The notes under the pieces are model-generated. The model was not told the origin of the DNA, made no database searches, and saw only the letters and a list, made by a program, of their open reading frames with translations. A stretch of DNA of 64,000 bases from Catalinimonas niigatensis (lineage in GTDB: Bacteria; Bacteroidota; Bacteroidia; Cytophagales; Cyclobacteriaceae), in contig NZ_CP119422.1 in NCBI RefSeq assembly GCF_030506285.1, positions 5,195,501 to 5,259,500 on the forward strand, in the 5' to 3' direction. This document shows, one piece after another, positions 1 through 64,000 of the stretch (position 1 is its first letter; the number at the start of each line of letters is the position of its first letter). The position numbers were made by a program, and so were the translations under genes.

Positions 1-1434
1 GATGCAAGGAAGTTCCAAATGCAAAATACCCTGGAATCTATTGGTAATCTCCGCGAGAAAGTAGAGAACGAAGAACTGATCTTCACTGAGCCAACCAGTT
101 TTTTGCAGTATCCTGAGGATGTTTTGCAATATGTGCAACAGCTTAATACTTTGCTCAATCAAAGAGAATTGATCCTGGCATCTTACAAAGAAACTTCTAT
201 TGCTGTCAAGCTTAAAGATCAGAAGATTGATCTCCTGAAGCAGGATATTCTTGGTCTTATCCAGATCTATGACGCCCAGTTTCACCTACAACTGGAAGAG
301 ATTGAAGAGAAAAAACAGGAAATTGAGGAGGAATTCGTCCAACTTCCTTCTAAGGGTACGCAGTATGGAAAAAACCAGCGCTACTATAATTTGTATGAAG
401 AAATATTCCTCTCTTTAATCCAGAGAAAGAATGAGTTGGAGATTGCGAAGGCGGGTACTGTCACTGATTTTGTTGTGCTGTTGCCTGCTACCATACCGGG
501 ATCACCGGTTGCTCCCGAAAAGTTTACTGTTCTTGGCATAGGAGCAGTGAGTGGGATTATTCTAAGTCTGATGTTTCTGGCAGTAGGTTATGTACTCAAC
601 GATAAAATCAATAGCCAAAGCGAATTGGAAAGGCTGACCGGTGCTCCTATTTTGGGCGCGGTCCCTTTTAAGGGAAAGAAAAATGGTAATCAGGGATTAG
701 TCGTTGATAAATTTCCGAAATCATCCATTAGTGAAGCATTCCGCTCAATTCGTACCAATATGCAGTTTATGGGCTTGAGAAATGATAAAAAAGTAATTTC
801 TATCACCTCTACGGTAGGCTCTGAAGGTAAGACTTTTGTGGCATGTAACTTAGGGTACGTCATCGCTTTGTCCGGACAAAAAGTAGTGATTGTAGATGTA
901 GATCTGCGCAAGCCTAAGGTACATCAGGTCTTTGCTGCTCAGAATGGAAAAAAAGGAGTGAGTACCTATCTCATTGGTGAATATAAACTGGAAGAGTGTA
1001 TCATGGATGTGGGTATTAATCGTTTGGATATCATCAGTGCCGGACCTATTCCCCCTAATCCTTCAGAACTGATCGTAAGCCAGGCTTTCATGGATATGCT
1101 GGAGCAGTTGAAGGAAAAATATGATGTGGTAATATTGGATAGCCCTCCGGTAGGATTGGTAACAGATGGTGTGCTGGTCATGGAGAACGCTGATATTCCG
1201 CTATATGTGTTCAGGGCTAATTACTCTAAAAGAAACTTTGTACATACGCTCACCAAGATGCAAAGGACTAAAAAATTCCCTAATCTGGCTTTAATTCTTA
1301 ATGGCCTTACGGCTACCTCTGATAGTGACTATGCCAATACCAAATATGGTTATGGCTACTATGGCACGGAGGAAGAAGAAAAAGGAGTAGTAGATAAATT
1401 GAAGAAACTGATGGGCATGCAATCAAATCAATAG
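1..1434 (+). CDS. Wzc/CpsD-like polysaccharide tyrosine kinase, 5'-truncated by window edge
   Basis: This is the C-terminal part of a polysaccharide co-polymerase fused to a BY-kinase, an inner-membrane protein controlling capsule or exopolysaccharide chain length. The frame is open from base 1, so the ATG at 19 is probably internal. Numbering from that ATG, a charged coiled coil spans about residues 30-145, a membrane helix lies at 170-193 preceded by the PGSPVAPEK proline motif, and the kinase follows: Walker A (GSEGKT) near 267-272, Walker A' (VDVDLRKP) near 292-299, Walker B (VVILDSPP) near 370-377. The tail has a tyrosine cluster (YGYGYY) for autophosphorylation. Family function is established; the polymer is unknown. 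The stop overlaps the convergent gene at 1428 by 7 bases. Confidence 0.93.
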   Translation, partial: DARKFQMQNTLESIGNLREKVENEELIFTEPTSFLQYPEDVLQYVQQLNTLLNQRELILASYKETSIAVKLKDQKIDLLKQDILGLIQIYDAQFHLQLEEIEEKKQEIEEEFVQLPSKGTQYGKNQRYYNLYEEIFLSLIQRKNELEIAKAGTVTDFVVLLPATIPGSPVAPEKFTVLGIGAVSGIILSLMFLAVGYVLNDKINSQSELERLTGAPILGAVPFKGKKNGNQGLVVDKFPKSSISEAFRSIRTNMQFMGLRNDKKVISITSTVGSEGKTFVACNLGYVIALSGQKVVIVDVDLRKPKVHQVFAAQNGKKGVSTYLIGEYKLEECIMDVGINRLDIISAGPIPPNPSELIVSQAFMDMLEQLKEKYDVVILDSPPVGLVTDGVLVMENADIPLYVFRANYSKRNFVHTLTKMQRTKKFPNLALILNGLTATSDSDYANTKYGYGYYGTEEEEKGVVDKLKKLMGMQSNQ

Positions 1435-2033
1435 TACTTCAGGATTCCTGTGGTAGCATAAACCACGCTGTCTTTAAAGATCATTTTCTGCGTTCCTTTG
1501 GTTTCGTATTGTACTAGCCTAAGATTTCCTTCGGTATTTTCAAAGTGTAATGCCATGTTTCTGTAGGTAGTATAGAGAGGGTTCTCCTCACGGAAAATAG
1601 CTTCTACCGAATGCAGATTGGTGGTAGTATCTTTAAATATGACCTTCATATAAGGAATTTCTACTTCTTCTTTGTTTTTGGCGTAGTAGATCTTTGCCTG
1701 TAAATTCTGCTCTTGTAATATGCTGTCCTGTACTATATATTGATCTCTAAGCACAGGCTTATTTAAGTCAGCATCCGAATATAGCTTAAGGGCTTCCGCC
1801 CAGGCACTGCTATCTTTTTGTATAGTTTTGGTTTCAGTGCTGTCATCAATGCGGGCAGTAACTACTACTTCCGGGTTGAGCCGATCCAGCAAGGCAATTT
1901 GTTCTTCTATCACTCCTTTTAGATCAAAGTAGGGAGTAGCTTGTAGTTGCCTTTCCAGTTTCATCTCTTCAGGCTGGCAACTCCAAAGGGAGAGTAAAGC
2001 AATTCCTCCAATCTTAAATAATAATTTATGCAT
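1428..2033 (-). CDS. Hypothetical lipoprotein
   Basis: A 201-residue protein with an N-terminal hydrophobic stretch ending in a lipobox-like LSLWSC, so probably lipid-anchored at residue C19. The mature part is soluble and rich in Glu, Asp and Thr, with repeated short beta-strand-like segments. No catalytic motif is recognisable. It runs convergently into the Wzc-like gene, overlapping its stop by 7 bases, and diverges from the DUF427 gene. The 118-base intergenic gap carries a small palindrome (2093-2107). I do not recognise the family and assign no function. Confidence 0.8.
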   Translation of the reverse strand: MHKLLFKIGGIALLSLWSCQPEEMKLERQLQATPYFDLKGVIEEQIALLDRLNPEVVVTARIDDSTETKTIQKDSSAWAEALKLYSDADLNKPVLRDQYIVQDSILQEQNLQAKIYYAKNKEEVEIPYMKVIFKDTTTNLHSVEAIFREENPLYTTYRNMALHFENTEGNLRLVQYETKGTQKMIFKDSVVYATTGILKYY

Positions 2034-2092
2034 ATTGCGAAGGCTAATGGATCAGAATAATCGCACAAAAGTTTGCGTGCTCTATATCAATT

Positions 2093-2107
2093 ACTGACTC
2101 TGTCAGT
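2093..2107. promoter_or_regulatory. Small perfect palindrome between divergent genes
   Basis: ACTGAC-TCT-GTCAGT is a perfect 6-base inverted repeat with a 3-base spacer, in the gap between the lipoprotein (minus) and DUF427 (plus) starts. Position and size fit a dimeric repressor operator, but no regulator is encoded nearby, so this is only a possibility. Confidence 0.3.
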
Positions 2108-2205
2108 TATGGTTACAAATAAACAATAAAATGATGATGTGGCGATAAGAAATGTCTCATTACAGGATAATCAGGCCGCTGATTATTATCAAAAGAATTA
2201 AACAT

Positions 2206-2490
2206 ATGAAAGTCCTATTTAATCAACAGCTGATTGCTGATAGTAATAAGACCGAAGTAGTAGAGGGAAACCATTATTTTCCCCCGGAAGCTATTCGTCA
2301 GGAATTTTTTAAAGAAAGTAGTACTCATACCACTTGTCCCTGGAAAGGTCAGGCTTCGTACTATAGCCTGGAAGTGGCAGGAGAAAAAGCCAGTGATGCC
2401 GCCTGGTATTATCCGGAGCCCAAGCAGGCAGCGCAAAACATCAAAGGCTACGTAGCCTTTTACTCTCATAAAGTACAGATCACCGAATAA
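2206..2490 (+). CDS. DUF427 domain protein
   Basis: A 94-residue protein of the DUF427 family, a small beta-tent fold of unknown function common in bacteria. The family pattern is visible: a substrate-like loop with HTTCPWKG, then YYSLEV, and a C-terminal AWYYPEPKQAAQNIKGYVAFY segment (split here as AWYYPEP and KGYVAFY). The frame opens at 2152, but those 18 extra residues do not resemble the family, so the ATG at 2206 is preferred. It ends 11 bases before kdsB and is probably co-transcribed with it. No biochemical role can be given. Confidence 0.85.
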   Translation: MKVLFNQQLIADSNKTEVVEGNHYFPPEAIRQEFFKESSTHTTCPWKGQASYYSLEVAGEKASDAAWYYPEPKQAAQNIKGYVAFYSHKVQITE

Positions 2491-2501
2491 ATTGCAGCGT
2501 T

Positions 2502-3245
2502 TTGAAGATATTAGGCATTATTCCCGCACGCTTGGCCTCTACCCGCTTTCCGGCCAAAGCTTTGGCAGATATCCAGGGCAAAAGTATGGTGCAGCGCACC
2601 TATGAACAGGCCGCCGCCGCCAAAAAACTAGATAAAGTGATTGTGGCTACCGATCATGAAGATATCCGCAAACATGTGGAGTCTTTTGGAGGTGAAGCCG
2701 TGATGACCTCCGAACAACACCCTTCCGGCACCGACCGCTGCCGCGAAGCGCTGGACAAACAAGCCGCAGATTACGATTATGTGATCAACATACAGGGAGA
2801 TGAGCCTTTTATCCATCCCGATACCATAGATGAGCTGGCAGAGCTGCTGGATGGAGAAGTGCAACTGGCTACGCTGGTCAATGAGGTGAAAGAAGCGCCT
2901 CTGCTGTTTAACCCCACCATCATGAAGGTCATCTTTAACAAAAATAATGACGCAATTTACTTTAGTCGGGAGTGTATTCCTTACCTGAGAGGCTATGACA
3001 AAAGCGAGTGGCTGGAGCATCATACGTATTACAAACATGTCTGTATCTACGCCTATCGGGCAGATATTCTGAGAGAAGTAACCCAACTGCCGATTTCCAG
3101 TTTGGAAAAGGCAGAATCCCTGGAGCAGTTGCGCTGGATAGAAAATGGTTATTTCATCAAAGTGGGTATTACTCAGCACGAAAGCATCAGCATAGATACG
3201 CCTGCCGATCTGGAAAGAGCGCTGAAGGTCATGGGGCTGGATTAA
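2502..3245 (+). CDS. kdsB: 3-deoxy-manno-octulosonate cytidylyltransferase
   Basis: Activates KDO by forming CMP-KDO from CTP for lipopolysaccharide core synthesis in the cytoplasm. The 247-residue length matches the family (about 245-255). The N-terminal nucleotide-binding signature IPARLASTRFPAKAL is intact, followed by VIVATDHEDI, the SGTDRC loop and NIQGDEPF, all hallmark KdsB segments. The start is TTG at 2502, placing the IPARLAS motif at the usual distance from the N-terminus. It follows DUF427 by 11 bases. KdsB fits a Gram-negative outer membrane organism. High confidence from motif content. Confidence 0.96.
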   Translation: MKILGIIPARLASTRFPAKALADIQGKSMVQRTYEQAAAAKKLDKVIVATDHEDIRKHVESFGGEAVMTSEQHPSGTDRCREALDKQAADYDYVINIQGDEPFIHPDTIDELAELLDGEVQLATLVNEVKEAPLLFNPTIMKVIFNKNNDAIYFSRECIPYLRGYDKSEWLEHHTYYKHVCIYAYRADILREVTQLPISSLEKAESLEQLRWIENGYFIKVGITQHESISIDTPADLERALKVMGLD

Positions 3246-3315
3246 GGTAAAACCCGATGCATAAGAAGAGGAAAAAGTGTATTATTGGTGAACATTTGCA
3301 GTAATAAAAAAGAAA

Positions 3316-3792
3316 ATGAAAGAAATAGCCAACATCCGTAAAGCAAGAGAAAACTTTGTAGACCTTCTGGATGGGATGGACGAAACTGCCTTAAACCATA
3401 TTCCCCAGGGGTTTAACAATAACATCATCTGGAACTTCGGCCATATCATTTCCAGCCAGCAAATCCTCTGTTATAAGCTCTCCGGGCTGCCTATGCACGT
3501 AAGTGAAGAGGTGGTGGAGTCATTCAAAAAAGGAACTAAACCCAATGGGACAGTAAGCAGTACCGAGATCGCAAAACTCAGGGAACAGGCGATGTCTACC
3601 CTCAATAAGCTTCAGGAAGATGTAGACAAGCAGCGTTTTCAAGACTATCATGCATATACCACCAGCTTTGGCATCACCCTTACCAACATTGAAGAAGCAA
3701 TTCGCTTTGATGCTATGCATGAATCTTTGCACCTGGGCTATGCCATGGCGTTGAGAAGGGCAGTGAAGAAGGAACTGGAACTCGCTTCCTAG
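3316..3792 (+). CDS. DinB-fold (YfiT/DinB superfamily) protein
   Basis: A 158-residue four-helix-bundle protein of the DinB/YfiT superfamily, whose members bind a divalent metal through three histidines and often act as thiol-dependent transferases or stress proteins. Candidate ligands are the His in WNFGHII and the two in HESLHLG, at the expected helix 2 and C-terminal positions. The start ATG follows an A-rich stretch. It stands alone between kdsB and a convergent gene, with a bidirectional terminator-like hairpin just downstream. The substrate is unknown. Confidence 0.85.
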   Translation: MKEIANIRKARENFVDLLDGMDETALNHIPQGFNNNIIWNFGHIISSQQILCYKLSGLPMHVSEEVVESFKKGTKPNGTVSSTEIAKLREQAMSTLNKLQEDVDKQRFQDYHAYTTSFGITLTNIEEAIRFDAMHESLHLGYAMALRRAVKKELELAS

Positions 3793-3853
3793 GCATACTA
3801 GTGTACGCCTCTCAGACTAAGCGGAGTAGCCATAGGCTAAGCAGCAAAAGAAA

Positions 3854-3879
3854 ATTCCCTGAAGCTTGCCCCAGGGAAT
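3854..3879. terminator. Bidirectional intrinsic terminator
   Basis: ATTCCCT and AGGGAAT form a 7-base stem, flanked by an A-run on the left and a T-run on the right, between the convergent DinB gene and the sugar isomerase-like gene. It can serve both strands. Confidence 0.7.
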
Positions 3880-3907
3880 CTCATTTTTCTTATTTGGAAT
3901 CTATGAT

Positions 3908-4774
3908 TTAATTGAATCCAATGTCTTCCAAAGCTTCGTGGCTGATTTTGATGGCTTCTATGGGGGCTAAACCATCATAGGTTTGGTCCTGCTCCACAAT
4001 GTAATATTCCATACCTGCCAGTTCTTTGTGCTCAAGAATACTTTCAAAATCAATGGTACCCGTTCCTACCGGAGCAAATCTGCCCTGCTCATCCATGTCT
4101 TTCACATGCCAGATTTTAAAACGGCCCGGATATTTTTCAAAATACGCCACCGGATCTGCGCCTGCTTTTTTCACCCAGTACAGATCCATTTGGAAATTCA
4201 TCGTGGAGGAGTCTAGCTTTTCAAGCATATAATCTATGGGTACAATTCCGTTTGCATTCTCTTCAAATTCAAAAGCATGGTTGTGATAAAGAAACTCAAG
4301 GCCTGCCGCCTTACTTTTCTCTCCAATTACCCTCAGTATGTTGACCAGTGAGTCCACATTATCGCTCATGGAGAGGCTTTGGGTGCTTTGATCATATTTG
4401 AAAAGGCCCATGGGCGGTACAGGAGCCACAAAATACTTGAATCCGGCAGCTTTTACATCAGCAATCAGTTTGTCGGCATTGTCCAGCGTTACTGATCCCA
4501 TATGCACACTCAGCGGCACCATCCCTAAATCATTAAGTTGCTTTTTAAAAGCTTTGGGCGACATATTATAAAATTTGCCATCCTTATAGTCCACTGCTTC
4601 TACGTATTTGTAGCCAATATCCGCCACCTTTTTCAGGGTTTCAATCGGATCAGTGCCCATTTCATTACGCAGGGTATAGAGCGTCATTCCTCCAAACTTA
4701 TCCTGGGAAAAGCCGGGTAAAGCTATGCATAGCAGGATAGTCACAAGCATGCATGGTATCAAAATTTTTTTCAT
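3908..4774 (-). CDS. Secreted sugar phosphate isomerase/epimerase-like TIM barrel
   Basis: A 288-residue AP-endonuclease-2/xylose-isomerase-like TIM barrel with a Sec signal (hydrophobic residues 5-20, cleavage near GFSQ). Conserved barrel segments are visible: MTLYTLRNEM, a YKYVEAVDY strand, LEFLYHNHAFEF, MDLYWVKKAGADP, FKIWHVKDMD and YYIVEQDQ. In this family Glu, His and Asp residues at these strand ends bind a metal for keto-enol isomerisation or epimerisation. Family members in Bacteroidota often act on 3-keto-sugars or inositol in the periplasm; that role is inferred. A relative lies at 52880. The gene has its own long upstream region. Confidence 0.88.
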   Translation of the reverse strand: MKKILIPCMLVTILLCIALPGFSQDKFGGMTLYTLRNEMGTDPIETLKKVADIGYKYVEAVDYKDGKFYNMSPKAFKKQLNDLGMVPLSVHMGSVTLDNADKLIADVKAAGFKYFVAPVPPMGLFKYDQSTQSLSMSDNVDSLVNILRVIGEKSKAAGLEFLYHNHAFEFEENANGIVPIDYMLEKLDSSTMNFQMDLYWVKKAGADPVAYFEKYPGRFKIWHVKDMDEQGRFAPVGTGTIDFESILEHKELAGMEYYIVEQDQTYDGLAPIEAIKISHEALEDIGFN

Positions 4775-5110
4775 AGGTTGTTATTTTTGTTGATTAAAAT
4801 GATTAAAAATGTTAAGCCTGCCAGCGATGGATCAAGGAATACAAACCTGTATACTTTGCCAGTCTTTGCCTGCTTGATAAGTCTGCGTACATTACTGTCA
4901 CAAGCTTAAAATGAAGTATGAAATTCCTTTATACACACTTAAACGACTTCCCAATTTAATGGAAATAAGTCTATTTTGTGCTTATCCCCATGTTTAATCG
5001 CTGATATCAGGGAGAATCACCTTAATTCCTACGAAAGTCCATAGCGCTTGTGTTACTCTACGGGAATAAAATCACCTATCCTTTTACGCTATCCCAATGG
5101 CACAGAAATA
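4775..5110. other. Intergenic region upstream of the TIM-barrel gene
   Basis: 336 bases between the end of the flavoprotein gene and the start of the minus-strand TIM-barrel gene. No ORF, RNA gene or strong hairpin is apparent. It most likely carries the promoter of the 3908-4774 gene, but no clean TTTG/TAnnTTTG pair could be identified. Confidence 0.4.
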
Positions 5111-6346
5111 TCATTTGAAAATTAGTTTCGTGTAAAAGGAGGGCTTTCGCAGTTCTTTCCTGAGATCAGTATTGTTAAGCATGGAAGTGAGTAAAGTCCG
5201 GACAGATTCATTTTTTTGGGCCTTGTTGACCAGAAAATTAAATATTCCCGGATATTTTAACATCTTCTGCATAGACCTGCTCACACGCAACTCGGTCCAC
5301 ATCCTTCGGTAGATTTCCCTATCGTAGCGGATATTAAAATCTGCATCAAATCGCTTTTGCTCAAAAGCTTTTAGCAGATGATCTGCTGCTATTCTGCCGC
5401 TACGAATGGCATTGCCGATGCCTTCTCCCGTAAAAGGGTCTATCAGGCTGGCTGCATCTCCTAATAGTAAAAAGCGGTGTCCGGAACACGCTACTTTTCT
5501 GGAACCGATAGGGAGGCCAAAACCCTGAATAGCTTCCAGCGGCTTCGCATCTTTGAACCTATGCTTCACATGAAGATGATGTTGAATAATATCCGTTAGC
5601 TTTTCTTTCAGATTGATCTTCTGCCGGCTTACTTCACTGGAAAGCATGCCTATGCCTACATTCGCCTGTCCGTTAGGTAAAGAGAAAATCCAGAAATAAC
5701 CGGGTAGCAATTCCTTATAAAAATGTAATTCTATACAATCCGTCTGATGAAGTTCATCTATCCCTTCAAAATACTGTCTTACTCCTGCACAATAGTGATC
5801 CCGATCCACTTTGTTGTTGGTGAGTTGTCTGTTGACCACGGACTGGGCTCCATCAGCCCCCACCACTATGCTGGCACTGAAGCGGCGCTTATCAGTACGG
5901 ACAAGCACCTCATTTTCCAGATTCTCCAGTTGCTCCACCTGATGATCCTCAAATATGGTGATATCTCCTAAACCCTTGATCTGATTGAAGAGGAAATTAT
6001 CAAAATCAAGTCGCTTAGCGATATAGCCGGCAGAGGCCGGATGATTGGGATTGGTAAAATGAAAATCCAGGTGCTTATAATTAGGTGCGACAAAGCGAAT
6101 GCTGTTCACATCTTTTTTCCGGACGCTTTGCAGGAAGCCTTGCGACAAACTTACATCAATGAGCTTCAGCTGATTGATCACGTCCGGGCTGAGGGCATCA
6201 CCACAGATTTTATCACGCGGAAAAACGGCTCTTTCAATCAGGGCTATCTTAAGACCTTTTCCGGCTAACTGCAGGGCACATATACAACCTGCCGGACCGG
6301 CACCTACGATAATCACATCAAAATCATCATGTTTGGTCGTATTCAT
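5111..6346 (-). CDS. Geranylgeranyl reductase family FAD-dependent oxidoreductase
   Basis: A 411-residue flavoprotein of the geranylgeranyl-reductase/halogenase-like group. The N-terminus holds the Rossmann GAGPAGCICALQLAGKG motif followed by LIERAVFPRDKICGDALSP, typical of this subgroup. The second FAD motif (LLGDAASLIDPFTGEGIGNA, about residues 292-311) is intact. Members reduce isoprenoid double bonds or act as menaquinone- or lipid-modifying reductases; the substrate cannot be told from sequence. No signal peptide is evident, and the C-terminus is basic and hydrophobic, consistent with peripheral membrane binding. It follows the helicase/VF530 pair on the same strand after a 108-base gap. 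Confidence 0.9.
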   Translation of the reverse strand: MNTTKHDDFDVIIVGAGPAGCICALQLAGKGLKIALIERAVFPRDKICGDALSPDVINQLKLIDVSLSQGFLQSVRKKDVNSIRFVAPNYKHLDFHFTNPNHPASAGYIAKRLDFDNFLFNQIKGLGDITIFEDHQVEQLENLENEVLVRTDKRRFSASIVVGADGAQSVVNRQLTNNKVDRDHYCAGVRQYFEGIDELHQTDCIELHFYKELLPGYFWIFSLPNGQANVGIGMLSSEVSRQKINLKEKLTDIIQHHLHVKHRFKDAKPLEAIQGFGLPIGSRKVACSGHRFLLLGDAASLIDPFTGEGIGNAIRSGRIAADHLLKAFEQKRFDADFNIRYDREIYRRMWTELRVSRSMQKMLKYPGIFNFLVNKAQKNESVRTLLTSMLNNTDLRKELRKPSFYTKLIFK

Positions 6347-6454
6347 TTTAAGATCTTAAGCGATAGCTTCAAACTTATGTATTTCTCATTAATCATCGCC
6401 GGATCTTCTCTGGCAGGCTAACCTAACTAACTTTTGTTTTCCATTGACTTAGCG

Positions 6455-6694
6455 CTACTGCTTCTTGCGTATCATCTTTAAGTAAAGTTGTTCTACCTTG
6501 TCCCTGGCCCAGGAAGTCCTTCTCAGAAACTTAAGGCTGGACTTAATAGAAGGATCGTAGTTGAAGCATCTGATGTTGATGATACGGCCCAGTTCTTCCC
6601 AGCCATAGGTGGCTACCAGTGCTTCCAGCATGTCTGCCAGTTTTACGCCGTGCAATAGGTTATTGGGCTGTTGTTGGTCTTTGGGTGCATCCAT
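6455..6694 (-). CDS. VF530 family DNA-binding protein (DUF2132)
   Basis: A 79-residue protein matching the VF530 family: [19 protein letters not shown], then [15 protein letters not shown], then [20 protein letters not shown], which are the conserved blocks. Family members bind double-stranded DNA in a structural study of the Vibrio homologue; the cellular role is unknown. It begins only 6 bases after the helicase stop on the same strand, so the two are very likely one transcript. Confidence 0.9.
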
Positions 6695-6700
6695 AAGTGT

Positions 6701-8014
6701 TTAAGCTAAAAGGCTTATCCTTACTTTTTTCTTTTTTAAGGGGCTATTGTTCAGTTGTTGGATCAATTGTTTTGCTTTTGAAGTAGGCACTGCCACGAAG
6801 GCGCAATCCTGTTTCAATTCAATGACACCGAGTTCATCTTTGCTCAACTTACCTTGTTTAAAAAACAAACCGGCAATATCTCCTTTGGAGATTTTATCCT
6901 TCCTGCCCCCGGAAATGAAAAGAGTCTCCCAGGCTTTTGTAAGCTTTTCATGATTGGGCTTTAGGGTAAGCACTTCGGCTCCTTTGGCAAATGGAGGAAG
7001 GCTTTCTTTTTCCAACCTGATCATATAGGCGGTGCCTTGGCTATTCATTCTGGCGGTTCGCCCATTTCTATGCACAAACTCATCCTCCGTCAAGGGCAAT
7101 TGGTAGTGAATGATAAAATCCATTTTGGGCACATCAATGCCCCGGGCTGCCAGATCGGTAGCAATCAATATGCGGTGAGTGCCATTCCTGAATTTGATAA
7201 GCGCCCGCTCTCTGTCCACTTGTTCCAGACCGCCATAAAAGCAGCTATGGTCAATAGCATTCACAGCAAGGTAGTCGCTCACCGTTTGTATACTCTCCTT
7301 TAAATTGCAAAACACGATACCGTTTTTTCCCCCCAGGTGCCTGAGCAACTGCACCAAAGTCTCCAGTGTATTCTTATTAGTAGCAAGAACAGTCTTCAGT
7401 TGAAGCCGTGGACTGCTTTCTCCGGGGAAGTTGAGGTATTTTGGATTTCTGATGCCCATAAAAGCGGGAATCTTCACTTTCTGTGTGGCTGAGGTCAGTA
7501 CTTTCTTTTTAACGGAGCGTAGACTGCTAAGGATGGCACTCATTTCGTCGGCAAAACCGACTTCCAAAGATTTGTCAAACTCATCCAGCACCAAAGTTTT
7601 GATGTGATCGGTAGCAATCGTACCTCTTCTCATATGATCGGCTATCCTACCTGGTGTTCCGATCAAAATGGCAGGAGGGTGTTTCAGGTCTAGCTTGTCC
7701 TTAGCACCTGCCCTTCCCCCGTACACCGCATTGGTCTTGAAACCGCTACCCATCTCCCGGGTGACTTGTTCAATTTGCAAAGCAAGTTCCCGGGAAGGTA
7801 CCAGGATCAATGCCTGTACTGCGGTCAGTTCCGGGTCTAGTGCTGCGATGAGGGGAAGTAGAAAAGCCAGCGTTTTACCTGTACCGGTAGGCGAGAGCAG
7901 GACCACTTCCGGCTGAGACGAGATAGCTTCATAAGCACTTTCCTGCATAGGGTTTAATGCCGCTATGCCTAACTTATCCAATATGGCCTTGATGTCTTTG
8001 TTTTTCCCTTGCAT
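6701..8014 (-). CDS. DbpA-like DEAD-box RNA helicase
   Basis: A 437-residue ATP-dependent RNA helicase. Motifs in order: Q-motif region near residues 10-25 (LNPMQESAYEA), motif I SPTGTGKT, Ia PSRELALQ, Ib TPGRIADH, motif II as DEFD instead of DEAD, motif III SAT, motif V ATDLAARGID, motif VI HRNGRTARM. The last 70 residues (KDKISKGDIAGLFF onward to VRISLL) match the DbpA C-terminal RNA-binding domain, which in E. coli DbpA recognises 23S rRNA hairpin 92. A role in large-subunit ribosome assembly is therefore likely. It is the first gene of a probable operon with VF530. The DEFD variant appears in Bacteroidota relatives and need not impair activity. Confidence 0.92.
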   Translation of the reverse strand: MQGKNKDIKAILDKLGIAALNPMQESAYEAISSQPEVVLLSPTGTGKTLAFLLPLIAALDPELTAVQALILVPSRELALQIEQVTREMGSGFKTNAVYGGRAGAKDKLDLKHPPAILIGTPGRIADHMRRGTIATDHIKTLVLDEFDKSLEVGFADEMSAILSSLRSVKKKVLTSATQKVKIPAFMGIRNPKYLNFPGESSPRLQLKTVLATNKNTLETLVQLLRHLGGKNGIVFCNLKESIQTVSDYLAVNAIDHSCFYGGLEQVDRERALIKFRNGTHRILIATDLAARGIDVPKMDFIIHYQLPLTEDEFVHRNGRTARMNSQGTAYMIRLEKESLPPFAKGAEVLTLKPNHEKLTKAWETLFISGGRKDKISKGDIAGLFFKQGKLSKDELGVIELKQDCAFVAVPTSKAKQLIQQLNNSPLKKKKVRISLLA

Positions 8015-8163
8015 ACCGCAAAGGTAGAAAATAAGATGGAGGTATCCTGTATTAAATGATTTGGTCTATTCGTTTAAGGGATGTTTTTTAATGCTTACTC
8101 AACGATTCGTTGAAGTTTCGCCGTAGCCTGACTATTAAGGAGTGTCACATCACACGCTTGTTA

Positions 8164-8454
8164 CTAAAGCTTTTCAATCTCCTCTTTTGATAAACCAGTG
8201 ATTGCGGATATTTTATCTATCGGATCACCAAACTTTTTCATTTCTTTGGCAATCTCAATTTCTCTTTCACTGGCACCCTCCTTTTTAGCAGTCTCTATGA
8301 CACTGTAGTTGTCTCTATAAGTTTTCAAGCTTTCTTCGTATGCTTTCATGTCTTCTGGTTTTAATTTGGCTATCTCTGCTTCGTTGAATAACCTTTCAAA
8401 TACCTTTTCTTGTAATTTAACGGGTCTACTTTGCAATTGATGCAAATTCTGCAC
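8164..8454 (-). pseudogene. C-terminal remnant of Rpn/PD-(D/E)XK nuclease family transposase
   Basis: Ninety-six codons resembling the C-terminal tail of recombination-promoting nuclease (Rpn) proteins: SRPVKLQEKVFERLF, AEIAKLKPEDMKAYEESLK, YRDNYSVIETA and a final helical GLSKEEIEKL. Full Rpn proteins are about 280-320 residues; the whole N-terminal nuclease domain is absent. The only start is a GTG at 8454 directly after an in-frame TGA, next to the left end of the IS110 element. No matching N-terminal part is visible on the far side of the element, so the loss was probably not a simple insertion. Probably inactive. Confidence 0.75.
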
Positions 8455-8457
8455 TCA

Positions 8458-8513
8458 CTCAGAGTCACCTGTAAGCGGCCGCCGCTGCGGGGACTCTGAG
8501 CTTTTGAAAAGCT
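8458..8513. repeat. Nested hairpins at the left end of the IS110 element
   Basis: CTCAGAGTC (8458-8466) pairs perfectly with GACTCTGAG (8492-8500). Inside the loop, AGCGGC-C-GCCGCT is another near-perfect palindrome (8474-8486). Immediately after, AGCTTTT-G-AAAAGCT (8499-8513) is a third. This could be the element's structured left end, or a pre-existing REP-like hairpin that was the insertion target. Confidence 0.6.
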
Positions 8514-8759
8514 GACACAGTTATCACTAGCTCATTGTCCTCTGCGACAATTCCATTGTAAGTTTACTTAAAGCTAAAAAAGAGTAAATTAGGATGGGCG
8601 CAGTCATACAGAAATTCCATTGGTAGTATAATACCGTCCGCAACGTTTCGTAGCTGTGCCCACCGATTCCCATGCTGGATAGTTCTCTAGGCCAAGAGCC
8701 TGCTTACAACGCAAGTGTAAGGGAATCATCAATCAGGTTAAAATAAACATTTCAAAGTT
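8501..8759 (+). ncRNA. Candidate bridge RNA region of the IS110 element
   Basis: Noncoding and highly structured. Stems seen: ACAAT/ATTGT at 8547-8559, TTTACT/AGTAAA at 8563-8568 and 8583-8588, and an end domain in which GATTCCC (8665-8671) pairs with GGGAATC (8721-8727), enclosing AGGC/GCCT (8689-8701) and CTTACA/TGTAAG (8703-8721, one base shared). It is established that IS110-group elements encode a bridge RNA in the noncoding end upstream of the recombinase, with loops that pair to target and donor ends. Here the 16-base segment at 8543-8558 matches the right end (9775-9790) at 15 positions. RNA ends and expression are inferred. Confidence 0.5.
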
Positions 8760-9764
8760 ATGAAAAGATTCATTGGCCTTGATGTATCAAAGAAAACTTT
8801 TACAGTAGCATTTCCACTTGAGGAAGATTATCAGGTAGCAGAATTCACTAACGATGTGGCAGGCATTGATACATTGATGCCATTGCTCAATAAACAAGAA
8901 GATCATCTGATCATGGAAGCTACAGGCCATTACAGTGGTTTGCTGGCTTATACATTATGTCATGAAGGATATCAGGTTTCTGTCATCAATCCTAAACAAG
9001 CTTCTTATTTTGCTAAGATGCAGTTGAGCATCACCAAAACAGATGTGCAAGATGCTAAGATGCTATCTTGTTACGGACAACTCATAAAGCCTGAACTCTT
9101 CAAACCTCACTCAGACGTTCTGTTGAAAATACAGCATAAGCGTGTAGTCATCAGGCAGTTGAAGAAGCAGCAACATGCACTGGAATGCATTGGAAAGGAG
9201 CAGCCCTGGCGCTACTGCTCTGATGAACAGGCCGAGCAGGTGTCAAAAGAAGCGCTTCAATTCATCAAAGATAAAATCAAAGAACTAGAAAAGAGCCTGT
9301 GCCAACTGGCTCAACGAGAATTCAGCACTTTGATAGAATTGCTTGTTTCTGTAAAAGGTATCGGAAAAAGCATCTCGACTGCTCTGATAACAGCAACAGG
9401 TGGTTTTCAATTGTTTGATACACCCAAGCAATTTGCTAAGTTCTTAGGCATTGCCCCTTGCCATCATCAATCGGGGACCAGTGTCAAGTGGAATCGAGGA
9501 ATGAACCGTGGAGGTGATCCTCACCTGAGGGCATTATTGTTCATGGGAAGTTGGTCAGCTATTCGTTACAACTCATCCTGTAAAGCACTCTACCAGCGGC
9601 TTAGAGCAGCAGGAAAACCTGGCTATGTCGCACTCATTGCCGTTTGTAATAAACTCATCCGACAGATATTTGCCGTAGTGAAAAGCAGTAAAAAATATAT
9701 TGACAACTATGAAGAAAAGCAAAGTCCCTCAAATAAAAAAATACAGAACAACCTTGCTTTTTAA
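8760..9764 (+). CDS. IS110-family transposase (RuvC-like DEDD recombinase)
   Basis: A 334-residue recombinase. The N-terminal RuvC-like domain has GLDVSKK (Asp8), EATGHY (Glu53) and KTDVQDAK (Asp95, Asp98), the complete DEDD set. The C-terminal Transposase_20 domain has VKGIGKSISTALI, FLGIAP and SGTSVKWNRGMNRGGDPHLR, containing the serine (about 238-241) used for strand exchange in this family. Both domains are whole and no frameshift is visible, so the element may be active. The ATG at 8760 begins the canonical MKRFIGLDVSK opening. The noncoding region upstream probably contains its promoter and guide RNA. Confidence 0.95.
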   Translation: MKRFIGLDVSKKTFTVAFPLEEDYQVAEFTNDVAGIDTLMPLLNKQEDHLIMEATGHYSGLLAYTLCHEGYQVSVINPKQASYFAKMQLSITKTDVQDAKMLSCYGQLIKPELFKPHSDVLLKIQHKRVVIRQLKKQQHALECIGKEQPWRYCSDEQAEQVSKEALQFIKDKIKELEKSLCQLAQREFSTLIELLVSVKGIGKSISTALITATGGFQLFDTPKQFAKFLGIAPCHHQSGTSVKWNRGMNRGGDPHLRALLFMGSWSAIRYNSSCKALYQRLRAAGKPGYVALIAVCNKLIRQIFAVVKSSKKYIDNYEEKQSPSNKKIQNNLAF

Positions 9765-9774
9765 CATAGTTCGT

Positions 9775-9804
9775 TGCGGCAATTCCATTGCGGGTGACTC
9801 TGAG
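9775..9804. repeat. Right end of the IS110 element with hairpin matching the 5' noncoding region
   Basis: TGCGGCAATTCCATTG (9775-9790) differs at one position from TGCGACAATTCCATTG (8543-8558). Within it, GCAAT-TCC-ATTGC (9779-9791) is a palindrome; the upstream copy is ACAAT-TCC-ATTGT (8547-8559), so the outer pair changed from G-C to A-T. GGTGACTCTGAG (9793-9804) is the right inverted-repeat arm. Confidence 0.6.
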
Positions 9805-9884
9805 GAGAAAGATTTCTCCTGGCTTTGGATAATTACTCATTTCCAATCTTCTAAATCAGCAGATCCTTTCTGGCGCGCGTTTAA

Positions 9885-9964
9885 TGCAACGTAACGCGTG
9901 CCATCTGCACAATTAACTATACCTACGATAGATTTGTGTTCCCTCAGCACGCGTTACCGTTGCA
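9885..9964. repeat. Long inverted repeat between the IS110 element and the KAP gene
   Basis: TGCAACGTAACGCGTGC (9885-9901) faces GCACGCGTTACCGTTGCA (9947-9964): 17 paired bases with one unpaired base in the right arm, around a 45-base loop. There is no T-run, so it is not a typical terminator of the minus-strand KAP gene that ends at 10023. The single extrahelical base recalls recombination hairpins such as attC, but no integron core sites are recognised. Confidence 0.65.
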
Positions 9965-10022
9965 CTCAAACAACCATTTAAGTGACATGCAATTATTGTA
10001 TAAGTTGATAGCTACTGACTCT

Positions 10023-11432
10023 CTATAATTTAATGTCTTCCAATAACTCAATCCTATTTGTGAAATATCCTAAATCTAAATCTCCTTCATTTCCTTTATG
10101 GATGTATTCTAGTATATTTAGAAAGACATTATTACTATCTTTATCAATAGTTGAGTCTATTAGAAGCTTGTTTTTTCCGGTTTCAGTATCCCATTCATAC
10201 AGTTTTTTTTCGTAATTTTGTGATTCAAGATAATTATGATAAAAATTAACTAAATAAACTTCTAGCCTTATTAATTCCCTTTCTGTTTGTCCATTTTTAC
10301 TAAACTCGACTATTGATAGAAATTCTTTTTGCATTTGAGCTATTGTCAGTAGCTTGTTTTTCAAGTTATCGTAAAAACTACTATGAATTATCTTTGTAAA
10401 AGTGAGAAAAAGAAAGATATGTGGTACTACATAACTATTTGCATCAAAACTTCTCAATGAAAGTCTTGAAAGAGCGAATATTTTTTCCTGCTGCCTGAGA
10501 GGAATTTTTTTACCTGTGAAAAGCAATTTGCAAATACTCAAAAAGTCGCCACGGTCAGAAGTCAGTTTACTATATTTTCTCCTTTCATCAGATTGAAAGA
10601 ATTCATCAAATCCAAAATATTCATATAGATATTTATAGAAAATATCGGCTTCTGGATCAGGAATCGAATATTCTAGGTCAATAAACCTTCTTAAATATTC
10701 ATCCGCGTCTATATTGTCGCTTCCATAAACTCCTTTAACTGCATTACCAAGTTGAGTTTTGTCAATAGACAAAATAAATACAATATTTGGTACTGAAAAA
10801 AAGTGTTTTATCTGTTCTAATATTGATACTGCATAATTTGGTCTACAGCGGTCAAGTTCATCAATAATAAAAATTAAGGGTTTCCCTTCGTTTGTATTTG
10901 CGATAAATTCAGCTAGACTGTTTTGAAAATCAGTAATGCTTTTTTTCTTTTTTGCATAATCATTAACTTCTTTTTCAAAGATATCAGTTAATCCTTTTGT
11001 TACTCCAATAATTGCATCTTGTATACCTTCTGTATCGATGTATCTATCAGCAATTGCTTTTGCTACAATAGGTGCTATATGTTTTGTAAGTATTGCAGCC
11101 TTATTTAATGTAGATTTGAATTCAGGTTCAGTAGATTCTGTAGTTAGGGTTTTCAACTCACCCATCAAAGCTGTCAGAGGATTATTCTCAAAATCATTTT
11201 CCCATGCGTTAAAGTATACTGTCTGATATTCTTTATTTACTAGCTCTTGCCTCCACATCTTTACGAATGTTGTTTTTCCTGTGCCCCATTTATTATTAAT
11301 TGCCAAAACAAATCCATATGAATAAGAATCAATGATATTAGTCAAGATATGGGCATACTTTTGCCTTCCCAACTTACAATTTGCAAAAGGGTTTTCATCT
11401 GATATTTCTATTTCATTGTGTTTAATATTCAT
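10023..11432 (-). CDS. KAP family P-loop NTPase
   Basis: About 469 residues from the ATG at 11432; the frame extends upstream to 11522, but those 30 residues look noncoding. KAP features: NNKWGTGKTTF (Walker A, about residues 47-56), the characteristic YFNAWENDFENNP shortly after, and Walker B in LIFIIDELDRCRPNYAVSILEQIKHFF (cited in parts: LIFIIDELDRC, then LEQIKHFF), then VFILSIDKTQL. KAP NTPases are STAND-related ATPases, often with membrane insertions and often in anti-phage or mobile contexts. No convincing membrane pair is seen here. The gene is visibly more AT-rich than its neighbours and sits beside an IS element, suggesting transfer. The role is unknown. Confidence 0.85.
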   Translation of the reverse strand: MNIKHNEIEISDENPFANCKLGRQKYAHILTNIIDSYSYGFVLAINNKWGTGKTTFVKMWRQELVNKEYQTVYFNAWENDFENNPLTALMGELKTLTTESTEPEFKSTLNKAAILTKHIAPIVAKAIADRYIDTEGIQDAIIGVTKGLTDIFEKEVNDYAKKKKSITDFQNSLAEFIANTNEGKPLIFIIDELDRCRPNYAVSILEQIKHFFSVPNIVFILSIDKTQLGNAVKGVYGSDNIDADEYLRRFIDLEYSIPDPEADIFYKYLYEYFGFDEFFQSDERRKYSKLTSDRGDFLSICKLLFTGKKIPLRQQEKIFALSRLSLRSFDANSYVVPHIFLFLTFTKIIHSSFYDNLKNKLLTIAQMQKEFLSIVEFSKNGQTERELIRLEVYLVNFYHNYLESQNYEKKLYEWDTETGKNKLLIDSTIDKDSNNVFLNILEYIHKGNEGDLDLGYFTNRIELLEDIKL

Positions 11433-12121
11433 AATTCTGTGCTTTGTATTTTCAGCTTGTACACCTCGTATAATAGCAATGGCATATTTTCGGTGGGCAG
11501 TTATTTCACATACACCTCTCAAGATAAGGGTATTATTTACTTCTTAAGTGATTTTGTATAAAAATACTACGTTCTTATCAGTTTATTAAATAAAGTTAAT
11601 AGTTCTTTATCAACAGTTACGGAGAGGGGGTAGGTTACTCTGCCTCGCCCTTTTGATTCCTTTCTTTTTGCTTGCATCCTCGGGTTTTGCCCCAGGAGGT
11701 CGTTTCCACTGATGCTTTTGCTGGATGGCAATCTAAGGGATCGTCACCGGACGTGCATCCGGTAGGTTTTGTCTTCGGGGATGAGAGCTTAAGGCAGTGC
11801 CCTACAGATGGAAGGCCGGGAGGTAATATCCGGTGGCCCATCCATAGGGTGGAGTAAGGTAGAGGTAATATCCTGTCACCCATCCCACTGGCGCAGCCTT
11901 GGGATACGCTCCCCGAAAGCTGATCCGGGGCTTTTTTGCCCTTTGCCCACAATTCATACCAGTGAATGATAAAAGATGATTGCTCTGAAAATGCCGCGCA
12001 AAAGTGTATCTGCTTTGATAGCATCTTGGGTAAGAAGGATTGCCGCCAAGCAGTGTTGGTATGAGACCGCTTACGGACATCTTTCAAAATCATACATTTT
12101 ATTCACATTATCTTAAGAAAG
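11433..12121. other. Gene-poor stretch with a doubtful ORF and an internal 42-base repeat
   Basis: The first 190 bases are AT-rich and presumably carry the KAP promoter. From about 11625 to 11935 composition turns GC-rich. A minus-strand frame at 11635-12093 (152 codons) is open but has low-complexity, unstructured predicted sequence and resembles the spurious ORFs often called in such Bacteroidota intergenic blocks. Two 23-base copies (11821-11843 and 11863-11885, 20 identical) lie 42 bases apart, keeping that frame. CCCCG/CGGGG near 11906-11928 followed by a T-run looks like a plus-strand terminator. I do not accept the ORF as a gene. Confidence 0.35.
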
Positions 12122-12793
12122 ATGAATTCAAAATCAGACAGCAGTATGCTGGAGGCTGCCGAGTTGGCGGTATCAGCGATGCAGCAGGAGAGCGTAAGGC
12201 TCATGATGGAAGCGTATGGGCTGACGCCCGAGCGGAAACAGCAGGGCGAAAGCCTGATAAGCAAAGCCAAAGGCTGCCAGAAAAATCAGGCAGCGCTTTA
12301 CGATGACCAGTGGAGCTTGTCACAGCAGCTCAAGGCCCAGATGGATGCCGTACAGGCACAGTTTAAGGAGCATGGCATGGTATGCCGTACCGCCCTTCGC
12401 AGAGATCCTGCGCTGCTGCATTCGCTCAAAGTCAACCGCTTTGCCAAAGAGGGCTGGCCCTGTATCCGTCAGGCCGCTTACTTCTATACCCGCGTACTGG
12501 AGCAGCAACTCAACCTCCAGCCTTATGGGGTCAGCAAGAAAGAAGTGGAGCAGGTGAGTGCGGCGGTAAGCCAGCTCCTGAGCATGAAAGAAGAGCGGAC
12601 GCTTAAGAAAGGTAGAGCGGAGAGCTGCACACAGCAGAAAAATGCTGCTTTCAAAGCATTACGCCAATGGGTGTCAGACTTTAGAACTACTGCCCGCATG
12701 GCTTATCGTGACGATCAGCAGATGCTGGAAGCTTTTGGCATACTGGTGCTCAGCAGCAAAAAGAAGCGTAAGGAAAGCCCTGTCCAGGCATAG
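12122..12793 (+). CDS. Hypothetical helical protein of a Bacteroidota-type family
   Basis: A 223-residue, almost entirely helical, soluble protein without signal or membrane segment. Visible blocks: a Gln/Ser-rich N-terminus, LTPERKQQGESLI, a middle CRTALRRDPALLHSL and a C-terminal LRQWVSDFRTTARMAYRD. Similar short hypothetical proteins with a terminal VSDFR-type motif recur in Bacteroidota, in my recollection, without known function. Codon usage is richer in G and C than the adjoining KAP gene. It is followed directly by a MITE-like palindromic element and is convergent with the aldehyde dehydrogenase gene. Function unknown. Confidence 0.7.
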   Translation: MNSKSDSSMLEAAELAVSAMQQESVRLMMEAYGLTPERKQQGESLISKAKGCQKNQAALYDDQWSLSQQLKAQMDAVQAQFKEHGMVCRTALRRDPALLHSLKVNRFAKEGWPCIRQAAYFYTRVLEQQLNLQPYGVSKKEVEQVSAAVSQLLSMKEERTLKKGRAESCTQQKNAAFKALRQWVSDFRTTARMAYRDDQQMLEAFGILVLSSKKKRKESPVQA

Positions 12794-12810
12794 TATAATA
12801 GTGTATAGTA

Positions 12811-13018
12811 GACCTGCCAGATTTTAAGTCTGTATATGATTAGCGCTCCACGCCGGACGTAGTAATACGTCACTCCGAGCCCTCAGGGCGTGGGAGTCTC
12901 CCCGTTTTTTGCAAAAAATTGGGAGATTGCCACGGGCTATCGCCCTCGCAATGACGTATAAACCCTTTTTTATACGTCCGGCGTGGAGCGCTAATCACAT
13001 ACTGAAATCTGGTAGGTT
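12811..13018. repeat. MITE/REP-like palindromic element
   Basis: A perfect 24-base inverted repeat (12838-12861 and 12973-12996) is extended outward by imperfect pairing (CCTGCCAGATTT left; AAATCTGGTAGG right) to arms of about 45 bases. Between them lies a second symmetric block containing CTCCCCG... and GGGAGATTGCCACGGG, ending CTCGCAATGACG, a sequence type seen in dispersed palindromic repeats of many bacteria. The roughly 208-base unit has no ORF, so it is a non-autonomous repeat. Its ends and copy number cannot be judged from one window. Confidence 0.75.
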
Positions 13019-13028
13019 TATGAACAAT

Positions 13029-13084
13029 GAGTAATGAACAATGATTGATACGCCATTGATGCCATTCATCATTATTCATTACTC
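13029..13084. terminator. Inverted repeat between convergent genes, possible terminator
   Basis: GAGTAATGAACAATGAT (13029-13045) pairs with ATCATTATTCATTACTC (13068-13084) with one mismatch, 17 bases long and AT-rich. It separates the hypothetical gene at 12122 from the convergent aldehyde dehydrogenase and may terminate either transcript, although no T-run follows. Confidence 0.45.
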
Positions 13085-13092
13085 ACCAAACA

Positions 13093-14460
13093 CTACTTCT
13101 CCAGCCACACCGTCTTCTGGTTGACAAACTCACGGATGCCCAGGTGGGAGAGTTCGCGTCCGTAGCCGGATTTCTTGACACCGCCAAAGGGAAGGGCAGG
13201 GTGGGAGGCCACCATTTTGTTGATATACACCGCACCGGAATCTACCTGTCGTACAAAACGCTTGCCTTTTTCAATGTCTTTGGTCCATACGCAGCCACCT
13301 AAGCCGTAAGGAGAATCGTTGGCAATGAGGATAGCTTCTTCCTCGTCTTTCACTTTAAATACCGAGGCTACCGGTCCAAACAATTCCTCATCATAAGCAG
13401 GCATGCCGGGTTTGAGCTTGCCCAATATGGTAGCATTGAAGAATGCCCCTTCTCTAACCGGTCTGTCACCTCCCAGCAATACTTCTGCGCCTTTCTCCAC
13501 AGATTTCTTTACCTGTTCCAGCAGTTCATCGGCCAGGTCTTCGCGTGCCATGGGGCCGTAGTCGGTGCCTTCCTCATTCGGATCACCCTGTTTTAGGGCC
13601 GCCATTTTTTCTTTAAACACTGCGATAAACTGATCGTAGACTTCCTGCACCACGATAAAGCGTTTGGCAGCAATACAGCTTTGCCCGCAGTTCTGCATAC
13701 GTGCCTTCACGGCAGTAGTGGCGGCTTTCTCCACATCCGCATCGGCTAATACAATAAAGGGATCACTGCCTCCCAGTTCCAGCACAGTTTTCTTCAGTTC
13801 CTGACCGGCCTTGGCGGCTACCTTACTTCCGGCACCTTCACTACCGGTAAGGGTGGCGGCTTTGATACGCGGATCTTCCAGGAGGTGGTTTACTTTCTTG
13901 CTGGGAATCAATAAAGATTGAAAACAGCCAGGGGGAAAACCAGCTTCGCGGAAGACTTCTTCCAGTGCCAAGGCACATTGAGGTACATTGGAAGCATGCT
14001 TGAGAATACCCACATTGCCTGCCATCAGAGCCGGGGCAGCAAAGCGGATCACCTGCCAGTAGGGGAAATTCCAGGGCATAATAGCCAGCACCGCACCCAT
14101 AGGATCGTAGGCAATATAGGCTTCCCCTTCGTCAATAGGCAAAGGTTCATCGGCCAGAAACTTGGCTGCATGCTCTGCATAATATTCGCAGCAGAGGGCA
14201 CACTTTTCTACCTCGGCGATGGCTTGTTGCTTGGTCTTACCCATCTCATCGGTCATGATCTGTGCATACTTATCTTTGTTGTTGCGCAGTACATCGGCTG
14301 CTTTATGCATTAATTTGGATCGTTCTTCAAAAGAAGTTTTACGCCATTGGTAATAGGTGGCATCAGCTTTTTGCAGGATTTCTTCAATCTGTGCGTCGCT
14401 ATGCTCTTCAAATTCTTTGATCACTTTATTATTCAGTGGATTGGTACTTTGCATTGACAT
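13093..14460 (-). CDS. NAD(P)-dependent succinate-semialdehyde dehydrogenase-type ALDH
   Basis: A 455-residue aldehyde dehydrogenase. The length and the short N-terminus match the Sad/YneI-type succinate-semialdehyde dehydrogenases. Seen: [13 protein letters not shown] (cofactor and Asn region), [13 protein letters not shown], catalytic Glu in LELGGSDPF and catalytic Cys in [12 protein letters not shown], then [11 protein letters not shown] and a C-terminal [15 protein letters not shown]. It oxidises an aldehyde to its acid in the cytoplasm; succinate semialdehyde is the likely but unproven substrate. It stands alone, divergent from hemE across a repeat-filled 298-base gap. Confidence 0.92.
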
Positions 14461-14540
14461 AAAAAATAATTTACATGTTTAAAAATCAGGGTCGTTGTTC
14501 AATGTACAAATAACAATGAACAAGGGGAGGATTGTTATGA

Positions 14541-14695
14541 GTGTTATGGTTAACAAGTGTTATAGTGTTAAAGTGTTATAGTGTTAGGGTTCCAGGGGTT
14601 ATGATGTGACAATGTTAAAGTACATGATGACTATTGTCTCAAAAAAGTTATAATCCTATAGATAAAGTAAAGTACCCACCATAACACCATAACAC
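14541..14695. repeat. GTGTTAT-type repeats with inverted copies
   Basis: Several near-copies of GTGTTAT(A/G)G occur between 14541 and 14588, and two overlapping reverse-complement copies (CCATAACAC) at 14679-14687 and 14687-14695. The gap between the divergent aldehyde dehydrogenase and hemE could therefore form a large imperfect stem. No ORF is present. Confidence 0.6.
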
Positions 14696-14723
14696 CCTAA
14701 ACTCAAACAGTTGAACGCTGAAC

Positions 14724-14755
14724 TTTGAACTTTGAACTTTGAACTGATATCTTTG
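14724..14755 (+). promoter_or_regulatory. Candidate Bacteroidota promoter of hemE within TTTGAAC repeats
   Basis: TATCTTTG at 14748-14755 fits the Bacteroidota -7 consensus TAnnTTTG. A TTTG at 14724-14727 lies 20 bases upstream, in the -33 position; it belongs to a tandem TTTGAAC array (three copies to 14744). Transcription would begin about 14759-14761, at the hemE ATG itself. Confidence 0.45.
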
Positions 14756-14758
14756 GGC

Positions 14759-15799
14759 ATGCAATTAAAGAACGACTTATTATTAAGAACCATTCGCGGA
14801 GAGAAAACGGAGCGTACGCCGGTATGGTTGATGCGTCAGGCAGGTAGAATACTTCCTGAATACCGTGCGGTACGAGAAAAGATGCATGGCTTTGTAGAAC
14901 TGGTCAAAAATCCGGAACGTGCAGCAGAGGTAACCATACAGCCAGTAGATATACTGGGCGTAGATGCGGCCATTATTTTTTCAGATATACTGGTGATCCC
15001 CGAAGCGATGGGCTTGCCCTACGAAATGGTAGAAAAGAGAGGCCCTTACTTTCCCAAAACCGTGCGCTCAGCAGCCGACATAGACCGGCTCAAGGTAGCC
15101 GATATCTCCGGCGATCTGGCGTATACGCCTGAAGCCATCAAAGTCACTAAGCGAGAGCTGGATGGTCGTGTACCCCTCATCGGTTTTGCCGGTGCGCCCT
15201 GGACCATCTTTGCCTATATGGTAGAAGGTTCGGGCAGCAAGACCTTCTCCCGTCCCAGGGCTATGCTGTATCAGGAGCCGGAGATGGCGCATCGGCTGCT
15301 ACAGATGATTACCGACAGTACCATTGCCTATCTGAAAGCACAGATAGCCGCCGGTGCTGATGTAGTACAGGTATTTGACTCCTGGGCAGGCATACTTTCC
15401 ACACAGCAGTATGCAGAATTTTCCTTATCTTACATAGCCAGGATATGCGATGCCATCACCGAGGTGCCGGTAACGGTTTTTGCCAAAGGCGCTTTCACCA
15501 GTATGCCTGACATGAATGCACTAAACTGTGCTACCCTTGGGCTGGACTGGAATATGGACATTCCTCAGATGCGCGCGCTCTTTGGAGAGGGCAAAGTATT
15601 GCAGGGAAATCTTGATCCCGCTGCTTTATATGCGGATAAGGCAACCATCAAAAAAGAGACCCGACAGATGCTGGATGCTTTTGGTCCTTACCGGCACATT
15701 GCCAATCTAGGGCATGGTGTGTACCCCGACATTGATCCCGATAAAGCGAAATACTTTATAGAGGAGGTCAAAGAGTACAGCGCAGAGATGCGCAGCTAA
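14759..15799 (+). CDS. hemE: Uroporphyrinogen decarboxylase
   Basis: Decarboxylates the four acetate side chains of uroporphyrinogen III to give coproporphyrinogen III in heme synthesis. From the ATG at 14759 the protein is 346 residues and begins [13 protein letters not shown], aligning with known HemE N-termini; the frame opens at 14732, but that extension is made of repeat DNA. Signatures: [59 protein letters not shown] and LQGNLDP, with HGVYPDIDP near the C-terminus. All expected substrate-pocket residues appear intact. The only heme gene in the window; the following gene starts 3-6 bases later and may be co-transcribed. Confidence 0.96.
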
Positions 15800-15802
15800 A
15801 TA

Positions 15803-16927
15803 TTGATGCCAAATCTGTTTGATATATTTTCGCCATTATTAACTCTGTTAGAATCTACTAACCTACAACTTCCTGTAAAAAAGGTGAAACTGGAGCAGCG
15901 ATATAGAAGTTCTGTAGCCTGCCTCATACTCTGCTTTCTTTTCCCCTGGATGATGGCCTGCGAAAGCGTCTCGCAGCAATATCAGGGGGAGAAGATTGAT
16001 GGCGTATGCCTGGAAGCTCCCCGCGATTCCATTGCAGAGGCAGCTATGGCATCGGTCCAAACCATCGGTGCCGGATGGGTAGCCATCGTGCCTTATGCTT
16101 TCTCAAAAGAGAATGATCCTATAGTCAATTATAGCGGTGTCGGGAAATGGTGGGGAGAAACCAAAGCAGGGACAGAGCACACCATCCGTTATGCCAAAAA
16201 CCTGGGGCTTAAAGTGATGCTGAAGCCCCATGTCTGGATACAGCGGCAAGGCTGGCCCGGTGATTTTACCCTCAAGTCGGAAGAGGAATGGCAGCAGTGG
16301 GAGCAGTCTTATACTGCATATCTGGATATCATGACAGACATTGCGATCAGCACAGAGGTAGAAATACTCTGCATAGGCACTGAGTTTCGTGTGGCTGCCA
16401 GAGAACGGCCTGAGTTCTGGCGCAAGCTAAGCCAGCGCATCAGGAAACGATACAAAGGCAAGCTTACCTATGCTGCCAACTGGGATAATTTTGAGAAGGT
16501 CAGCTTCTGGGATGCATTAGATTATATTGGCGTGGATGCTTACTTTCCCCTGTCCGAAGATAAAAACCCTTCGGTAGATGTGTTGCTGGAGCATTGGGAA
16601 GAACCTCTGGAACTAATTGATGAGGTGAGAGAAGAGTACAACAAACCTATCCTATTCACCGAATACGGTTATCGCAGTGCCGACTATGCGTCGCGGGGAC
16701 ACTGGCATAATGAAAGAGAGGATCTGGTAGAAAATATACAAGCGCAGGAAAGAGCGTATGAAGCCCTCTATCAGACTTTCTGGAATAAACCCTGGTTTGC
16801 CGGAGGCTTTCTCTGGAAGTGGTATCCTTATGAAAAACGCGATAGCCACAGGAATTCCTGGGAAACCGACTTTACTCCTCAGGAAAAAGCAACAGAGAAA
16901 GTCATTCAGCAGTACTACACACAGTAG
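15803..16927 (+). CDS. GH113-like glycoside hydrolase, probable lipoprotein
   Basis: A TIM-barrel hydrolase resembling family GH113 (beta-mannanase-type). After a hydrophobic stretch ending FLFPWMMACE (lipobox-like Cys near residue 53 of the long frame) come KIDGVCLEAP, GAGWVAIVPYAFS, LKVMLKPHVWI, EILCIGTEFRVAARE (probable acid/base Glu), DYIGVDAYFPL and ILFTEYGYRSADY (probable nucleophile Glu), then GGFLWKWYPYE. It would act on a beta-mannan or related glycan outside the inner membrane. The frame starts TTG-ATG at 15803-15808, but a GTG at 15884 gives a more normal signal peptide. It directly follows hemE, an odd partner. Confidence 0.85.
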   Translation: MMPNLFDIFSPLLTLLESTNLQLPVKKVKLEQRYRSSVACLILCFLFPWMMACESVSQQYQGEKIDGVCLEAPRDSIAEAAMASVQTIGAGWVAIVPYAFSKENDPIVNYSGVGKWWGETKAGTEHTIRYAKNLGLKVMLKPHVWIQRQGWPGDFTLKSEEEWQQWEQSYTAYLDIMTDIAISTEVEILCIGTEFRVAARERPEFWRKLSQRIRKRYKGKLTYAANWDNFEKVSFWDALDYIGVDAYFPLSEDKNPSVDVLLEHWEEPLELIDEVREEYNKPILFTEYGYRSADYASRGHWHNEREDLVENIQAQERAYEALYQTFWNKPWFAGGFLWKWYPYEKRDSHRNSWETDFTPQEKATEKVIQQYYTQ

Positions 16928-17036
16928 AAATTCTCCTGAACTCATTTGGCTTTTTCTACAAAATATTGAACATTTTCCCTATAGAAGCTATTGTTATCTA
17001 GAGTAATAAACCTTTTTACATTAATCCATACAGAAA

Positions 17037-17333
17037 ATGAAAAAGCTTATATATATGCTTCCTACGTTGGGCATGTTAATTTTCCTGCTTGCTTTCCATG
17101 CGCCTGAAGCAACCATTAGTGGAAAAGTAACCTCTGGCAGCGAAGCCCTTCCCGGAGTAGATGTGAGTGTACAAGGTTCTAACCAAGGCACAGTGACAAA
17201 TATGCAGGGAAATTACAGTCTGGAAGTAGGAAATGATGCGGATACCCTGGTCTTTTCCAGTTTAGGGTACCAAACCCAGAAAGTAGCCATTGGAGGTAAA
17301 ACCACCATTAATATACAGTTAAAGGAAGAATAG
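17037..17333 (+). CDS. Solitary carboxypeptidase-regulatory-like domain protein
   Basis: A 98-residue exported protein: Sec signal (residues 4-20), then one CarboxypepD_reg-like beta-sandwich, GKVTSGSEALPGVDVSVQG, TVTNMQGNYSLEVG, LVFSSLGYQTQKVAI and TTINIQL. The same domain forms the N-terminal extension of all four SusC proteins downstream (compare GQVSSEEGEPLPGVNVIVKG). Here it stands alone with no plug or barrel, and a strong terminator follows at once, so it is a complete gene, not a truncated receptor read-through. A role in the periplasm alongside the SusC/TonB system is inference from domain sharing and position. Confidence 0.85.
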   Translation: MKKLIYMLPTLGMLIFLLAFHAPEATISGKVTSGSEALPGVDVSVQGSNQGTVTNMQGNYSLEVGNDADTLVFSSLGYQTQKVAIGGKTTINIQLKEE

Positions 17334-17361
17334 AAAACAGTAAAATCAGTTAGGGATAAGG

Positions 17362-17394
17362 AGCAAAGAGAAGACATCACTCTTTGCTTTTTTT
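17362..17394 (+). terminator. Intrinsic terminator after the solitary domain gene
   Basis: AGCAAAGAG (17362-17370) pairs perfectly with CTCTTTGCT (17380-17388) around a 9-base loop, followed by seven T. It closes the 17037 transcript. Confidence 0.88.
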
Positions 17395-17898
17395 ATGTCC
17401 TGTAGGAATCATATCCATAAATAGCGCGTGATTTTCAATGCTTTTCTGAAATAGTTATTCTTTGCAAAAAAAACTTTACTAAAAGAAGGCGTAGAAAAGT
17501 CCAGTATCTATAAAATGAAAAACCTTAAGAAGAAATGATTACAGTACATAATGGTAGAAATACAGGCACCAATGAATCTGTATTTTCATCTGAAATAAAA
17601 ATAATAAGCGTATTCAGAACATTTTTACCAATAAAAGGATACTATATATGATATACCTTTAAGTATTGTCAGAGGAATAAAATGCTTAATCTTAAATTTT
17701 TTTCTTGAGATACTTGAAAAGTATAAAAATATTGATTATCAAGCAATTCTTAAACTTTTATTAACGGCTTTGGCGCAGTATCGCTCCTTACTTTTTGAGC
17801 TGCTTGCATAAGGTATTTTTCATTTGTAGTTCATTGATTCAGCCTGCTGCCCCCTTGCTTAAGTTCAATTCTATTTTTTACAGATAAACTGTGTTGTT
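17395..17898 (+). other. AT-rich leader region of SusC pair 1
   Basis: About 500 bases without an ORF. A short hairpin (ATACTT-GAA-AAGTAT) lies near 17712-17726. It must contain the promoter of the first SusC gene. No ECF-sigma or two-component operator could be recognised. Confidence 0.4.
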
Positions 17899-20800
17899 AT
17901 GGGAATTAAATGTACCAATCCTGTCACTGTGTATAGCCGGATTCTGGCGGTCGCAGTGACATTCTTATTTTTATGCTCGTCAGTGCAGGCGCAGCAGGTG
18001 ATTACCGGGCAGGTAAGCTCAGAAGAAGGTGAACCCTTACCGGGAGTCAATGTCATCGTAAAGGGGACCACCCAGGGTACTGTAACGGACCTGGATGGAA
18101 ACTATCGGGTAAACGCATCCGATAATGCCGATTCTCTTTCTTTTTCATTTATCGGCTATCGTACATTAAGTGTCGCCATCGGTAATCAGACCACCATTGA
18201 TGTACAGATGCAGCCAGATACCCAGCAATTATCCGAAGTCGTCGTGACTGCTTTGGGAATTGAGCGGGACGAACGCTCTTTGGGCTATGCAGTGCAGGAA
18301 ATTGAGGGAGAGTCAATTACTAAGGCCCGGGAAGTCAACGTAGTGAATTCCCTTTCCGGACGAATCGCCGGAGTGCAGGTCAATGGAGCCTCAGGAAATA
18401 TGGGAGGCTCATCCCGTATTTTGATAAGGGGGGTTAATTCGGTGGCCGGAAACAACCAACCCTTATTTGTTGTAGATGGAGTGCCCATTGACAATTCCAA
18501 TTTTACTTCTACTACTCAGGCAAGAGGTAGTGGAGGATATGACTATGGTAATATGGCGCAGGATATCAATCCTGATGATATTAAATCTATATCCGTGTTG
18601 AAAGGACCCAGTGCAGCCGCCTTGTACGGAACCCGTGCTTCTAACGGTGTCATCCTGATTACTACCAAAAAAGGTCAGGAGCAAAAAGGCATAGGGGTAA
18701 GCGTAAACTCCAGCGTTACTTTGGATGAAGTATTTATTCTACCTGATTATCAGAATGAATACGGAGGAGGAAATGGTCCTTTTAACCAATACGAAGGAAA
18801 TGACATTGCCTATACTGCTTTTGATGAAAGCTGGGGTCCCCGCCTGGATGGACGCCCGGTGCGGCAGTGGTATAGTTTTTACGAAGGAGATCCTGATTTT
18901 GGACAGACTACCCCCTGGGTGGCGCATCCCGACAATATCAGGGATTTTTTCAACACCGGGGTTACGCTGAATAACAACATCGCATTATCAGGAGGGAATG
19001 ATGTGGCTAATTTCAGACTGTCCTATACCAATGTGAATCAAAACTTTGTTCTGCCTAATAGTGAACTGAACAGAAACACCCTTAACTTTTCAGGTTCTAC
19101 CAAATTGACAGAGAAGTTTACCGCTTCTATTTCCGCGAATTATGTCGTAAACAATGCCTTGGGACGTCCGGGAACAGGGTATTCCGGAAATAATGTGATG
19201 CAGCAGTTTAACCAGTGGAGCCATCGCCAGATGGATATGGATAAGCTAAGTGTATATGAAACAGCAGAAGGTGTACACCGTACCTGGAACATCGGTGGTC
19301 CTACAGATCTCAACCCTTACTATTCGGATAATCCTTACTGGACCCGTTATAAAAACTATCAGAATGACAGCCGTGAGCGTTTATTTGGTAACCTGTCCCT
19401 CAAATACGACTTCATGGAAGGACTAAGCCTGACAGCCAGGATGATGACGGATTTCTATACAGACAGAAGACAGGAAAGGATAGCAGTAGGTTCACAGGCT
19501 ATACCCGAGTACTCAGAAGGAATCCGCGAGGTGAAAGAAACCAATGCTGACCTGATCCTAACTTATGACAAGAGGTTATCCGATGATTTTTCACTAAACG
19601 CTTTTGTAGGAGGTAATATCAGATATAACACCCTAAACCGGAATATAGGTACTACTGTAGGGGGATTAAATGTGCCTGATTTTTATAATCTGGCTAACTC
19701 CCGCAGTCCGATTCTATCCGATGATTACTCTTATACAAGACAAATCAACAGTGTCTTTGGTAATGCCTCTGTGGGCTTCAAAGATATGTTATATGCGGAT
19801 TTTACCCTGCGTAACGATTGGTCATCTACCTTACCGGTAGACAATAACTCTTACCTCTACCCTTCAGTGTCGGGTAGTTTTGTATTTTCAGAGCTTGATC
19901 CTATCGTCAATAGCAGCATATTGTCATTTGGTAAACTGAGAGCAGGATGGGCACAGGTAGGTAATGATACGGACCCTTATCGTCTGGCACTAACTTATGC
20001 TCCTAAAGAGAGCTTCGGGGCTAACCCACGCTTTAGTGTTCCTAACGCATTGAACAATCCTAACCTGCGTCCTGAAAAAACAAGTTCGTGGGAAGTAGGA
20101 ACTGATCTGCGTTTCTTCAGTGATAGGATAGGCTTGGATGTCACTTACTACAGCTCAGTAAGTACAGATCAGATATTTACGGTGGATATCTCAGGCGCTA
20201 CCGGCTATGGCTCACAAATTATTAACGCTGGTAGAGTCACCAACAAAGGGGTAGAAGTGCAGTTGAGATTGACACCAGTAGTTACCAATGATTTCCAATG
20301 GGATATGGTTGTCAACTGGTCCAGAAACAGAAACAGGATTGAAGAACTAGCTGAAGGCATTGATACCTATACGCTTGCAGCTGCTCCTTTCTCAGTCAGC
20401 GTAGTAGCCAGGGAAGGTGAACCTTACGGAGCCATTATGGGCTTTGATTTTGTTTATGACACTGAAGGTAATAAAGTAATTAATCCCAGTGGTACCTATG
20501 CTGTCACTTCTCAACAAGTGCCTTTGGGTAATGCCATGCCAGACTGGCTGGGAGGTATTACCAACTCCTTCTCTTTTAAAGGAATTACTGCCAGTGTTTT
20601 GGTAGATGGACGTAAAGGAGCTGACATCTTCTCTATCTCCAATATGTTTGGTAAGTACAGCGGTATGCTACAGGAAACTGTAGAGGGCGACATCAGAGAA
20701 AGAGGTGTTATTGCCGAAGGGGTAGTCAATGTAGGTACTCCTGAAAATCCGGTATACGAAACTAATACCACCCGTTTGCCAGCGATCAACTTCTTTCAGG

Positions 20801-21078
20801 GCTTGTACGGAAGGGATGCTGCTCATGTGTATGATGGAAGTTTTATCAAGTTAAGGGAAGTTACCCTAGGCTATACATTGCCTAGCAGCTTAACAGAAAA
20901 CTCTCCCTTCCGGAATGTGACGCTCTCGCTGGTAGGCCGCAATCTGGCTATTTTGTATAAGAAGATTCCCCATCTTGATCCGGAGTCAACACTTAGTTCA
21001 GGCAATATACAGGGTATAGAGGGAGCCCAGCTACCTTCTATCAGATCATGGGGAGTTAACTTAAGCTTTAACCTGTAG
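17899..21078 (+). CDS. SusC/RagA TonB-linked outer membrane receptor, pair 1
   Basis: A 1,059-residue TonB-dependent transporter. Sec signal to about residue 31 (cleavage near VQAQQ), CarboxypepD_reg-like domain (residues 35-105), then the SusC signature region: LSEVVVTALGIERDERSLGYAV, plug with PLFVVDGVPIDNSN, INPDDIKSISVLKGPSAAALYG and RASNGVILITTKKG (in separate motifs), then the beta-barrel ending in Phe-Asn-Leu (FNL). There is no STN secretin domain, so no direct anti-sigma signalling is expected. With the SusD at 21097 it would import an oligosaccharide, glycopeptide or similar ligand. Closely similar to the receptor at 30156. Confidence 0.96.
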   Translation: MGIKCTNPVTVYSRILAVAVTFLFLCSSVQAQQVITGQVSSEEGEPLPGVNVIVKGTTQGTVTDLDGNYRVNASDNADSLSFSFIGYRTLSVAIGNQTTIDVQMQPDTQQLSEVVVTALGIERDERSLGYAVQEIEGESITKAREVNVVNSLSGRIAGVQVNGASGNMGGSSRILIRGVNSVAGNNQPLFVVDGVPIDNSNFTSTTQARGSGGYDYGNMAQDINPDDIKSISVLKGPSAAALYGTRASNGVILITTKKGQEQKGIGVSVNSSVTLDEVFILPDYQNEYGGGNGPFNQYEGNDIAYTAFDESWGPRLDGRPVRQWYSFYEGDPDFGQTTPWVAHPDNIRDFFNTGVTLNNNIALSGGNDVANFRLSYTNVNQNFVLPNSELNRNTLNFSGSTKLTEKFTASISANYVVNNALGRPGTGYSGNNVMQQFNQWSHRQMDMDKLSVYETAEGVHRTWNIGGPTDLNPYYSDNPYWTRYKNYQNDSRERLFGNLSLKYDFMEGLSLTARMMTDFYTDRRQERIAVGSQAIPEYSEGIREVKETNADLILTYDKRLSDDFSLNAFVGGNIRYNTLNRNIGTTVGGLNVPDFYNLANSRSPILSDDYSYTRQINSVFGNASVGFKDMLYADFTLRNDWSSTLPVDNNSYLYPSVSGSFVFSELDPIVNSSILSFGKLRAGWAQVGNDTDPYRLALTYAPKESFGANPRFSVPNALNNPNLRPEKTSSWEVGTDLRFFSDRIGLDVTYYSSVSTDQIFTVDISGATGYGSQIINAGRVTNKGVEVQLRLTPVVTNDFQWDMVVNWSRNRNRIEELAEGIDTYTLAAAPFSVSVVAREGEPYGAIMGFDFVYDTEGNKVINPSGTYAVTSQQVPLGNAMPDWLGGITNSFSFKGITASVLVDGRKGADIFSISNMFGKYSGMLQETVEGDIRERGVIAEGVVNVGTPENPVYETNTTRLPAINFFQGLYGRDAAHVYDGSFIKLREVTLGYTLPSSLTENSPFRNVTLSLVGRNLAILYKKIPHLDPESTLSSGNIQGIEGAQLPSIRSWGVNLSFNL

Positions 21079-21096
21079 TGGTATTTTAAAATACAA

Positions 21097-22662
21097 ATGA
21101 AAATGAAAAATATAATATATAGTACAAAAGTATGGATACTGGCTGGGCTGATTCTGGTAATGAGTGCCTGTGAGGACTTTGAAGAAATGAATACCGACCC
21201 TAATCAACCACCGGTAGTACCGACGTCGGCTTTGTTATCTTCTGCCCAGAAACAACTCATGGACCATATCTGGGATGAGTGGCACAATGGTCGTTTTGGC
21301 ATGCACTACGCGCAGTATTGGTCAGCCAATGAATACACTGACGAAAGCAGATACCAATTGAGGCAAGCTATCAATAATAATTACTGGCTGTATTATTATG
21401 CCGGTAGAGATGCACTCATGGATGGAGAAACGAATGGCGGGGGACTTCAGGATTTACAGGAAATCATTCGTCTGAATGAAAATGATCCTGAGAGCTTTGT
21501 TTCTTATGGCGATACACAAAACCAGATTGCGGTAGCCAAAATCATGAAAGCCTGGATGTTTCAGATCATCACCGATATTTGGGGTGATGTACCCTATGCA
21601 GAAGCGTTGCAAGGCTCAGATCAGGTAGCTCCGGCTTATACACCTCAGTCTGAAATTTATGCAGACTTGCTGGATGAATTAACTGAAGCCAACGATCTCA
21701 TTAATCTGGATGCACCGGGTTTTACAGCTGGAGACCTGATCTACGGCGGTGATATGGCGAAGTGGCAAAAGTTTGCCAACGCTCTGAAAATGAGGGTAGC
21801 GATCAGAATGGCGGATGTAGAACCTGCTGCGGCAAATGCAGCCATCAATGAAGCCTTGGCAGCCGGAGCCTTTGAAAGCAATGAAGATAACGCACTCCTG
21901 AACTATGCTGCTTCAGCACCCAATAATAATCCACTTAATCAGGATCGCAAGACCAGAGCGGATTTTGCGGTAAGCGAGCCTCTCATTGATCTGATGGAAA
22001 CCTATAATGATCCAAGAATAAACTATTATGCAGCCCCCAATGCGAATGGAGAGTTTGTAGGGCTTACCTATGGACTGACCCAGGCTGAGGCAGGAGCTAT
22101 CGCGAATAGTGCTGTATCTCAACCAAGCCAGTTGGTACTGGCTCCTGATGCTCCCGGAGTATTTATGGACTATGCTGAAGTTCAGTTTATATTGGCAGAG
22201 GCAGTAGCCAGAGGCTTTATTGGAGGCAGTGCTGAAAATTATTATAACCAAGGGATTGCTGCCTCTATGGAGTATTGGTCAAACAGAGGAAGTTATATAC
22301 CAGATCCTGAAATTTCTGTAAACGCTCCGCTTAATTTGGCTCCTATTAGTACAGCAGAGATCCAGGATTACTACACTAACCAGGCTCCTTATGATCCTGC
22401 AAACTGGAGACAATCCATTGGTGAGCAAAAATGGCTCGCTTTGTATATGCAGGGAATTCAGGGATGGACCGAATGGAGGAGACTTGATTTTACAGGAGTG
22501 CTTTCACCACCTGCAGCGGGACCACTGGTAGGAGATGGTATTCCTTTGAGGATAACTTATCCCATAGACGAGCAAAACCGCAACAGGTCAAGTTATGAAG
22601 CAGCAGTAAGCAGGCAGGGAGCTGACGTATTGGGTACACCTATGTGGTGGGATGTCAACTAA
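21097..22662 (+). CDS. SusD/RagB-like nutrient-binding lipoprotein (SusD-like_2 type), pair 1
   Basis: A 521-residue surface lipoprotein with lipobox LVMSAC (Cys near residue 25). It is the SusD-like_2 subtype: FEEMNTDPNQPPVVPTSALL at the N-terminus, a TPR-like helical body (IMKAWMFQIITDIWGDVPYAEAL), GDMAKWQKFANALKMRVAIRM, and a C-terminal EQKWLALYMQGIQGWTEWRR with a final GTPMWWD. SusD forms a lid on SusC and captures ligand at the cell surface. It starts 18 bases after the SusC stop, so the two form one operon together with the small lipoprotein at 22691. Confidence 0.95.
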   Translation: MKMKNIIYSTKVWILAGLILVMSACEDFEEMNTDPNQPPVVPTSALLSSAQKQLMDHIWDEWHNGRFGMHYAQYWSANEYTDESRYQLRQAINNNYWLYYYAGRDALMDGETNGGGLQDLQEIIRLNENDPESFVSYGDTQNQIAVAKIMKAWMFQIITDIWGDVPYAEALQGSDQVAPAYTPQSEIYADLLDELTEANDLINLDAPGFTAGDLIYGGDMAKWQKFANALKMRVAIRMADVEPAAANAAINEALAAGAFESNEDNALLNYAASAPNNNPLNQDRKTRADFAVSEPLIDLMETYNDPRINYYAAPNANGEFVGLTYGLTQAEAGAIANSAVSQPSQLVLAPDAPGVFMDYAEVQFILAEAVARGFIGGSAENYYNQGIAASMEYWSNRGSYIPDPEISVNAPLNLAPISTAEIQDYYTNQAPYDPANWRQSIGEQKWLALYMQGIQGWTEWRRLDFTGVLSPPAAGPLVGDGIPLRITYPIDEQNRNRSSYEAAVSRQGADVLGTPMWWDVN

Positions 22663-22690
22663 TTAAGGTTAAATCAAAAAAGAATTGAAA

Positions 22691-23023
22691 ATGAAAGTAT
22701 ATAAAATAATGATGAGCTGTTTCTTAAGCGCTGCATTGCTATTGAGCGCTTGTGATGCAGAAGAAGAAAATATTGACTGGCGGGCAGGAGATTCACTGAT
22801 CATACAGGGAAGTGCGGCAGTAGCAGCAGGCACTGAAGGAGAACCTTACTATGTAGAAGGTTTTACGGTAGCTAAAGAATATACCTGGACGGTGAATGGC
22901 AGTAGCATTACACCAGCGCGTGGTGGTGAATTTATTATGGTGGATTTTCCTGCGGCAGGCACGTATAACATCACAGTATCCGACGGTACTTACGAAGGAG
23001 AACATACTGTGACGGTAGAGTAA
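22691..23023 (+). CDS. Small surface lipoprotein with Ig/PKD-like fold
   Basis: A 110-residue lipoprotein (LLLSAC, Cys near residue 21) with one predicted beta-sandwich: EYTWTVNGSSITPARGGEF, then IMVDFPAAGTYNITVSDGTYEGEHTVTV, resembling a PKD or Ig-like repeat. The TTG at 22685 is in frame, but the ATG at 22691 gives the usual signal. It lies 28 bases after the SusD gene and before a strong terminator, so it is the third gene of the operon, possibly a surface glycan-binding accessory. Binding activity is inferred only from position and fold. Confidence 0.8.
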   Translation: MKVYKIMMSCFLSAALLLSACDAEEENIDWRAGDSLIIQGSAAVAAGTEGEPYYVEGFTVAKEYTWTVNGSSITPARGGEFIMVDFPAAGTYNITVSDGTYEGEHTVTVE

Positions 23024-23054
23024 CACATGTGAAGGAAAAATTGAGGTGAGAGAG

Positions 23055-23081
23055 AAGCCCTTGCATTGGCAAGGGCTTTTT
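23055..23081 (+). terminator. Intrinsic terminator of SusCD operon 1
   Basis: AAGCCCTTGC (23055-23064) pairs perfectly with GCAAGGGCTT (23069-23078) around a 4-base loop, followed by a T-run. Confidence 0.92.
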
Positions 23082-23576
23082 GTTTCGTGCTCTTATCTAA
23101 TATAATTCTGAAGAAAATATAGTATATCCAAAAACATTCTTAAACTTTGAAAGTTTAGTTTCCTAATCAAGGAAAATGAAAAATCTATGTTGTAGAATAC
23201 AAGTTTTATTGTACAACTTTCCATTCTAATTTCATGTAGGTACATGTAAATAATTTGTAATGCCTCATTACTTTGCATTTATAACGTATGTATTTTACAC
23301 TATTTTATATATTCAGCCAAATAGTTACTATTATTTAAATTAAGTATTATGCATGCATACTTGTTTTTTTCCAAGCTTATTAGAATCTTGCAAATCTTTT
23401 ACTTAAACCTTGACATTTATTTTTCTGATAATTTTGACTTTTAATCTTTCTTTCGGAAAAAAAAACCTTACACTATTGCACCTTTACTATGTAAGCATCT
23501 TTATTAAAGGCATAGATATATTTTAGGAATGCTGACCTGATTTTGTTTTTTTTCTTTCAATATAAATCATACATAT
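23082..23576 (+). other. AT-rich leader region of SusC pair 2
   Basis: About 500 AT-rich bases with no ORF worth keeping. A small AAACTTT/AAGTTT hairpin lies near 23143-23157. Presumed promoter and 5' leader of the second SusC gene. Confidence 0.4.
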
Positions 23577-26500
23577 ATGAGTGTAAACACTACAAACTAT
23601 TTACCTCTGGGCAGCTCTTCCTTGTTTAGGCGGGGAATATGCAGCTTGGCGATCATTTTGTTCTGCTTTACCGCTGTGCAAGCCCAAACTCGCACGGTAT
23701 CAGGTAAAGTGAGTTCCGCAGAAAGTGGAGAAAGTCTTCCGGGTGTTAATGTCATTGTAAAAGGAACTACTGTAGGAACAGTCACTGATGTGCATGGAAA
23801 TTACAGGCTCAACGTTCCTCAGGATTCAGAAACACTGGTCTTCTCTTTTATTGGCTTGACAGAACAGGAAATTTCTATCAACGGACGTTCTGCAATTGAT
23901 GTGGAAATGATAGAAGATGCAAGGCAATTGAGCGAGGTTGTTGTGCAGGCGTATGGTGCATCTTCCGATGCATTAAATACGCAGCAAACTGAAACAGTTG
24001 ACGCTGAATCTTTTGAGAACTTTCCCATATTATCTCCACAGGAAGCCTTGCAGGGACAGGCGGCTGGGGTGCAGTCCACCTCATCATCAGGTATTATTGG
24101 GTCGGCTCAATCAGTTAGAGTTAGAGGTATTACCTCTTTTACTTCAGGAAACAGCCCTCTTTATGTAATAGATGGAGTACCACTAAATGATGCATCAGGT
24201 ACTGGTACTGATGCATACTCTAGTGGTTCAGGGGCTGCTCCTCTTAATCCATTAATCAACTTGAACCCCAATGACATAGAGAGCATGACTGTTTTAAAAG
24301 ATGCTGCTGCCACATCTCTATATGGTTCAAGAGGAGCTAATGGAGTAATACTAATTACAACTAAAAAAGGTAAGGCAGGTGAAAAAACTCAAATTAATTT
24401 TGACTATTTCACGGGTATTAACGAGCCTACTGTTGAAAAAGAAGTTTTAAACTTTGGACAATACGCTCAATTGAGAGAGGATTTAGGCATTGATCCTAGT
24501 ACTTTTCCGGCAAGTGGAACCGATTGGGTAGACATTGTACGCCAAACAGGAAAATTAAGTTCATATTCACTTAATGCAAGCGGTGGTAGTGAAAAAACCA
24601 CATTCTATATAGGAGGAACTTATTTCACCAGTGAATCTTATGTAATAGGAAATGAGGTTGATAAATTGAATGGTAGATTGAATCTGACACATCAGGCTAC
24701 CGATTTTTTAAAGATAGGGGCAAACTTTGCAACCTCCAATCTTAAAAATGACCGTATTTCAGCAGATAACTCTACATACTCTCCCTGGACACTCCAATAT
24801 CTGAATACTCCTTTTGCCAATGCGTACGATGCAGAAGGTAATCTTCAACAAGCAGGATTTAACAATCCATTACTGTTAGAAGATGGCGCTTTCAGATTTG
24901 ACTTGACTTCCAGAAGAAATACAGGAAATGCTTATGCTGAATTTGCAATCTTAGAAGGGCTCACATTCAAGACAGACTGGGGTATGGACTATGTCCAGAT
25001 GGAAGAAGAAGTTCGTGAAGCTGATGTGCTAACTCCAGGTGGTTATGGATCTAAGGAAATCGTTCAGGATAGCAAATGGTTAACTACCAATACCCTGAAC
25101 TATATTAAGCCTATTGGCATGCATACCATCAACGTACTGCTTGGTCAGAGTTATGAAGAATCTATAAGAGATAATATCTTAGTGGAAGCCAATGGATTTA
25201 TTTCTGATGACTTGCCTAATACGGGGTCTGGCTCTGAACCTGTTACTGCTTCTAGTACTGGAACCGGTTGGGCTATATCGTCATTATTTGCAAGGTTAAA
25301 TTATAACTTTGCCGATAGATATATTCTTGAAGGTAATTTTAGACGGGATGGCTCTTCCAGGTTTGGTGCTGACAAAAGATACGGAAACTTTGGTGCTGTT
25401 TCTGCGTCATGGTTGATCAGCGAAGAAGGATTCTTTCCTCAAAATGATGTGGTGAACTTCCTTAAACTGTCATCCAGTTACGGCTCAAGTGGAAATGACA
25501 GGATTGACAACTTTGGAGCGCTTGGACTTTACGGGGCAGTTAATTATAATGGTTTACCAGGTTTATATTACTCACAGCCTGCAAATCCTATCTTAACCTG
25601 GGAAACTACCAATCAATTTGATGTCAATGTCAATGCCCATTTTCTGGATAGCAGAATACGAGTTGATGCGAGTTATTGGAATAAAAGCACAGAAGGTATT
25701 CTTCTTGATGTTCCTCTGCCCTATACTACCGGATTTCCTAGCCGGACTCAGAACTTTGGTGAAATGGAAAACAGAGGGATTGATTTGTCTATCTCAGGAG
25801 ACATTCTAAATAAAAATGATCTTAGGTGGACTGCAGTATTCAATGTTGGTTTGCTACACAATGAAGTAACCGGACTGCCTGAGACTGCTCAGGTAGACCC
25901 TGAGGGTAACTTATATGTACCCATCGCATCATTTACAGATGAGGCAAGAGCCACACAAGGCAAATCTGCCAATGAGTTTTACCTGAAGGAGTATATTGGT
26001 ATCAATCCACAGACAGGTGATGCAGAATGGGTAGGGGAAGATGGTAATCCTACTACTGATTATAATGCAGCGCCTTATATGTATGCTGGTTCAGCGCTGC
26101 CAAAAGCTACAGGAGGTTTTACCAATAACATTTCATACAAAGGCCTGTCTTTAAATGTATTTTTCAACTTTGTAAGGGGTGGAAAAGTATATCTTGCGGA
26201 TAATGAATTTGCCGAAAACATTGCTTCAAGCGGCGCTTTTAATAATACCACTCGTGTATTAGATTCATGGACATCTGATAATACTAATGCTTTTGCACCA
26301 GCCTACTCCAGTGCTACGATGTCGTTCTGGGACAATGAATCTACAAGGCATTTGTTTGATGCAGATTATATCAGGTTAAAGAATATTACACTTTCATACC
26401 AACTTCCGACATCCCTACTGGAAAATACGAATATTTTACGTGCAGCAAGAGTGTATGTGATGGGGCAAAACCTGGCCACATTTGCCAGTGATGTGCATGA

Positions 26501-26621
26501 CAATGGCTCTGATCCCGAAGTGAATAATTCAGGTACGACTGCTGGTAGCATGTCTGGAGAAAGTTTTTTCACTTCGCCCAATGCTAAACAAATCACAGTA
26601 GGTGTATCACTTGGTTTTTAA
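23577..26621 (+). CDS. SusC/RagA TonB-linked outer membrane receptor, pair 2
   Basis: A 1,014-residue receptor with Sec signal (cleavage near VQAQT), CarboxypepD_reg-like domain (GESLPGVNVIVKG, VTDVHGNYRLNV), the SusC plug (PLYVIDGVPLNDASG, NPNDIESMTVLKDAAATSLY, GANGVILITTKKG) and a barrel ending in SLGF. It is the classical RagA-type subtype and differs clearly from the other three receptors (VVVQAYGASSD instead of VVVTALG). It is also more AT-rich than pairs 1 and 3, hinting at separate acquisition. It pairs with the SusD that begins 13 bases after its stop. Ligand unknown. Confidence 0.96.
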   Translation: MSVNTTNYLPLGSSSLFRRGICSLAIILFCFTAVQAQTRTVSGKVSSAESGESLPGVNVIVKGTTVGTVTDVHGNYRLNVPQDSETLVFSFIGLTEQEISINGRSAIDVEMIEDARQLSEVVVQAYGASSDALNTQQTETVDAESFENFPILSPQEALQGQAAGVQSTSSSGIIGSAQSVRVRGITSFTSGNSPLYVIDGVPLNDASGTGTDAYSSGSGAAPLNPLINLNPNDIESMTVLKDAAATSLYGSRGANGVILITTKKGKAGEKTQINFDYFTGINEPTVEKEVLNFGQYAQLREDLGIDPSTFPASGTDWVDIVRQTGKLSSYSLNASGGSEKTTFYIGGTYFTSESYVIGNEVDKLNGRLNLTHQATDFLKIGANFATSNLKNDRISADNSTYSPWTLQYLNTPFANAYDAEGNLQQAGFNNPLLLEDGAFRFDLTSRRNTGNAYAEFAILEGLTFKTDWGMDYVQMEEEVREADVLTPGGYGSKEIVQDSKWLTTNTLNYIKPIGMHTINVLLGQSYEESIRDNILVEANGFISDDLPNTGSGSEPVTASSTGTGWAISSLFARLNYNFADRYILEGNFRRDGSSRFGADKRYGNFGAVSASWLISEEGFFPQNDVVNFLKLSSSYGSSGNDRIDNFGALGLYGAVNYNGLPGLYYSQPANPILTWETTNQFDVNVNAHFLDSRIRVDASYWNKSTEGILLDVPLPYTTGFPSRTQNFGEMENRGIDLSISGDILNKNDLRWTAVFNVGLLHNEVTGLPETAQVDPEGNLYVPIASFTDEARATQGKSANEFYLKEYIGINPQTGDAEWVGEDGNPTTDYNAAPYMYAGSALPKATGGFTNNISYKGLSLNVFFNFVRGGKVYLADNEFAENIASSGAFNNTTRVLDSWTSDNTNAFAPAYSSATMSFWDNESTRHLFDADYIRLKNITLSYQLPTSLLENTNILRAARVYVMGQNLATFASDVHDNGSDPEVNNSGTTAGSMSGESFFTSPNAKQITVGVSLGF

Positions 26622-26634
26622 AATAAGACAAAAT

Positions 26635-28071
26635 ATGAAAAGAATATATATGCTTATTTTATCGTGCACATTAACTGTTGTGTCATGTGACGATAACTTA
26701 GATGAAATCATACCGGAGCAATCCTTATCTGAAGAGCTCGCTTTTGCTAACTACAACAATGCCAATGGAGTATTGATTGGTACTTATGACCTGATGCAGG
26801 ATTTGCATGTATTTGGAAGCCAGCCACAGTTTATTTCAGATTTTATTACTGATAATGTAAACTTTACTGGCTCGTTTCCTTCACTTCAGGATTTTAATAA
26901 CTATTCAATTAATAGTAGCAACAGTACGGTAGATGAAGTATGGAGAGATGCCTATGAGGTGATATTAGGTACCAATGCCATCATTGCCAATGCTCCTCTT
27001 ATTGAGGATGCTAGTGATGAACAAAAGTTGGCTCTGGAAGGTGAAGCCAGGTTTGTAAGAGCAATGACTTACTTTTTGATTGCCAACTTATATTCTCAGC
27101 CCTATGTGGTTAGCCAGGGATCAAATTTGAGTGTTCCTCTCTATTTGGAGCCTTTTACAGGAGAAATAATTAACCTGCCCAGAAATACACTGGCTGAAGT
27201 GTATGGTCAAATTGAAGAGGATCTGCTATTTGCTGAGGAAAATTTACCCCCTACGGCTACCCAGGGCTTTGCTTCCTCTTATAGCGCAGCTGCTCTTTTG
27301 TCCAGATTATACCTGTATATGGAAGATTGGGCCGCAGCAGCGGAGTATGCCGATATAGCGATTTCATCTCCTGACTATGCTTTGAGCAGTAATATATCGT
27401 TTTACAACACAATTAGCAGTGAGATCATTTTCTCTGTTGAGAATAATGCTACGGACCCTCAAAGTGATAGTGATGCGGAAACCAGCAGCGGCTCCTGGGA
27501 TAGCTATTATACAGGAAGAGATCAGGGAGGTAGAGGTGATGGAGAATTCTCCCCGGATTTAGCAGCTCTTTTTGCAGAGCAACCTGAGGACTTGAGGGGA
27601 ACTTTTACGGTTACTGACGTGAATTTTAGTGGAGAGCCTGCAGTGTATACATTAAAATATGACAATGGCAACGATAATTCAAGCGATTATGCTGCCATCA
27701 GAGTGGCAGAAATGATGCTGAACAGAGCAGAAGCATTAGTAGAGTTGAATGGGGTAGATGAAGAAGCTATTGGTTTGGTCAATGACATTCGGAGTAGGGC
27801 TGGGTTGACTACATCCTGGACCACAGCAGATTTTGCTTCTGCTACAGACTTGCTTGAAGCTATATATACCGAGCGACGTAAAGAACTTGCTTTTGAAGGA
27901 CATCGGAGAATGGATTTGTTGAGGACGGGTAAACCCTTAAGAACGGCTGCCCCTCCAAGTGTTGCCATTCCAAATGCAGGTGTTGGCGTTGTAGCTGGAG
28001 ATCCTGAAGCTATTTGGCCTATTCCTCAGTCTCAGATCAATATCAATCCGTTGCTTGAACCTAATCCATAA
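26635..28071 (+). CDS. SusD/RagB-like nutrient-binding lipoprotein, pair 2
   Basis: A 478-residue classical RagB/SusD protein. From the ATG at 26635 the signal ends in a lipobox-like VVSC (Cys near 18). The upstream frame start (GTG 26602) lies inside the SusC gene and is rejected. Visible family segments: NANGVLIGTYDLMQ, a helical GEARFVRAMTYFLIANLY, NTLAEVYGQIEEDL, AEMMLNRAEALVELNG and the C-terminal YTERRKELAFEGHRRMDLLR with IWPIPQSQININP. It is the cell-surface ligand-binding partner of the 23577 receptor. Confidence 0.95.
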   Translation: MKRIYMLILSCTLTVVSCDDNLDEIIPEQSLSEELAFANYNNANGVLIGTYDLMQDLHVFGSQPQFISDFITDNVNFTGSFPSLQDFNNYSINSSNSTVDEVWRDAYEVILGTNAIIANAPLIEDASDEQKLALEGEARFVRAMTYFLIANLYSQPYVVSQGSNLSVPLYLEPFTGEIINLPRNTLAEVYGQIEEDLLFAEENLPPTATQGFASSYSAAALLSRLYLYMEDWAAAAEYADIAISSPDYALSSNISFYNTISSEIIFSVENNATDPQSDSDAETSSGSWDSYYTGRDQGGRGDGEFSPDLAALFAEQPEDLRGTFTVTDVNFSGEPAVYTLKYDNGNDNSSDYAAIRVAEMMLNRAEALVELNGVDEEAIGLVNDIRSRAGLTTSWTTADFASATDLLEAIYTERRKELAFEGHRRMDLLRTGKPLRTAAPPSVAIPNAGVGVVAGDPEAIWPIPQSQININPLLEPNP

Positions 28072-28163
28072 ATGGAGATTACGCTTAACTTTTCAACCCT
28101 GCTATGACAGTGACCTGATAAAGTAGGATGAGTTAAGTATAAGCACTGAATATATTTAAGAAG

Positions 28164-28198
28164 TACCTTGTCTTGCCTTTAAGACAGGGTATTTTTTT
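28164..28198 (+). terminator. Intrinsic terminator of SusCD operon 2
   Basis: TACCTTGTCTT (28164-28174) pairs with AAGACAGGGTA (28181-28191, one G-T pair), followed by seven T. Confidence 0.9.
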
Positions 28199-28579
28199 AC
28201 ATAGCTGTCTTAGGTTTAAACAAGCAGGTAGATTACGACTAGTAATTCGCAAGAGTATTATCGTAGCTCATCTCTGTTTGACTTATGATAATCATATGAT
28301 TTGTCCTTTACGGCTGCCGTTCTGCTCCTTTTTATCCCAGCCAGCAAGCTCAACAGGTTAAAGTTCCGTATTACCTCTGTCCAATCCACTTGATGTTCTT
28401 GTATATTGAAGAGAAAGCAGAACCTTGTTTGACTTTGTTATTTGTTGTTATAAGTTTTTCACTTGAATCCTCCCAAAACCCTACTTCTGTAAGTTTATCT
28501 GCCCTACCTGTTTCTGTCTTTATCCAGTCTTACAGTAAATTCACTTTGTTAAAATTATTTCCCACTAAAAAACAAGCGA
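28199..28579. other. Intergenic region before the 28580 gene
   Basis: About 380 bases without convincing coding sequence. Short open frames at 28173-28361 and 28390-28590 lack recognisable content. It probably holds the promoter of the 28580 gene. Confidence 0.4.
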
Positions 28580-29038
28580 ATGAAAAGTAACAGCAACGTG
28601 GTGTCCGTGCAGATACCGGATAAAGACATGGAGGCCATCCTGAAAAAGGCAGAAGAGTTACAAAACTTATTGTCACCTTATCTGATTGCGCTTAGCCCTG
28701 CCGATCGTAAAAAGGGACTGAAGATGAGCGACAAATCACTTCCCTTTGTAGAAAAAGCAGCGGAGTACGCGGTATCCAAGCCCGCATTTACTCCGCCATT
28801 TATGGAAGTAGAAGAGTTGGCCGTAGACCTGAAAGCTTTCAATGACCTGACAGTGGTGTACCGCGAAGTTGACCAGATTTGCAAAGGCCTGAGCGATACC
28901 ATCATGCAATCCGGTAGCGAAGCCTTTGGCGAAGCTCTGGCCTACTACAATGCGGTGAAGCAGGCCGCCAGGATGAACCGTCCCCAGGCCAAAGCAGTAT
29001 ACGAAGATCTGAAGAAACGTTTTGAGCAGAAGGCCTGA
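28580..29038 (+). CDS. Hypothetical helical protein conserved in Bacteroidota
   Basis: A 152-residue cytoplasmic all-helical protein: VVSVQIPDKDMEAILKKAEE, LSPADRKKGLKMSDKSLPFV, PPFMEVEELAVDLKAFNDL, SEAFGEALAYYNAVKQAA and a final AVYEDLKKRF. The LSPADR...KMSDKS...F and AYYNAVK...YEDLK(K/E)RF pattern recurs in many Bacteroidota hypothetical proteins (from recollection, not a search). No enzymatic motif. It is a single gene between SusCD operons 2 and 3, bounded by terminators on both sides, and is followed by a GC-rich repetitive stretch. Function unknown. Confidence 0.8.
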   Translation: MKSNSNVVSVQIPDKDMEAILKKAEELQNLLSPYLIALSPADRKKGLKMSDKSLPFVEKAAEYAVSKPAFTPPFMEVEELAVDLKAFNDLTVVYREVDQICKGLSDTIMQSGSEAFGEALAYYNAVKQAARMNRPQAKAVYEDLKKRFEQKA

Positions 29039-29073
29039 TGAGCAGTACAGGCTTTGTTGACGTAGTATTTTAG

Positions 29074-29100
29074 CCCGGTGCCTCTATACCGGGTTTTTTT
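29074..29100 (+). terminator. Intrinsic terminator of the 28580 gene
   Basis: CCCGGT (29074-29079) pairs with ACCGGG (29088-29093) around an 8-base loop, followed by seven T. Confidence 0.88.
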
Positions 29101-30155
29101 ATGCTTCGGATGGTATTAAACATAGGTAGCTTTCAGGCTTTTTTTTCATGGAGCAGGAGGTTCTCCGGGCCTCACAGGAATCTGCCAAGGCCAGCTAAGG
29201 GCAACTGCAGGACGCTATGCCCCTGCACAAGGGCGAAAGAGGCCCAAAGAAGATCAACCAACCCCTTACTTAGGCCCTCAAGGCTCTTCCTCAGGCCCTG
29301 TGAGGTCAGATTTAGGTCCAGCTACCACTACGCCAGGCCTGTTCGCCCCAGTTTTAGGTTTAATGTTCCCTTCTTCAGGCCCTTCATCCTTTTAATATCT
29401 GTCTGGTAATACCGTGAGGGCTATCCAGAGCAGATACAGACTTGATGATCAGGGGTATATTATTCAATGCTCACTTATTACTTTCTCAGAAAATAAGCAA
29501 TAACACTTCAATGCAAATAAAAAATAGCTGCCGCTATCTTAATTTTTCTGCTTCAGATGATACCAAGCTTTGCTATACATAAGTAACAATAAAGAGCGGT
29601 AAGGTGTAGGCGCTCGCTTAGCTTCTCTTTTCTTTCCGGATCTGAAGGTTAAATTGGTAAAATATATTCTTACTCTTCTTCTGATAATTTCAATCAAAAG
29701 AAATCCTGCCTTTTGATCTGCCGGGCGATAAATTCAGTAATGACGTTAGCAGTAGGGTAAAAGCATAATTCCTGAAATAAATTCCCGTCCATATTTATGC
29801 AAAATCTTACTTTTTTGCTCTGCAAAAAGTAAGATTTTTCCCAAAATTTTCTCAATATTTTTAAAGCTTATAATGTTTTATATTTTGAACTTTTTATCAC
29901 AAGCAATATAATATTATTAAATTAGTGAGTAAAAACATAAATAATAGTGTGATAGACAATTTTTATAAAATACAATTTTATTGTTAGTTATCATAAAAAA
30001 CTTACTTTTGTAAAATTCTATTTTGAGAATGGATAGAAACGGGTAGCATGAGGGCTCTATTCTTTTTTGGCATTAGCGACGCGTGCCTTACCCTTTACCC
30101 CAACTTCATTCATGTAATTAATAGAAAAGATTTTTAATCACTTAAACTATCTAAC
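29101..30155. other. About 1 kb gene-free region with AGGCC-rich block
   Basis: From 29150 to 29395 short motifs such as AGGCCC, AGGCCT and GGGCC recur at irregular spacing in both orientations, in a stretch markedly more GC-rich than its surroundings. The frame at 29101-29409 is open only because of this composition. The rest, 29400-30155, is AT-rich with a strong hairpin at 29801-29839 and presumably the promoter of SusC pair 3. Confidence 0.5.
29801..29839 (+). terminator. Strong terminator-like hairpin not preceded by a gene
   Basis: AAAATCTTAC (29801-29810) pairs with GTAAGATTTT (29829-29838); the stem continues through T6/A5 to a GC/GC pair around a TCT loop. It ends in a T-run. The nearest upstream gene already has its own terminator at 29074-29100, so a separate transcript may end here. 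Confidence 0.7.
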
Positions 30156-33100
30156 ATGAGAATGAATTTTACCAAGCTCTCATTGGCTGGCAACATGACT
30201 ATTCTGCGCTTTGTCGTAGGCTGCCTGCTAATGACCATTTTTAGTTATTCTAATGTGATGGCTCAGAGCCGTACTTTAGAAGGAACGGTTACCTCTGTGG
30301 AAGACGGTGGTCCCCTGCCGGGTGTAAACGTAATTGTCAAAGGCAGTACCATAGGTACCGTCACGGATATTGAAGGTAAGTATAGCCTCAACCTCCCCCA
30401 GGCAGCTGAAACGATACTTTTCACTTTTATAGGTCTTAAAGAACAGGAAGTGGCGATCAACGGACGCTCAGTGATTGATGTGGCCATGACAGAAGATGTC
30501 AGTCAACTTTCTGAAGTAGTAGTGACTGCTCTGGGGGTGGAAAGGGAAGAACGCTCCCTTGGCTATGCCGTGCAGGAAGTTAAAGGAGAAGAGTTCTCAG
30601 AAGCCCGTGAAACCAACGTAGTGAACTCACTGGCCGGTAGGGTAGCCGGGGTACAGGTAACTGGAGCATCCGGTAACCTGGGAGGATCTTCCCGTATAAT
30701 CCTTCGGGGTATTAATTCAATATCTGGAAATAACCAGCCTTTATTTGTGATTGATGGTACGCCTATTGATAACTCTAATTACAATACCTCAGGAACCGAG
30801 TTGGGTAGTGGTGGACGTGATTATGGGAATACCATACAGGATATCAACCCTGATGATATTGAGTCCATGTCAATACTTAAAGGACCCAGTGCGGCGGCAC
30901 TTTATGGTTCAAGAGCCTCTAATGGTGTCATTCTGATCACCACCAAAAAAGGTAAAGCCCGCAAAGGAATCGGCGTAGAGCTTAGCACCAACCTGACTTT
31001 TAATACCCCTTATATCCTTCCTGATTTCCAGAATGAATACGGTGGAGGCTATAAGCAAACATTTGACGAATACGAAGGTGAGCCGGTGGTCAATTATGCC
31101 GCTGACGAAAGCTGGGGGCCTCGTATGGATGGGCAACTGGTGCGCCAGTGGTACAGCTGGTATCCGGATGATCCTGACTTTGGCCAGATGACTCCTTTCC
31201 TGCCTCATCCTGACAATATCAGGGACTTTTATGAAACAGGAAAAACCTTTACCAATAGTGTAGCCCTTTCCGGGGGTAATGAGACTACCCTCTTCCGTTT
31301 ATCTTATACCAATACCGACCAGACAGGTACCCTGCCCAACAGTTCATTGGTGAGGAATAATCTGGGTTTTAACGGAAGCACCAAACTTAGTGAAAGGTTT
31401 ACTGCCTCTACCTCAATTAATTATGCACGCAACCGGGTGGATGGGGTGCCGGGAACAGGTTATGGAGCAGATGCCGGTAACGTAGTGACTTCGTTCAACG
31501 AATGGTATCAGCGTCAGCTGGATACGGAGAAGCTCAAAAATTATCAGACAGCAGACGGAAGAGACCGTACCTGGAACATCAAGAGTCCTACCGACTTAGA
31601 TCCCTTATACTGGGAAAATCCTTACTATGTGCTTAACAACAGTTTTGCTACCAGCCAGCGTGAGCGGGTATATGGTAATGTGTCTTTGGGTTATGACATC
31701 ACAGATGATTTGAAAGTAACCGGATGGGCAAGAACAGACTTCTACACCGACCGTCGCGATGACAGGATTGCCAGCGGTTCTATTCCTCAGGCCATGTATG
31801 AAGAAGAAGTGCGCGAGTTAAAAGAGACCAACTTTGAAATGTTGCTGCAATACAATAAGCAACTTAGCGAAGACTTCTCTTTAGGCGCTAATTTCGGAGC
31901 AAATACCAGAACCAATACTTTCTACCGCAACAAGGCCAGAACCGTGGGTGGTTTGAATGTTCCTAATTTCTTCAGCACTGAAGCTTCCATTGACCGCCCT
32001 ATCGTAGAAGATTATTACGATGAGAGAAGAGTCAATAGTATTTATGGTAGTGCTAACGTAGGCTTCAAAGACATTATTTATCTGGAAGGTACCATACGTA
32101 ACGACTGGTCTTCTACGCTCCCCGCAGAAAACAACTCTTACCTGTACCCTTCGCTTACCACCAGTTTTGTGTTTTCTGAACTTCTTCCCACTGCTGATTT
32201 CCTAAGCTTTGGTAAAATACGTGCAGGTTGGGCGCAGGTGGGTAATGATACCGATCCTTATCGTCTGGCTACCATTTATCGTTCTGAAAACAACTATGGT
32301 GATAATCCGGCATTCTCAGTGCCTAACCGTCTGAATAATGCTGACTTAAGACCTGAAATCACTACTTCTTATGAAATAGGACTGGACTTGCGTTTCTTCC
32401 AGGGCCGTCTGGGTATGGATGTGACTTATTATGACAACCAGAGTACCGACCAGATTCTTCCTTTGGATGTATCCGCTACCAGTGGTTTTGCGGATGCCAT
32501 TGTCAATGCTGGTTTAGTAACTAATAAAGGTTGGGAAGTCATGCTGACAGGTACCCCTGTAGAAACTGCCAGTGGGTTTCGCTGGGATGTGTCGGTAAAC
32601 TGGGCGAAAAATGAAAACAGGGTAGTAGAATTAGCCGAAGGCCAAACCAATTATTTAATCGGTACCTATGGACTTTCTGTCAACGCCAGAGAAGGACAGC
32701 CCTACGGGGTCATGGTTTCTTCCGGCTATGCGACTACCGACGACGGACAACGTATCATCAGTGCTAATGGTCTTTATGTGCAGGAGCAGGACAAAGTCGT
32801 AGGCAACGTACTTCCTGACTGGGTGGGAGGTGTTTCTAACAGCTTTAGTTTCAAAGGGATTAACCTGAGTGCTTTAATTGACTTCCGCAAAGGGGGAGAT
32901 ATCTACTCGGTGACTAACCGCTACGGATTGTACTCCGGCTTGCTGGAAGAAACGGTAGGAAACAATGACAAAGGATTTCCTATGCGTGACCCGGTGGCTG
33001 ATGGTGGCGGAATAATGCCGATAGGTGTAGTCAATACCGGTACTGCTGAAGCCCCTGTTTACGAACCTAATACACAGTATATTGAAGCGCAGAATTACTT

Positions 33101-33380
33101 TTCTCAGTCCAGCCTTCGTGAGCAGTTTGTGTATGACGGAAGTTTTATCAAGTTCAGAGAACTGCGTGCCGGTTATACTTTCCCTAAGAGCTTGTATGAG
33201 AACATTCCTGTGCAGTCTATCTCTATCGCTTTCGTAGGACGTAATCTGGCCGTACTTCACAAAAACATCCCCCATGTAGATCCTGAAGCAGCTTTGGGCT
33301 CTGGTAATATCCAGGGATTTGAAAACGGTCAGTTGCCTAGTTTAAGGTCTCTAGGATTTGATATCAATATCAAGCTTTAA
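30156..33380 (+). CDS. SusC/RagA TonB-linked outer membrane receptor, pair 3
   Basis: A 1,074-residue receptor. Sec signal (cleavage near VMAQS), CarboxypepD_reg-like domain (GPLPGVNVIVKGSTIGTVTD), then VVVTALGVEREERSLGYAVQ, NVVNSLAGRVAGVQVTGASG, PLFVIDGTPIDNSN and INPDDIESMSILKGPSAAAL, closely parallel to pair 1 segment by segment throughout the plug and barrel (for example TDPYRLA, DVTYY, FIKFRELRAGYT). The two are evidently duplicates. The barrel ends in INIKL. The start ATG at 30156 precedes a normal signal. It forms an operon with the SusD at 33411. Confidence 0.96.
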   Translation: MRMNFTKLSLAGNMTILRFVVGCLLMTIFSYSNVMAQSRTLEGTVTSVEDGGPLPGVNVIVKGSTIGTVTDIEGKYSLNLPQAAETILFTFIGLKEQEVAINGRSVIDVAMTEDVSQLSEVVVTALGVEREERSLGYAVQEVKGEEFSEARETNVVNSLAGRVAGVQVTGASGNLGGSSRIILRGINSISGNNQPLFVIDGTPIDNSNYNTSGTELGSGGRDYGNTIQDINPDDIESMSILKGPSAAALYGSRASNGVILITTKKGKARKGIGVELSTNLTFNTPYILPDFQNEYGGGYKQTFDEYEGEPVVNYAADESWGPRMDGQLVRQWYSWYPDDPDFGQMTPFLPHPDNIRDFYETGKTFTNSVALSGGNETTLFRLSYTNTDQTGTLPNSSLVRNNLGFNGSTKLSERFTASTSINYARNRVDGVPGTGYGADAGNVVTSFNEWYQRQLDTEKLKNYQTADGRDRTWNIKSPTDLDPLYWENPYYVLNNSFATSQRERVYGNVSLGYDITDDLKVTGWARTDFYTDRRDDRIASGSIPQAMYEEEVRELKETNFEMLLQYNKQLSEDFSLGANFGANTRTNTFYRNKARTVGGLNVPNFFSTEASIDRPIVEDYYDERRVNSIYGSANVGFKDIIYLEGTIRNDWSSTLPAENNSYLYPSLTTSFVFSELLPTADFLSFGKIRAGWAQVGNDTDPYRLATIYRSENNYGDNPAFSVPNRLNNADLRPEITTSYEIGLDLRFFQGRLGMDVTYYDNQSTDQILPLDVSATSGFADAIVNAGLVTNKGWEVMLTGTPVETASGFRWDVSVNWAKNENRVVELAEGQTNYLIGTYGLSVNAREGQPYGVMVSSGYATTDDGQRIISANGLYVQEQDKVVGNVLPDWVGGVSNSFSFKGINLSALIDFRKGGDIYSVTNRYGLYSGLLEETVGNNDKGFPMRDPVADGGGIMPIGVVNTGTAEAPVYEPNTQYIEAQNYFSQSSLREQFVYDGSFIKFRELRAGYTFPKSLYENIPVQSISIAFVGRNLAVLHKNIPHVDPEAALGSGNIQGFENGQLPSLRSLGFDINIKL

Positions 33381-33410
33381 GGATCAACCCAATAAAAGTC
33401 AATTTCATAA

Positions 33411-34979
33411 ATGAATGTATATATGAAAAATACAAAAATATATCTTCTGGCAGTTAGCATGCTGATGGCAGGAGCCTGTACTGAGGATTTTGAGAGCATC
33501 AATACCAACCCTAACTCTCCTACAGAAGTACCTCCTTCTTATCTCTTGACCCACGCAGAGCGGGGATTGAGAGAAATTTTCAACACTTCCGGTTTACTGT
33601 ATGCTCAAATGTGGTCTGAAACCCAGTACACCAATACCAGCCGTTATGATGTAGAACCTCTGGACTTTAGTGAGTACTACAGAGGCACACAACTGGCTAC
33701 TGAGACAAGTAATGGAGGTTTATACGATTTGCAGGAAATCATTCGGCTCAACACCGATGAAGAGACGAGAGAGGCGGTATCTGCTTTCGGTAGTAATAAC
33801 AACCAGATTGCGGTAGCCCGTATTCTGAAAGCCTGGACCTATCATCGCCTTACCGATATCTGGGGTGATATTCCTTACTCTGAAGCTCTTAAGGGAAGAG
33901 AGAATTTTTTACCCAGCTACGATGCCCAATCGGATATCTATGCTGATCTGATTACCGAGTTGGATGAAGCTACTGCCCAGATTGAAGAAGGCGCTGCCGG
34001 GGTAGAAGGCGATGCAATCTACAGCGGTGATATGGCTAAGTGGAAGCTTTTTGCCCAGTCGCTTAAGTTAAGGATTGGTATCCGTATGTCTGATGTAGCT
34101 CCTGATGCCGCACAAGCGGCCATCACCAGCGCATTAAGTCAGGGGGTATTTACCAGCAATGCAGACAATGCATACTTTCAGAACCTCTCAGACGCTGCGA
34201 ATGATAACCAGTATTATGAGCATTTCCTTACCAGAACGGATTATGCGATCAGCAACGTCATGGATGAGTATATGTCAGCCATCAGCGATCCCCGTCTGAA
34301 TATCTACGCCAGCCCTACCGGTGGTTCACTGGAAGCCTTTACTGCTGACAGAAGTGCTGAATTAGTAGTGGAAGGGATGCCTTATGGTGTTAACCAGGCA
34401 ACTGCCGGAAGCATCACCAACAATTCAATTTCATTCCCCAGTGCCGTAGTAAGGTCAGCTACCTCTCCCAGCCTGATCATGACTTATCCTGAAGTGTTGT
34501 TCATTCAGGCAGAAGCTGCTGCAAGAGGATGGATTGGCGGAGATGCTGCCACTTTATACGAGCAGGCCATTACGGCTTCTATGGAATTCTGGAATGATCA
34601 ATCTATGTCTACGGATTATGCCGCAATTTATGGCGTATCAGGCATTGAAAGCAGCTTTGATGTAGCCATCACCGCAGAAGAGATCGCAACCTATCTACAG
34701 CAGCCTGCTGTTGCTTTTACGCAGGCCAATGCGCTACAGCAAATTGCCGAGCAGAAGTGGGTTGCGCTGTATATGCAGGGTTTGGAAGCCTGGTCTGAGT
34801 GGAGACGTACCGGATACCCTGAATTGCAGCGTGCTCCTGATGCTTTTGATGGTAGGGAGATACCTCGTCGCAGAGGCTATGGCCAGATTGAGTTTGATCT
34901 GAATCAGACGAATTATGAAGCAGCGGTTGCCCGTCAGGGTCCTAATACCATGAGTACCCGTTTGTGGTGGGACCAGTAG
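33411..34979 (+). CDS. SusD/RagB-like nutrient-binding lipoprotein (SusD-like_2 type), pair 3
   Basis: A 522-residue lipoprotein, 30 bases after the SusC stop. Two ATGs are possible (33411 and 33423); the second gives the tighter signal, ending MAGAC. SusD-like_2 features parallel pair 1: FESINTNPNSPTEVPPSYLL, ILKAWTYHRLTDIWGDIPYS, GDMAKWKLFAQSLKLRIGIR, EQKWVALYMQGLEAWSEWRR and a terminal RLWWDQ. Surface partner of the 30156 receptor. No third gene follows, and a strong terminator stands 43 bases downstream. Confidence 0.95.
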   Translation: MNVYMKNTKIYLLAVSMLMAGACTEDFESINTNPNSPTEVPPSYLLTHAERGLREIFNTSGLLYAQMWSETQYTNTSRYDVEPLDFSEYYRGTQLATETSNGGLYDLQEIIRLNTDEETREAVSAFGSNNNQIAVARILKAWTYHRLTDIWGDIPYSEALKGRENFLPSYDAQSDIYADLITELDEATAQIEEGAAGVEGDAIYSGDMAKWKLFAQSLKLRIGIRMSDVAPDAAQAAITSALSQGVFTSNADNAYFQNLSDAANDNQYYEHFLTRTDYAISNVMDEYMSAISDPRLNIYASPTGGSLEAFTADRSAELVVEGMPYGVNQATAGSITNNSISFPSAVVRSATSPSLIMTYPEVLFIQAEAAARGWIGGDAATLYEQAITASMEFWNDQSMSTDYAAIYGVSGIESSFDVAITAEEIATYLQQPAVAFTQANALQQIAEQKWVALYMQGLEAWSEWRRTGYPELQRAPDAFDGREIPRRRGYGQIEFDLNQTNYEAAVARQGPNTMSTRLWWDQ

Positions 34980-35021
34980 TAAGATAACAAGAATAAATTA
35001 AGCTTAAGGCACATTAAGCGG

Positions 35022-35058
35022 TAGCTCCCTATTTATGTAAATAGGGAGCTATTTTTTT
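35022..35058 (+). terminator. Intrinsic terminator of SusCD operon 3
   Basis: TAGCTCCCTATTT (35022-35034) pairs perfectly with AAATAGGGAGCTA (35039-35051) around ATGT, followed by seven T. Confidence 0.95.
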
Positions 35059-35720
35059 GAGAAACAACTAGTTTAAAAGTAAGGATTTGGCTGCAAATGA
35101 ATTTATATCAGAATTAAGCATGTGAAATATTCTGCAAACGCTGTGTATTGCCCTAAAATCTTATTTTTCTATGAAGCTTTAAGCGTTATTCTTTCCATGA
35201 AAAATTTTTCATATAAAAAGGAGGCACAGGTACCATAGATAAATACGGTATTCCGTAATTCAATAAAAAATAAGCTTAAGGTAAAAATTTTCAATATTAA
35301 ATTTAACTTATGTTTGATTCAAAAAAAATCATTTATTCTGGTAAATAATTATAAATTTATCAATAAAAATAAAGAAACATTATAAGCAAAATTTACCACA
35401 ACGCAATATTATTAATACATATAAGCTTTGATATTTAAAGTATAATTCTGATTTTTTAATAAAGATCAGTATATAATTTTAAAATTGTAGCTTAGAAAGT
35501 TGAAAATTAAATTTTAAAAATTACTTTTACTAAGTGTTTATATTGGGTACGTAATATTCATCAATATATGCACAAATTATACTCAGATTTTTTACCTGCC
35601 CCTCAAAGGTAAATTGACTAAGTATTGCTATCCCTATGGCAGTTTTGATGCCCAAATCCGATCCGATTTTTCAGTCTTTATATTTGAGGTATGTTTTATT
35701 TTAAACCAAATTTTAATTCT
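35059..35720 (+). other. Very AT-rich leader region of SusC pair 4
   Basis: About 660 bases of extreme AT-richness without an ORF. It presumably carries the promoter and 5' leader of the fourth SusC gene. No operator or riboswitch-like fold could be identified by eye. Confidence 0.4.
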
Positions 35721-38700
35721 ATGAGAGGTAATTCTACTAATCTCCCTCTTAGGGGAAATCTCATCAGAAAGCTTGGAACCCTTTTATTAGTATTGGTCTT
35801 TGTACAGCAGCATGTATATGCGCAAGATCGTGCTATTTCAGGTACCATTACTTCTGTTGAAGAAGGCACACCAGTACCTGGTGTGAATGTAATTGTGAAG
35901 GGTACAACCAAAGGTACCGTAACAGACATTGACGGTAACTACCGGATCAGCGTGCCTGAAAATGCTACTACTTTAGTATTTAGCTTTATTGGGTTGGCCC
36001 AGCAGGAAGTAGAAATCAACGGGCGATCAACCATTGATGTGGCAATGGAGTCAGACGCCAAACAGCTTTCTGAGGTAGTAGTTACTGCCATCGGGATTGA
36101 GCGTGAGAAAAAAGCACTCGGATACTCCGTGGCCAGTGTTGGAAGTGAAAAAATTGCCCAGGTATCTGAGCCAGATCCGCTAAGAGCGGTGCAGGGGAAA
36201 CTTCCCGGTGTAAATATCACTGGTGGCGGAGGAGCTCCCGGGCAATCTACCAAGATCAATATCCGGGGTATTTCATCACTTACAGGTAATACACAGCCCC
36301 TTTTTGTAGTGGACGGCATTCCTTTTGATAACTCTACCAATGCTACGAATCCCGGTGATCCTACCTCAAGCGCATCACAGGATAATTCAGCTTTTTCTAA
36401 CCGTGCATTTGACTTAGATCCTAACAACATTGAGTCTATGACGGTACTAAAAGGAGCTGCAGCAGCTGCATTGTATGGTTCAAGGGCTACCAATGGTGTA
36501 GTAGTGATTACGACTAAAGCAGCTAAAAAGAATGTGAGGAAAGGTTTGGAAGTAACGTATAGTGGCTCATACAATGTGGAACAGGTTTCCAATTTGCCTG
36601 ACTATCAGGATGTATATGCTCAGGGTTCCAATCAGCTCTACAACGCTGGCTTTATTGGTAACTGGGGAGCTCCTTTTCCTAATCATGTTGACCGCCTGAA
36701 TGAAGAATACGGTACCAATTACTCACAGATTATGTACGATGGTGTAGAGGGAGTAGTACCTGCCACGCCTGCTGGCTTTATTCCTCACCCGCTGATCATG
36801 ACTTCTACGGGCAGAGCAGACCGCTATGACTTACTTTTTCCTGATCTGGTAAAAGGGTATTACTTCTCAGCAGGTGGGCAATGGATAACTGATCCTAATG
36901 ATCCTCTTTGGGGTAGTGCTACTGGTACTCCCATCGGTATTGATGTCCCTTTTCAGCCTTATGATATCGTAGGAGGTTTTTTTGATCAGGGACAGCTTGT
37001 TGAAAACAGTATAAATGTGGCTTCCGGAGGAGAGAATGTTTCATTAACCGGTAACGTTTCTCATATGCGTAATACGGGGATCACTCCAGGCTCTGAAGCT
37101 GGCCGCACCAGCTTGAGTTTTGGAGGAAATGGCCAGCTTGAAAATGGTTTGTTTGTTTCCGGAAATGTGACTTATGTAAACACTACCCAGGAGACTCCTC
37201 AGTCGGGAGGTAGCTTCTTTGGAGATTATACTACGGCAAACTCTACTTCCATATTTCAGCGTTTGTATTATCTCCCTCGTAACTACGATCTGAACGGTTA
37301 TCCCTTTGAAAGCCCGATTGATGGATCAAATGTATTTTATCGCGCACTGGATAATCCACTTTGGATTGCCAAATACAATCGTTTCAGCAGTGATGTGAAC
37401 CGTGTTTATGGAAATATCACTTTAACCTATGATGTAGGCGAGTGGTTGAACCTGACGGCTAAGGGAGGGATCAATACCTATCATGATGCCAGAAAAGATA
37501 TCGTTAGAGGCGGTGGTGTTGCTCTACCTTCAGGAAGAGTATATACAGAAGATGTAAATTATACTGAACAGGATTATAACTTCATTGCGACAGTTACCAA
37601 AGATATTAATGAGTCATTTGGTTTCCGTGGGATTGTCGGTTTCAATGTCAACCAGCGTGAAAGAGGCCGTAGAAAAGTAACCGGTTCGGGTATTATTTCT
37701 GAAGGGCTATACAATACAGATGCTACTACACAAACTACAGTAAACTGGGACTATAGTGAGTTGCGTCGCTACTATGCTGCCTATGCTGATCTGCAGTTTT
37801 CATACAATGATTATCTTTTTGTCAATGTAGTGGGAAGGAATGACTGGTCGTCTACTCTTCCGGTAGAAAACAGAAGCTATTTCTATCCGGGAATCAGCGC
37901 TTCGTTTGTCGTTAGCGAAGCATTTGACATCGGGGGTAATGTGCTGGACTTCCTGAAAGTAAGGGCTGCAAGAACGCAGGTAGGTAATGAGCCCAGTCCT
38001 TATCTGACAGCCACTTATTACAGTATTCTACAGCCGGTTACTATCGGATCTACCGATTACAACCGGGCTACCCTCAACAATGTATTGGGTAATGTAAACC
38101 TTAAGCCTGAATTTACTACCGAAACAGAAGCAGGGGTAGAAGCCCAACTGTTTGATGGCAGAATAGGAATAGATGTGACATGGTTCAACCGTACCTCTAC
38201 TGACCAGATTGCCCAGGCCAAATTACCTGCCACCAGTGGGTTTGATACTGAATGGGTCAATATTGGAGAATTACAAAACAGCGGATGGGAAATTGGGCTG
38301 GATCTGACGCCGGTGAGAACGGCTTCAGGCTTTAGCTGGAATATCTATTCTGCTTTTACCAAAATTGAAACAGAAGTAATAGATGCCGGACCTGCTGGTG
38401 AAATATTTGTAGGAGGTCCTTTCTCTACCTTGGGTACCCTGCATAGATCAGGACAGCCTTACGGACAGATTTTTGGTAGCAGCTATGCCAGAGACGATGA
38501 GGGGAACCTGCTTATTAACAAAAATCTTGGTTTGCCCTTTTTGAATCCTACCAATGACATCATAGGTGATCCTAATCCTGACTTCCTTTTAGGGATTACC
38601 AACACTTTTACCTATAAAGGTTTTACCTTGAGAGCACTGATTGACTGGAAACAAGGAGGTGATATGTTCTCTTCTACCGCAGGGTCTTTACTATTGAGAG

Positions 38701-39152
38701 GAATGTTGAAAAGCCAAGAGGATCGGGAAGGACTTCGGGTGGTACCGGGTGTATATGGCAGTCCGCAGGATTTTCAGCCTACATTGGATGAGAACGGTGA
38801 AAAAATCGTCAACACTACCGCTGTCACCGCATTTGACTATCACTTTACTGATGGTTGGGGCGCTTATGGCGCGGATGAAGTAAACGTATACGATGCCACA
38901 ACCATTCGTCTGCGTGAGCTTGCCCTGGGATATAATCTGCCTGCCAATATATTGGAAAGTACTCCATTCGGCTCGGTAAGACTTATGTTTACGGGACGTA
39001 ACCTCTGGTTCAAAGCGCCTAACTTCTTGGAGGGACTTAATTTTGACCCTGAAATTCTGGCAGAACCAGCAGGTTCAAATGTACAGGGCTTTGATTACGG
39101 AGCTTTCCCTACTACCCGGCGTTATGGTGTCAACCTAACCGTTACCTTCTAA
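35721..39152 (+). CDS. SusC/RagA TonB-linked outer membrane receptor, pair 4
   Basis: A receptor of 1,143 residues from the ATG at 35721; the frame opens at 35691 but the extra ten residues spoil the signal peptide. Signal cleavage near VYAQD, CarboxypepD_reg-like domain (GTPVPGVNVIVKGTTKGTVT), then VVVTAIGIEREKKALGYSVA, GKLPGVNITGGGGAPGQST, PLFVVDGIPFDNSTN and ESMTVLKGAAAAALYGSRAT. The barrel is longer than in the other three and carries a large insert after the plug (residues about 290-420). It ends in VTF. It pairs with the SusD at 39219. Confidence 0.95.
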   Translation: MRGNSTNLPLRGNLIRKLGTLLLVLVFVQQHVYAQDRAISGTITSVEEGTPVPGVNVIVKGTTKGTVTDIDGNYRISVPENATTLVFSFIGLAQQEVEINGRSTIDVAMESDAKQLSEVVVTAIGIEREKKALGYSVASVGSEKIAQVSEPDPLRAVQGKLPGVNITGGGGAPGQSTKINIRGISSLTGNTQPLFVVDGIPFDNSTNATNPGDPTSSASQDNSAFSNRAFDLDPNNIESMTVLKGAAAAALYGSRATNGVVVITTKAAKKNVRKGLEVTYSGSYNVEQVSNLPDYQDVYAQGSNQLYNAGFIGNWGAPFPNHVDRLNEEYGTNYSQIMYDGVEGVVPATPAGFIPHPLIMTSTGRADRYDLLFPDLVKGYYFSAGGQWITDPNDPLWGSATGTPIGIDVPFQPYDIVGGFFDQGQLVENSINVASGGENVSLTGNVSHMRNTGITPGSEAGRTSLSFGGNGQLENGLFVSGNVTYVNTTQETPQSGGSFFGDYTTANSTSIFQRLYYLPRNYDLNGYPFESPIDGSNVFYRALDNPLWIAKYNRFSSDVNRVYGNITLTYDVGEWLNLTAKGGINTYHDARKDIVRGGGVALPSGRVYTEDVNYTEQDYNFIATVTKDINESFGFRGIVGFNVNQRERGRRKVTGSGIISEGLYNTDATTQTTVNWDYSELRRYYAAYADLQFSYNDYLFVNVVGRNDWSSTLPVENRSYFYPGISASFVVSEAFDIGGNVLDFLKVRAARTQVGNEPSPYLTATYYSILQPVTIGSTDYNRATLNNVLGNVNLKPEFTTETEAGVEAQLFDGRIGIDVTWFNRTSTDQIAQAKLPATSGFDTEWVNIGELQNSGWEIGLDLTPVRTASGFSWNIYSAFTKIETEVIDAGPAGEIFVGGPFSTLGTLHRSGQPYGQIFGSSYARDDEGNLLINKNLGLPFLNPTNDIIGDPNPDFLLGITNTFTYKGFTLRALIDWKQGGDMFSSTAGSLLLRGMLKSQEDREGLRVVPGVYGSPQDFQPTLDENGEKIVNTTAVTAFDYHFTDGWGAYGADEVNVYDATTIRLRELALGYNLPANILESTPFGSVRLMFTGRNLWFKAPNFLEGLNFDPEILAEPAGSNVQGFDYGAFPTTRRYGVNLTVTF

Positions 39153-39218
39153 TTTATTCAAATCTAATCCGGTGTTTATTGATCACCGGATCATGTAAAA
39201 CATTGAAAAATTTTCTAT

Positions 39219-40940
39219 ATGAAAATTACAAATATTAAATATACCTTATTGTTGATGCTCTTCCTTTGGATCAGTAGCTGCGAGCTAACGGACCTGGATA
39301 TCAACGATGACCCCAATAATCCCAAAGCTGCTTCATTAAATCTCTTACTTTCCAATGCTTTATTGAGAGGATCAGAGACGTTTGCAGATGATATCAATCA
39401 GAACCTGCATAGTTTTGTAGGAATTGCCGCCGAGCAGGATATTGATGGATTTGATGTAGACAATACCACCTATAATCTGGATTGGCAGGAGTTGTATTAC
39501 GAACCGCTCAAAGATGCCCAAGAGATTATTAATATCGCTGAAGCTCAGGGTAATAATCCCTATTACTTAGGAGTAGGGCAATTACTTAAAGCCTATTATT
39601 TCAGCCTGATGGTTGAACTTTGGGGAGATATCCCTTATTCCGAAGCACTTAAGGCAGATGCTGAAGAGATCATCAAGTACCCTGCTTATGACGATGCTGC
39701 TGCAATTTACCAGGACATATTCAACCTGATAGATGCGGGCATCGTTAATCTGGGTGAGAATAGTGTGGTAGAATTAACGGGTGATCCAATCTACAATGGT
39801 AATGTAAGCCAGTGGATCAAAATGGGCAAATCCTTGAAACTGCGTAACCTCATCAATACCCGCCTGGTTCAGGATAACAGTGCAGCCATAGCAGCTTTGA
39901 TCAATGAAGGCGACCTTATTCTAAGTGGTGCTGATGATTTTACATTTCAGTTCAGTAGCATCAATAACCCGGAAAACGAAAACCGCCATCCCTGGTATGT
40001 GGAAGCATATACCAGTAGTGAATACGGGTTTAACTATCTGGGTCATCAGTTTATGGTTGAAATGCTGGATTTTGAAGACCCCAGAAGACCTTTCTATCTG
40101 AAGCGTCAGGCCACTAGTATACTAGATCAGACTATTCCATCCGAACGCCAGACTACACCCTGTTCTCAGATTAGTGGTTGTGTCTATAGCTATCTGGTAC
40201 TGAATCCTAATATGATCAACCGGCTATATACGTCTAAAGGAAAAGAATTTAATCAAAGCTTTTTAGCTGGATTCTTTGGGCGTGACCGTGCTGACCCCTC
40301 TGGTGCTCCTGCTGATGGTGCTCTTCGTACAGCCATAGGGGTTTATCCAGTGGGTGGATTATTTGATGATGTAGCCGAAGCTGCCGCCGGTAACCGGGGA
40401 ACAGGTGCCGGAATCTTCCCCATGATTACCAGCGAGATGGTGAAATTTTACATCATGGAAGCAATATTAACCGGCAATTATGCAGGATCAACCGCCGATG
40501 TGCGCGATATGCTGGAAGAGGTCATCAATGAGCACATTGATAAAGTGTATGCTTTTGGTGTGGAAAACGATCCCAACGGAGTTCCTGCTGCAGGTGATAC
40601 TTTGGACCCTTATATCAATAAGCCATTAGATGAGGCTACCAGCGACTATGTAGACCTTTGGCTGGCAAGATATGATAATGCCAGTACCGATAATGCCAAG
40701 TTGAACGCGGTATTAAAACAAGCCTGGTTTACTAACTTCGGTAATGGATTTGAAATCTATAATACTTACCGCAGAACCGGTTATCCGAATGATTTGCAGG
40801 TTCCTCTAAACCCCACACGTGATTTTGCCCTTAGATTGCCCTATGCCCAGGATGATCTTAACTTCAACCAAAGTGTAAGCCAAGATGTGAGGGATGTGGC
40901 ATTTGACTTAGATCCCATATTTATGTTTGACATAGATTAG
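39219..40940 (+). CDS. SusD/RagB-like nutrient-binding lipoprotein, pair 4
   Basis: A 573-residue lipoprotein (lipobox LWISSC, Cys near residue 18), 66 bases after SusC 4. It begins TDLDINDDPNNPKAASLNLL, typical of SusD-like_2 proteins, with LLKAYYFSLMVELWGDIPYS, GNVSQWIKMGKSLKLRNLIN and a C-terminal FGNGFEIYNTYRRTGYP. It is longer than partners 1 and 3 and has an insert containing two cysteines (TTPCSQISGCVYSY), possibly a disulfide loop. Ligand unknown. Confidence 0.94.
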   Translation: MKITNIKYTLLLMLFLWISSCELTDLDINDDPNNPKAASLNLLLSNALLRGSETFADDINQNLHSFVGIAAEQDIDGFDVDNTTYNLDWQELYYEPLKDAQEIINIAEAQGNNPYYLGVGQLLKAYYFSLMVELWGDIPYSEALKADAEEIIKYPAYDDAAAIYQDIFNLIDAGIVNLGENSVVELTGDPIYNGNVSQWIKMGKSLKLRNLINTRLVQDNSAAIAALINEGDLILSGADDFTFQFSSINNPENENRHPWYVEAYTSSEYGFNYLGHQFMVEMLDFEDPRRPFYLKRQATSILDQTIPSERQTTPCSQISGCVYSYLVLNPNMINRLYTSKGKEFNQSFLAGFFGRDRADPSGAPADGALRTAIGVYPVGGLFDDVAEAAAGNRGTGAGIFPMITSEMVKFYIMEAILTGNYAGSTADVRDMLEEVINEHIDKVYAFGVENDPNGVPAAGDTLDPYINKPLDEATSDYVDLWLARYDNASTDNAKLNAVLKQAWFTNFGNGFEIYNTYRRTGYPNDLQVPLNPTRDFALRLPYAQDDLNFNQSVSQDVRDVAFDLDPIFMFDID

Positions 40941-40963
40941 TGGAACCATAAAAAAGAAATACA

Positions 40964-41614
40964 ATGAAAAAAAATTCAATATTATATTCCATGATGGTCC
41001 TTGCCGGCTTATTGATTTTTAATACGGCCTGTGAAGATGAAGAACTAAGTCCTTATGTAGAACCGCTGCCAGGCGTACATGCGTATGCTGAGCTTGCAGA
41101 AGGTGCGCCAGAAGATTTTATGTATGGTGATCTCAATGAAGAGATCACCTATGAAATCCAGTGGGTATCTGTGGATCAGCAGTTAAGTGTAAACCGGATT
41201 GATTTATATGTTTTATTTAATGAAAACTATGTAGACGAAGATGGAAATCCATTGGTAGCCCGGCATGGAGGTAATGAAGGCATCCTTTTCCGTACTATTG
41301 AAAGTAGTGAAGTTCCCGGAAACCGGGAAAACATTGCCTTCTCACTTACCCAGTCACAAATCTTTGATTTGTACGAAGGCGTTACGTTTGACTACGATGA
41401 TGAGGATAGTACTGCTCCCACACCTGTTTTTACTAATCCGGATAAACCAAGTAGAGATTTGCCGGGAGCTCCCTTTATAGAGGATGATGAGTTCTCTGTA
41501 AGGTGGGTACTTTACACTGATAATGATCTGGTTTTTGACTCCTGGTCTCCTAGCGTGTGTACCGAGTTACCAGGTGCCAACTGTGAAGTTAGCTGGGGGG
41601 TGGAAGAAGAATAA
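40964..41614 (+). CDS. Surface lipoprotein, third gene of SusCD operon 4
   Basis: A 216-residue lipoprotein (LIFNTAC, Cys near residue 23), acidic and beta-rich, beginning 23 bases after SusD 4 and followed by a terminator. Segments such as EITYEIQWVSVDQQLSVNRI and FDYDDEDSTAPTPVF suggest an Ig-like or SusE-like fold, and two cysteines near the end (VCTELPGANCEVSW) may form a disulfide. The position matches accessory surface glycan-binding proteins of SusCD loci; that role is inferred. No enzymatic motif. Confidence 0.8.
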   Translation: MKKNSILYSMMVLAGLLIFNTACEDEELSPYVEPLPGVHAYAELAEGAPEDFMYGDLNEEITYEIQWVSVDQQLSVNRIDLYVLFNENYVDEDGNPLVARHGGNEGILFRTIESSEVPGNRENIAFSLTQSQIFDLYEGVTFDYDDEDSTAPTPVFTNPDKPSRDLPGAPFIEDDEFSVRWVLYTDNDLVFDSWSPSVCTELPGANCEVSWGVEEE

Positions 41615-41644
41615 AATAATATTCATTCCATCCATCAACAATAG

Positions 41645-41676
41645 AAAGCTGCCTTAGCGATAGGGCAGCTTTTATT
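41645..41676. terminator. Intrinsic terminator of SusCD operon 4
   Basis: AAAGCTGCC (41645-41653) pairs with GGCAGCTTT (41664-41672), followed by a short T-rich tract. It lies just before the convergent cytochrome gene's stop. Confidence 0.8.
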
Positions 41677-41685
41677 GTATAGAAA

Positions 41686-42957
41686 TTATTTGCCAGCCTT
41701 TTTTGAAACCTCGCCTGAATCTACATAGTAGATAATAAAATTCATCATCTCGTTCGTAGTGTTCCAGCCATAGGTCACATCTTCAGGAGGATAATGTGGG
41801 TTCTCAGGATTGTCAATAGTGTTATCATAAGTTGCCTCAGCATAAATGACCGACCCGGCAGGTACAGTCAGCATTTCTTCAAACACATAGCTAGACTGCC
41901 AGTTAAAGTCCCAGTCATCAATCTTGACAAAAGGTACCAAATCTCCTTCGGGGGTGATGGCAAACGCACGGAAAGTTTTACCCAGGGTATGCATGTGCGG
42001 CAGTACGGCAATAACGTCAATGGATTTTTCTAAAGGAGCGGTACGCATATAAAACTTGGGAGATTCTCCGGCAGGAATCATGAAAGGTTGGTTGATAATA
42101 TCGTTTTCCCGCAAAGTCAAAATCTTAACCTCTTTTTCAATGGGTTCCCTGGTAAAATACAGCTTTACCGTAGACTGATCCTGCGCTTCTACGGCAGAAG
42201 GCGCATAGTGTATATTGACAATCAGGTCACTATTCTTCCTGAGCAGCTTACCCGTTCCTTCCGGATAAATGAAGGGCATATTTCCCGGCACCCAGCCGTA
42301 CAGAAATTCTTCAGCCAGAGGAACCTGATAAAATTCCTGTACTTTCGGGTCCAATTCAGATAGCCCGTTTATACCCCTGATCAGGTTGGTTGTATCCAGC
42401 ATGATCCTACTGTGGTGGACATATTGGCGATTGCCCGGACGAAATTCAATGGCCTTAAGGTATACATCTTCTTCCAGCTGAGTAGGCAGGCTAAAAAATC
42501 GGAACTCTTCAATAGCCGTGGCAGGAATGGCAAAAGGTTCTTGCATCGTTAACACAAGATCTGGTTCGGCACGCATCTGGGAGTTTTGCTGAAAATCAGG
42601 AGGCTCGGGCTGATGCCTCTTTTTTCCTTCGGACACGCCTGAGTCAATCCAGCGGGCAATCATATCTATCTCTTGCTGGCTTAGGAGCCGCTCGTTCTGA
42701 TAGTGCTGAAACTCAGGATCAGCTTTCCAGGGAGGCATATAGCGGGTCTGAGTTACATGTCTGATGAATTTAGAACGTTTGGCCACATCTTCATAGCTGA
42801 TCAGACTGAAAGGGCCTACCTCACCCGGACGATGGCAGGGAACACAATTGGCATGAATAATAGGAGCAATGTGTTCATTGAAAGTAAGTTCTTGTGCTGA
42901 AACTTTGGTAATGAACACCATTGACAGAATTACGCCCAACAAGCTTACTCTTTTCAT
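41686..42957 (-). CDS. Secreted cytochrome c / copper monooxygenase-like protein
   Basis: A 423-residue exported protein (Sec signal, cleavage near VSAQE). The N-terminal domain is a short cytochrome c with heme motif CVPCH (residues 38-42) and a candidate axial Met in RYMPPW. The second half resembles the peptidylglycine/dopamine monooxygenase-like copper type II fold: QYVHHSRIM, LIVNIHY and LPHMHTLGKTF give His pairs suited to two copper sites, and EATYDNTIDNPENPHYPP is typical. Such proteins are common in Planctomycetes and Bacteroidota; the substrate is not established. It diverges from a thioredoxin-fold gene across 95-110 bases, and the two families are often adjacent or fused. Confidence 0.85.
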   Translation of the reverse strand: MKRVSLLGVILSMVFITKVSAQELTFNEHIAPIIHANCVPCHRPGEVGPFSLISYEDVAKRSKFIRHVTQTRYMPPWKADPEFQHYQNERLLSQQEIDMIARWIDSGVSEGKKRHQPEPPDFQQNSQMRAEPDLVLTMQEPFAIPATAIEEFRFFSLPTQLEEDVYLKAIEFRPGNRQYVHHSRIMLDTTNLIRGINGLSELDPKVQEFYQVPLAEEFLYGWVPGNMPFIYPEGTGKLLRKNSDLIVNIHYAPSAVEAQDQSTVKLYFTREPIEKEVKILTLRENDIINQPFMIPAGESPKFYMRTAPLEKSIDVIAVLPHMHTLGKTFRAFAITPEGDLVPFVKIDDWDFNWQSSYVFEEMLTVPAGSVIYAEATYDNTIDNPENPHYPPEDVTYGWNTTNEMMNFIIYYVDSGEVSKKAGK

Positions 42958-43052
42958 TCTGTGTCTAAAATTTTGAAAGGCAAAAGGATTTTAACGAAAC
43001 ATTTGGTAATCAGCCATTTGTTGCTCATAATAAGTTGTAATATATTAAATAA

Positions 43053-43703
43053 TTGATGGATATGCTGAACGTAGTAGTAGGTCTGAATAAAAGTAAAAAA
43101 ATCTTCTGTCTGCTAAGTCTCACAATTGCTTTTAGCATATGTCAGTACGCAGAAATACAGGCTCAGACAGCAGCGTGGATGAATATCAGATTACACTCTG
43201 ATAAGGACAAAGCATATACTCTTGGAGAAGCAATGGGTGAAAGAGGAGCTTTACTTTTATTTCTTGATCCTGATTGCCCGGTCTCGCAGAAGTATGGTGC
43301 AACCATCAGGAAGATTTCCAATCAACTGAAGGAAAGAGGAATTGAAACTATTGCTATTTATCCGGTCGTCAACATGGATATAACTAACTTAAAAAGCTTT
43401 ATCAAGGAGTACCGGTATGATTTTATTCATCTTCAAGATCCACAACTAAAGCTTACCCGAAGTATTGGTGCTTCTGTTACTCCTGAAGCTTATCTGTTGT
43501 CTGATTCCGGAGAGATCATGTATCACGGAGCCATAGACAACTGGTTTTATGAGCTGGGACGCTACAGAAGAGTAGTCACCCGCCATTACCTTCAGGATGC
43601 CGCAGCAGCGTATCTCAAGCAGAAACCCGTACTGCAGGCGAAGACAAAAGCAATTGGCTGTATGATCGGTACGGGGATGCTGCACGAGCAGGAACATCAC
43701 TGA
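43053..43703 (+). CDS. Secreted thioredoxin-fold (redoxin) protein
   Basis: About 214-216 residues with a signal sequence (hydrophobic core near LLSLTIAFSI) and a thioredoxin-like AhpC/TSA fold: LLLFLDPDCPVSQKYGATI carries a single Cys in place of a CxxC pair, then IETIAIYPVVNMD, LTRSIGASVTPEAYLLSDSG and YHGAIDNWF. The C-terminal KTKAIGCMI holds another Cys typical of this subfamily. Start: TTG 43053, ATG 43056 and ATG 43062 are all possible. Divergent from the cytochrome/copper protein, which suggests a shared redox or metal-loading task (inference). Its stop overlaps the convergent amidase by 7 bases. Confidence 0.85.
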   Translation: MMDMLNVVVGLNKSKKIFCLLSLTIAFSICQYAEIQAQTAAWMNIRLHSDKDKAYTLGEAMGERGALLLFLDPDCPVSQKYGATIRKISNQLKERGIETIAIYPVVNMDITNLKSFIKEYRYDFIHLQDPQLKLTRSIGASVTPEAYLLSDSGEIMYHGAIDNWFYELGRYRRVVTRHYLQDAAAAYLKQKPVLQAKTKAIGCMIGTGMLHEQEHH

Positions 43704-45400
43704 ACATCGGCTTGCAGGGCAGTGGGCGCATCAGGAAAGAAAAAGGCAGGGTGCTGCTCCTCATGTTCGGTAGCCTCCTGAAACGCTTTGGCAACTTCCA
43801 GAATGGTGGCTTCATCATAAAGCTTACCTACGAAAGTAATACTTTGAGGTCGTCCTTTATCATCAAAACCATTGGGCACTACTACGACAGGGTGTCCGGT
43901 CATGTTGGTGATTAGTAGCTGGCGAAATCCCTGGGTAGGAGCTACAATCACATCTACCTCTTCCATCAAAGCCTGCATTTCCTGAATAAGCTGATAGCGA
44001 TAGCGGTTGGCCATGATGTATTCAACTGCCGGAATAAAACGCGACTGACGCAGAGCGTTGGGGCGTGCTCCCTCATCCTGCTTCACCATAGAATCGTCTA
44101 GATTATAACGGGTAAGGTCGTCAAAAGCAGCGCCTGCCTCGGCATACATAATGAGAGAAAGAACTTTGACAGGAAGGGTAGTACTATCCGGCATACTCAC
44201 TGCCTGCATGTCTGCGCCTAGAGCACGCAGCTTTTCCAGGGTCGCATCATTGTTCAGATTGATGGTGTCTTTTTCAAAATATTCCTCCAGAAAGCCAAAT
44301 TTGATTTGACTGAAATCTATTTTTCCATCATAATTAAATGCCAGAGTACGGGTCGTTTTGTCAGCTGCATCAGCCCCATGGATAGCATCAAATACGATAG
44401 CGCAATCTTCCGCGGTACGGCAAATAGGACCTACTTTATCCAGGCTCCAGCTCAGTGTCATGGCGCCATTTCGGCTAACTCTTCCGTAAGTCGGGCGCAG
44501 CCCCGAGGCACCACAGCGAGTGGAAGGAGATACGATAGATCCCATCGTTTCGGTACCAATTGAAAACCCCAGCAGTCCGGCTACAGTGGCCGAGGCCGAA
44601 CCGGCCGAAGAGCCACTGGCACCCTGCTTTGTATCCCACGGATTTTTGGTAGTGCCTCCAAACCAGACATCGCCCCGGGCCAAAGCTCCCGAGGTAGTTT
44701 TGGCAATCAGGACTGCACCAGCTTCTTCCAGCTTTTGAACTACGGTGGCTGTTTGATCAAGCATCTGGTCTTTGTGGGTATTAGAACCCCAGGTAGTTTT
44801 ATAACCCTCTACTGCCAGCAGGTCTTTTACTCCATAAGGAATGCCGTGTAATGGCCCTCTGTACCGGCCCTGGCTAATCTCCTCATCAGCCTGCGCTGCC
44901 TGTTGTAGCGCCAGTGCTTCTGTAATCGTGATGATGCTCTGTAATGTGTCATCATAGCGTTTGATACGATCAATATAAAGTCTGGTGAGTTCAGTTGAAG
45001 TGATTTTCTGGTTTTTGAGCAAAGAAGCCAGTTCTAAAATACTATAAAAAGCAAGTTCTTCCTGGTTAATAGGAAGGGCTACATCATCAGGTATATTCCA
45101 CTGATTTTTTTTTAAAATACTGTCAGGTGAAAATCCCTGAGGAGTGGGATTGAATACAAGGGCAGGAGGTACCTCATTTTTTAGCTGATACTGGTGCATG
45201 AAGGCATAATTTTCTGCATTGCCGTTCAAATCTTTCATCATCGTATCTATCTCCCACTCCTCAAAGTCCATGGCTATGAGTTTCTGCGCAGCTTGAATGT
45301 CTGCTTTGCTGATCTTTTCGCTTGGCCTTGGTCTTAGCCAGAAGTAGCAAGCTGCAGCAGTAATCAAAGCAGTGAGGAATATGGTAAGAATGTATTTCAT
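43697..45400 (-). CDS. Amidase signature family enzyme
   Basis: A 567-residue amidase with an N-terminal hydrophobic segment (residues 3-21) that anchors or exports it. The Ser-cisSer-Lys triad context is intact: Lys in GIPYGVKDLLAVEG, the glycine/serine-rich GASGSSAGSASATVAG and the nucleophile region FSIGTETMGSIVSPSTRCG, followed by GLRPTYGRVSRNGAM. It hydrolyses a carboxamide; the substrate is unknown, though peptide amides are common for exported bacterial members. It lies downstream of the M14 peptidase on the same strand after 86 bases with a hairpin between. Confidence 0.93.
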   Translation of the reverse strand: MKYILTIFLTALITAAACYFWLRPRPSEKISKADIQAAQKLIAMDFEEWEIDTMMKDLNGNAENYAFMHQYQLKNEVPPALVFNPTPQGFSPDSILKKNQWNIPDDVALPINQEELAFYSILELASLLKNQKITSTELTRLYIDRIKRYDDTLQSIITITEALALQQAAQADEEISQGRYRGPLHGIPYGVKDLLAVEGYKTTWGSNTHKDQMLDQTATVVQKLEEAGAVLIAKTTSGALARGDVWFGGTTKNPWDTKQGASGSSAGSASATVAGLLGFSIGTETMGSIVSPSTRCGASGLRPTYGRVSRNGAMTLSWSLDKVGPICRTAEDCAIVFDAIHGADAADKTTRTLAFNYDGKIDFSQIKFGFLEEYFEKDTINLNNDATLEKLRALGADMQAVSMPDSTTLPVKVLSLIMYAEAGAAFDDLTRYNLDDSMVKQDEGARPNALRQSRFIPAVEYIMANRYRYQLIQEMQALMEEVDVIVAPTQGFRQLLITNMTGHPVVVVPNGFDDKGRPQSITFVGKLYDEATILEVAKAFQEATEHEEQHPAFFFPDAPTALQADVQ

Positions 45401-45417
45401 GGAGGTGAAAGGTAGAT

Positions 45418-45469
45418 GATTGAGTGGCTGAATGGCTATGAAATTTATTAGCCATTTAGCTACCCAATC
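45418..45469. repeat. Imperfect palindrome between peptidase and amidase genes
   Basis: Two 21-base arms (45418-45438 and 45449-45469) pair at 17 positions around a 10-base loop (left arm begins GATTGAGTGG, right arm ends ACCCAATC). Possibly an attenuating terminator between the two minus-strand genes or a dispersed palindromic repeat. Confidence 0.55.
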
Positions 45470-45486
45470 ATTGAATATGGTTAATT

Positions 45487-48123
45487 TTATTCGCTTTCAG
45501 ATACAGCAGGTTCTACCTGCACTGTAGGCATGCTATCGATTGTGCCACTGTATATGGCGTTGAATACCAGCTTATAAGTAGCCCGGGGCTGACCTCTGAA
45601 TTGAGGACGGAACCCAAAAAGTACCACTGTTCCTTCACCATGTTGTACCCGTAAGGCAGCGGCTTTCCCTCCAATGGCTTTCTTCTCGCCCAATGCCCAT
45701 CCGCTCATCAGCAGATCGTCTTTGGCATAGCTCACCAAAGTTTCTACCGAAGGTTCCGGCGCTTTTTCAATGTCTTCTTTTCCTCCTTCTCCCTCACGCG
45801 ACTGTCTGACAATCTCGAAGGCACGGCTATGAGAAAACGAAGCGGCTACAGTATCCTGCATGCCATAAGCCAGGGGATGCTCTGTTTTTACAATGGCTTT
45901 GATGAGTGAACCAGGGATGAAAAAGTCTTTGCTAGCCAAGCTTGAAGTCACATTTTTTACCGGCAAACCAAATTGCTGAATGGCAAAGTCACTGGCTTCA
46001 TCAAAGGTAATTAATGTGCCTCCCTGCTCTATATAATTTTGCAAAGCAAGTGTACCTGCCAGTCCCATACCCCCGGTGTATTCATCTGGCATGGTATGAG
46101 GACTATGGCCATGCAGTATAGCCTGTGGACTTTGGTCTGGAATAATGATCGCATGGTACTGAGAAAGATCGGCCTCTCGAACATCTTGATCATGTAGTGT
46201 ATCGTAGACAAAGGCATACTGATCGAGCAACCAGCGGGTCCATCCTTCGTCCATATTGGCATCCCACGATTTGTAGAGACCTACTTTAGGCTGTTGTAAG
46301 GTATATAAACTAACTTCCGGCTTGGCATTTACAGCCTCAAAGTTCAGTCCCAGTTCTTCCGCCAGACCTTTGATGAATTGTTCGGTATTGCTTTGCTTTT
46401 CTACGATTATGGTTCCTGATTCCATATTTCCGGAAGCCTCGCTCAACCAGTGTACTTTTTCTCCCTCTGCCAGTAACTTGTTGACAGCCAGTGTACTGCT
46501 GTTTTCACGGTGGGAGAGCGCATAGCCGAAGCTGGCACTTGTCACTTTTCCTGTTGCTGGCTTTGCAAAATCTTGCAAAAGCTGAGTCTTGGCATCAAAA
46601 GCATCTTTTACTTTAGCTACTTCTACGCCCATTTGCATTGGGAGTGTCCAGCCAGCGAGGTCATAAGGAGTCTTGGGAGGGCCACCGGGATAAAGACGCT
46701 GATCCGGGTACTCCTGCTTTTCCATTAGATCTTTCACATAAGGACGGAATGCCTGTCCGCCATACAAAATGAAGTCTCCTTTTTTATAAGACTTGTTTTC
46801 CGCTGCAAAATCACGAGTGGCCTGATGTACTTCAACACCGCCCTGCATCAGTATATTGACCAGATTGTGGGCTTCACCACTGTCCCACTGCTCAGCAGGA
46901 ACAATATAAGCAAAGGTATCATCTTCTTTCTCTATGGCATCTCTACCCATTTTGTACATATCGTACAGCCATTTGTCTTTACGGTCGGCACCTATGCTGA
47001 GGGTCGCCATAGCGGCAGTGAGCATATATTCTACTGCACCCCGGAAGTGAGATGCTCCTCCTTTCCAGGGATCTGGATAATTAATGGCCGTACCGTCAGT
47101 AGGTATGCCATTCCCTACAGTTTTGGGTAATGAGTCAGGAGGATAAAAACGAGGAGTAGGTGTAGTATGTGCAGTTTCTGTCAGTATACCAATCTGATTA
47201 TGAAAATAAGGAGCAGTACGAAGGCCGCCATTCCACCACATGGTAAAAGTAACATCAGAGACTACACCGGGTTTGTTTTCACGGGCAAAGCGGCTGGCCA
47301 TCTCGTTGCCTACCATATTGACACCATGTACTACCCCCGGATGGATATGAGGGTTAACTGGCTTAGAGAAAGGAGGAATAAAAATACGAGTCCAGCGGGG
47401 CGAACTCTGGTGCTGGTTATGCACGATCTGAGGATACCATTCACGAAACAGTATGTTAGTTACTGCCCTGGTTTCCGGCTGGGTATTCATAAACCAATCG
47501 CGGTTATCGTCATGTCCTACATAATAATGATAAAGTACCGGAGGATTAGTCGTCTCATAAGGATTGTCCAGATTTTTCTTGTACCAATCGGCGACAATAT
47601 CCAGTCCGTCAGGGTTAATATTGGGCATAAGTAGAAAGATGACATTTTCCCTGATCTTCTTCATTTCAGAGGTTTCTTCAGTGGCTACCTTATAGGCCAG
47701 TTCAGGAGGAAACTGTGTGGCTGCTTTTTCGGTAGAGTGAATGCCTCCGTCTATCCAGACAATGGCTTTGCCCTCTTCGGCAAGTTGCTGGGCTTCTTCC
47801 TCCGAGATACGGGCTCGGGCCATTTTGGTGCTGATTTCTTTCCAGCGGTTGAGGTTTTTGAGGTTTTCTTCGCTGGAGATGAACATCAGGTACATGGGTT
47901 TACCCAATACACTGGTGCCAATCTGTTCCATCATGACTCGTTCACTTTTTTCATCCAGTAGTTTAAGATAATTAGTGATCTGGGTGTAATCAGCAATTTT
48001 ATAATCAGCTCCCATTTGAAATCCAATAATTTCTTCGGGTGAAGGAATTTTCTGGCTAAAAGCAGGCAAGAAGGAAGTGAAAGTAATGCACAGAAAAATC
48101 AAAGAATGTATAGGGTTTTTCAT
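45487..48123 (-). CDS. Exported M14-family zinc carboxypeptidase-like protein
   Basis: An 878-residue exported protein (Sec signal, cleavage near AFSQK). The first 400 residues form an M14 peptidase domain: GGIHSTEKAA with Zn ligands His129 and Glu132, NINPDGLDIVADWY, GHDDNRDWFMNTQPETRAV (substrate Arg region) and a later TETAHTTPTPRFYPP. The second half has a glutamine-amidotransferase-like segment (IIIPDQSP, GGTLITFDEASDF, GTVVLFGFRPQFRGQ), an arrangement known in large Bacteroidota M14 proteins. It probably trims peptides in the periplasm or outside the cell. First gene before the amidase. Confidence 0.92.
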   Translation of the reverse strand: MKNPIHSLIFLCITFTSFLPAFSQKIPSPEEIIGFQMGADYKIADYTQITNYLKLLDEKSERVMMEQIGTSVLGKPMYLMFISSEENLKNLNRWKEISTKMARARISEEEAQQLAEEGKAIVWIDGGIHSTEKAATQFPPELAYKVATEETSEMKKIRENVIFLLMPNINPDGLDIVADWYKKNLDNPYETTNPPVLYHYYVGHDDNRDWFMNTQPETRAVTNILFREWYPQIVHNQHQSSPRWTRIFIPPFSKPVNPHIHPGVVHGVNMVGNEMASRFARENKPGVVSDVTFTMWWNGGLRTAPYFHNQIGILTETAHTTPTPRFYPPDSLPKTVGNGIPTDGTAINYPDPWKGGASHFRGAVEYMLTAAMATLSIGADRKDKWLYDMYKMGRDAIEKEDDTFAYIVPAEQWDSGEAHNLVNILMQGGVEVHQATRDFAAENKSYKKGDFILYGGQAFRPYVKDLMEKQEYPDQRLYPGGPPKTPYDLAGWTLPMQMGVEVAKVKDAFDAKTQLLQDFAKPATGKVTSASFGYALSHRENSSTLAVNKLLAEGEKVHWLSEASGNMESGTIIVEKQSNTEQFIKGLAEELGLNFEAVNAKPEVSLYTLQQPKVGLYKSWDANMDEGWTRWLLDQYAFVYDTLHDQDVREADLSQYHAIIIPDQSPQAILHGHSPHTMPDEYTGGMGLAGTLALQNYIEQGGTLITFDEASDFAIQQFGLPVKNVTSSLASKDFFIPGSLIKAIVKTEHPLAYGMQDTVAASFSHSRAFEIVRQSREGEGGKEDIEKAPEPSVETLVSYAKDDLLMSGWALGEKKAIGGKAAALRVQHGEGTVVLFGFRPQFRGQPRATYKLVFNAIYSGTIDSMPTVQVEPAVSESE

Positions 48124-48187
48124 ATGAAAGCAGTGTAAAATTTTACTTATTTGTAAAAAACATGAATTAAATAAATTCTCTGTTGAG

Positions 48188-48343
48188 ATGAAAATATATC
48201 TTGCGTGTAAAAGACTTTTTGTGATTTTCTCAGGTAGCTTAGGTATATTTACAGCATATAATGGGATGCTACAGGTAACAGGATTGGATAAAAAGCATCA
48301 GTTAAAGTTCTCTATGGAAGAAGAGGAGACAATAAAACAATAA
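48188..48343 (+). CDS. Possible 51-residue small membrane protein
   Basis: An ATG-started frame of 51 codons between the M14 gene and the histidine kinase: a basic N-terminus (KIYLACKRL), a hydrophobic segment LFVIFSGSLGIFTAYNG, and a charged tail ending EEEETIKQ. The layout (positive-hydrophobic-acidic) resembles small single-span proteins. No homologue is recognised and no ribosome site is evident, so this could be chance. Confidence 0.35.
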   Translation: MKIYLACKRLFVIFSGSLGIFTAYNGMLQVTGLDKKHQLKFSMEEEETIKQ

Positions 48344-48419
48344 TTTTATAATAGTGAAATTCCTCAGAGAATCAATTACTTTAGTAGATTAAGTGTCTAT
48401 ACAATAAAATATAGCTGTA

Positions 48420-49748
48420 TTGAATAAAAGGAGTCAAGGCCAATCTTTCCTGAAAATTAGCCAAGAAGAAAGACAAAAATTTCTCCTATATAATTATGCA
48501 GAAGATAAGTACACCTTTGGAATGGGAGCGCTCCTAGGCGCACTGATTCATCTTTTTTTTATTCCGATAGAATATGCAAGAGTATTAGAATTTGATTCTG
48601 CTTTTTTATTTCGTGTACTGACAATAGTACTGTATTTTGGCATATTCCTGATCTTAAAAAACCATAATGGATCAGTCAAAAGCTTCCAAATCCTTGCAGC
48701 GCTTTTTATTCTGCTGGCTTCAGTACTGTGCATAGCAAATGATTATTTTGCAAATGTCTATCCCCTTTACTTAGTTAATATACTGATAGCGCTTATCATC
48801 TTTTTATACATCCTTAGTGGTTTGTATTTTAGCCTTGGCTTGCTTACCAATCTTATTATTTTAACTGTATTTACTATTTATGCCTTGAGAATGGAGGAAG
48901 AAAACAAATACTTGCTCCAGGAACTACCTGACTTGATTAGCTTATCCGTACTGGCAGCTTTTTCTGGTTATCTCGTACAAAAAAACAGGTATAACAGATA
49001 TCAGCAGTCTCTCCTTATCGAAAAGCAGTATGCTGAAATTCGTAAAGAGCACGACGAATATCAGAAGCTGAATACAGTAAAAGACCGCCTGCTTTCTATT
49101 CTCTCTCATGATGTAAGGTCACCACTAGATTCTTTACAGGGATTTGTTCATTTATTGGAAAATAAGCTCTTAAATAAAGAGGAAATTGATGAATTGCTAC
49201 CTGCACTAAAAGCAAAGCTCAGCCGTACTACCGAGTTTGTAGGACATACTTTGCTTTGGACTAAAAATCAGATAGGGGGTTTCTCTCCTCACTTGCTTAC
49301 GATGAACGTAAATGATTTGCTGCAAAAAACGCTTGATCTGTATGAACATCATATCCGGGAAAAAGACCTTCAGGTAACTATCCAATGCTCGGATGATTTG
49401 CATATCAAAACGGATGAGGAAATGGCTTATATCGTAGCCAGAAATCTGCTGAACAATGCAATCAAGTTCACGCCCAGAGGCAAGGCTATTGTACTGACAG
49501 CAGAGGAAAATAAAGATGAGGTGAAGATAAGTGTGATTGATGAGGGTATCGGTATTTCTGATGAACAGATTGAACATATCTTTAATGTTATTCAACAGCC
49601 TACCTTAGGTACAAGGGGAGAGAAAGGGACAGGCTTAGGTTTAAGCCTGAGCAAAGAATTTATGGAAAAGATCGGCGGAGACCTGACTATCGAATCCAAT
49701 CAACCCAAAGCCGGTACTGCCTGCCACATGATTTTTCCTAAAGCATAA
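48420..49748 (+). CDS. Membrane sensor histidine kinase
   Basis: A 442-residue kinase from a TTG start. Residues 33-185 contain about six hydrophobic helices with only short loops, forming an integral-membrane sensor with no periplasmic domain. Then a coiled linker, the HisKA box LLSILSHDVRSPLDSLQGF (phospho-acceptor His230), N-box ARNLLNNAIKF (341-350), G1 VIDEGIGIS and G2 EKGTGLGLSLS. All catalytic elements are present. No response regulator is adjacent, so it is an orphan kinase; the signal is unknown. Confidence 0.92.
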   Translation: MNKRSQGQSFLKISQEERQKFLLYNYAEDKYTFGMGALLGALIHLFFIPIEYARVLEFDSAFLFRVLTIVLYFGIFLILKNHNGSVKSFQILAALFILLASVLCIANDYFANVYPLYLVNILIALIIFLYILSGLYFSLGLLTNLIILTVFTIYALRMEEENKYLLQELPDLISLSVLAAFSGYLVQKNRYNRYQQSLLIEKQYAEIRKEHDEYQKLNTVKDRLLSILSHDVRSPLDSLQGFVHLLENKLLNKEEIDELLPALKAKLSRTTEFVGHTLLWTKNQIGGFSPHLLTMNVNDLLQKTLDLYEHHIREKDLQVTIQCSDDLHIKTDEEMAYIVARNLLNNAIKFTPRGKAIVLTAEENKDEVKISVIDEGIGISDEQIEHIFNVIQQPTLGTRGEKGTGLGLSLSKEFMEKIGGDLTIESNQPKAGTACHMIFPKA

Positions 49749-49937
49749 ACTCTCTTAAGTTTGCTCTCAGAAAGCAAGCTGACATATGATCTACACAAAA
49801 TCGATTTTTCTTTGCAATCAGCAGTGTAAAAAAAACTTTAATTTTACCATCAGCTTTCTAAAAATTGGCCTACATTTCAAATTGAAGAGCTTGGATTTCT
49901 TTCGCAGAAGCAGGCAGTATTTCATGGTGAACAAATT

Positions 49938-50735
49938 ATGAACATTACCCAACCTGAAATAAGAACAGTCAATGTGATACGCTATGTCACGCCCTTGCGA
50001 GAAGGTGGTTCTCTGCCTGCCCTGGTGGAGGCTGATGATGAGTTTTTGTATGTACTGAAATTTCGTGGCGCAGGTCAGGGGGCAAAAGCCCTGATTGCTG
50101 AACTCATTGCCGGAGAAATTGCCCGAACTTTAGGTTTCAAGGTGCCGGAAATTGTATTTGCCCAGCTTGATGCTAGTTTCGGACGTACTGAAGGAGATGA
50201 GGAGATACAGGATTTGCTCCGTGCCAGTGAAGGCCTGAACCTGGGGCTGCATTATCTTTCCGGCTCCATTACTTTCAATGCTTTGGTAAATCCTGTGGAT
50301 GCAATGTTGGCTTCACAGATTGTTTGGTTTGATAGCCTGGTCATGAACGTAGATCGTACCCCCCGTAACACCAATATGCTGATCTGGCATAAAGAACTGT
50401 GGCTTATTGATCATGGTGCATCTTTTTACTTTCATCATGCGTGGCAAGATGTGGAACAACAGGCATTGAGACCTTTTACTCATGTCAAAGACCATGTATT
50501 GCTTCCTCTGGCAACTAAATTAGAAACAGTGGATACTCTTTTCAAATCTATGCTTGATGCTGAGCGTATTCGTTCTATTGTCTCTCTGATCCCGGATGAG
50601 TGGCTGATAGAAGATTCTCCTTTTGAATCACTCACAGAACACAGACAGGCTTATCGTCATTTTTTGGAAACCCGAATTTCTCATACTGAAGTTTTTATAA
50701 AAGAAGCACAAAATGCAAGGAAAGCACTTGTTTGA
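49938..50735 (+). CDS. HipA-like kinase domain protein
   Basis: A 265-residue protein of the stand-alone HipA-like family (sometimes misnamed aminotransferase class I/II). Visible: EADDEFLYVLKFRGAGQG (nucleotide-binding Lys), AELIAGEIARTLGFKVPEI, WFDSLVMNVDRTPRNTNMLI (catalytic-loop-like NxDR) and LWLIDHGASFYF (metal-binding Asp analogue). It lacks the N-terminal subdomain of true HipA toxins and no HipB-like antitoxin precedes it. Its end overlaps the DUF3037 gene by 23 bases, a conserved pairing in many bacteria by recollection. The phosphorylation target is unknown. Confidence 0.85.
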   Translation: MNITQPEIRTVNVIRYVTPLREGGSLPALVEADDEFLYVLKFRGAGQGAKALIAELIAGEIARTLGFKVPEIVFAQLDASFGRTEGDEEIQDLLRASEGLNLGLHYLSGSITFNALVNPVDAMLASQIVWFDSLVMNVDRTPRNTNMLIWHKELWLIDHGASFYFHHAWQDVEQQALRPFTHVKDHVLLPLATKLETVDTLFKSMLDAERIRSIVSLIPDEWLIEDSPFESLTEHRQAYRHFLETRISHTEVFIKEAQNARKALV

Positions 50736-51096
50736 GTATGCAGTAATTCGTGTCATGCCACGTGTGGAACGGGAAGAGTTTATCAATGTAGGTGTCATTC
50801 TGTATTGTGCTAAACAGAATTTTTTGCAAACAGCATATACCCTCAATAAAGACCGGTTGCTGGCCTTTTCTGCGGCCATTGATATACAGGAACTGGAAGA
50901 ACGTATGCAACTCTTCCAGCAGATTTGTAAAGGAGGGAAAGAAGGAGGTTCGATTGGTCAGCTACCCATGGCTTCTCGTTTTCGCTGGCTTACCTCAAGT
51001 TGTAGTACCATTGTTCAAACCTCGCCTGTACATCCTGGCTTATGTGATGATTCCCGGGAAACACTGGATAGGCTACTTGAGCAACTGGTCCTTTGA
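50713..51096 (+). CDS. DUF3037 domain protein
   Basis: A 127-residue protein of the DUF3037 family: FEYAVIRVMPRVEREEFINVGVIL (in two parts), ILYCAKQNFLQTAY, then SRFRWLTSSCSTIVQTSPVH and the closing LDRLLEQLVL, which covers the entire family length. The ATG at 50713 lies inside the last 23 bases of the HipA-like gene, implying translational coupling. Function unknown; partnership with the kinase-like protein is inferred from coupling. Confidence 0.9.
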   Translation: MQGKHLFEYAVIRVMPRVEREEFINVGVILYCAKQNFLQTAYTLNKDRLLAFSAAIDIQELEERMQLFQQICKGGKEGGSIGQLPMASRFRWLTSSCSTIVQTSPVHPGLCDDSRETLDRLLEQLVL

Positions 51097-51293
51097 AAGC
51101 AAGTCATTTTATATTCCATGTATCAGTTCTTTATCCTCACACTTGAAAAGCTATATCTATGCTGTCTTATTAAGTAAGAAGATTAAAGTTGTTATAATTC
51201 AATTTTACATGTAAAAAATACTATTACATGCGTAGTGTATGTGCATTAATTTGCCTTTTTATCAGCAAAAGAAAGAGCTACTTGCTGCTGTAA

Positions 51294-51875
51294 ATGTTAA
51301 ACTATTTTCTTCTTATTTACATGAGACAGTTAACAACAGTTATTCTAATAGCCATAAGCACTACTTTGCATGCGCAAAGTTTGAACAAAAATTGGGAAAA
51401 TGAGCTAAACGCTTCTCTTCGGCAGTTTATGCAGTGCGGGAATAGTGAGGATGACTCCTCTCCCTGTCATCGCTTTGCAGGAGAATCTTTAAAGACGGTG
51501 TATAAAATTAACGACTTTTATTCCAGTGAAAAAGAAAGATACATGTTGGTTACCGAAATTTATGATTTTCTGGAGAACAACAGTGAGTGGACTTTGCTGG
51601 GCAAAGGATATGACCAAAATGCCTTAAATGATGCACAAAAGTATGCTAATGCAAATAAAGCGGTAGTTGCCGTAATGAAGGGAAAAGAGTATGGTCATAT
51701 GGTACTTATCTTACCTGGCGAATTAGAAGCCTCAGGTTCCTGGAGTCAGAAAGTGCCCAATTCAGCTTCATTTTTCACGCATCAGGCAGATAAATCCTTT
51801 ATCAATAAAAAGCTATCCTATGCTTTTACCCCCAGTGACCAGGGGCATATTTTATTGTATGGAAGAAAGTACTAA
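51294..51875 (+). CDS. Exported protein with possible cysteine-peptidase-like fold
   Basis: A 193-residue frame; the ATG at 51321 gives a clean signal (LTTVILIAISTTLHAQS), the one at 51294 lengthens it. The mature part has SPCHRFAGESLKTVYKINDFY, where a Cys begins a helix, and later YGHMVLILPGE with a His opening a strand, followed by SGSWSQKVPNSASFF. This Cys-helix/His-strand order resembles NlpC/P60, CHAP and amidase-effector folds, but the family was not firmly recognised. Hydrolysis of peptidoglycan is only a hypothesis. A strong terminator follows. Confidence 0.65.
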   Translation: MLNYFLLIYMRQLTTVILIAISTTLHAQSLNKNWENELNASLRQFMQCGNSEDDSSPCHRFAGESLKTVYKINDFYSSEKERYMLVTEIYDFLENNSEWTLLGKGYDQNALNDAQKYANANKAVVAVMKGKEYGHMVLILPGELEASGSWSQKVPNSASFFTHQADKSFINKKLSYAFTPSDQGHILLYGRKY

Positions 51876-51939
51876 CAGTACATACAAATGATGCATAGAT
51901 AGTTAAACGAATATATTCTTACCCAAACTGAGTCAATCT

Positions 51940-51968
51940 ACTCTATCCTATCAGGATAGAGTTTTTTT
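51940..51968 (+). terminator. Intrinsic terminator
   Basis: ACTCTATCCT (51940-51949) pairs perfectly with AGGATAGAGT (51953-51962) around a 3-base loop, followed by seven T. Ends the 51294 transcript. Confidence 0.93.
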
Positions 51969-52168
51969 ATGCGAAATTACGATTTGCCTGATCGATATCT
52001 TACCAGCTTTACCCTTTTGTAGGTAGAGCAAATACCGGATTGAGGGTAGTAAAAATCCTGCACTACAGGTATAGTACAGCAATGGGATTGTGCTGAATTT
52101 TGTCACGATATACATGCAATAAGTGCATGTTTCATTTGATCAACATTAACCCATTAAAATTTTTGACA

Positions 52169-52726
52169 ATGAAAAAGCTGTTTTTTCTTTTAAGTTTTGT
52201 TACCATACTATCTACCAGCTGTAAAGACGATGATACACAATCTGAGCAGTGGGATGATTCCCCACGGACCGAAGTGCCGAGTGACCTTACCAATGCCATC
52301 TGGCAGGTAGGCAGTATTTCTTTTGGCAACTTTTGGGATGATCAGGGACAATATGTAGGTGCCGGTCATGATGGAGCCATCCGCTATTATTTTAAAGGAG
52401 ATGGTACCTATGAAATGTATTCCTACATCAGTGTGCGTAGCTATAACTGCCTTACTCAATCTTATACCTATATGAAAGGTACAGTGGAAGTCAATGGCGA
52501 TAAAATTACTTTTCATCCGGTAGAAGGTAAATACAAAGGTGCCGACAACTGTGCTAGCTCGAATAATTTTGAACGCCCGATAAAAGAAGATGAGAAGTCA
52601 AAATTTGCCAAAACTTACCAGTGGGAAGTGGCCGAAGGAAACGATGGCGAAACCCACTTATACATGCTAGAGGATGGTTTGGCTGCTGAGCCAGAAAACA
52701 TTCTTATCTACGACAATGAAATGTGA
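52169..52726 (+). CDS. Lipocalin-like lipoprotein, hypothetical
   Basis: A 185-residue lipoprotein from the ATG at 52169 (signal KKLFFLLSFVTILSTSC, lipobox Cys near 18); the frame opens further upstream without a plausible start. The mature domain is beta-rich: TNAIWQVGSISFGNFWDDQG, YYFKGDGTYEMYSYISVRSY, YTYMKGTVEVNGDKITFHPV and YQWEVAEGNDGETHLYML, resembling lipocalin-like domains that compute a residual fit around a small barrel. No catalytic residues. Ends in a strong terminator. Ligand unknown. Confidence 0.8.
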   Translation: MKKLFFLLSFVTILSTSCKDDDTQSEQWDDSPRTEVPSDLTNAIWQVGSISFGNFWDDQGQYVGAGHDGAIRYYFKGDGTYEMYSYISVRSYNCLTQSYTYMKGTVEVNGDKITFHPVEGKYKGADNCASSNNFERPIKEDEKSKFAKTYQWEVAEGNDGETHLYMLEDGLAAEPENILIYDNEM

Positions 52727-52761
52727 TTCGGAGCGATTTGCAGGAATAAGCCTATGAAAAA

Positions 52762-52810
52762 AAGAAAGGCTTGCTTGCTTATCGTAGCTATGCCTTTCTT
52801 AATTTTTTTT
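52762..52810 (+). terminator. Intrinsic terminator
   Basis: AAGAAAGGC (52762-52770) pairs perfectly with GCCTTTCTT (52792-52800), followed by eight T at 52803-52810. The 21-base loop is long but the stem and T-run are convincing. Confidence 0.8.
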
Positions 52811-52879
52811 GGTAACATTTAAATTCGGTAAATGTATGGGATTTCTTGTAATTTCAGGGCAAACCAAAAACAACCTACA

Positions 52880-53731
52880 ATGAAATACACAAGAAAAAGC
52901 TTTCTACAACTGCTGGGACTAGGGGCCCTGGCTACCACTTCAACAGTAAGTTTTGCTGCTCAATCTTTGAAGAGTAACATCCATCCTGTTGCTGCCTCAC
53001 CGCTTAAGCTAGGTATAGCATCTTACTCATTGCGCAGCCTTTCTTTGGATGAAGTTATTGCAGTATCAAAGCGTCTTCAACTCAATTCGGTTTGTCTGAA
53101 AAGCATGCACCTGCCTTTGGATACTTCTCCGAAAGAATTGAAAGCGATGGCAAAAAAAGTCAAAGATGCCGGTCTGGATTTGTATGCTGCCGGGGTGATC
53201 TATATGAAATCAGCGGATGAGGTAAACCAGGCGTTTGATTATGCAAAAACAGCCGGTCTGAAAATGATCGTGGGTGTGCCTAACCATGACTTATTACCTC
53301 TGGTAGAAAAGAAAGTAAAAGAAACAGATATCAAGTTGGCCATTCATAACCATGGCCCGGGAGATGATGTATATCCCAGCCCGGACAGCGTATATGAAAA
53401 AATCAAAAACCTGGATAAGCGTATCGGCTTATGCATTGACATCGGCCATACCTTCCGAATTGGTCAGGACCCGGCGGAAAAAGCCAAACAGTATGCTGAG
53501 CGTTTGTATGATATCCACCTCAAAGATGTGGATGGCACCGGAGCAGAAGGCGAAACCCTGGAACTGGGCAGAGGAGTCATGGACATTCCTGCATTTTTGA
53601 GTGCATTGCAGGCGATCAACTACACAGGAGTGGTTGGCCTGGAATACGAAAAAGATGGCGATGATCCCGTACCCGGCTTGGCCGAATCTGTAGGCTATGC
53701 CCGGGGTGTGATGTCTGCCCTGAATGTCTGA
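52880..53731 (+). CDS. Exported sugar phosphate isomerase/epimerase-like TIM barrel
   Basis: A 283-residue TIM barrel from the ATG at 52880, with an N-terminal signal reading KYTRKSFLQLLGLGALATTS, close to a Tat signal but with RK in place of RR. Barrel segments: KLGIASYSLRSLSLDEVIAV, LDLYAAGVIYM, LKMIVGVPNHDLL, IKLAIHNHGPGDDVYPSPDS, IGLCIDIGHTFRIGQDP, LYDIHLKDVDG and VVGLEYEKDGDDP. Metal-binding Glu, His and Asp positions appear conserved. It is a distant paralogue of the 3908 gene. Family members often accompany DUF1080 glycosidases in 3-keto-sugar breakdown, and one lies at 55794. Confidence 0.88.
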   Translation: MKYTRKSFLQLLGLGALATTSTVSFAAQSLKSNIHPVAASPLKLGIASYSLRSLSLDEVIAVSKRLQLNSVCLKSMHLPLDTSPKELKAMAKKVKDAGLDLYAAGVIYMKSADEVNQAFDYAKTAGLKMIVGVPNHDLLPLVEKKVKETDIKLAIHNHGPGDDVYPSPDSVYEKIKNLDKRIGLCIDIGHTFRIGQDPAEKAKQYAERLYDIHLKDVDGTGAEGETLELGRGVMDIPAFLSALQAINYTGVVGLEYEKDGDDPVPGLAESVGYARGVMSALNV

Positions 53732-53743
53732 TGATTATTGCGA

Positions 53744-53790
53744 AAGGAGTGCTGATGAACTCATGAAAGTGAGTATATTGAGCGCTCCTT
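53744..53790 (+). terminator. Possible terminator
   Basis: AAGGAGTGC (53744-53752) pairs with GCGCTCCTT (53782-53790) at 8 of 9 positions, followed by TTAGTTTTAATT. The loop is 29 bases, so confidence is moderate. Confidence 0.5.
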
Positions 53791-53829
53791 AGTTTTAATT
53801 ATTCATCATCTTTATTTTTAAACTTATCC

Positions 53830-54570
53830 ATGAAAATACTGCCCATCATCATTTCCTTATTACTGTTTAACATATTTACACTCCACGCACAACAAAAACG
53901 AGAACTCATCAAAATCTCCGAAGACCTGGAAATCATCCCTCTTACCGATAAGAGTTTTATCCATGTTTCTTATGCTACTTATCCTTCCTTCGGGCGAGTG
54001 GCCTGTAATGGTTTACTCTATATCAATCAGAACGAAGCGGTGGTGATGGATACGCCTACCAATGATGAAATCTCGGAGCAATTGCTGGCTTGGATTGCAG
54101 AAAAATTTCCCGAAACTAAAGTGACTAGTGTGGTCATTAATCATTTTCACGAGGATTGCCTGGGAGGCCTGAATGCTTTTCATGCTGCCGGGGCTAAATC
54201 CTATGCCTCCAGGCTGACCTGCACGCTGGCTAAGGAGAATGGAGCAGTCGTCCCACAAATCGCTTTTGACAAAAAAATGAAGATCAAAATAGGAGATCAA
54301 GAGGTAGTCTGCGATTTTTTGGGAGAAGCCCATACCCGGGATAATATTGTCACCTGGGTTCCGGAAGAAAAAATTCTCTTCGGAGGCTGCATGGTCAAAT
54401 CTGTGGATGCTACCAAAGGAAATCTTGAAGACGCCAATGTAGAGGAGTGGTCAAATACCATTGGCAAAGTAAGAAGCAAATATAAAAAAGCTACAGTCAT
54501 CATTCCCGGCCACGGTGAAGCCGGAGGTTTGGAACTACTGGATTATACCATTCAACTTTTTACTCTATAA
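53830..54570 (+). CDS. Subclass B1 metallo-beta-lactamase
   Basis: A 246-residue exported metallo-hydrolase (Sec signal, cleavage near LHAQQ). All B1 zinc ligands are present: HFHED at residues 105-109 (His105, His107, Asp109), His168 in GEAHTRDN, Cys187 in FGGCMVK and His228 in PGHGE. Lys190 and Asn198 (GNL) correspond to the B1 residues Lys224 and Asn233 that hold the beta-lactam carboxylate. Family enzymes hydrolyse penicillins, cephalosporins and often carbapenems. The gene is embedded in a chromosomal run with no mobile sequences nearby, so it is probably intrinsic. Activity is inferred, not shown. Confidence 0.93.
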   Translation: MKILPIIISLLLFNIFTLHAQQKRELIKISEDLEIIPLTDKSFIHVSYATYPSFGRVACNGLLYINQNEAVVMDTPTNDEISEQLLAWIAEKFPETKVTSVVINHFHEDCLGGLNAFHAAGAKSYASRLTCTLAKENGAVVPQIAFDKKMKIKIGDQEVVCDFLGEAHTRDNIVTWVPEEKILFGGCMVKSVDATKGNLEDANVEEWSNTIGKVRSKYKKATVIIPGHGEAGGLELLDYTIQLFTL

Positions 54571-54753
54571 ATAAAGCAGATAAACTTATAAGAGACGTAG
54601 TAACCTTTGATAAGCATTACATTTCAGCTTCAAAAGTGAATTGATACTGTACCTGGGCCGATCATGCATTCTTTTAAAATATGCCATCAAGCTGTTTCTA
54701 ATCCTATCTGTCTTTATATTTACCTCTTTACTTATTGATAATTTTCCAAAAAA

Positions 54754-55683
54754 ATGAAAAACTATCTGTTCCTCTATTTGCTGTTCATTTCTATCTCTTC
54801 ATTTGCGCAAAACAAAGAAGTCTGCTTTACCATTGATGATTTGCCGGTCGTGAATTATGGTAATAATGACGAAGACTATCTGCGAGACATCACCCAAAAA
54901 CTGATTACCACTTTTGATAATTACGGTATTCCTGCCATTGGCTTTGTCAATGAAAGTAAATTGTATCAGCAACAGACTTTACATCCGATTCAGGTGCAAC
55001 TGCTTGAAATGTGGCTTAAGAGTGGTTATGAACTGGGCAACCATTCCTATTCTCATATGAATTTTCATCAGGTGAGCTTTGAGGACTATACCGCTGATAT
55101 CCTCAAAGGCGAAAAGATTAGCAAAGCTTTGTCAAAGAATTATGAGCGGGAATATCTCTACTTCCGGCATCCTTATTTGAGGGTAGGTTTAACCAAAGCA
55201 AAGCATGATTCATTAAACCATTTCTTACAGCAGCATGGCTACCTGGAAGCTCCGGTTACGATTGACAATGATGATTATCTGTTTGCGAAAGCTTATCATG
55301 TTGCCCTCACGCAAAAAGATTCGGCCATGATGCAAAATATCGGAGAGGACTATATCACTTATATGGAAGACAAAATAAAGTTTTATGAAAAACTGTCAGA
55401 TCAGTTGTGGGGCAGAAACATCAAGCATATTCTTCTGCTGCATGCCAATAAAATCAATGCGGAATATCTGGATGAACTGGCCGAGATGTATCAGCGCCAC
55501 GGCTATGATTTTATTTCACTCACAGAAGCCCTTACTGACGAAGTTTACAAAGAAGAAATTAGCCGCTACGGTGATTGGGGCATCTCCTGGATTGATCGCT
55601 GGGCATTGAGCAAGGGCAAAAAAGGAGAATTTTTTGCTGAAGATCCGGAGACTCCTGAATATGTGCAGGAACTGGCACAATAA
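54754..55683 (+). CDS. Exported polysaccharide deacetylase
   Basis: A 309-residue NodB-homology deacetylase with Sec signal (cleavage near SFAQN). Metal and catalytic motifs: EVCFTIDDLPVVNYG (catalytic base and metal Asp in TIDD), LGNHSYSHMNFH (HxxxH metal ligands) and YFRHPYLRVG (motif 3). The C-terminal half carries ILLLHANKINAEYLDELA (motif with His). It removes N- or O-acetyl groups from a cell-surface or dietary polysaccharide; the substrate is not deducible. It lies between the beta-lactamase and the DUF1080 gene on the same strand. Confidence 0.9.
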   Translation: MKNYLFLYLLFISISSFAQNKEVCFTIDDLPVVNYGNNDEDYLRDITQKLITTFDNYGIPAIGFVNESKLYQQQTLHPIQVQLLEMWLKSGYELGNHSYSHMNFHQVSFEDYTADILKGEKISKALSKNYEREYLYFRHPYLRVGLTKAKHDSLNHFLQQHGYLEAPVTIDNDDYLFAKAYHVALTQKDSAMMQNIGEDYITYMEDKIKFYEKLSDQLWGRNIKHILLLHANKINAEYLDELAEMYQRHGYDFISLTEALTDEVYKEEISRYGDWGISWIDRWALSKGKKGEFFAEDPETPEYVQELAQ

Positions 55684-55793
55684 AAAGAGTGTGTTTCATT
55701 CAGATAAAGGTATTCCAGGCTTGATGATTACCGATTTTTTGCTCATTTTGAACACATTGTCACAAATACAACTGGTAGCATACAACCAAAGCA

Positions 55794-56501
55794 ATGACCT
55801 ACAAAGCTTTTCTAATTCTTCTTTCTTTTTTTCTCAGCCTGGATTTTGTAAAGGCGCAGTCTGAGGAAGTTCTCCAGTTCAAACCGCTGTTTAATGGCAA
55901 AGATCTGAGTGGCTGGGTGGATGTCAATACTTCACCCGAGACCTGGAAGGTAAAAGATGGTGTGCTCATCTGCTCCGGCCTGCCTATCGGGGTGATGCGT
56001 ACCGATCGGCAGTATGAAAACTTTATTCTGGAAGTAGAATGGAAGCATATGGAAGCAGGAGGAAACTCAGGGGTTTTTGTCTGGAGTGAAGGCACACCCT
56101 TTGAAGATGATCCGCTTACCAAAGCCATTGAAGTGCAGATGCTGGAACTGGAATGGGCAGAGCAGCACAATCAAACTGATGCTTATGTGCATGGAGAGCT
56201 TTTTCCTACCATGGGCATGACAGCCATTCCTGATAATCCCCGGGGCATCCGCAGCAAATCCATTGAGAAAAGATGTAAAGGCAAAGGAGAGTGGAACAAA
56301 TATGTAGTTGTTTGTGTGGATGGTACGGTCAAACTGTCGGTCAATGGAAAGTTTGTGAATGGACTGCGGGCTTCGGAACGCAAGAAAGGTTACATCTGTC
56401 TGGAAGCCGAAGGTGCCGAGATTCACTTCCGCAATATCAGAATTATGGAGCTACCTCCGGGAGTCACTACCGCTGCCCAGACTGCGCCTCTGGTAGACTA
56501 A
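55794..56501 (+). CDS. DUF1080 (3-keto-disaccharide hydrolase domain) protein
   Basis: A 235-residue exported protein (signal [16 protein letters not shown]). The DUF1080/concanavalin-like fold is seen in [71 protein letters not shown] and [19 protein letters not shown]. Members have been linked to hydrolysis of 3-keto-glucosides. With the isomerase-like gene at 52880 this suggests a periplasmic 3-keto-sugar pathway, though the oxidoreductase that would start it is not in the window. Confidence 0.9.
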
Positions 56502-56557
56502 AATCCATACTTTTGGCTTTAATGAAAACAGTTTTCCTCAAAGCATAATAGAATAGT

Positions 56558-57391
56558 ATGGAAAACATACTCATCACTGGTGCTACGGGAAATGTAGGAC
56601 AGGCCATACTACATCATTTTACTCCCAAGACCAGACAAAAGCTTTATCTGGCCAGTAGAAAAGCAGGAGAGAATCAATTGTATTTTGATTTTGAAAATCC
56701 TGAAGATTCAAAGGCCACACTTGCCAAAACAGATACGCTCTTTCTGCTCCGTCCTCCACAAATCTCAGATGTGAAGCAGTATTTTCAACCGCTGATCCGC
56801 CATGCCAAAGAAGCAGGAGTCAGGCACATTGTATTTTTGTCGGTGCAGGGAGCAGAGGATGTTTCTTTCATTCCTCACGCCAAAATAGAGAAACTGATAC
56901 AGGCCAGTGGTATCGCTTATACCTTCATTCGTCCGAGCTATTTTATACAAAACCTGAGCACCACCCTGCTTCAGGATATTCAGGAACATGATCGCATCTT
57001 TTTACCCGCCGGAAAAGCAAAATTTCTATGGGTAGATGTGATGGATATTGGCAAAGCCATAGCAGCAATACTACAGGATGTAGCTGCCCATCGCAATCAG
57101 GCCTATACGATTACCGGCAATGAACTTTATACTTTTGAGGAAGTAGCCCAAATGCTTACCAAAGTACTGGGTAGAAAGATTGATTATATTAGTCCTAACT
57201 TGCTGCGGTTTTACTTCTCTAAAAAGAAAGTAGGGATAAAGCCCGCTTTCATCTTCGTCATGATCATGCTGCATTTTCTGCCCCGCTTTCAAAAAGCCCC
57301 CCAGATCAGCAGTAACCTTACAGAATTGACCGGAGATGCTCCCCTCACTTTGCAGGATTTTATGCAAAGGAATAAAGCAGTTTGGCAATAG
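56558..57391 (+). CDS. NmrA-like NAD(P)-binding SDR protein
   Basis: A 277-residue atypical short-chain dehydrogenase of the NmrA/quinone-reductase type. The Rossmann motif ITGATGNVGQAIL (GxxGxxG) is at the N-terminus, then LFLLRPPQISD, GVRHIVFLSVQGAE, YTFIRPSYFIQNL (active-site region without Tyr-x3-Lys), VMDIGKAIAAIL and the late YTITGNELYTFEEVAQML. Such proteins act as redox sensors or NADPH-dependent quinone reductases. Starts 57 bases after the DUF1080 stop but looks functionally separate. Confidence 0.88.
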   Translation: MENILITGATGNVGQAILHHFTPKTRQKLYLASRKAGENQLYFDFENPEDSKATLAKTDTLFLLRPPQISDVKQYFQPLIRHAKEAGVRHIVFLSVQGAEDVSFIPHAKIEKLIQASGIAYTFIRPSYFIQNLSTTLLQDIQEHDRIFLPAGKAKFLWVDVMDIGKAIAAILQDVAAHRNQAYTITGNELYTFEEVAQMLTKVLGRKIDYISPNLLRFYFSKKKVGIKPAFIFVMIMLHFLPRFQKAPQISSNLTELTGDAPLTLQDFMQRNKAVWQ

Positions 57392-57457
57392 TATCAGAGG
57401 TCAGACAGAAACTTATCTGTTTTTCATCCAAATTCAAGCTTATGATTATTGTGGGTC

Positions 57458-57814
57458 TTAGGCTCTGCTGTGTCTCATTCTTAGCCATCCAAACAGCGTC
57501 ACGACCAACAGGTTGAATCCACAACTATACATCATGACTTGAAAATAGTCAGTTTGGTAGTGATCGTAAATCATGAATACCATCAGTCCATAAAAAAGTA
57601 CCATTCCTGCCAATGATTCAAATAAATGATTTCTGTCCTTATTCATCATTTTAGGCAAATAAAGCGTCAGGGCAGGGACGATCATAAACCAAAAGAGTAA
57701 TAGCGTGAAGATATTCCAGCCGACTAATAAAGAAAAGGGAATCAAAACCATCGCAAGCCCAATGGTAACAATGCATATTCCCTTCCATGGATTCTTTAAT
57801 ACCAAGCTTCTCAT
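57458..57814 (-). CDS. Hypothetical four-helix membrane protein
   Basis: A 118-residue integral membrane protein with four hydrophobic helices (about residues 13-31, 33-52, 66-82, 86-108) and a basic C-terminus (LRMRHSRA). No functional motif. Convergent with the NmrA-like gene and divergent from the methyltransferase-like gene. I do not recognise the family. Confidence 0.75.
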   Translation of the reverse strand: MRSLVLKNPWKGICIVTIGLAMVLIPFSLLVGWNIFTLLLFWFMIVPALTLYLPKMMNKDRNHLFESLAGMVLFYGLMVFMIYDHYQTDYFQVMMYSCGFNLLVVTLFGWLRMRHSRA

Positions 57815-57855
57815 ATCTTTATGTTTTAATTGACTCTACTAAAGTTTATTTAACC

Positions 57856-57893
57856 TTAAACGTTTAACCTAGACCCTGAACTTGTTTCAGGGT
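57856..57893. repeat. Palindromes, REP-like
   Basis: TTAAACGTTTAA (57856-57867) is a perfect 12-base palindrome; ACCCTGAA-CTTGT-TTCAGGGT (57873-57893) is a perfect 8-base hairpin of the type found dispersed in many bacterial genomes. Both lie in the divergent gap before the methyltransferase gene and could be regulatory or a repeat insertion. Confidence 0.5.
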
Positions 57894-57910
57894 AAACTTC
57901 TAAACTAACT

Positions 57911-58591
57911 ATGGCCTTTGAACTCAAAAATGTAGTGCCCTGGGGCAGAAATCTGGAAGAATATACAAAAATGTTTGCCTTATCCGAAATGGATTTGCAG
58001 CAAAAGGTCATCAGCTTTGGGGATGGGCCAGCCAGTTTTAATGCTGAAATGACCGCACAACAGCATTCAGTTATTTCTTTAGACCCTGTATACCAGTTTT
58101 CCCGAGAGGAAATACAGCGTCGCATTGCGGAAACCAAAGAAGTAGTGATCACGCAGACCAGGAAGAATAAAGCTAATTTTGTCTGGAAGCATATCAAAGA
58201 TGTGGATGAACTGGCGCGTATCCGTATGGAAGCAATGCAAAGTTTCCTCAGTGATTTTGAAGCAGGCAAACAGGAAGGAAGATACATTACCCATACTTTG
58301 CCTGAACGCACTCATTTTGCTGATTTGAGCTTTGACATTGGCCTAAGCTCACACTTCCTCATTTTGTACGATCAACTGGGTTTAGACTTTCATCTTCAGT
58401 CTATTACTGAAATGCTGCGCCTTTGCCGGGAGCTTCGTATCTTTCCTTTGCTGAACCTCAATGCAGAAAAATCCGATGTGCTGGATGGGATCATCAACCA
58501 TTTTGCCCCTGAATACACCCTTGATATTGTACAGGTAGACTATGAGTTCCAGAAGAATGGCAACGAAATGTTGAGGATCAAACGAAAATAA
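57911..58591 (+). CDS. SAM-dependent methyltransferase-like protein
   Basis: A 226-residue cytoplasmic protein with a class I methyltransferase-like layout: VISFGDGPASFNAEMTAQQH replaces motif I, followed by SVISLDPVYQFS (acidic strand 2 end), then LSFDIGLSSHFLILYDQLG as motif II/post-I and MLRLCRELRIFPLLNLN. Strongly similar proteins are annotated as methyltransferases in proteobacteria and Bacteroidota by recollection. The glycine loop is intact enough for SAM binding. Substrate unknown. Confidence 0.75.
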   Translation: MAFELKNVVPWGRNLEEYTKMFALSEMDLQQKVISFGDGPASFNAEMTAQQHSVISLDPVYQFSREEIQRRIAETKEVVITQTRKNKANFVWKHIKDVDELARIRMEAMQSFLSDFEAGKQEGRYITHTLPERTHFADLSFDIGLSSHFLILYDQLGLDFHLQSITEMLRLCRELRIFPLLNLNAEKSDVLDGIINHFAPEYTLDIVQVDYEFQKNGNEMLRIKRK

Positions 58592-58685
58592 TGACTTCCT
58601 AAAACTGTTGAAAGATTGTCAGCTTCATTGTGATCAGTTAGAGTAAAGTAAGTTTGATATACGCCACTTATCTATTCTTAAGTTT

Positions 58686-58949
58686 TTATTCAGGAAAGTT
58701 CTGATAAAGCTCTTTTCTATTCTTGAATCTGGCAAGTATCACCTTCTTGTTGAGATAATAAAACCCTATTCTGTAATCTCCAATCCGTATACGGTAAGCA
58801 TTAGTACTACCTTTTAATTTTTTCACATTTTTGATCTCAGCTAATTTCTGAGCTTGCTGGATATTGAGAATGGCCTGTTTGATTTTTTGCTTTAAGAGCT
58901 GTCCTTTATCTTTTTCCTTTTCAAAAGTACTCCGTACCTCAATAATCAT
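58686..58949 (-). CDS. RelE/ParE-superfamily toxin
   Basis: An 87-residue toxin of the RelE/ParE fold: basic N-terminal helices (KEKDKGQLLKQKIKQAI), KKLKGSTNAYRIRIGDYRIG, FYYLNKKVILARFKNRKELY. RelE toxins cleave mRNA in the ribosome A site; ParE relatives poison gyrase, and sequence alone does not decide. Its ATG overlaps the stop of the upstream antitoxin frame (TCATGA), the usual coupled arrangement. The antitoxin frame carries an amber codon, which raises the question of whether this toxin is still made or active. Confidence 0.85.
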   Translation of the reverse strand: MIIEVRSTFEKEKDKGQLLKQKIKQAILNIQQAQKLAEIKNVKKLKGSTNAYRIRIGDYRIGFYYLNKKVILARFKNRKELYQNFPE

Positions 58950-59143
58950 GAGTCAAGGTAGTTCATAATGTTTTCCAAAGGCACATTTTCATCATCTGCG
59001 GTTTCACTCATGGCTTTTAGTAATCCCAGATCCTCTTTTTCTTCATCCGTGAGCTCTTTGTAGGGAAGCTTCATTTTTTTTAGCAGTGTTTTGATGAGCT
59101 CTAAATCTTTCTTGTTTTCCGGCTAAATAAGAATGCTATTCAT
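58946..59143 (-). pseudogene. Antitoxin gene interrupted by an amber codon
   Basis: The frame starts ATG at 59143 and reads MNSILI, then TAG (59125-59123), then PENKKDLELIKTLLKKMK and on to EEKEDLGLLKAMSE and the terminal NIMNYLDS before TGA, overlapping the toxin start. Total 65 sense codons plus the amber. The context fits a Gln codon (CAG, giving the usual ILIQPENK of Bacteroidota antitoxins) changed to TAG by one transition. A restart at the Met at codon 24 (59074) would yield a 42-residue product retaining the C-terminal toxin-binding part but losing the start of the DNA-binding region. Confidence 0.75.
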
Positions 59144-59237
59144 AGTATCTCACTTTTTAGTTTTCAATAAAGAAATTTAAGCAATAATTGTGGCATTTCT
59201 TTAGGGATTTACTTTGATTACACCTTTTATCCTTATT

Positions 59238-59822
59238 ATGATCTTTGATAATTTCTGGACATTTACCGCTCAGTTTGTCTCCTTTTCCAGCCAGGAAAAA
59301 GAACAGATCAAGCGACAGTTTACCATCCGGGATGTGCCCAAACATCATGTACTCATTGACATTGGGCAGGTAGCTGATGAAATCTATTTTATCAATAAAG
59401 GCTGCATGCGTTTTTATTACCTTACCGAAGAGGGTGAGGAAGTCACCGGCTTTATCTTTCTGGAAAATATGATGGCAGGCTCCTCCGAAAGCTTCTTCTC
59501 CCGTATTCCCAGCAGCCAGGTGGTAGAAACTTTAGAAGAGAGTGAACTTCTGGTAGTCACCCATAACAGTCTGGAACAACTCTATTCCAGTGTACCAAAG
59601 ATGAATATACTCGTCAGGAAGATACTGGAACAAAGAATGGCTTTTGCGCAGAAAGTAGTGGCTTCCCTGATCATCCATAAGCCTCAGGACCGATACAGCA
59701 GTTATCAGCAATTGCATCCCGACCTGGAAAACCGTATCCCCCAACATATCCTCGCCAGTTATATGGGCATCACTCCGGTCTCATTAAGCCGAATCCGTAA
59801 AAGACTGAGCAAGGGGGAGTAA
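59238..59822 (+). CDS. Crp/Fnr family transcription regulator
   Basis: About 194 residues from the ATG at 59238 (the TTG at 59214 is also in frame). The N-terminal cyclic-nucleotide-binding-like barrel shows HHVLIDIGQVADEIYFINKG and FYYLTEEGEEVTGFIFLENM, and the C-terminal region, residues about 140-190, carries a winged helix-turn-helix including LASYMGITPVSLSRIRKRL. The Arg-Cys cAMP-binding pair is not evident, so the ligand is unlikely to be cAMP. Bacteroidota have many such regulators in this short form. Target genes unknown. Confidence 0.9.
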   Translation: MIFDNFWTFTAQFVSFSSQEKEQIKRQFTIRDVPKHHVLIDIGQVADEIYFINKGCMRFYYLTEEGEEVTGFIFLENMMAGSSESFFSRIPSSQVVETLEESELLVVTHNSLEQLYSSVPKMNILVRKILEQRMAFAQKVVASLIIHKPQDRYSSYQQLHPDLENRIPQHILASYMGITPVSLSRIRKRLSKGE

Positions 59823-59890
59823 TTCACTGACTTCGTAGCGGAAATTTGACCTTTAATTCGTAATTTATATTTTCCATAAAATATTGAATA

Positions 59891-60160
59891 ATGAAGAACC
59901 AGAGTAAAATAGAAGAATTGTTGGCTGACCTCCTGAAGAGTAATGATAGGCAGGAAGGCAGACTTACGAATGTAGAAAATGGTATTGAAGGATTACGAAA
60001 GGATATGAACAATAACTTCACGCACTTGGACATGAACTTTAAAATGATGCTGAAGCTCTTTGAGCAGATGAATGAGAAGTTTGACAAAGTCATTGATTTT
60101 GAAAGTAAGTTTAAGCAACTGGAGGAAAGGGTAAAGTCTTTGGAAAATCGTGTACAATAA
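59891..60160 (+). CDS. Small coiled-coil protein
   Basis: An 89-residue protein made of heptad repeats: IEELLADLLKSNDRQEGRL, VENGIEGLRKDMNNNFTHLD and a C-terminal FKQLEERVKSLENRV. No membrane segment or signal. Likely forms a parallel coiled-coil oligomer. Function unknown; it is independent of neighbours. Confidence 0.7.
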   Translation: MKNQSKIEELLADLLKSNDRQEGRLTNVENGIEGLRKDMNNNFTHLDMNFKMMLKLFEQMNEKFDKVIDFESKFKQLEERVKSLENRVQ

Positions 60161-60314
60161 TCTTATTGCTTATATACTTTCAAATCAAAGTGGACTAGCT
60201 TCTAAAAACATAATTGGTTTTATGTTTCTTTCATGTGATGGCTTATGGGAATTTAATTATTTTTCAGTTGATGTCAGTAGCAAAATGAAAGTATACAATA
60301 TTTGGCAGAATCAC

Positions 60315-61136
60315 TCAATAAGGAATTCTTTTAATGCCAAAATTCTTGGCATCTACTTGCATGTTGTATAATGATATATCTTCGTAACCCTTTACTGTTA
60401 GAAGGTTTTTAAATTCATTCTTTTGGTTTTCCTTTGTTCTTAAACCAAAATGCACTTCACATAATTGTTTCTTTTCAAAGGGTATGAAGCCGTTTGCGTC
60501 AAAGAAAATAGCCCTAATTTCCTCCTCATATTCCCAAACATGAGATTTACTGAAAATCCAAATGGGAAATAATTCTTCTTTTGAGCCCCAATATTTTATT
60601 GGTTTTAATTCTTTGATGTAATTAACATGAATTACAAAGAATTCTTTAGTCTGCATGAAATGCCGAAAGCCTAGACATATGCCCTTATGGTTATCAGCAT
60701 AATGGCTCCACATCAAAGCAATATCATTTTGCCCTGAGAAACAGCAAATTCCTGTGGTATTCTTGAGTCTTTGAAATTCACGTTTAATTATTTCATCAAA
60801 TTCTTTACGTGAGTCTGCGTTTCTATTGCTGAGAAACATATTCCTTCTCTCTCTTTCCTGACCACGATGTCGTCTGTTGATGAAATTTTTTAAGTCTTGC
60901 CTTGAAGTTTTAATCTCTATAGAGTCTAAAGTCAATTCAAAAGGGTCATTGAAATCATCTGCTAAACCAAATTTTAAGGTTGTGTTTTCTATGATTTTTT
61001 TGGCAGTGTCTAAACAGACATATTTGTAAAGTATATCAGTGTAAGGATTATAAACAACAAGGTTATGTTGATTAAGGAAAACTTGATTTGGCATGCACTT
61101 TATAAGTTCTAAAAGACAATAGTTTTGCTTTTCCAA
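60315..61136 (-). CDS. DUF2971 domain protein
   Basis: A 273-residue protein of the DUF2971 family: LYKYVCLDTAKKIIENTTLKF and LADDFNDPFELTLD at the N-terminal side, TGICCFSGQNDIALMWSHYADNHKGICLGF (in parts) in the centre, and IRAIFFDANGFIPFE. Family members are found in accessory and defence-associated islands; biochemical function is not established. The gene is noticeably more AT-rich than its neighbours, suggesting acquisition. The start may be at 61136 or an internal Met (61094). Confidence 0.85.
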   Translation of the reverse strand: MEKQNYCLLELIKCMPNQVFLNQHNLVVYNPYTDILYKYVCLDTAKKIIENTTLKFGLADDFNDPFELTLDSIEIKTSRQDLKNFINRRHRGQERERRNMFLSNRNADSRKEFDEIIKREFQRLKNTTGICCFSGQNDIALMWSHYADNHKGICLGFRHFMQTKEFFVIHVNYIKELKPIKYWGSKEELFPIWIFSKSHVWEYEEEIRAIFFDANGFIPFEKKQLCEVHFGLRTKENQKNEFKNLLTVKGYEDISLYNMQVDAKNFGIKRIPY

Positions 61137-61299
61137 TATAACAATACTATGTAAAGATTTAAGCTAAGAAGAGCCGTAATTGCACTGTGGAGAATTTTTA
61201 TAGCTAAATATCATTATCAATCCTCACCAATTTCTTTACAATTGTTAATGGAATAGACTGCGAATCAGGAGAACTTTGAGGAAACAAAAACAAGTAATC

Positions 61300-61731
61300 A
61301 TGAAAGAACTCAAAACCGAAATCATCCTGAATGCTCCCAAAGAACAAATCTGGAAAGTATTGACCGACTTCCCAAACTATGGCTCCTGGAACCCTTTTAT
61401 CGTCTCCATTGAAGGCAAGCCAGTACTTCACTGCCGACTCAAAAATACCCTGATGAGTAAAGGCAAGCCTATGGTCTTTACCCCTATAGTCACTCGCCTG
61501 GAAGAGAAGCACGCCTTTGAATGGTTAGGCTCCGGCTTATTGGGCACCTTCAAAGGAAGACATTACTTTATCCTGGAAGACATCGGCAACGGACAAACCA
61601 AACTGATCCACGGAGAGAAGTTTAGTGGTTTGCTCAGTGGCCCCGTACTCAAAATGATTGGCGACGATACCTTACTTAACTTCCAAAGTATGAACAAAGC
61701 CCTGAAAGCCAGGATAGAGCAGGAGGTTTAG
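61300..61731 (+). CDS. SRPBCC/polyketide-cyclase-like lipid-binding domain protein
   Basis: About 143 residues from the ATG at 61300 (TTG 61276 also in frame). The START/Bet v1-like fold is suggested by LKTEIILNAPKEQIWKVLTD, FPNYGSWNPFIVSIEG, ITRLEEKHAFEWLGSG-type strand segments and FILEDIGNGQTKLIHGEKFSG. Such proteins bind hydrophobic ligands. No enzyme motif. Substrate unknown. Confidence 0.85.
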   Translation: MKELKTEIILNAPKEQIWKVLTDFPNYGSWNPFIVSIEGKPVLHCRLKNTLMSKGKPMVFTPIVTRLEEKHAFEWLGSGLLGTFKGRHYFILEDIGNGQTKLIHGEKFSGLLSGPVLKMIGDDTLLNFQSMNKALKARIEQEV

Positions 61732-62060
61732 CTTCGGTGCACTGTTTTTTCCCCTCAGTCATCCCGTTAGGGATTCCGGCCTGGAGGGCTTTGCCACCCA
61801 GCAAGTCAAAATCCTGGTATTCAGAGCGAATAAGATCTCTACGCTGCGCTACGAGATGACAGCGAGGGGGTAAGTGAGATGACAATGAGGATTAGGCCAG
61901 GAGAAGCAGGCTTTTTTCTAAATCTAAAAACCACCATCCGGTAAAAAACAAAGTAGGGCAGGTTACAAAATAACATTCAGATTGACCAAGAACTGTAGGT
62001 TCTATCCTTCAAGTCAAGCCTGAACTTTATATTTTTAATCTAACACAACCTCAAAAAGCT
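61732..62060. repeat. Intergenic region with REP-like palindromic segments
   Basis: Contains CTCTACGCTGCGCTACGAG (61837-61855, imperfect palindrome) followed by AGATGACAGCG and a further GAGATGACAATGAGG, the type of ATGAC-ended palindromic repeat dispersed in many bacteria, and near 61757 an imperfect CCCGTTAGGGATTCCGG segment. No ORF. Part probably serves as promoter for the tyrosinase gene. Confidence 0.45.
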
Positions 62061-64000
62061 ATGAATTGCCGAAAAAATGTAAGCCGGATGACCAATACTG
62101 AGAAAACAGACTATGTGGATGCAGTAGTGGCACTAAAGGGAACAGCTATCACTGAAATGGATCAGCCCGATGCCTGGGCTGATGGAGTCAGAAACCGGTA
62201 TGATATGTATGTCTGGATACATCTTCAGGTGATGAACGGCGCACACCGGGGATCAGCATTCCTGCCCTGGCATCGGGAATTCCTCCGGCAGTTTGAACTT
62301 GAATTGCAGGCTGTATCCGGTAATCCTAAACTGACGATACCTTATTGGGACTGGATAGAATACAAACAAACAGCGGATAATAGCCCCGACGCTGAGGGTG
62401 TAGGAGCAGGCTTTCCTTTTACCAGTAATTTGATGGGAGGAATGGGTACTGGTGCAGACAATCGGGTAGAAACCGGTGCCTTTGCTGAAAGCTCGGGTTG
62501 GGTGTTGAACATCATTACCGGTAGCGATTCAGGCAATGCAAGGGATAATACACCCTATCTGCGAAGAGAAAACGGGCAAAATCCCAATAGTTTACCCAAT
62601 GCCTCTACCCAGGATGCCTGTTTGTCAACGAACGTCTATGATCAGGCCCCTTTTCAGGAACCGAACTATGGGGCAGGAGGCATAAGCGGTGCTGAATGGG
62701 ACGAGATTGATGCCAGCTTCCGCAAAAAGCTGGAATGGGGCTTGCACAACAGTCCTCATATATGGGTAGGCGGGAACATGCGACCCATGACCTCACCCAA
62801 TGATCCGGTATTTTTTCTTCATCATTGTAATGTGGATAAAATATGGGCGGTATGGTCACATATCAACCCCACCGGCTTCTCCAACTATCAACCTGCCGCA
62901 GGCACACCCAATCACAGCCTGAATACCAGCATGCTGATGCTGGATCAGACCTTCTTCAACTATCCTGCGAAAGATACGCCCAATGAATTGCTGGATCATC
63001 GTGATCTGGGCTATATGTACGACACGGATTTGCCAGTCGTCAATCCATCCGCGATGTCCATCAATTTTGGTCAGGTACCGGAGAATACAGTCACTTATGG
63101 CTGGGTAGAGTTTACGATAGAGACCTGCAGGAAAGTAACGTTCAGAATTACCGCTGCCGGAGGCAATGCTGCATTTCAGATACCGGATCTAGTGACTCCC
63201 TATGAGGTAGAAGTAGAGCATAACAACGGGGAGCCCCAAACCATCAAAGTATTTGTAAAACTGCATGCCACCACCGGTACAGGAGTCAAGAACGGTATGG
63301 TCACCATCTCCGCTATCATTGATGATGAAGAGGGCTATTATGCCGGCTCTCCGGGAGAGTATACTGCCGACTCCTGGGATATCAATCTGACTGCCAACGT
63401 GCAGGAGCGCGAAAAGTCTGCGGTTTGTCTGGTACTGGATAAGTCTTTTAGTATGACCAACACCGATGGAACCAGCCTCAGCCGCTTTGAAATGCTTGAA
63501 ACTGCCGTAGATGTAGTACGCGATATCATGCTTCCCGACGACGGCATCGGTATGGTCTATTACGATACCAATGAAAACCGTCTCTTTGGCATCACCCAGA
63601 TGTCGGCCGGAGGTAGTACCAATGTCACCAATGCAATCAACAATGCCGCGCTCAATCCCAGCGGTAATACGGCCATTGGCAAAGGGATGATAGAAGGAGC
63701 CGATGTACTGGGCGATGAGATCAGCCTTGCCGGTACTCCTTATGATAACTTTGCCATGCTGGTGATGAGCGATGGCAACCAGAATGTGCAACCTTATGTA
63801 GGCACTCCGGCCGTCAATACTGCGATTACCGACATCAGTGCCGATGTATATGCCGTGGGCCTGGGAAGCCAGGGCTCAGTGAATGATGATGTGTTGGGCG
63901 ACATCGCCGAATACCAGCTCATTACCGGAACTATGGCTTCTGATGAACGCCTGTTTCTCCTCACCCATTACTTTGTGCAGATACTGGCCGATGTGAGTAA
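62061..64000 (+). CDS. Tyrosinase-VWA domain fusion protein, 3'-truncated by window edge
   Basis: At least 646 residues, still open at the window end. Residues 1-270 are a tyrosinase with all six copper ligands visible: CuA His54, His62 and His71 (in WIHLQ, AHRG and LPWHRE); CuB His229, His233 and His254 (in LHNSPHIW and FFLHHCNVDKIW). It opens MNCRKNVSRMTNTEKTDY with no signal peptide, as in cytoplasmic tyrosinases. A beta-rich linker (about 330-445) precedes a von Willebrand A domain with intact MIDAS: DKSFS (Asp460, Ser462, Ser464), Thr537 and Asp571 in MSDGN. Tyrosinases oxidise phenols; VWA binds ligands through metal. The fusion's role is unknown. Confidence 0.88.
   Translation, partial: MNCRKNVSRMTNTEKTDYVDAVVALKGTAITEMDQPDAWADGVRNRYDMYVWIHLQVMNGAHRGSAFLPWHREFLRQFELELQAVSGNPKLTIPYWDWIEYKQTADNSPDAEGVGAGFPFTSNLMGGMGTGADNRVETGAFAESSGWVLNIITGSDSGNARDNTPYLRRENGQNPNSLPNASTQDACLSTNVYDQAPFQEPNYGAGGISGAEWDEIDASFRKKLEWGLHNSPHIWVGGNMRPMTSPNDPVFFLHHCNVDKIWAVWSHINPTGFSNYQPAAGTPNHSLNTSMLMLDQTFFNYPAKDTPNELLDHRDLGYMYDTDLPVVNPSAMSINFGQVPENTVTYGWVEFTIETCRKVTFRITAAGGNAAFQIPDLVTPYEVEVEHNNGEPQTIKVFVKLHATTGTGVKNGMVTISAIIDDEEGYYAGSPGEYTADSWDINLTANVQEREKSAVCLVLDKSFSMTNTDGTSLSRFEMLETAVDVVRDIMLPDDGIGMVYYDTNENRLFGITQMSAGGSTNVTNAINNAALNPSGNTAIGKGMIEGADVLGDEISLAGTPYDNFAMLVMSDGNQNVQPYVGTPAVNTAITDISADVYAVGLGSQGSVNDDVLGDIAEYQLITGTMASDERLFLLTHYFVQILADVS

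Follow-up and report, generated by a model that had tools for sequence, protein, structure and literature searches.

In IS621 of Escherichia coli, as described in two reports (PMC11208160; PMC11208158), the bridge RNA is encoded in the left end of the element, with a target-binding module followed by a donor-binding module and guides on both sides of each loop, and insertion takes place in REP elements. The element considered here appears to resemble IS621 in each of these respects and in its catalytic residues, but the phmmer match between the two recombinases reaches just E 2e-28, the guides are other ones, the core is not CT, the right target guide extends at least 5 nt beyond the core, and the promoter pattern is of another type. 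The IS1111 group likewise combines a recombinase of the DEDD family with bridge RNAs, according to part of PMC11208160; in that group, however, the right end encodes the RNA and the sub-terminal inverted repeats are long, whereas the right end here is 10 nt long and no inverted repeat of at least 10 nt was found joining the element's two ends. ISCro4 (PDB 9t56) has a homologous recombinase (E 1.8e-28), a likeness that concerns the recombinase only. TIGR-Tas, compared by protein only, shows a partial similarity (NCBIfam TIGR_Tas_endo, 40.9 bits over part of the recombinase, below the cut-off of 100).

The element lies in a 64,000-nucleotide stretch of DNA (the window, G000:C1:5195501-5259500) from a host genome that consists of a single 7.13-Mb contig. 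Its left end very probably encodes, at a rough probability of 0.93, a bridge RNA on the + strand that would guide the recombinase to REP-like sites. The putative guides match target and donor, the pairing covaries and an independently built model matches, in line with the sequence-only reading, which had proposed a guide RNA at this position with its own specificity; the latter is true of the guide sequences, but the kind of system is one already known. The locus appears to be a new example within the known bridge-RNA systems, a placement that is well supported by sequence comparison. A keyword search of one open-access library found no paper on a bridge RNA in a Bacteroidota IS110 element and none on an IS110 "bridge recombinase".

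The element and its recombinase

The IS110-group element spans 8557-9774 (+ strand; 1,218 bp) and has a left end of 203 nt and a right end of 10 nt. These limits follow from a second copy at G000:C1:3313457-3314674 (- strand), which is 100% identical across the 1,218 bases; between the copies, the stretch 8529-9807 carries nine differences, all of them in the flanks and none inside 8557-9774. The span 8501-8759 that had been put forward as the candidate RNA does contain the RNA, but its first part, 8501-8556, is host flank and the left half of the target repeat. The first letters of the element are the right donor sequence (RD) TGTAAG (8557-8562, +), which is complementary to RNA positions 8703-8708, and by sequence and copy comparison the element's right end (9766-9774, +) consists of the left donor sequence (LD) ATAGTTC and the putative donor core GT.

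The recombinase (8760-9764, +; 334 aa) has both of its domains intact, as had been read from the sequence: PF01548 (DEDD_Tnp_IS110) matches at 65.0 bits against a cut-off of 29, and PF02371 (Transposase_20) at 78.6 against 21.3. The NCBIfam model NF033542, "IS110 family RNA-guided transposase", scores 191.4 bits (cut-off 140). Solved structures at E ≤0.001 comprise two distinct sequences, ISCro4 and IS621. In a hand-counted alignment, D8, E53, D95, D98 and S238 stand opposite D11, E60, D102, D105 and S241 of IS621, and changing any one of these in IS621 abolished recombination, according to part of PMC11208158.

Fold and conservation of the putative RNA

The sequence-only reading had described a GATTCCC/GGGAATC stem that encloses two more hairpins. 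Its positions are right (GATTCCC 8665-8671, GGGAATC 8721-8727) and the stem is real, but it belongs only to the second of two consecutive modules, each of which consists of an internal loop and an inner hairpin. The predicted target-binding module (8592-8664, +), with its outer stem, internal loop and inner hairpin at 8622-8635, is seen in the model, the covariation and the fold; the predicted donor-binding module (8665-8727, +), which has the GATTCCC/GGGAATC outer stem, can also be read directly from the sequence. One enclosed hairpin, 8689-8701, is conserved and present in the minimum-energy fold, but the other fails: a second inverted repeat, 8703-8708/8716-8721, is readable in the sequence and is absent from both the minimum-energy fold and the modelled structure. 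A possible 5' stem-loop (8561-8590, +) appears in the minimum-energy fold alone. When folded, 8592-8729 (+) reaches -48.0 kcal/mol against a shuffle mean of -33.96 (sd 3.49; z = -4.02), and none of 200 shuffles is as stable, whereas the opposite strand gives z = -2.06 (8/200 as stable) and the wider stretch 8529-8762 gives z = -2.53 (1/200).

Rfam returned nothing at gathering score, and the three weak matches at E ≤10 were unrelated, none of them lying across 8592-8729. A search of genome contigs with the recombinase protein alone as query yielded no relative, but a nine-protein alignment (A1) yielded 444 loci, of which the best 80 (L089-L168; 32-45% identical, mostly Bacteroidota by record titles) were kept; further relatives were taken from genomes of the family and from plasmids. 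Since MAFFT and RNAalifold gave only a partial consensus on 16 left ends, the structure was defined manually on an alignment of 19 left ends (A2) that excludes the window. In it 28 pairs were placed, 27 of which are used by the covariance model R1; a further alignment that includes the window (A3) served for position comparison only.

R1, although made without the window, scores 52.9 bits on 8592-8729 (E 2.4e-11, a rough figure like every E-value from this model). This is the one significant match in the 64 kb, the runner-up having E 1.3, and across the whole genome R1 finds the two copies of the element only. Among the best 80 of the 444 loci, 74 are matched at E <1e-4 (57/58 and 17/22); the target guides of these elements differ from those of the window. 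As 17 of the 74 helped to build R1, the proportion among unused loci is 57/63, a figure that includes some near-identical copies. The six loci without a match at this threshold are L122 (E 5.7e-4), L091, L107, L166, L130 and L136, and the left ends of L091, L107 and L166 are cut off by the end of the record or locus. Fifteen further sources, including the window, L082 and L083, gave 14 matches, L085 having none at E <1e-4.

The two copies in the genome do not differ anywhere within the element, so aligning them yields no covariation. An alignment of 74 matches (A4) comprises 69 distinct sequences. In it, two-sided changes occur in every one of the 27 modelled pairs, compared with 22.0 in shuffles (0/500 as high). 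Cells able to pair amount to 95.5% against 67.4% when shuffled (0/500 as high), and covariation is 0.818 against 0.272 (0/500), falling to at most 0.179 when the structure is slid by 1-3 columns; A4 was fitted to the structure under test and is hence biased in its favour, and relatedness, which the slid control keeps, is not accounted for in the shuffles.

The host genome also contains two further IS110 types (L017-L019 and L020-L021), with three copies each and about 28% identity to the element. Neither L017 nor L020 has an R1 match, and these types may have a bridge RNA of a different kind. On an Enterobacter plasmid, a weak R1 match (L086:2333-2484; 12.6 bits, E 0.56) lies right before an IS110 ORF, the place expected for a distant bridge RNA.

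A promoter pattern known from Bacteroidota is TTG, 17-22 nt, TAnnTTTG. Within 75 nt ahead of the RNA, this pattern occurs in 14 of 53 loci, compared with 0.24 expected from shuffles, and its -7 part alone in 30 of 53 (3.1 expected); among the nearest relatives there are ten in which 13-15 nt separate its end from the start of the model. In the window the pattern is matched only in part, by a weak TTG-N20-TAAGTTT that spans the joined ends. This weak promoter would fit the notion that the bridge RNA is genuine and the element no longer mobile, as would the presence of just two copies in the genome. Beyond its own genome, the element was not present among 390 genomes of the order, of which eight others have short weak DNA matches, nor did 390 genomes of the family hold a protein more than 40% identical. 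Loss of mobility is nevertheless unlikely, for the two copies are identical over 1,218 bp at different sites, and the ORF and its catalytic residues are intact.

Guides and the REP-like target

Four segments of the putative RNA correspond to the two substrates. The left target guide, AAAUUCC with core AU (8612-8620, +), matches the target CAATTCC-AT, with a 10-nt exact match, AATTCCATTG, between RNA 8613-8622 and host site 8549-8558; the right target guide, CCGCA with core AC (8638-8644, +), is complementary to GTTGCGG at 9773-9779. The left donor guide, AUAGUUC (8679-8685, +), has the same sequence as the element's right end at 9766-9772, and the right donor guide, CUUACA with core AC (8703-8710, +), is complementary to the GT-TGTAAG formed where the ends join. 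In this order, the longest exact matches are 10, 7, 7 and 8 nt, which shuffles reach singly in 0.13%, 5.9%, 10% and 0.74% of cases and jointly in 0/10,000; the right target guide and the left donor guide are weak when taken singly. With the junction fixed, the ordered guide match is 32 nt, and 5,000 dinucleotide shuffles peak at 26.

The RNA lies directly upstream of the recombinase ORF, which is where a structured leader, or an antisense-RNA target that controls recombinase translation, might also be found, its matches to target and ends being incidental. Four guide matches in the correct order and sense are not expected of such a leader, nor would guides of relatives be expected to track their own flanks, as they do, and this explanation is very improbable; a bridge RNA could be regulatory in addition.

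The tracking of flanks was examined in relatives. Because a blind junction search, in which many relatives do no better than their 12 shuffles, is too permissive for many single relatives, a permutation test was used instead. Guide blocks could be read in 66 loci; both flanks were available for 55 of these, and 53 remained after near-identical left flanks were dropped. For the left target guide, the shared length is 7.09 nt in the left flank of the same locus and 5.11 nt in those of other loci; for the right target guide, taken as its reverse complement, the values are 6.98 nt in its own flank and 5.29 nt in those of others (0/20,000 permutations each), whereas four wrong-side or wrong-sense controls were equalled in 1,525 to 15,840 of 20,000 permutations. 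Both results remain at 0/20,000 when the window is left out, and the 14 nearest loci alone give 1 and 0. The own flank is strictly the best in just 13/53 loci for the left guide and 6/53 for the right. In the window, the left guide has a 10-nt match in the right flank as well, because the repeat unit is doubled there.

The occupied target is a REP-like repeat, of which copy comparison and sequence place the left half at 8531-8556 (+), ending in the left target sequence (LT) CAATTCC (8548-8554) and putative target core AT (8555-8556), and the right half at 9775-9804 (+), starting with TGCGG (RT, 9775-9779). When the flanks are joined, a REP-like palindrome is restored at both insertion sites, that of copy 2 having diverged. 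AATTCCATTGCGG occurs at exactly four places in the genome. Three are vacant sites (3316613, 3317848 and 3319487), each inside a palindrome and none more than 5 kb from copy 2; the fourth is the right-hand unit at the occupied site in the window. Allowing up to one mismatch raises the number to 16, compared with 5 for the reversed control. Copy 2 lies directly behind an ORF that matches the NCBIfam REP-associated tyrosine transposase (82.8 bits, cut-off 80; Pfam Y1_Tnp 19.8 bits, below its cut-off of 23). An RNA that pairs with both ends of its own element and with a hairpin sequence repeated in the host would explain the insertion site, and with a target inside a REP-like palindrome the element would settle in dispersed host repeats.

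Host repeats are common around both copies, and the AATTCCATTG 10-mer is present at 8549, 8613 and 9781, so that the left guide might be viewed as a host REP fragment trapped in the element. It sits, however, where relatives with other targets keep a variable guide that matches their flanks, the right target guide matches the opposite side of the site, and guides follow targets over the 53 loci; a trapped fragment is accordingly a most improbable source of the match.

Several further repeats of this kind were seen. Paired REP-like palindromes cluster around the REP-associated tyrosine transposase gene at G000:C1:3313383-3319970 (L016), a region that also contains copy 2 and the three vacant exact sites. 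At G000:C1:5850793-5850832 (L061, L062, L087, L088), a repeat of the same type contains several 14-bp units in tandem, CAATTCCATTGTGG. The occupied site in the window likewise contains two units of this kind, 14 bp being the length of an IS621 target. Another REP-like palindrome, CTCAGAGTC ... GACTCTGAG, lies at 8458-8500, about 30 bp ahead of the occupied one. In two other genomes (L069-L072 and L067-L068), sites of the form GTCAT ... TGCGA resemble dispersed repeats and match their own loops by eye.

Predicted recombination and the core dinucleotide

By analogy with IS621, the bridge-RNA reading predicts the following events. The left end would be transcribed on the + strand into the bridge RNA, which the recombinase would bind, and the excised circle (ATAGTTC-GT-TGTAAG) would be brought together with the host site (CAATTCC-AT-TGCGG). 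Ser238 would then cut both top strands directly after the core T, whereupon the strands would be exchanged and the Holliday junction resolved. The locus offers a full testable parts list for a bridge-RNA element far from IS621, namely a recombinase, an RNA, a donor junction, a natural target and three vacant natural sites.

Parts of PMC11208160 and PMC11208158 describe both top strands of IS621 as cut directly 3' of the core, and the second core base as a nearly invariant T that follows a variable first base. The two junctions of the present element overlap in TTG. From the geometry of the RNA (positions common with relatives, the nearest of which have the donor register TTC-GT), the target core would be AT and the donor core GT. 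With unequal cores and a top-strand cut after the core, AT is expected at the left junction and GT at the right, as in this register. In a register shifted by one, the core would be TT on both sides, and the left target guide fits at 9/9 positions but the left donor guide loses position 7.

Eight loci pass all guide thresholds, and the first core bases are unequal in five of them, the window included; the core table scores the left junction of the window in the TT register (T versus G), so that the window is unequal there too. No rule for the first core base emerged. In the five unequal loci, the right guide follows the donor in two (the window and L139), the target in one and neither in two. 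Conceivably, though doubtfully, the halves of the target loop set different first core bases, the left guide corresponding to the host AT and the right guide to the element's own GT, so that the right guide would pair better with the incoming donor strand. If so, handshake pairing would reach into the core, favour strand exchange and permit targets with a differing core. The locus lends itself naturally to the question of whether the cores of target and donor have to be the same.

Beyond the element, the window contains a 96-aa ORF (8164-8454, -) that is probably a gene remnant, its match to Rpn/PDDEXK_2 nuclease models being confined to their C-terminal part, and a KAP P-loop NTPase (10023-11522, -) with weak similarity to the defence ATPase QatA (61.3 bits against a cut-off of 600). 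A widely spaced inverted repeat, TGCAACGTAACGCGTG / CACGCGTTACCGTTGCA, can be read by eye at about 9886-9965.
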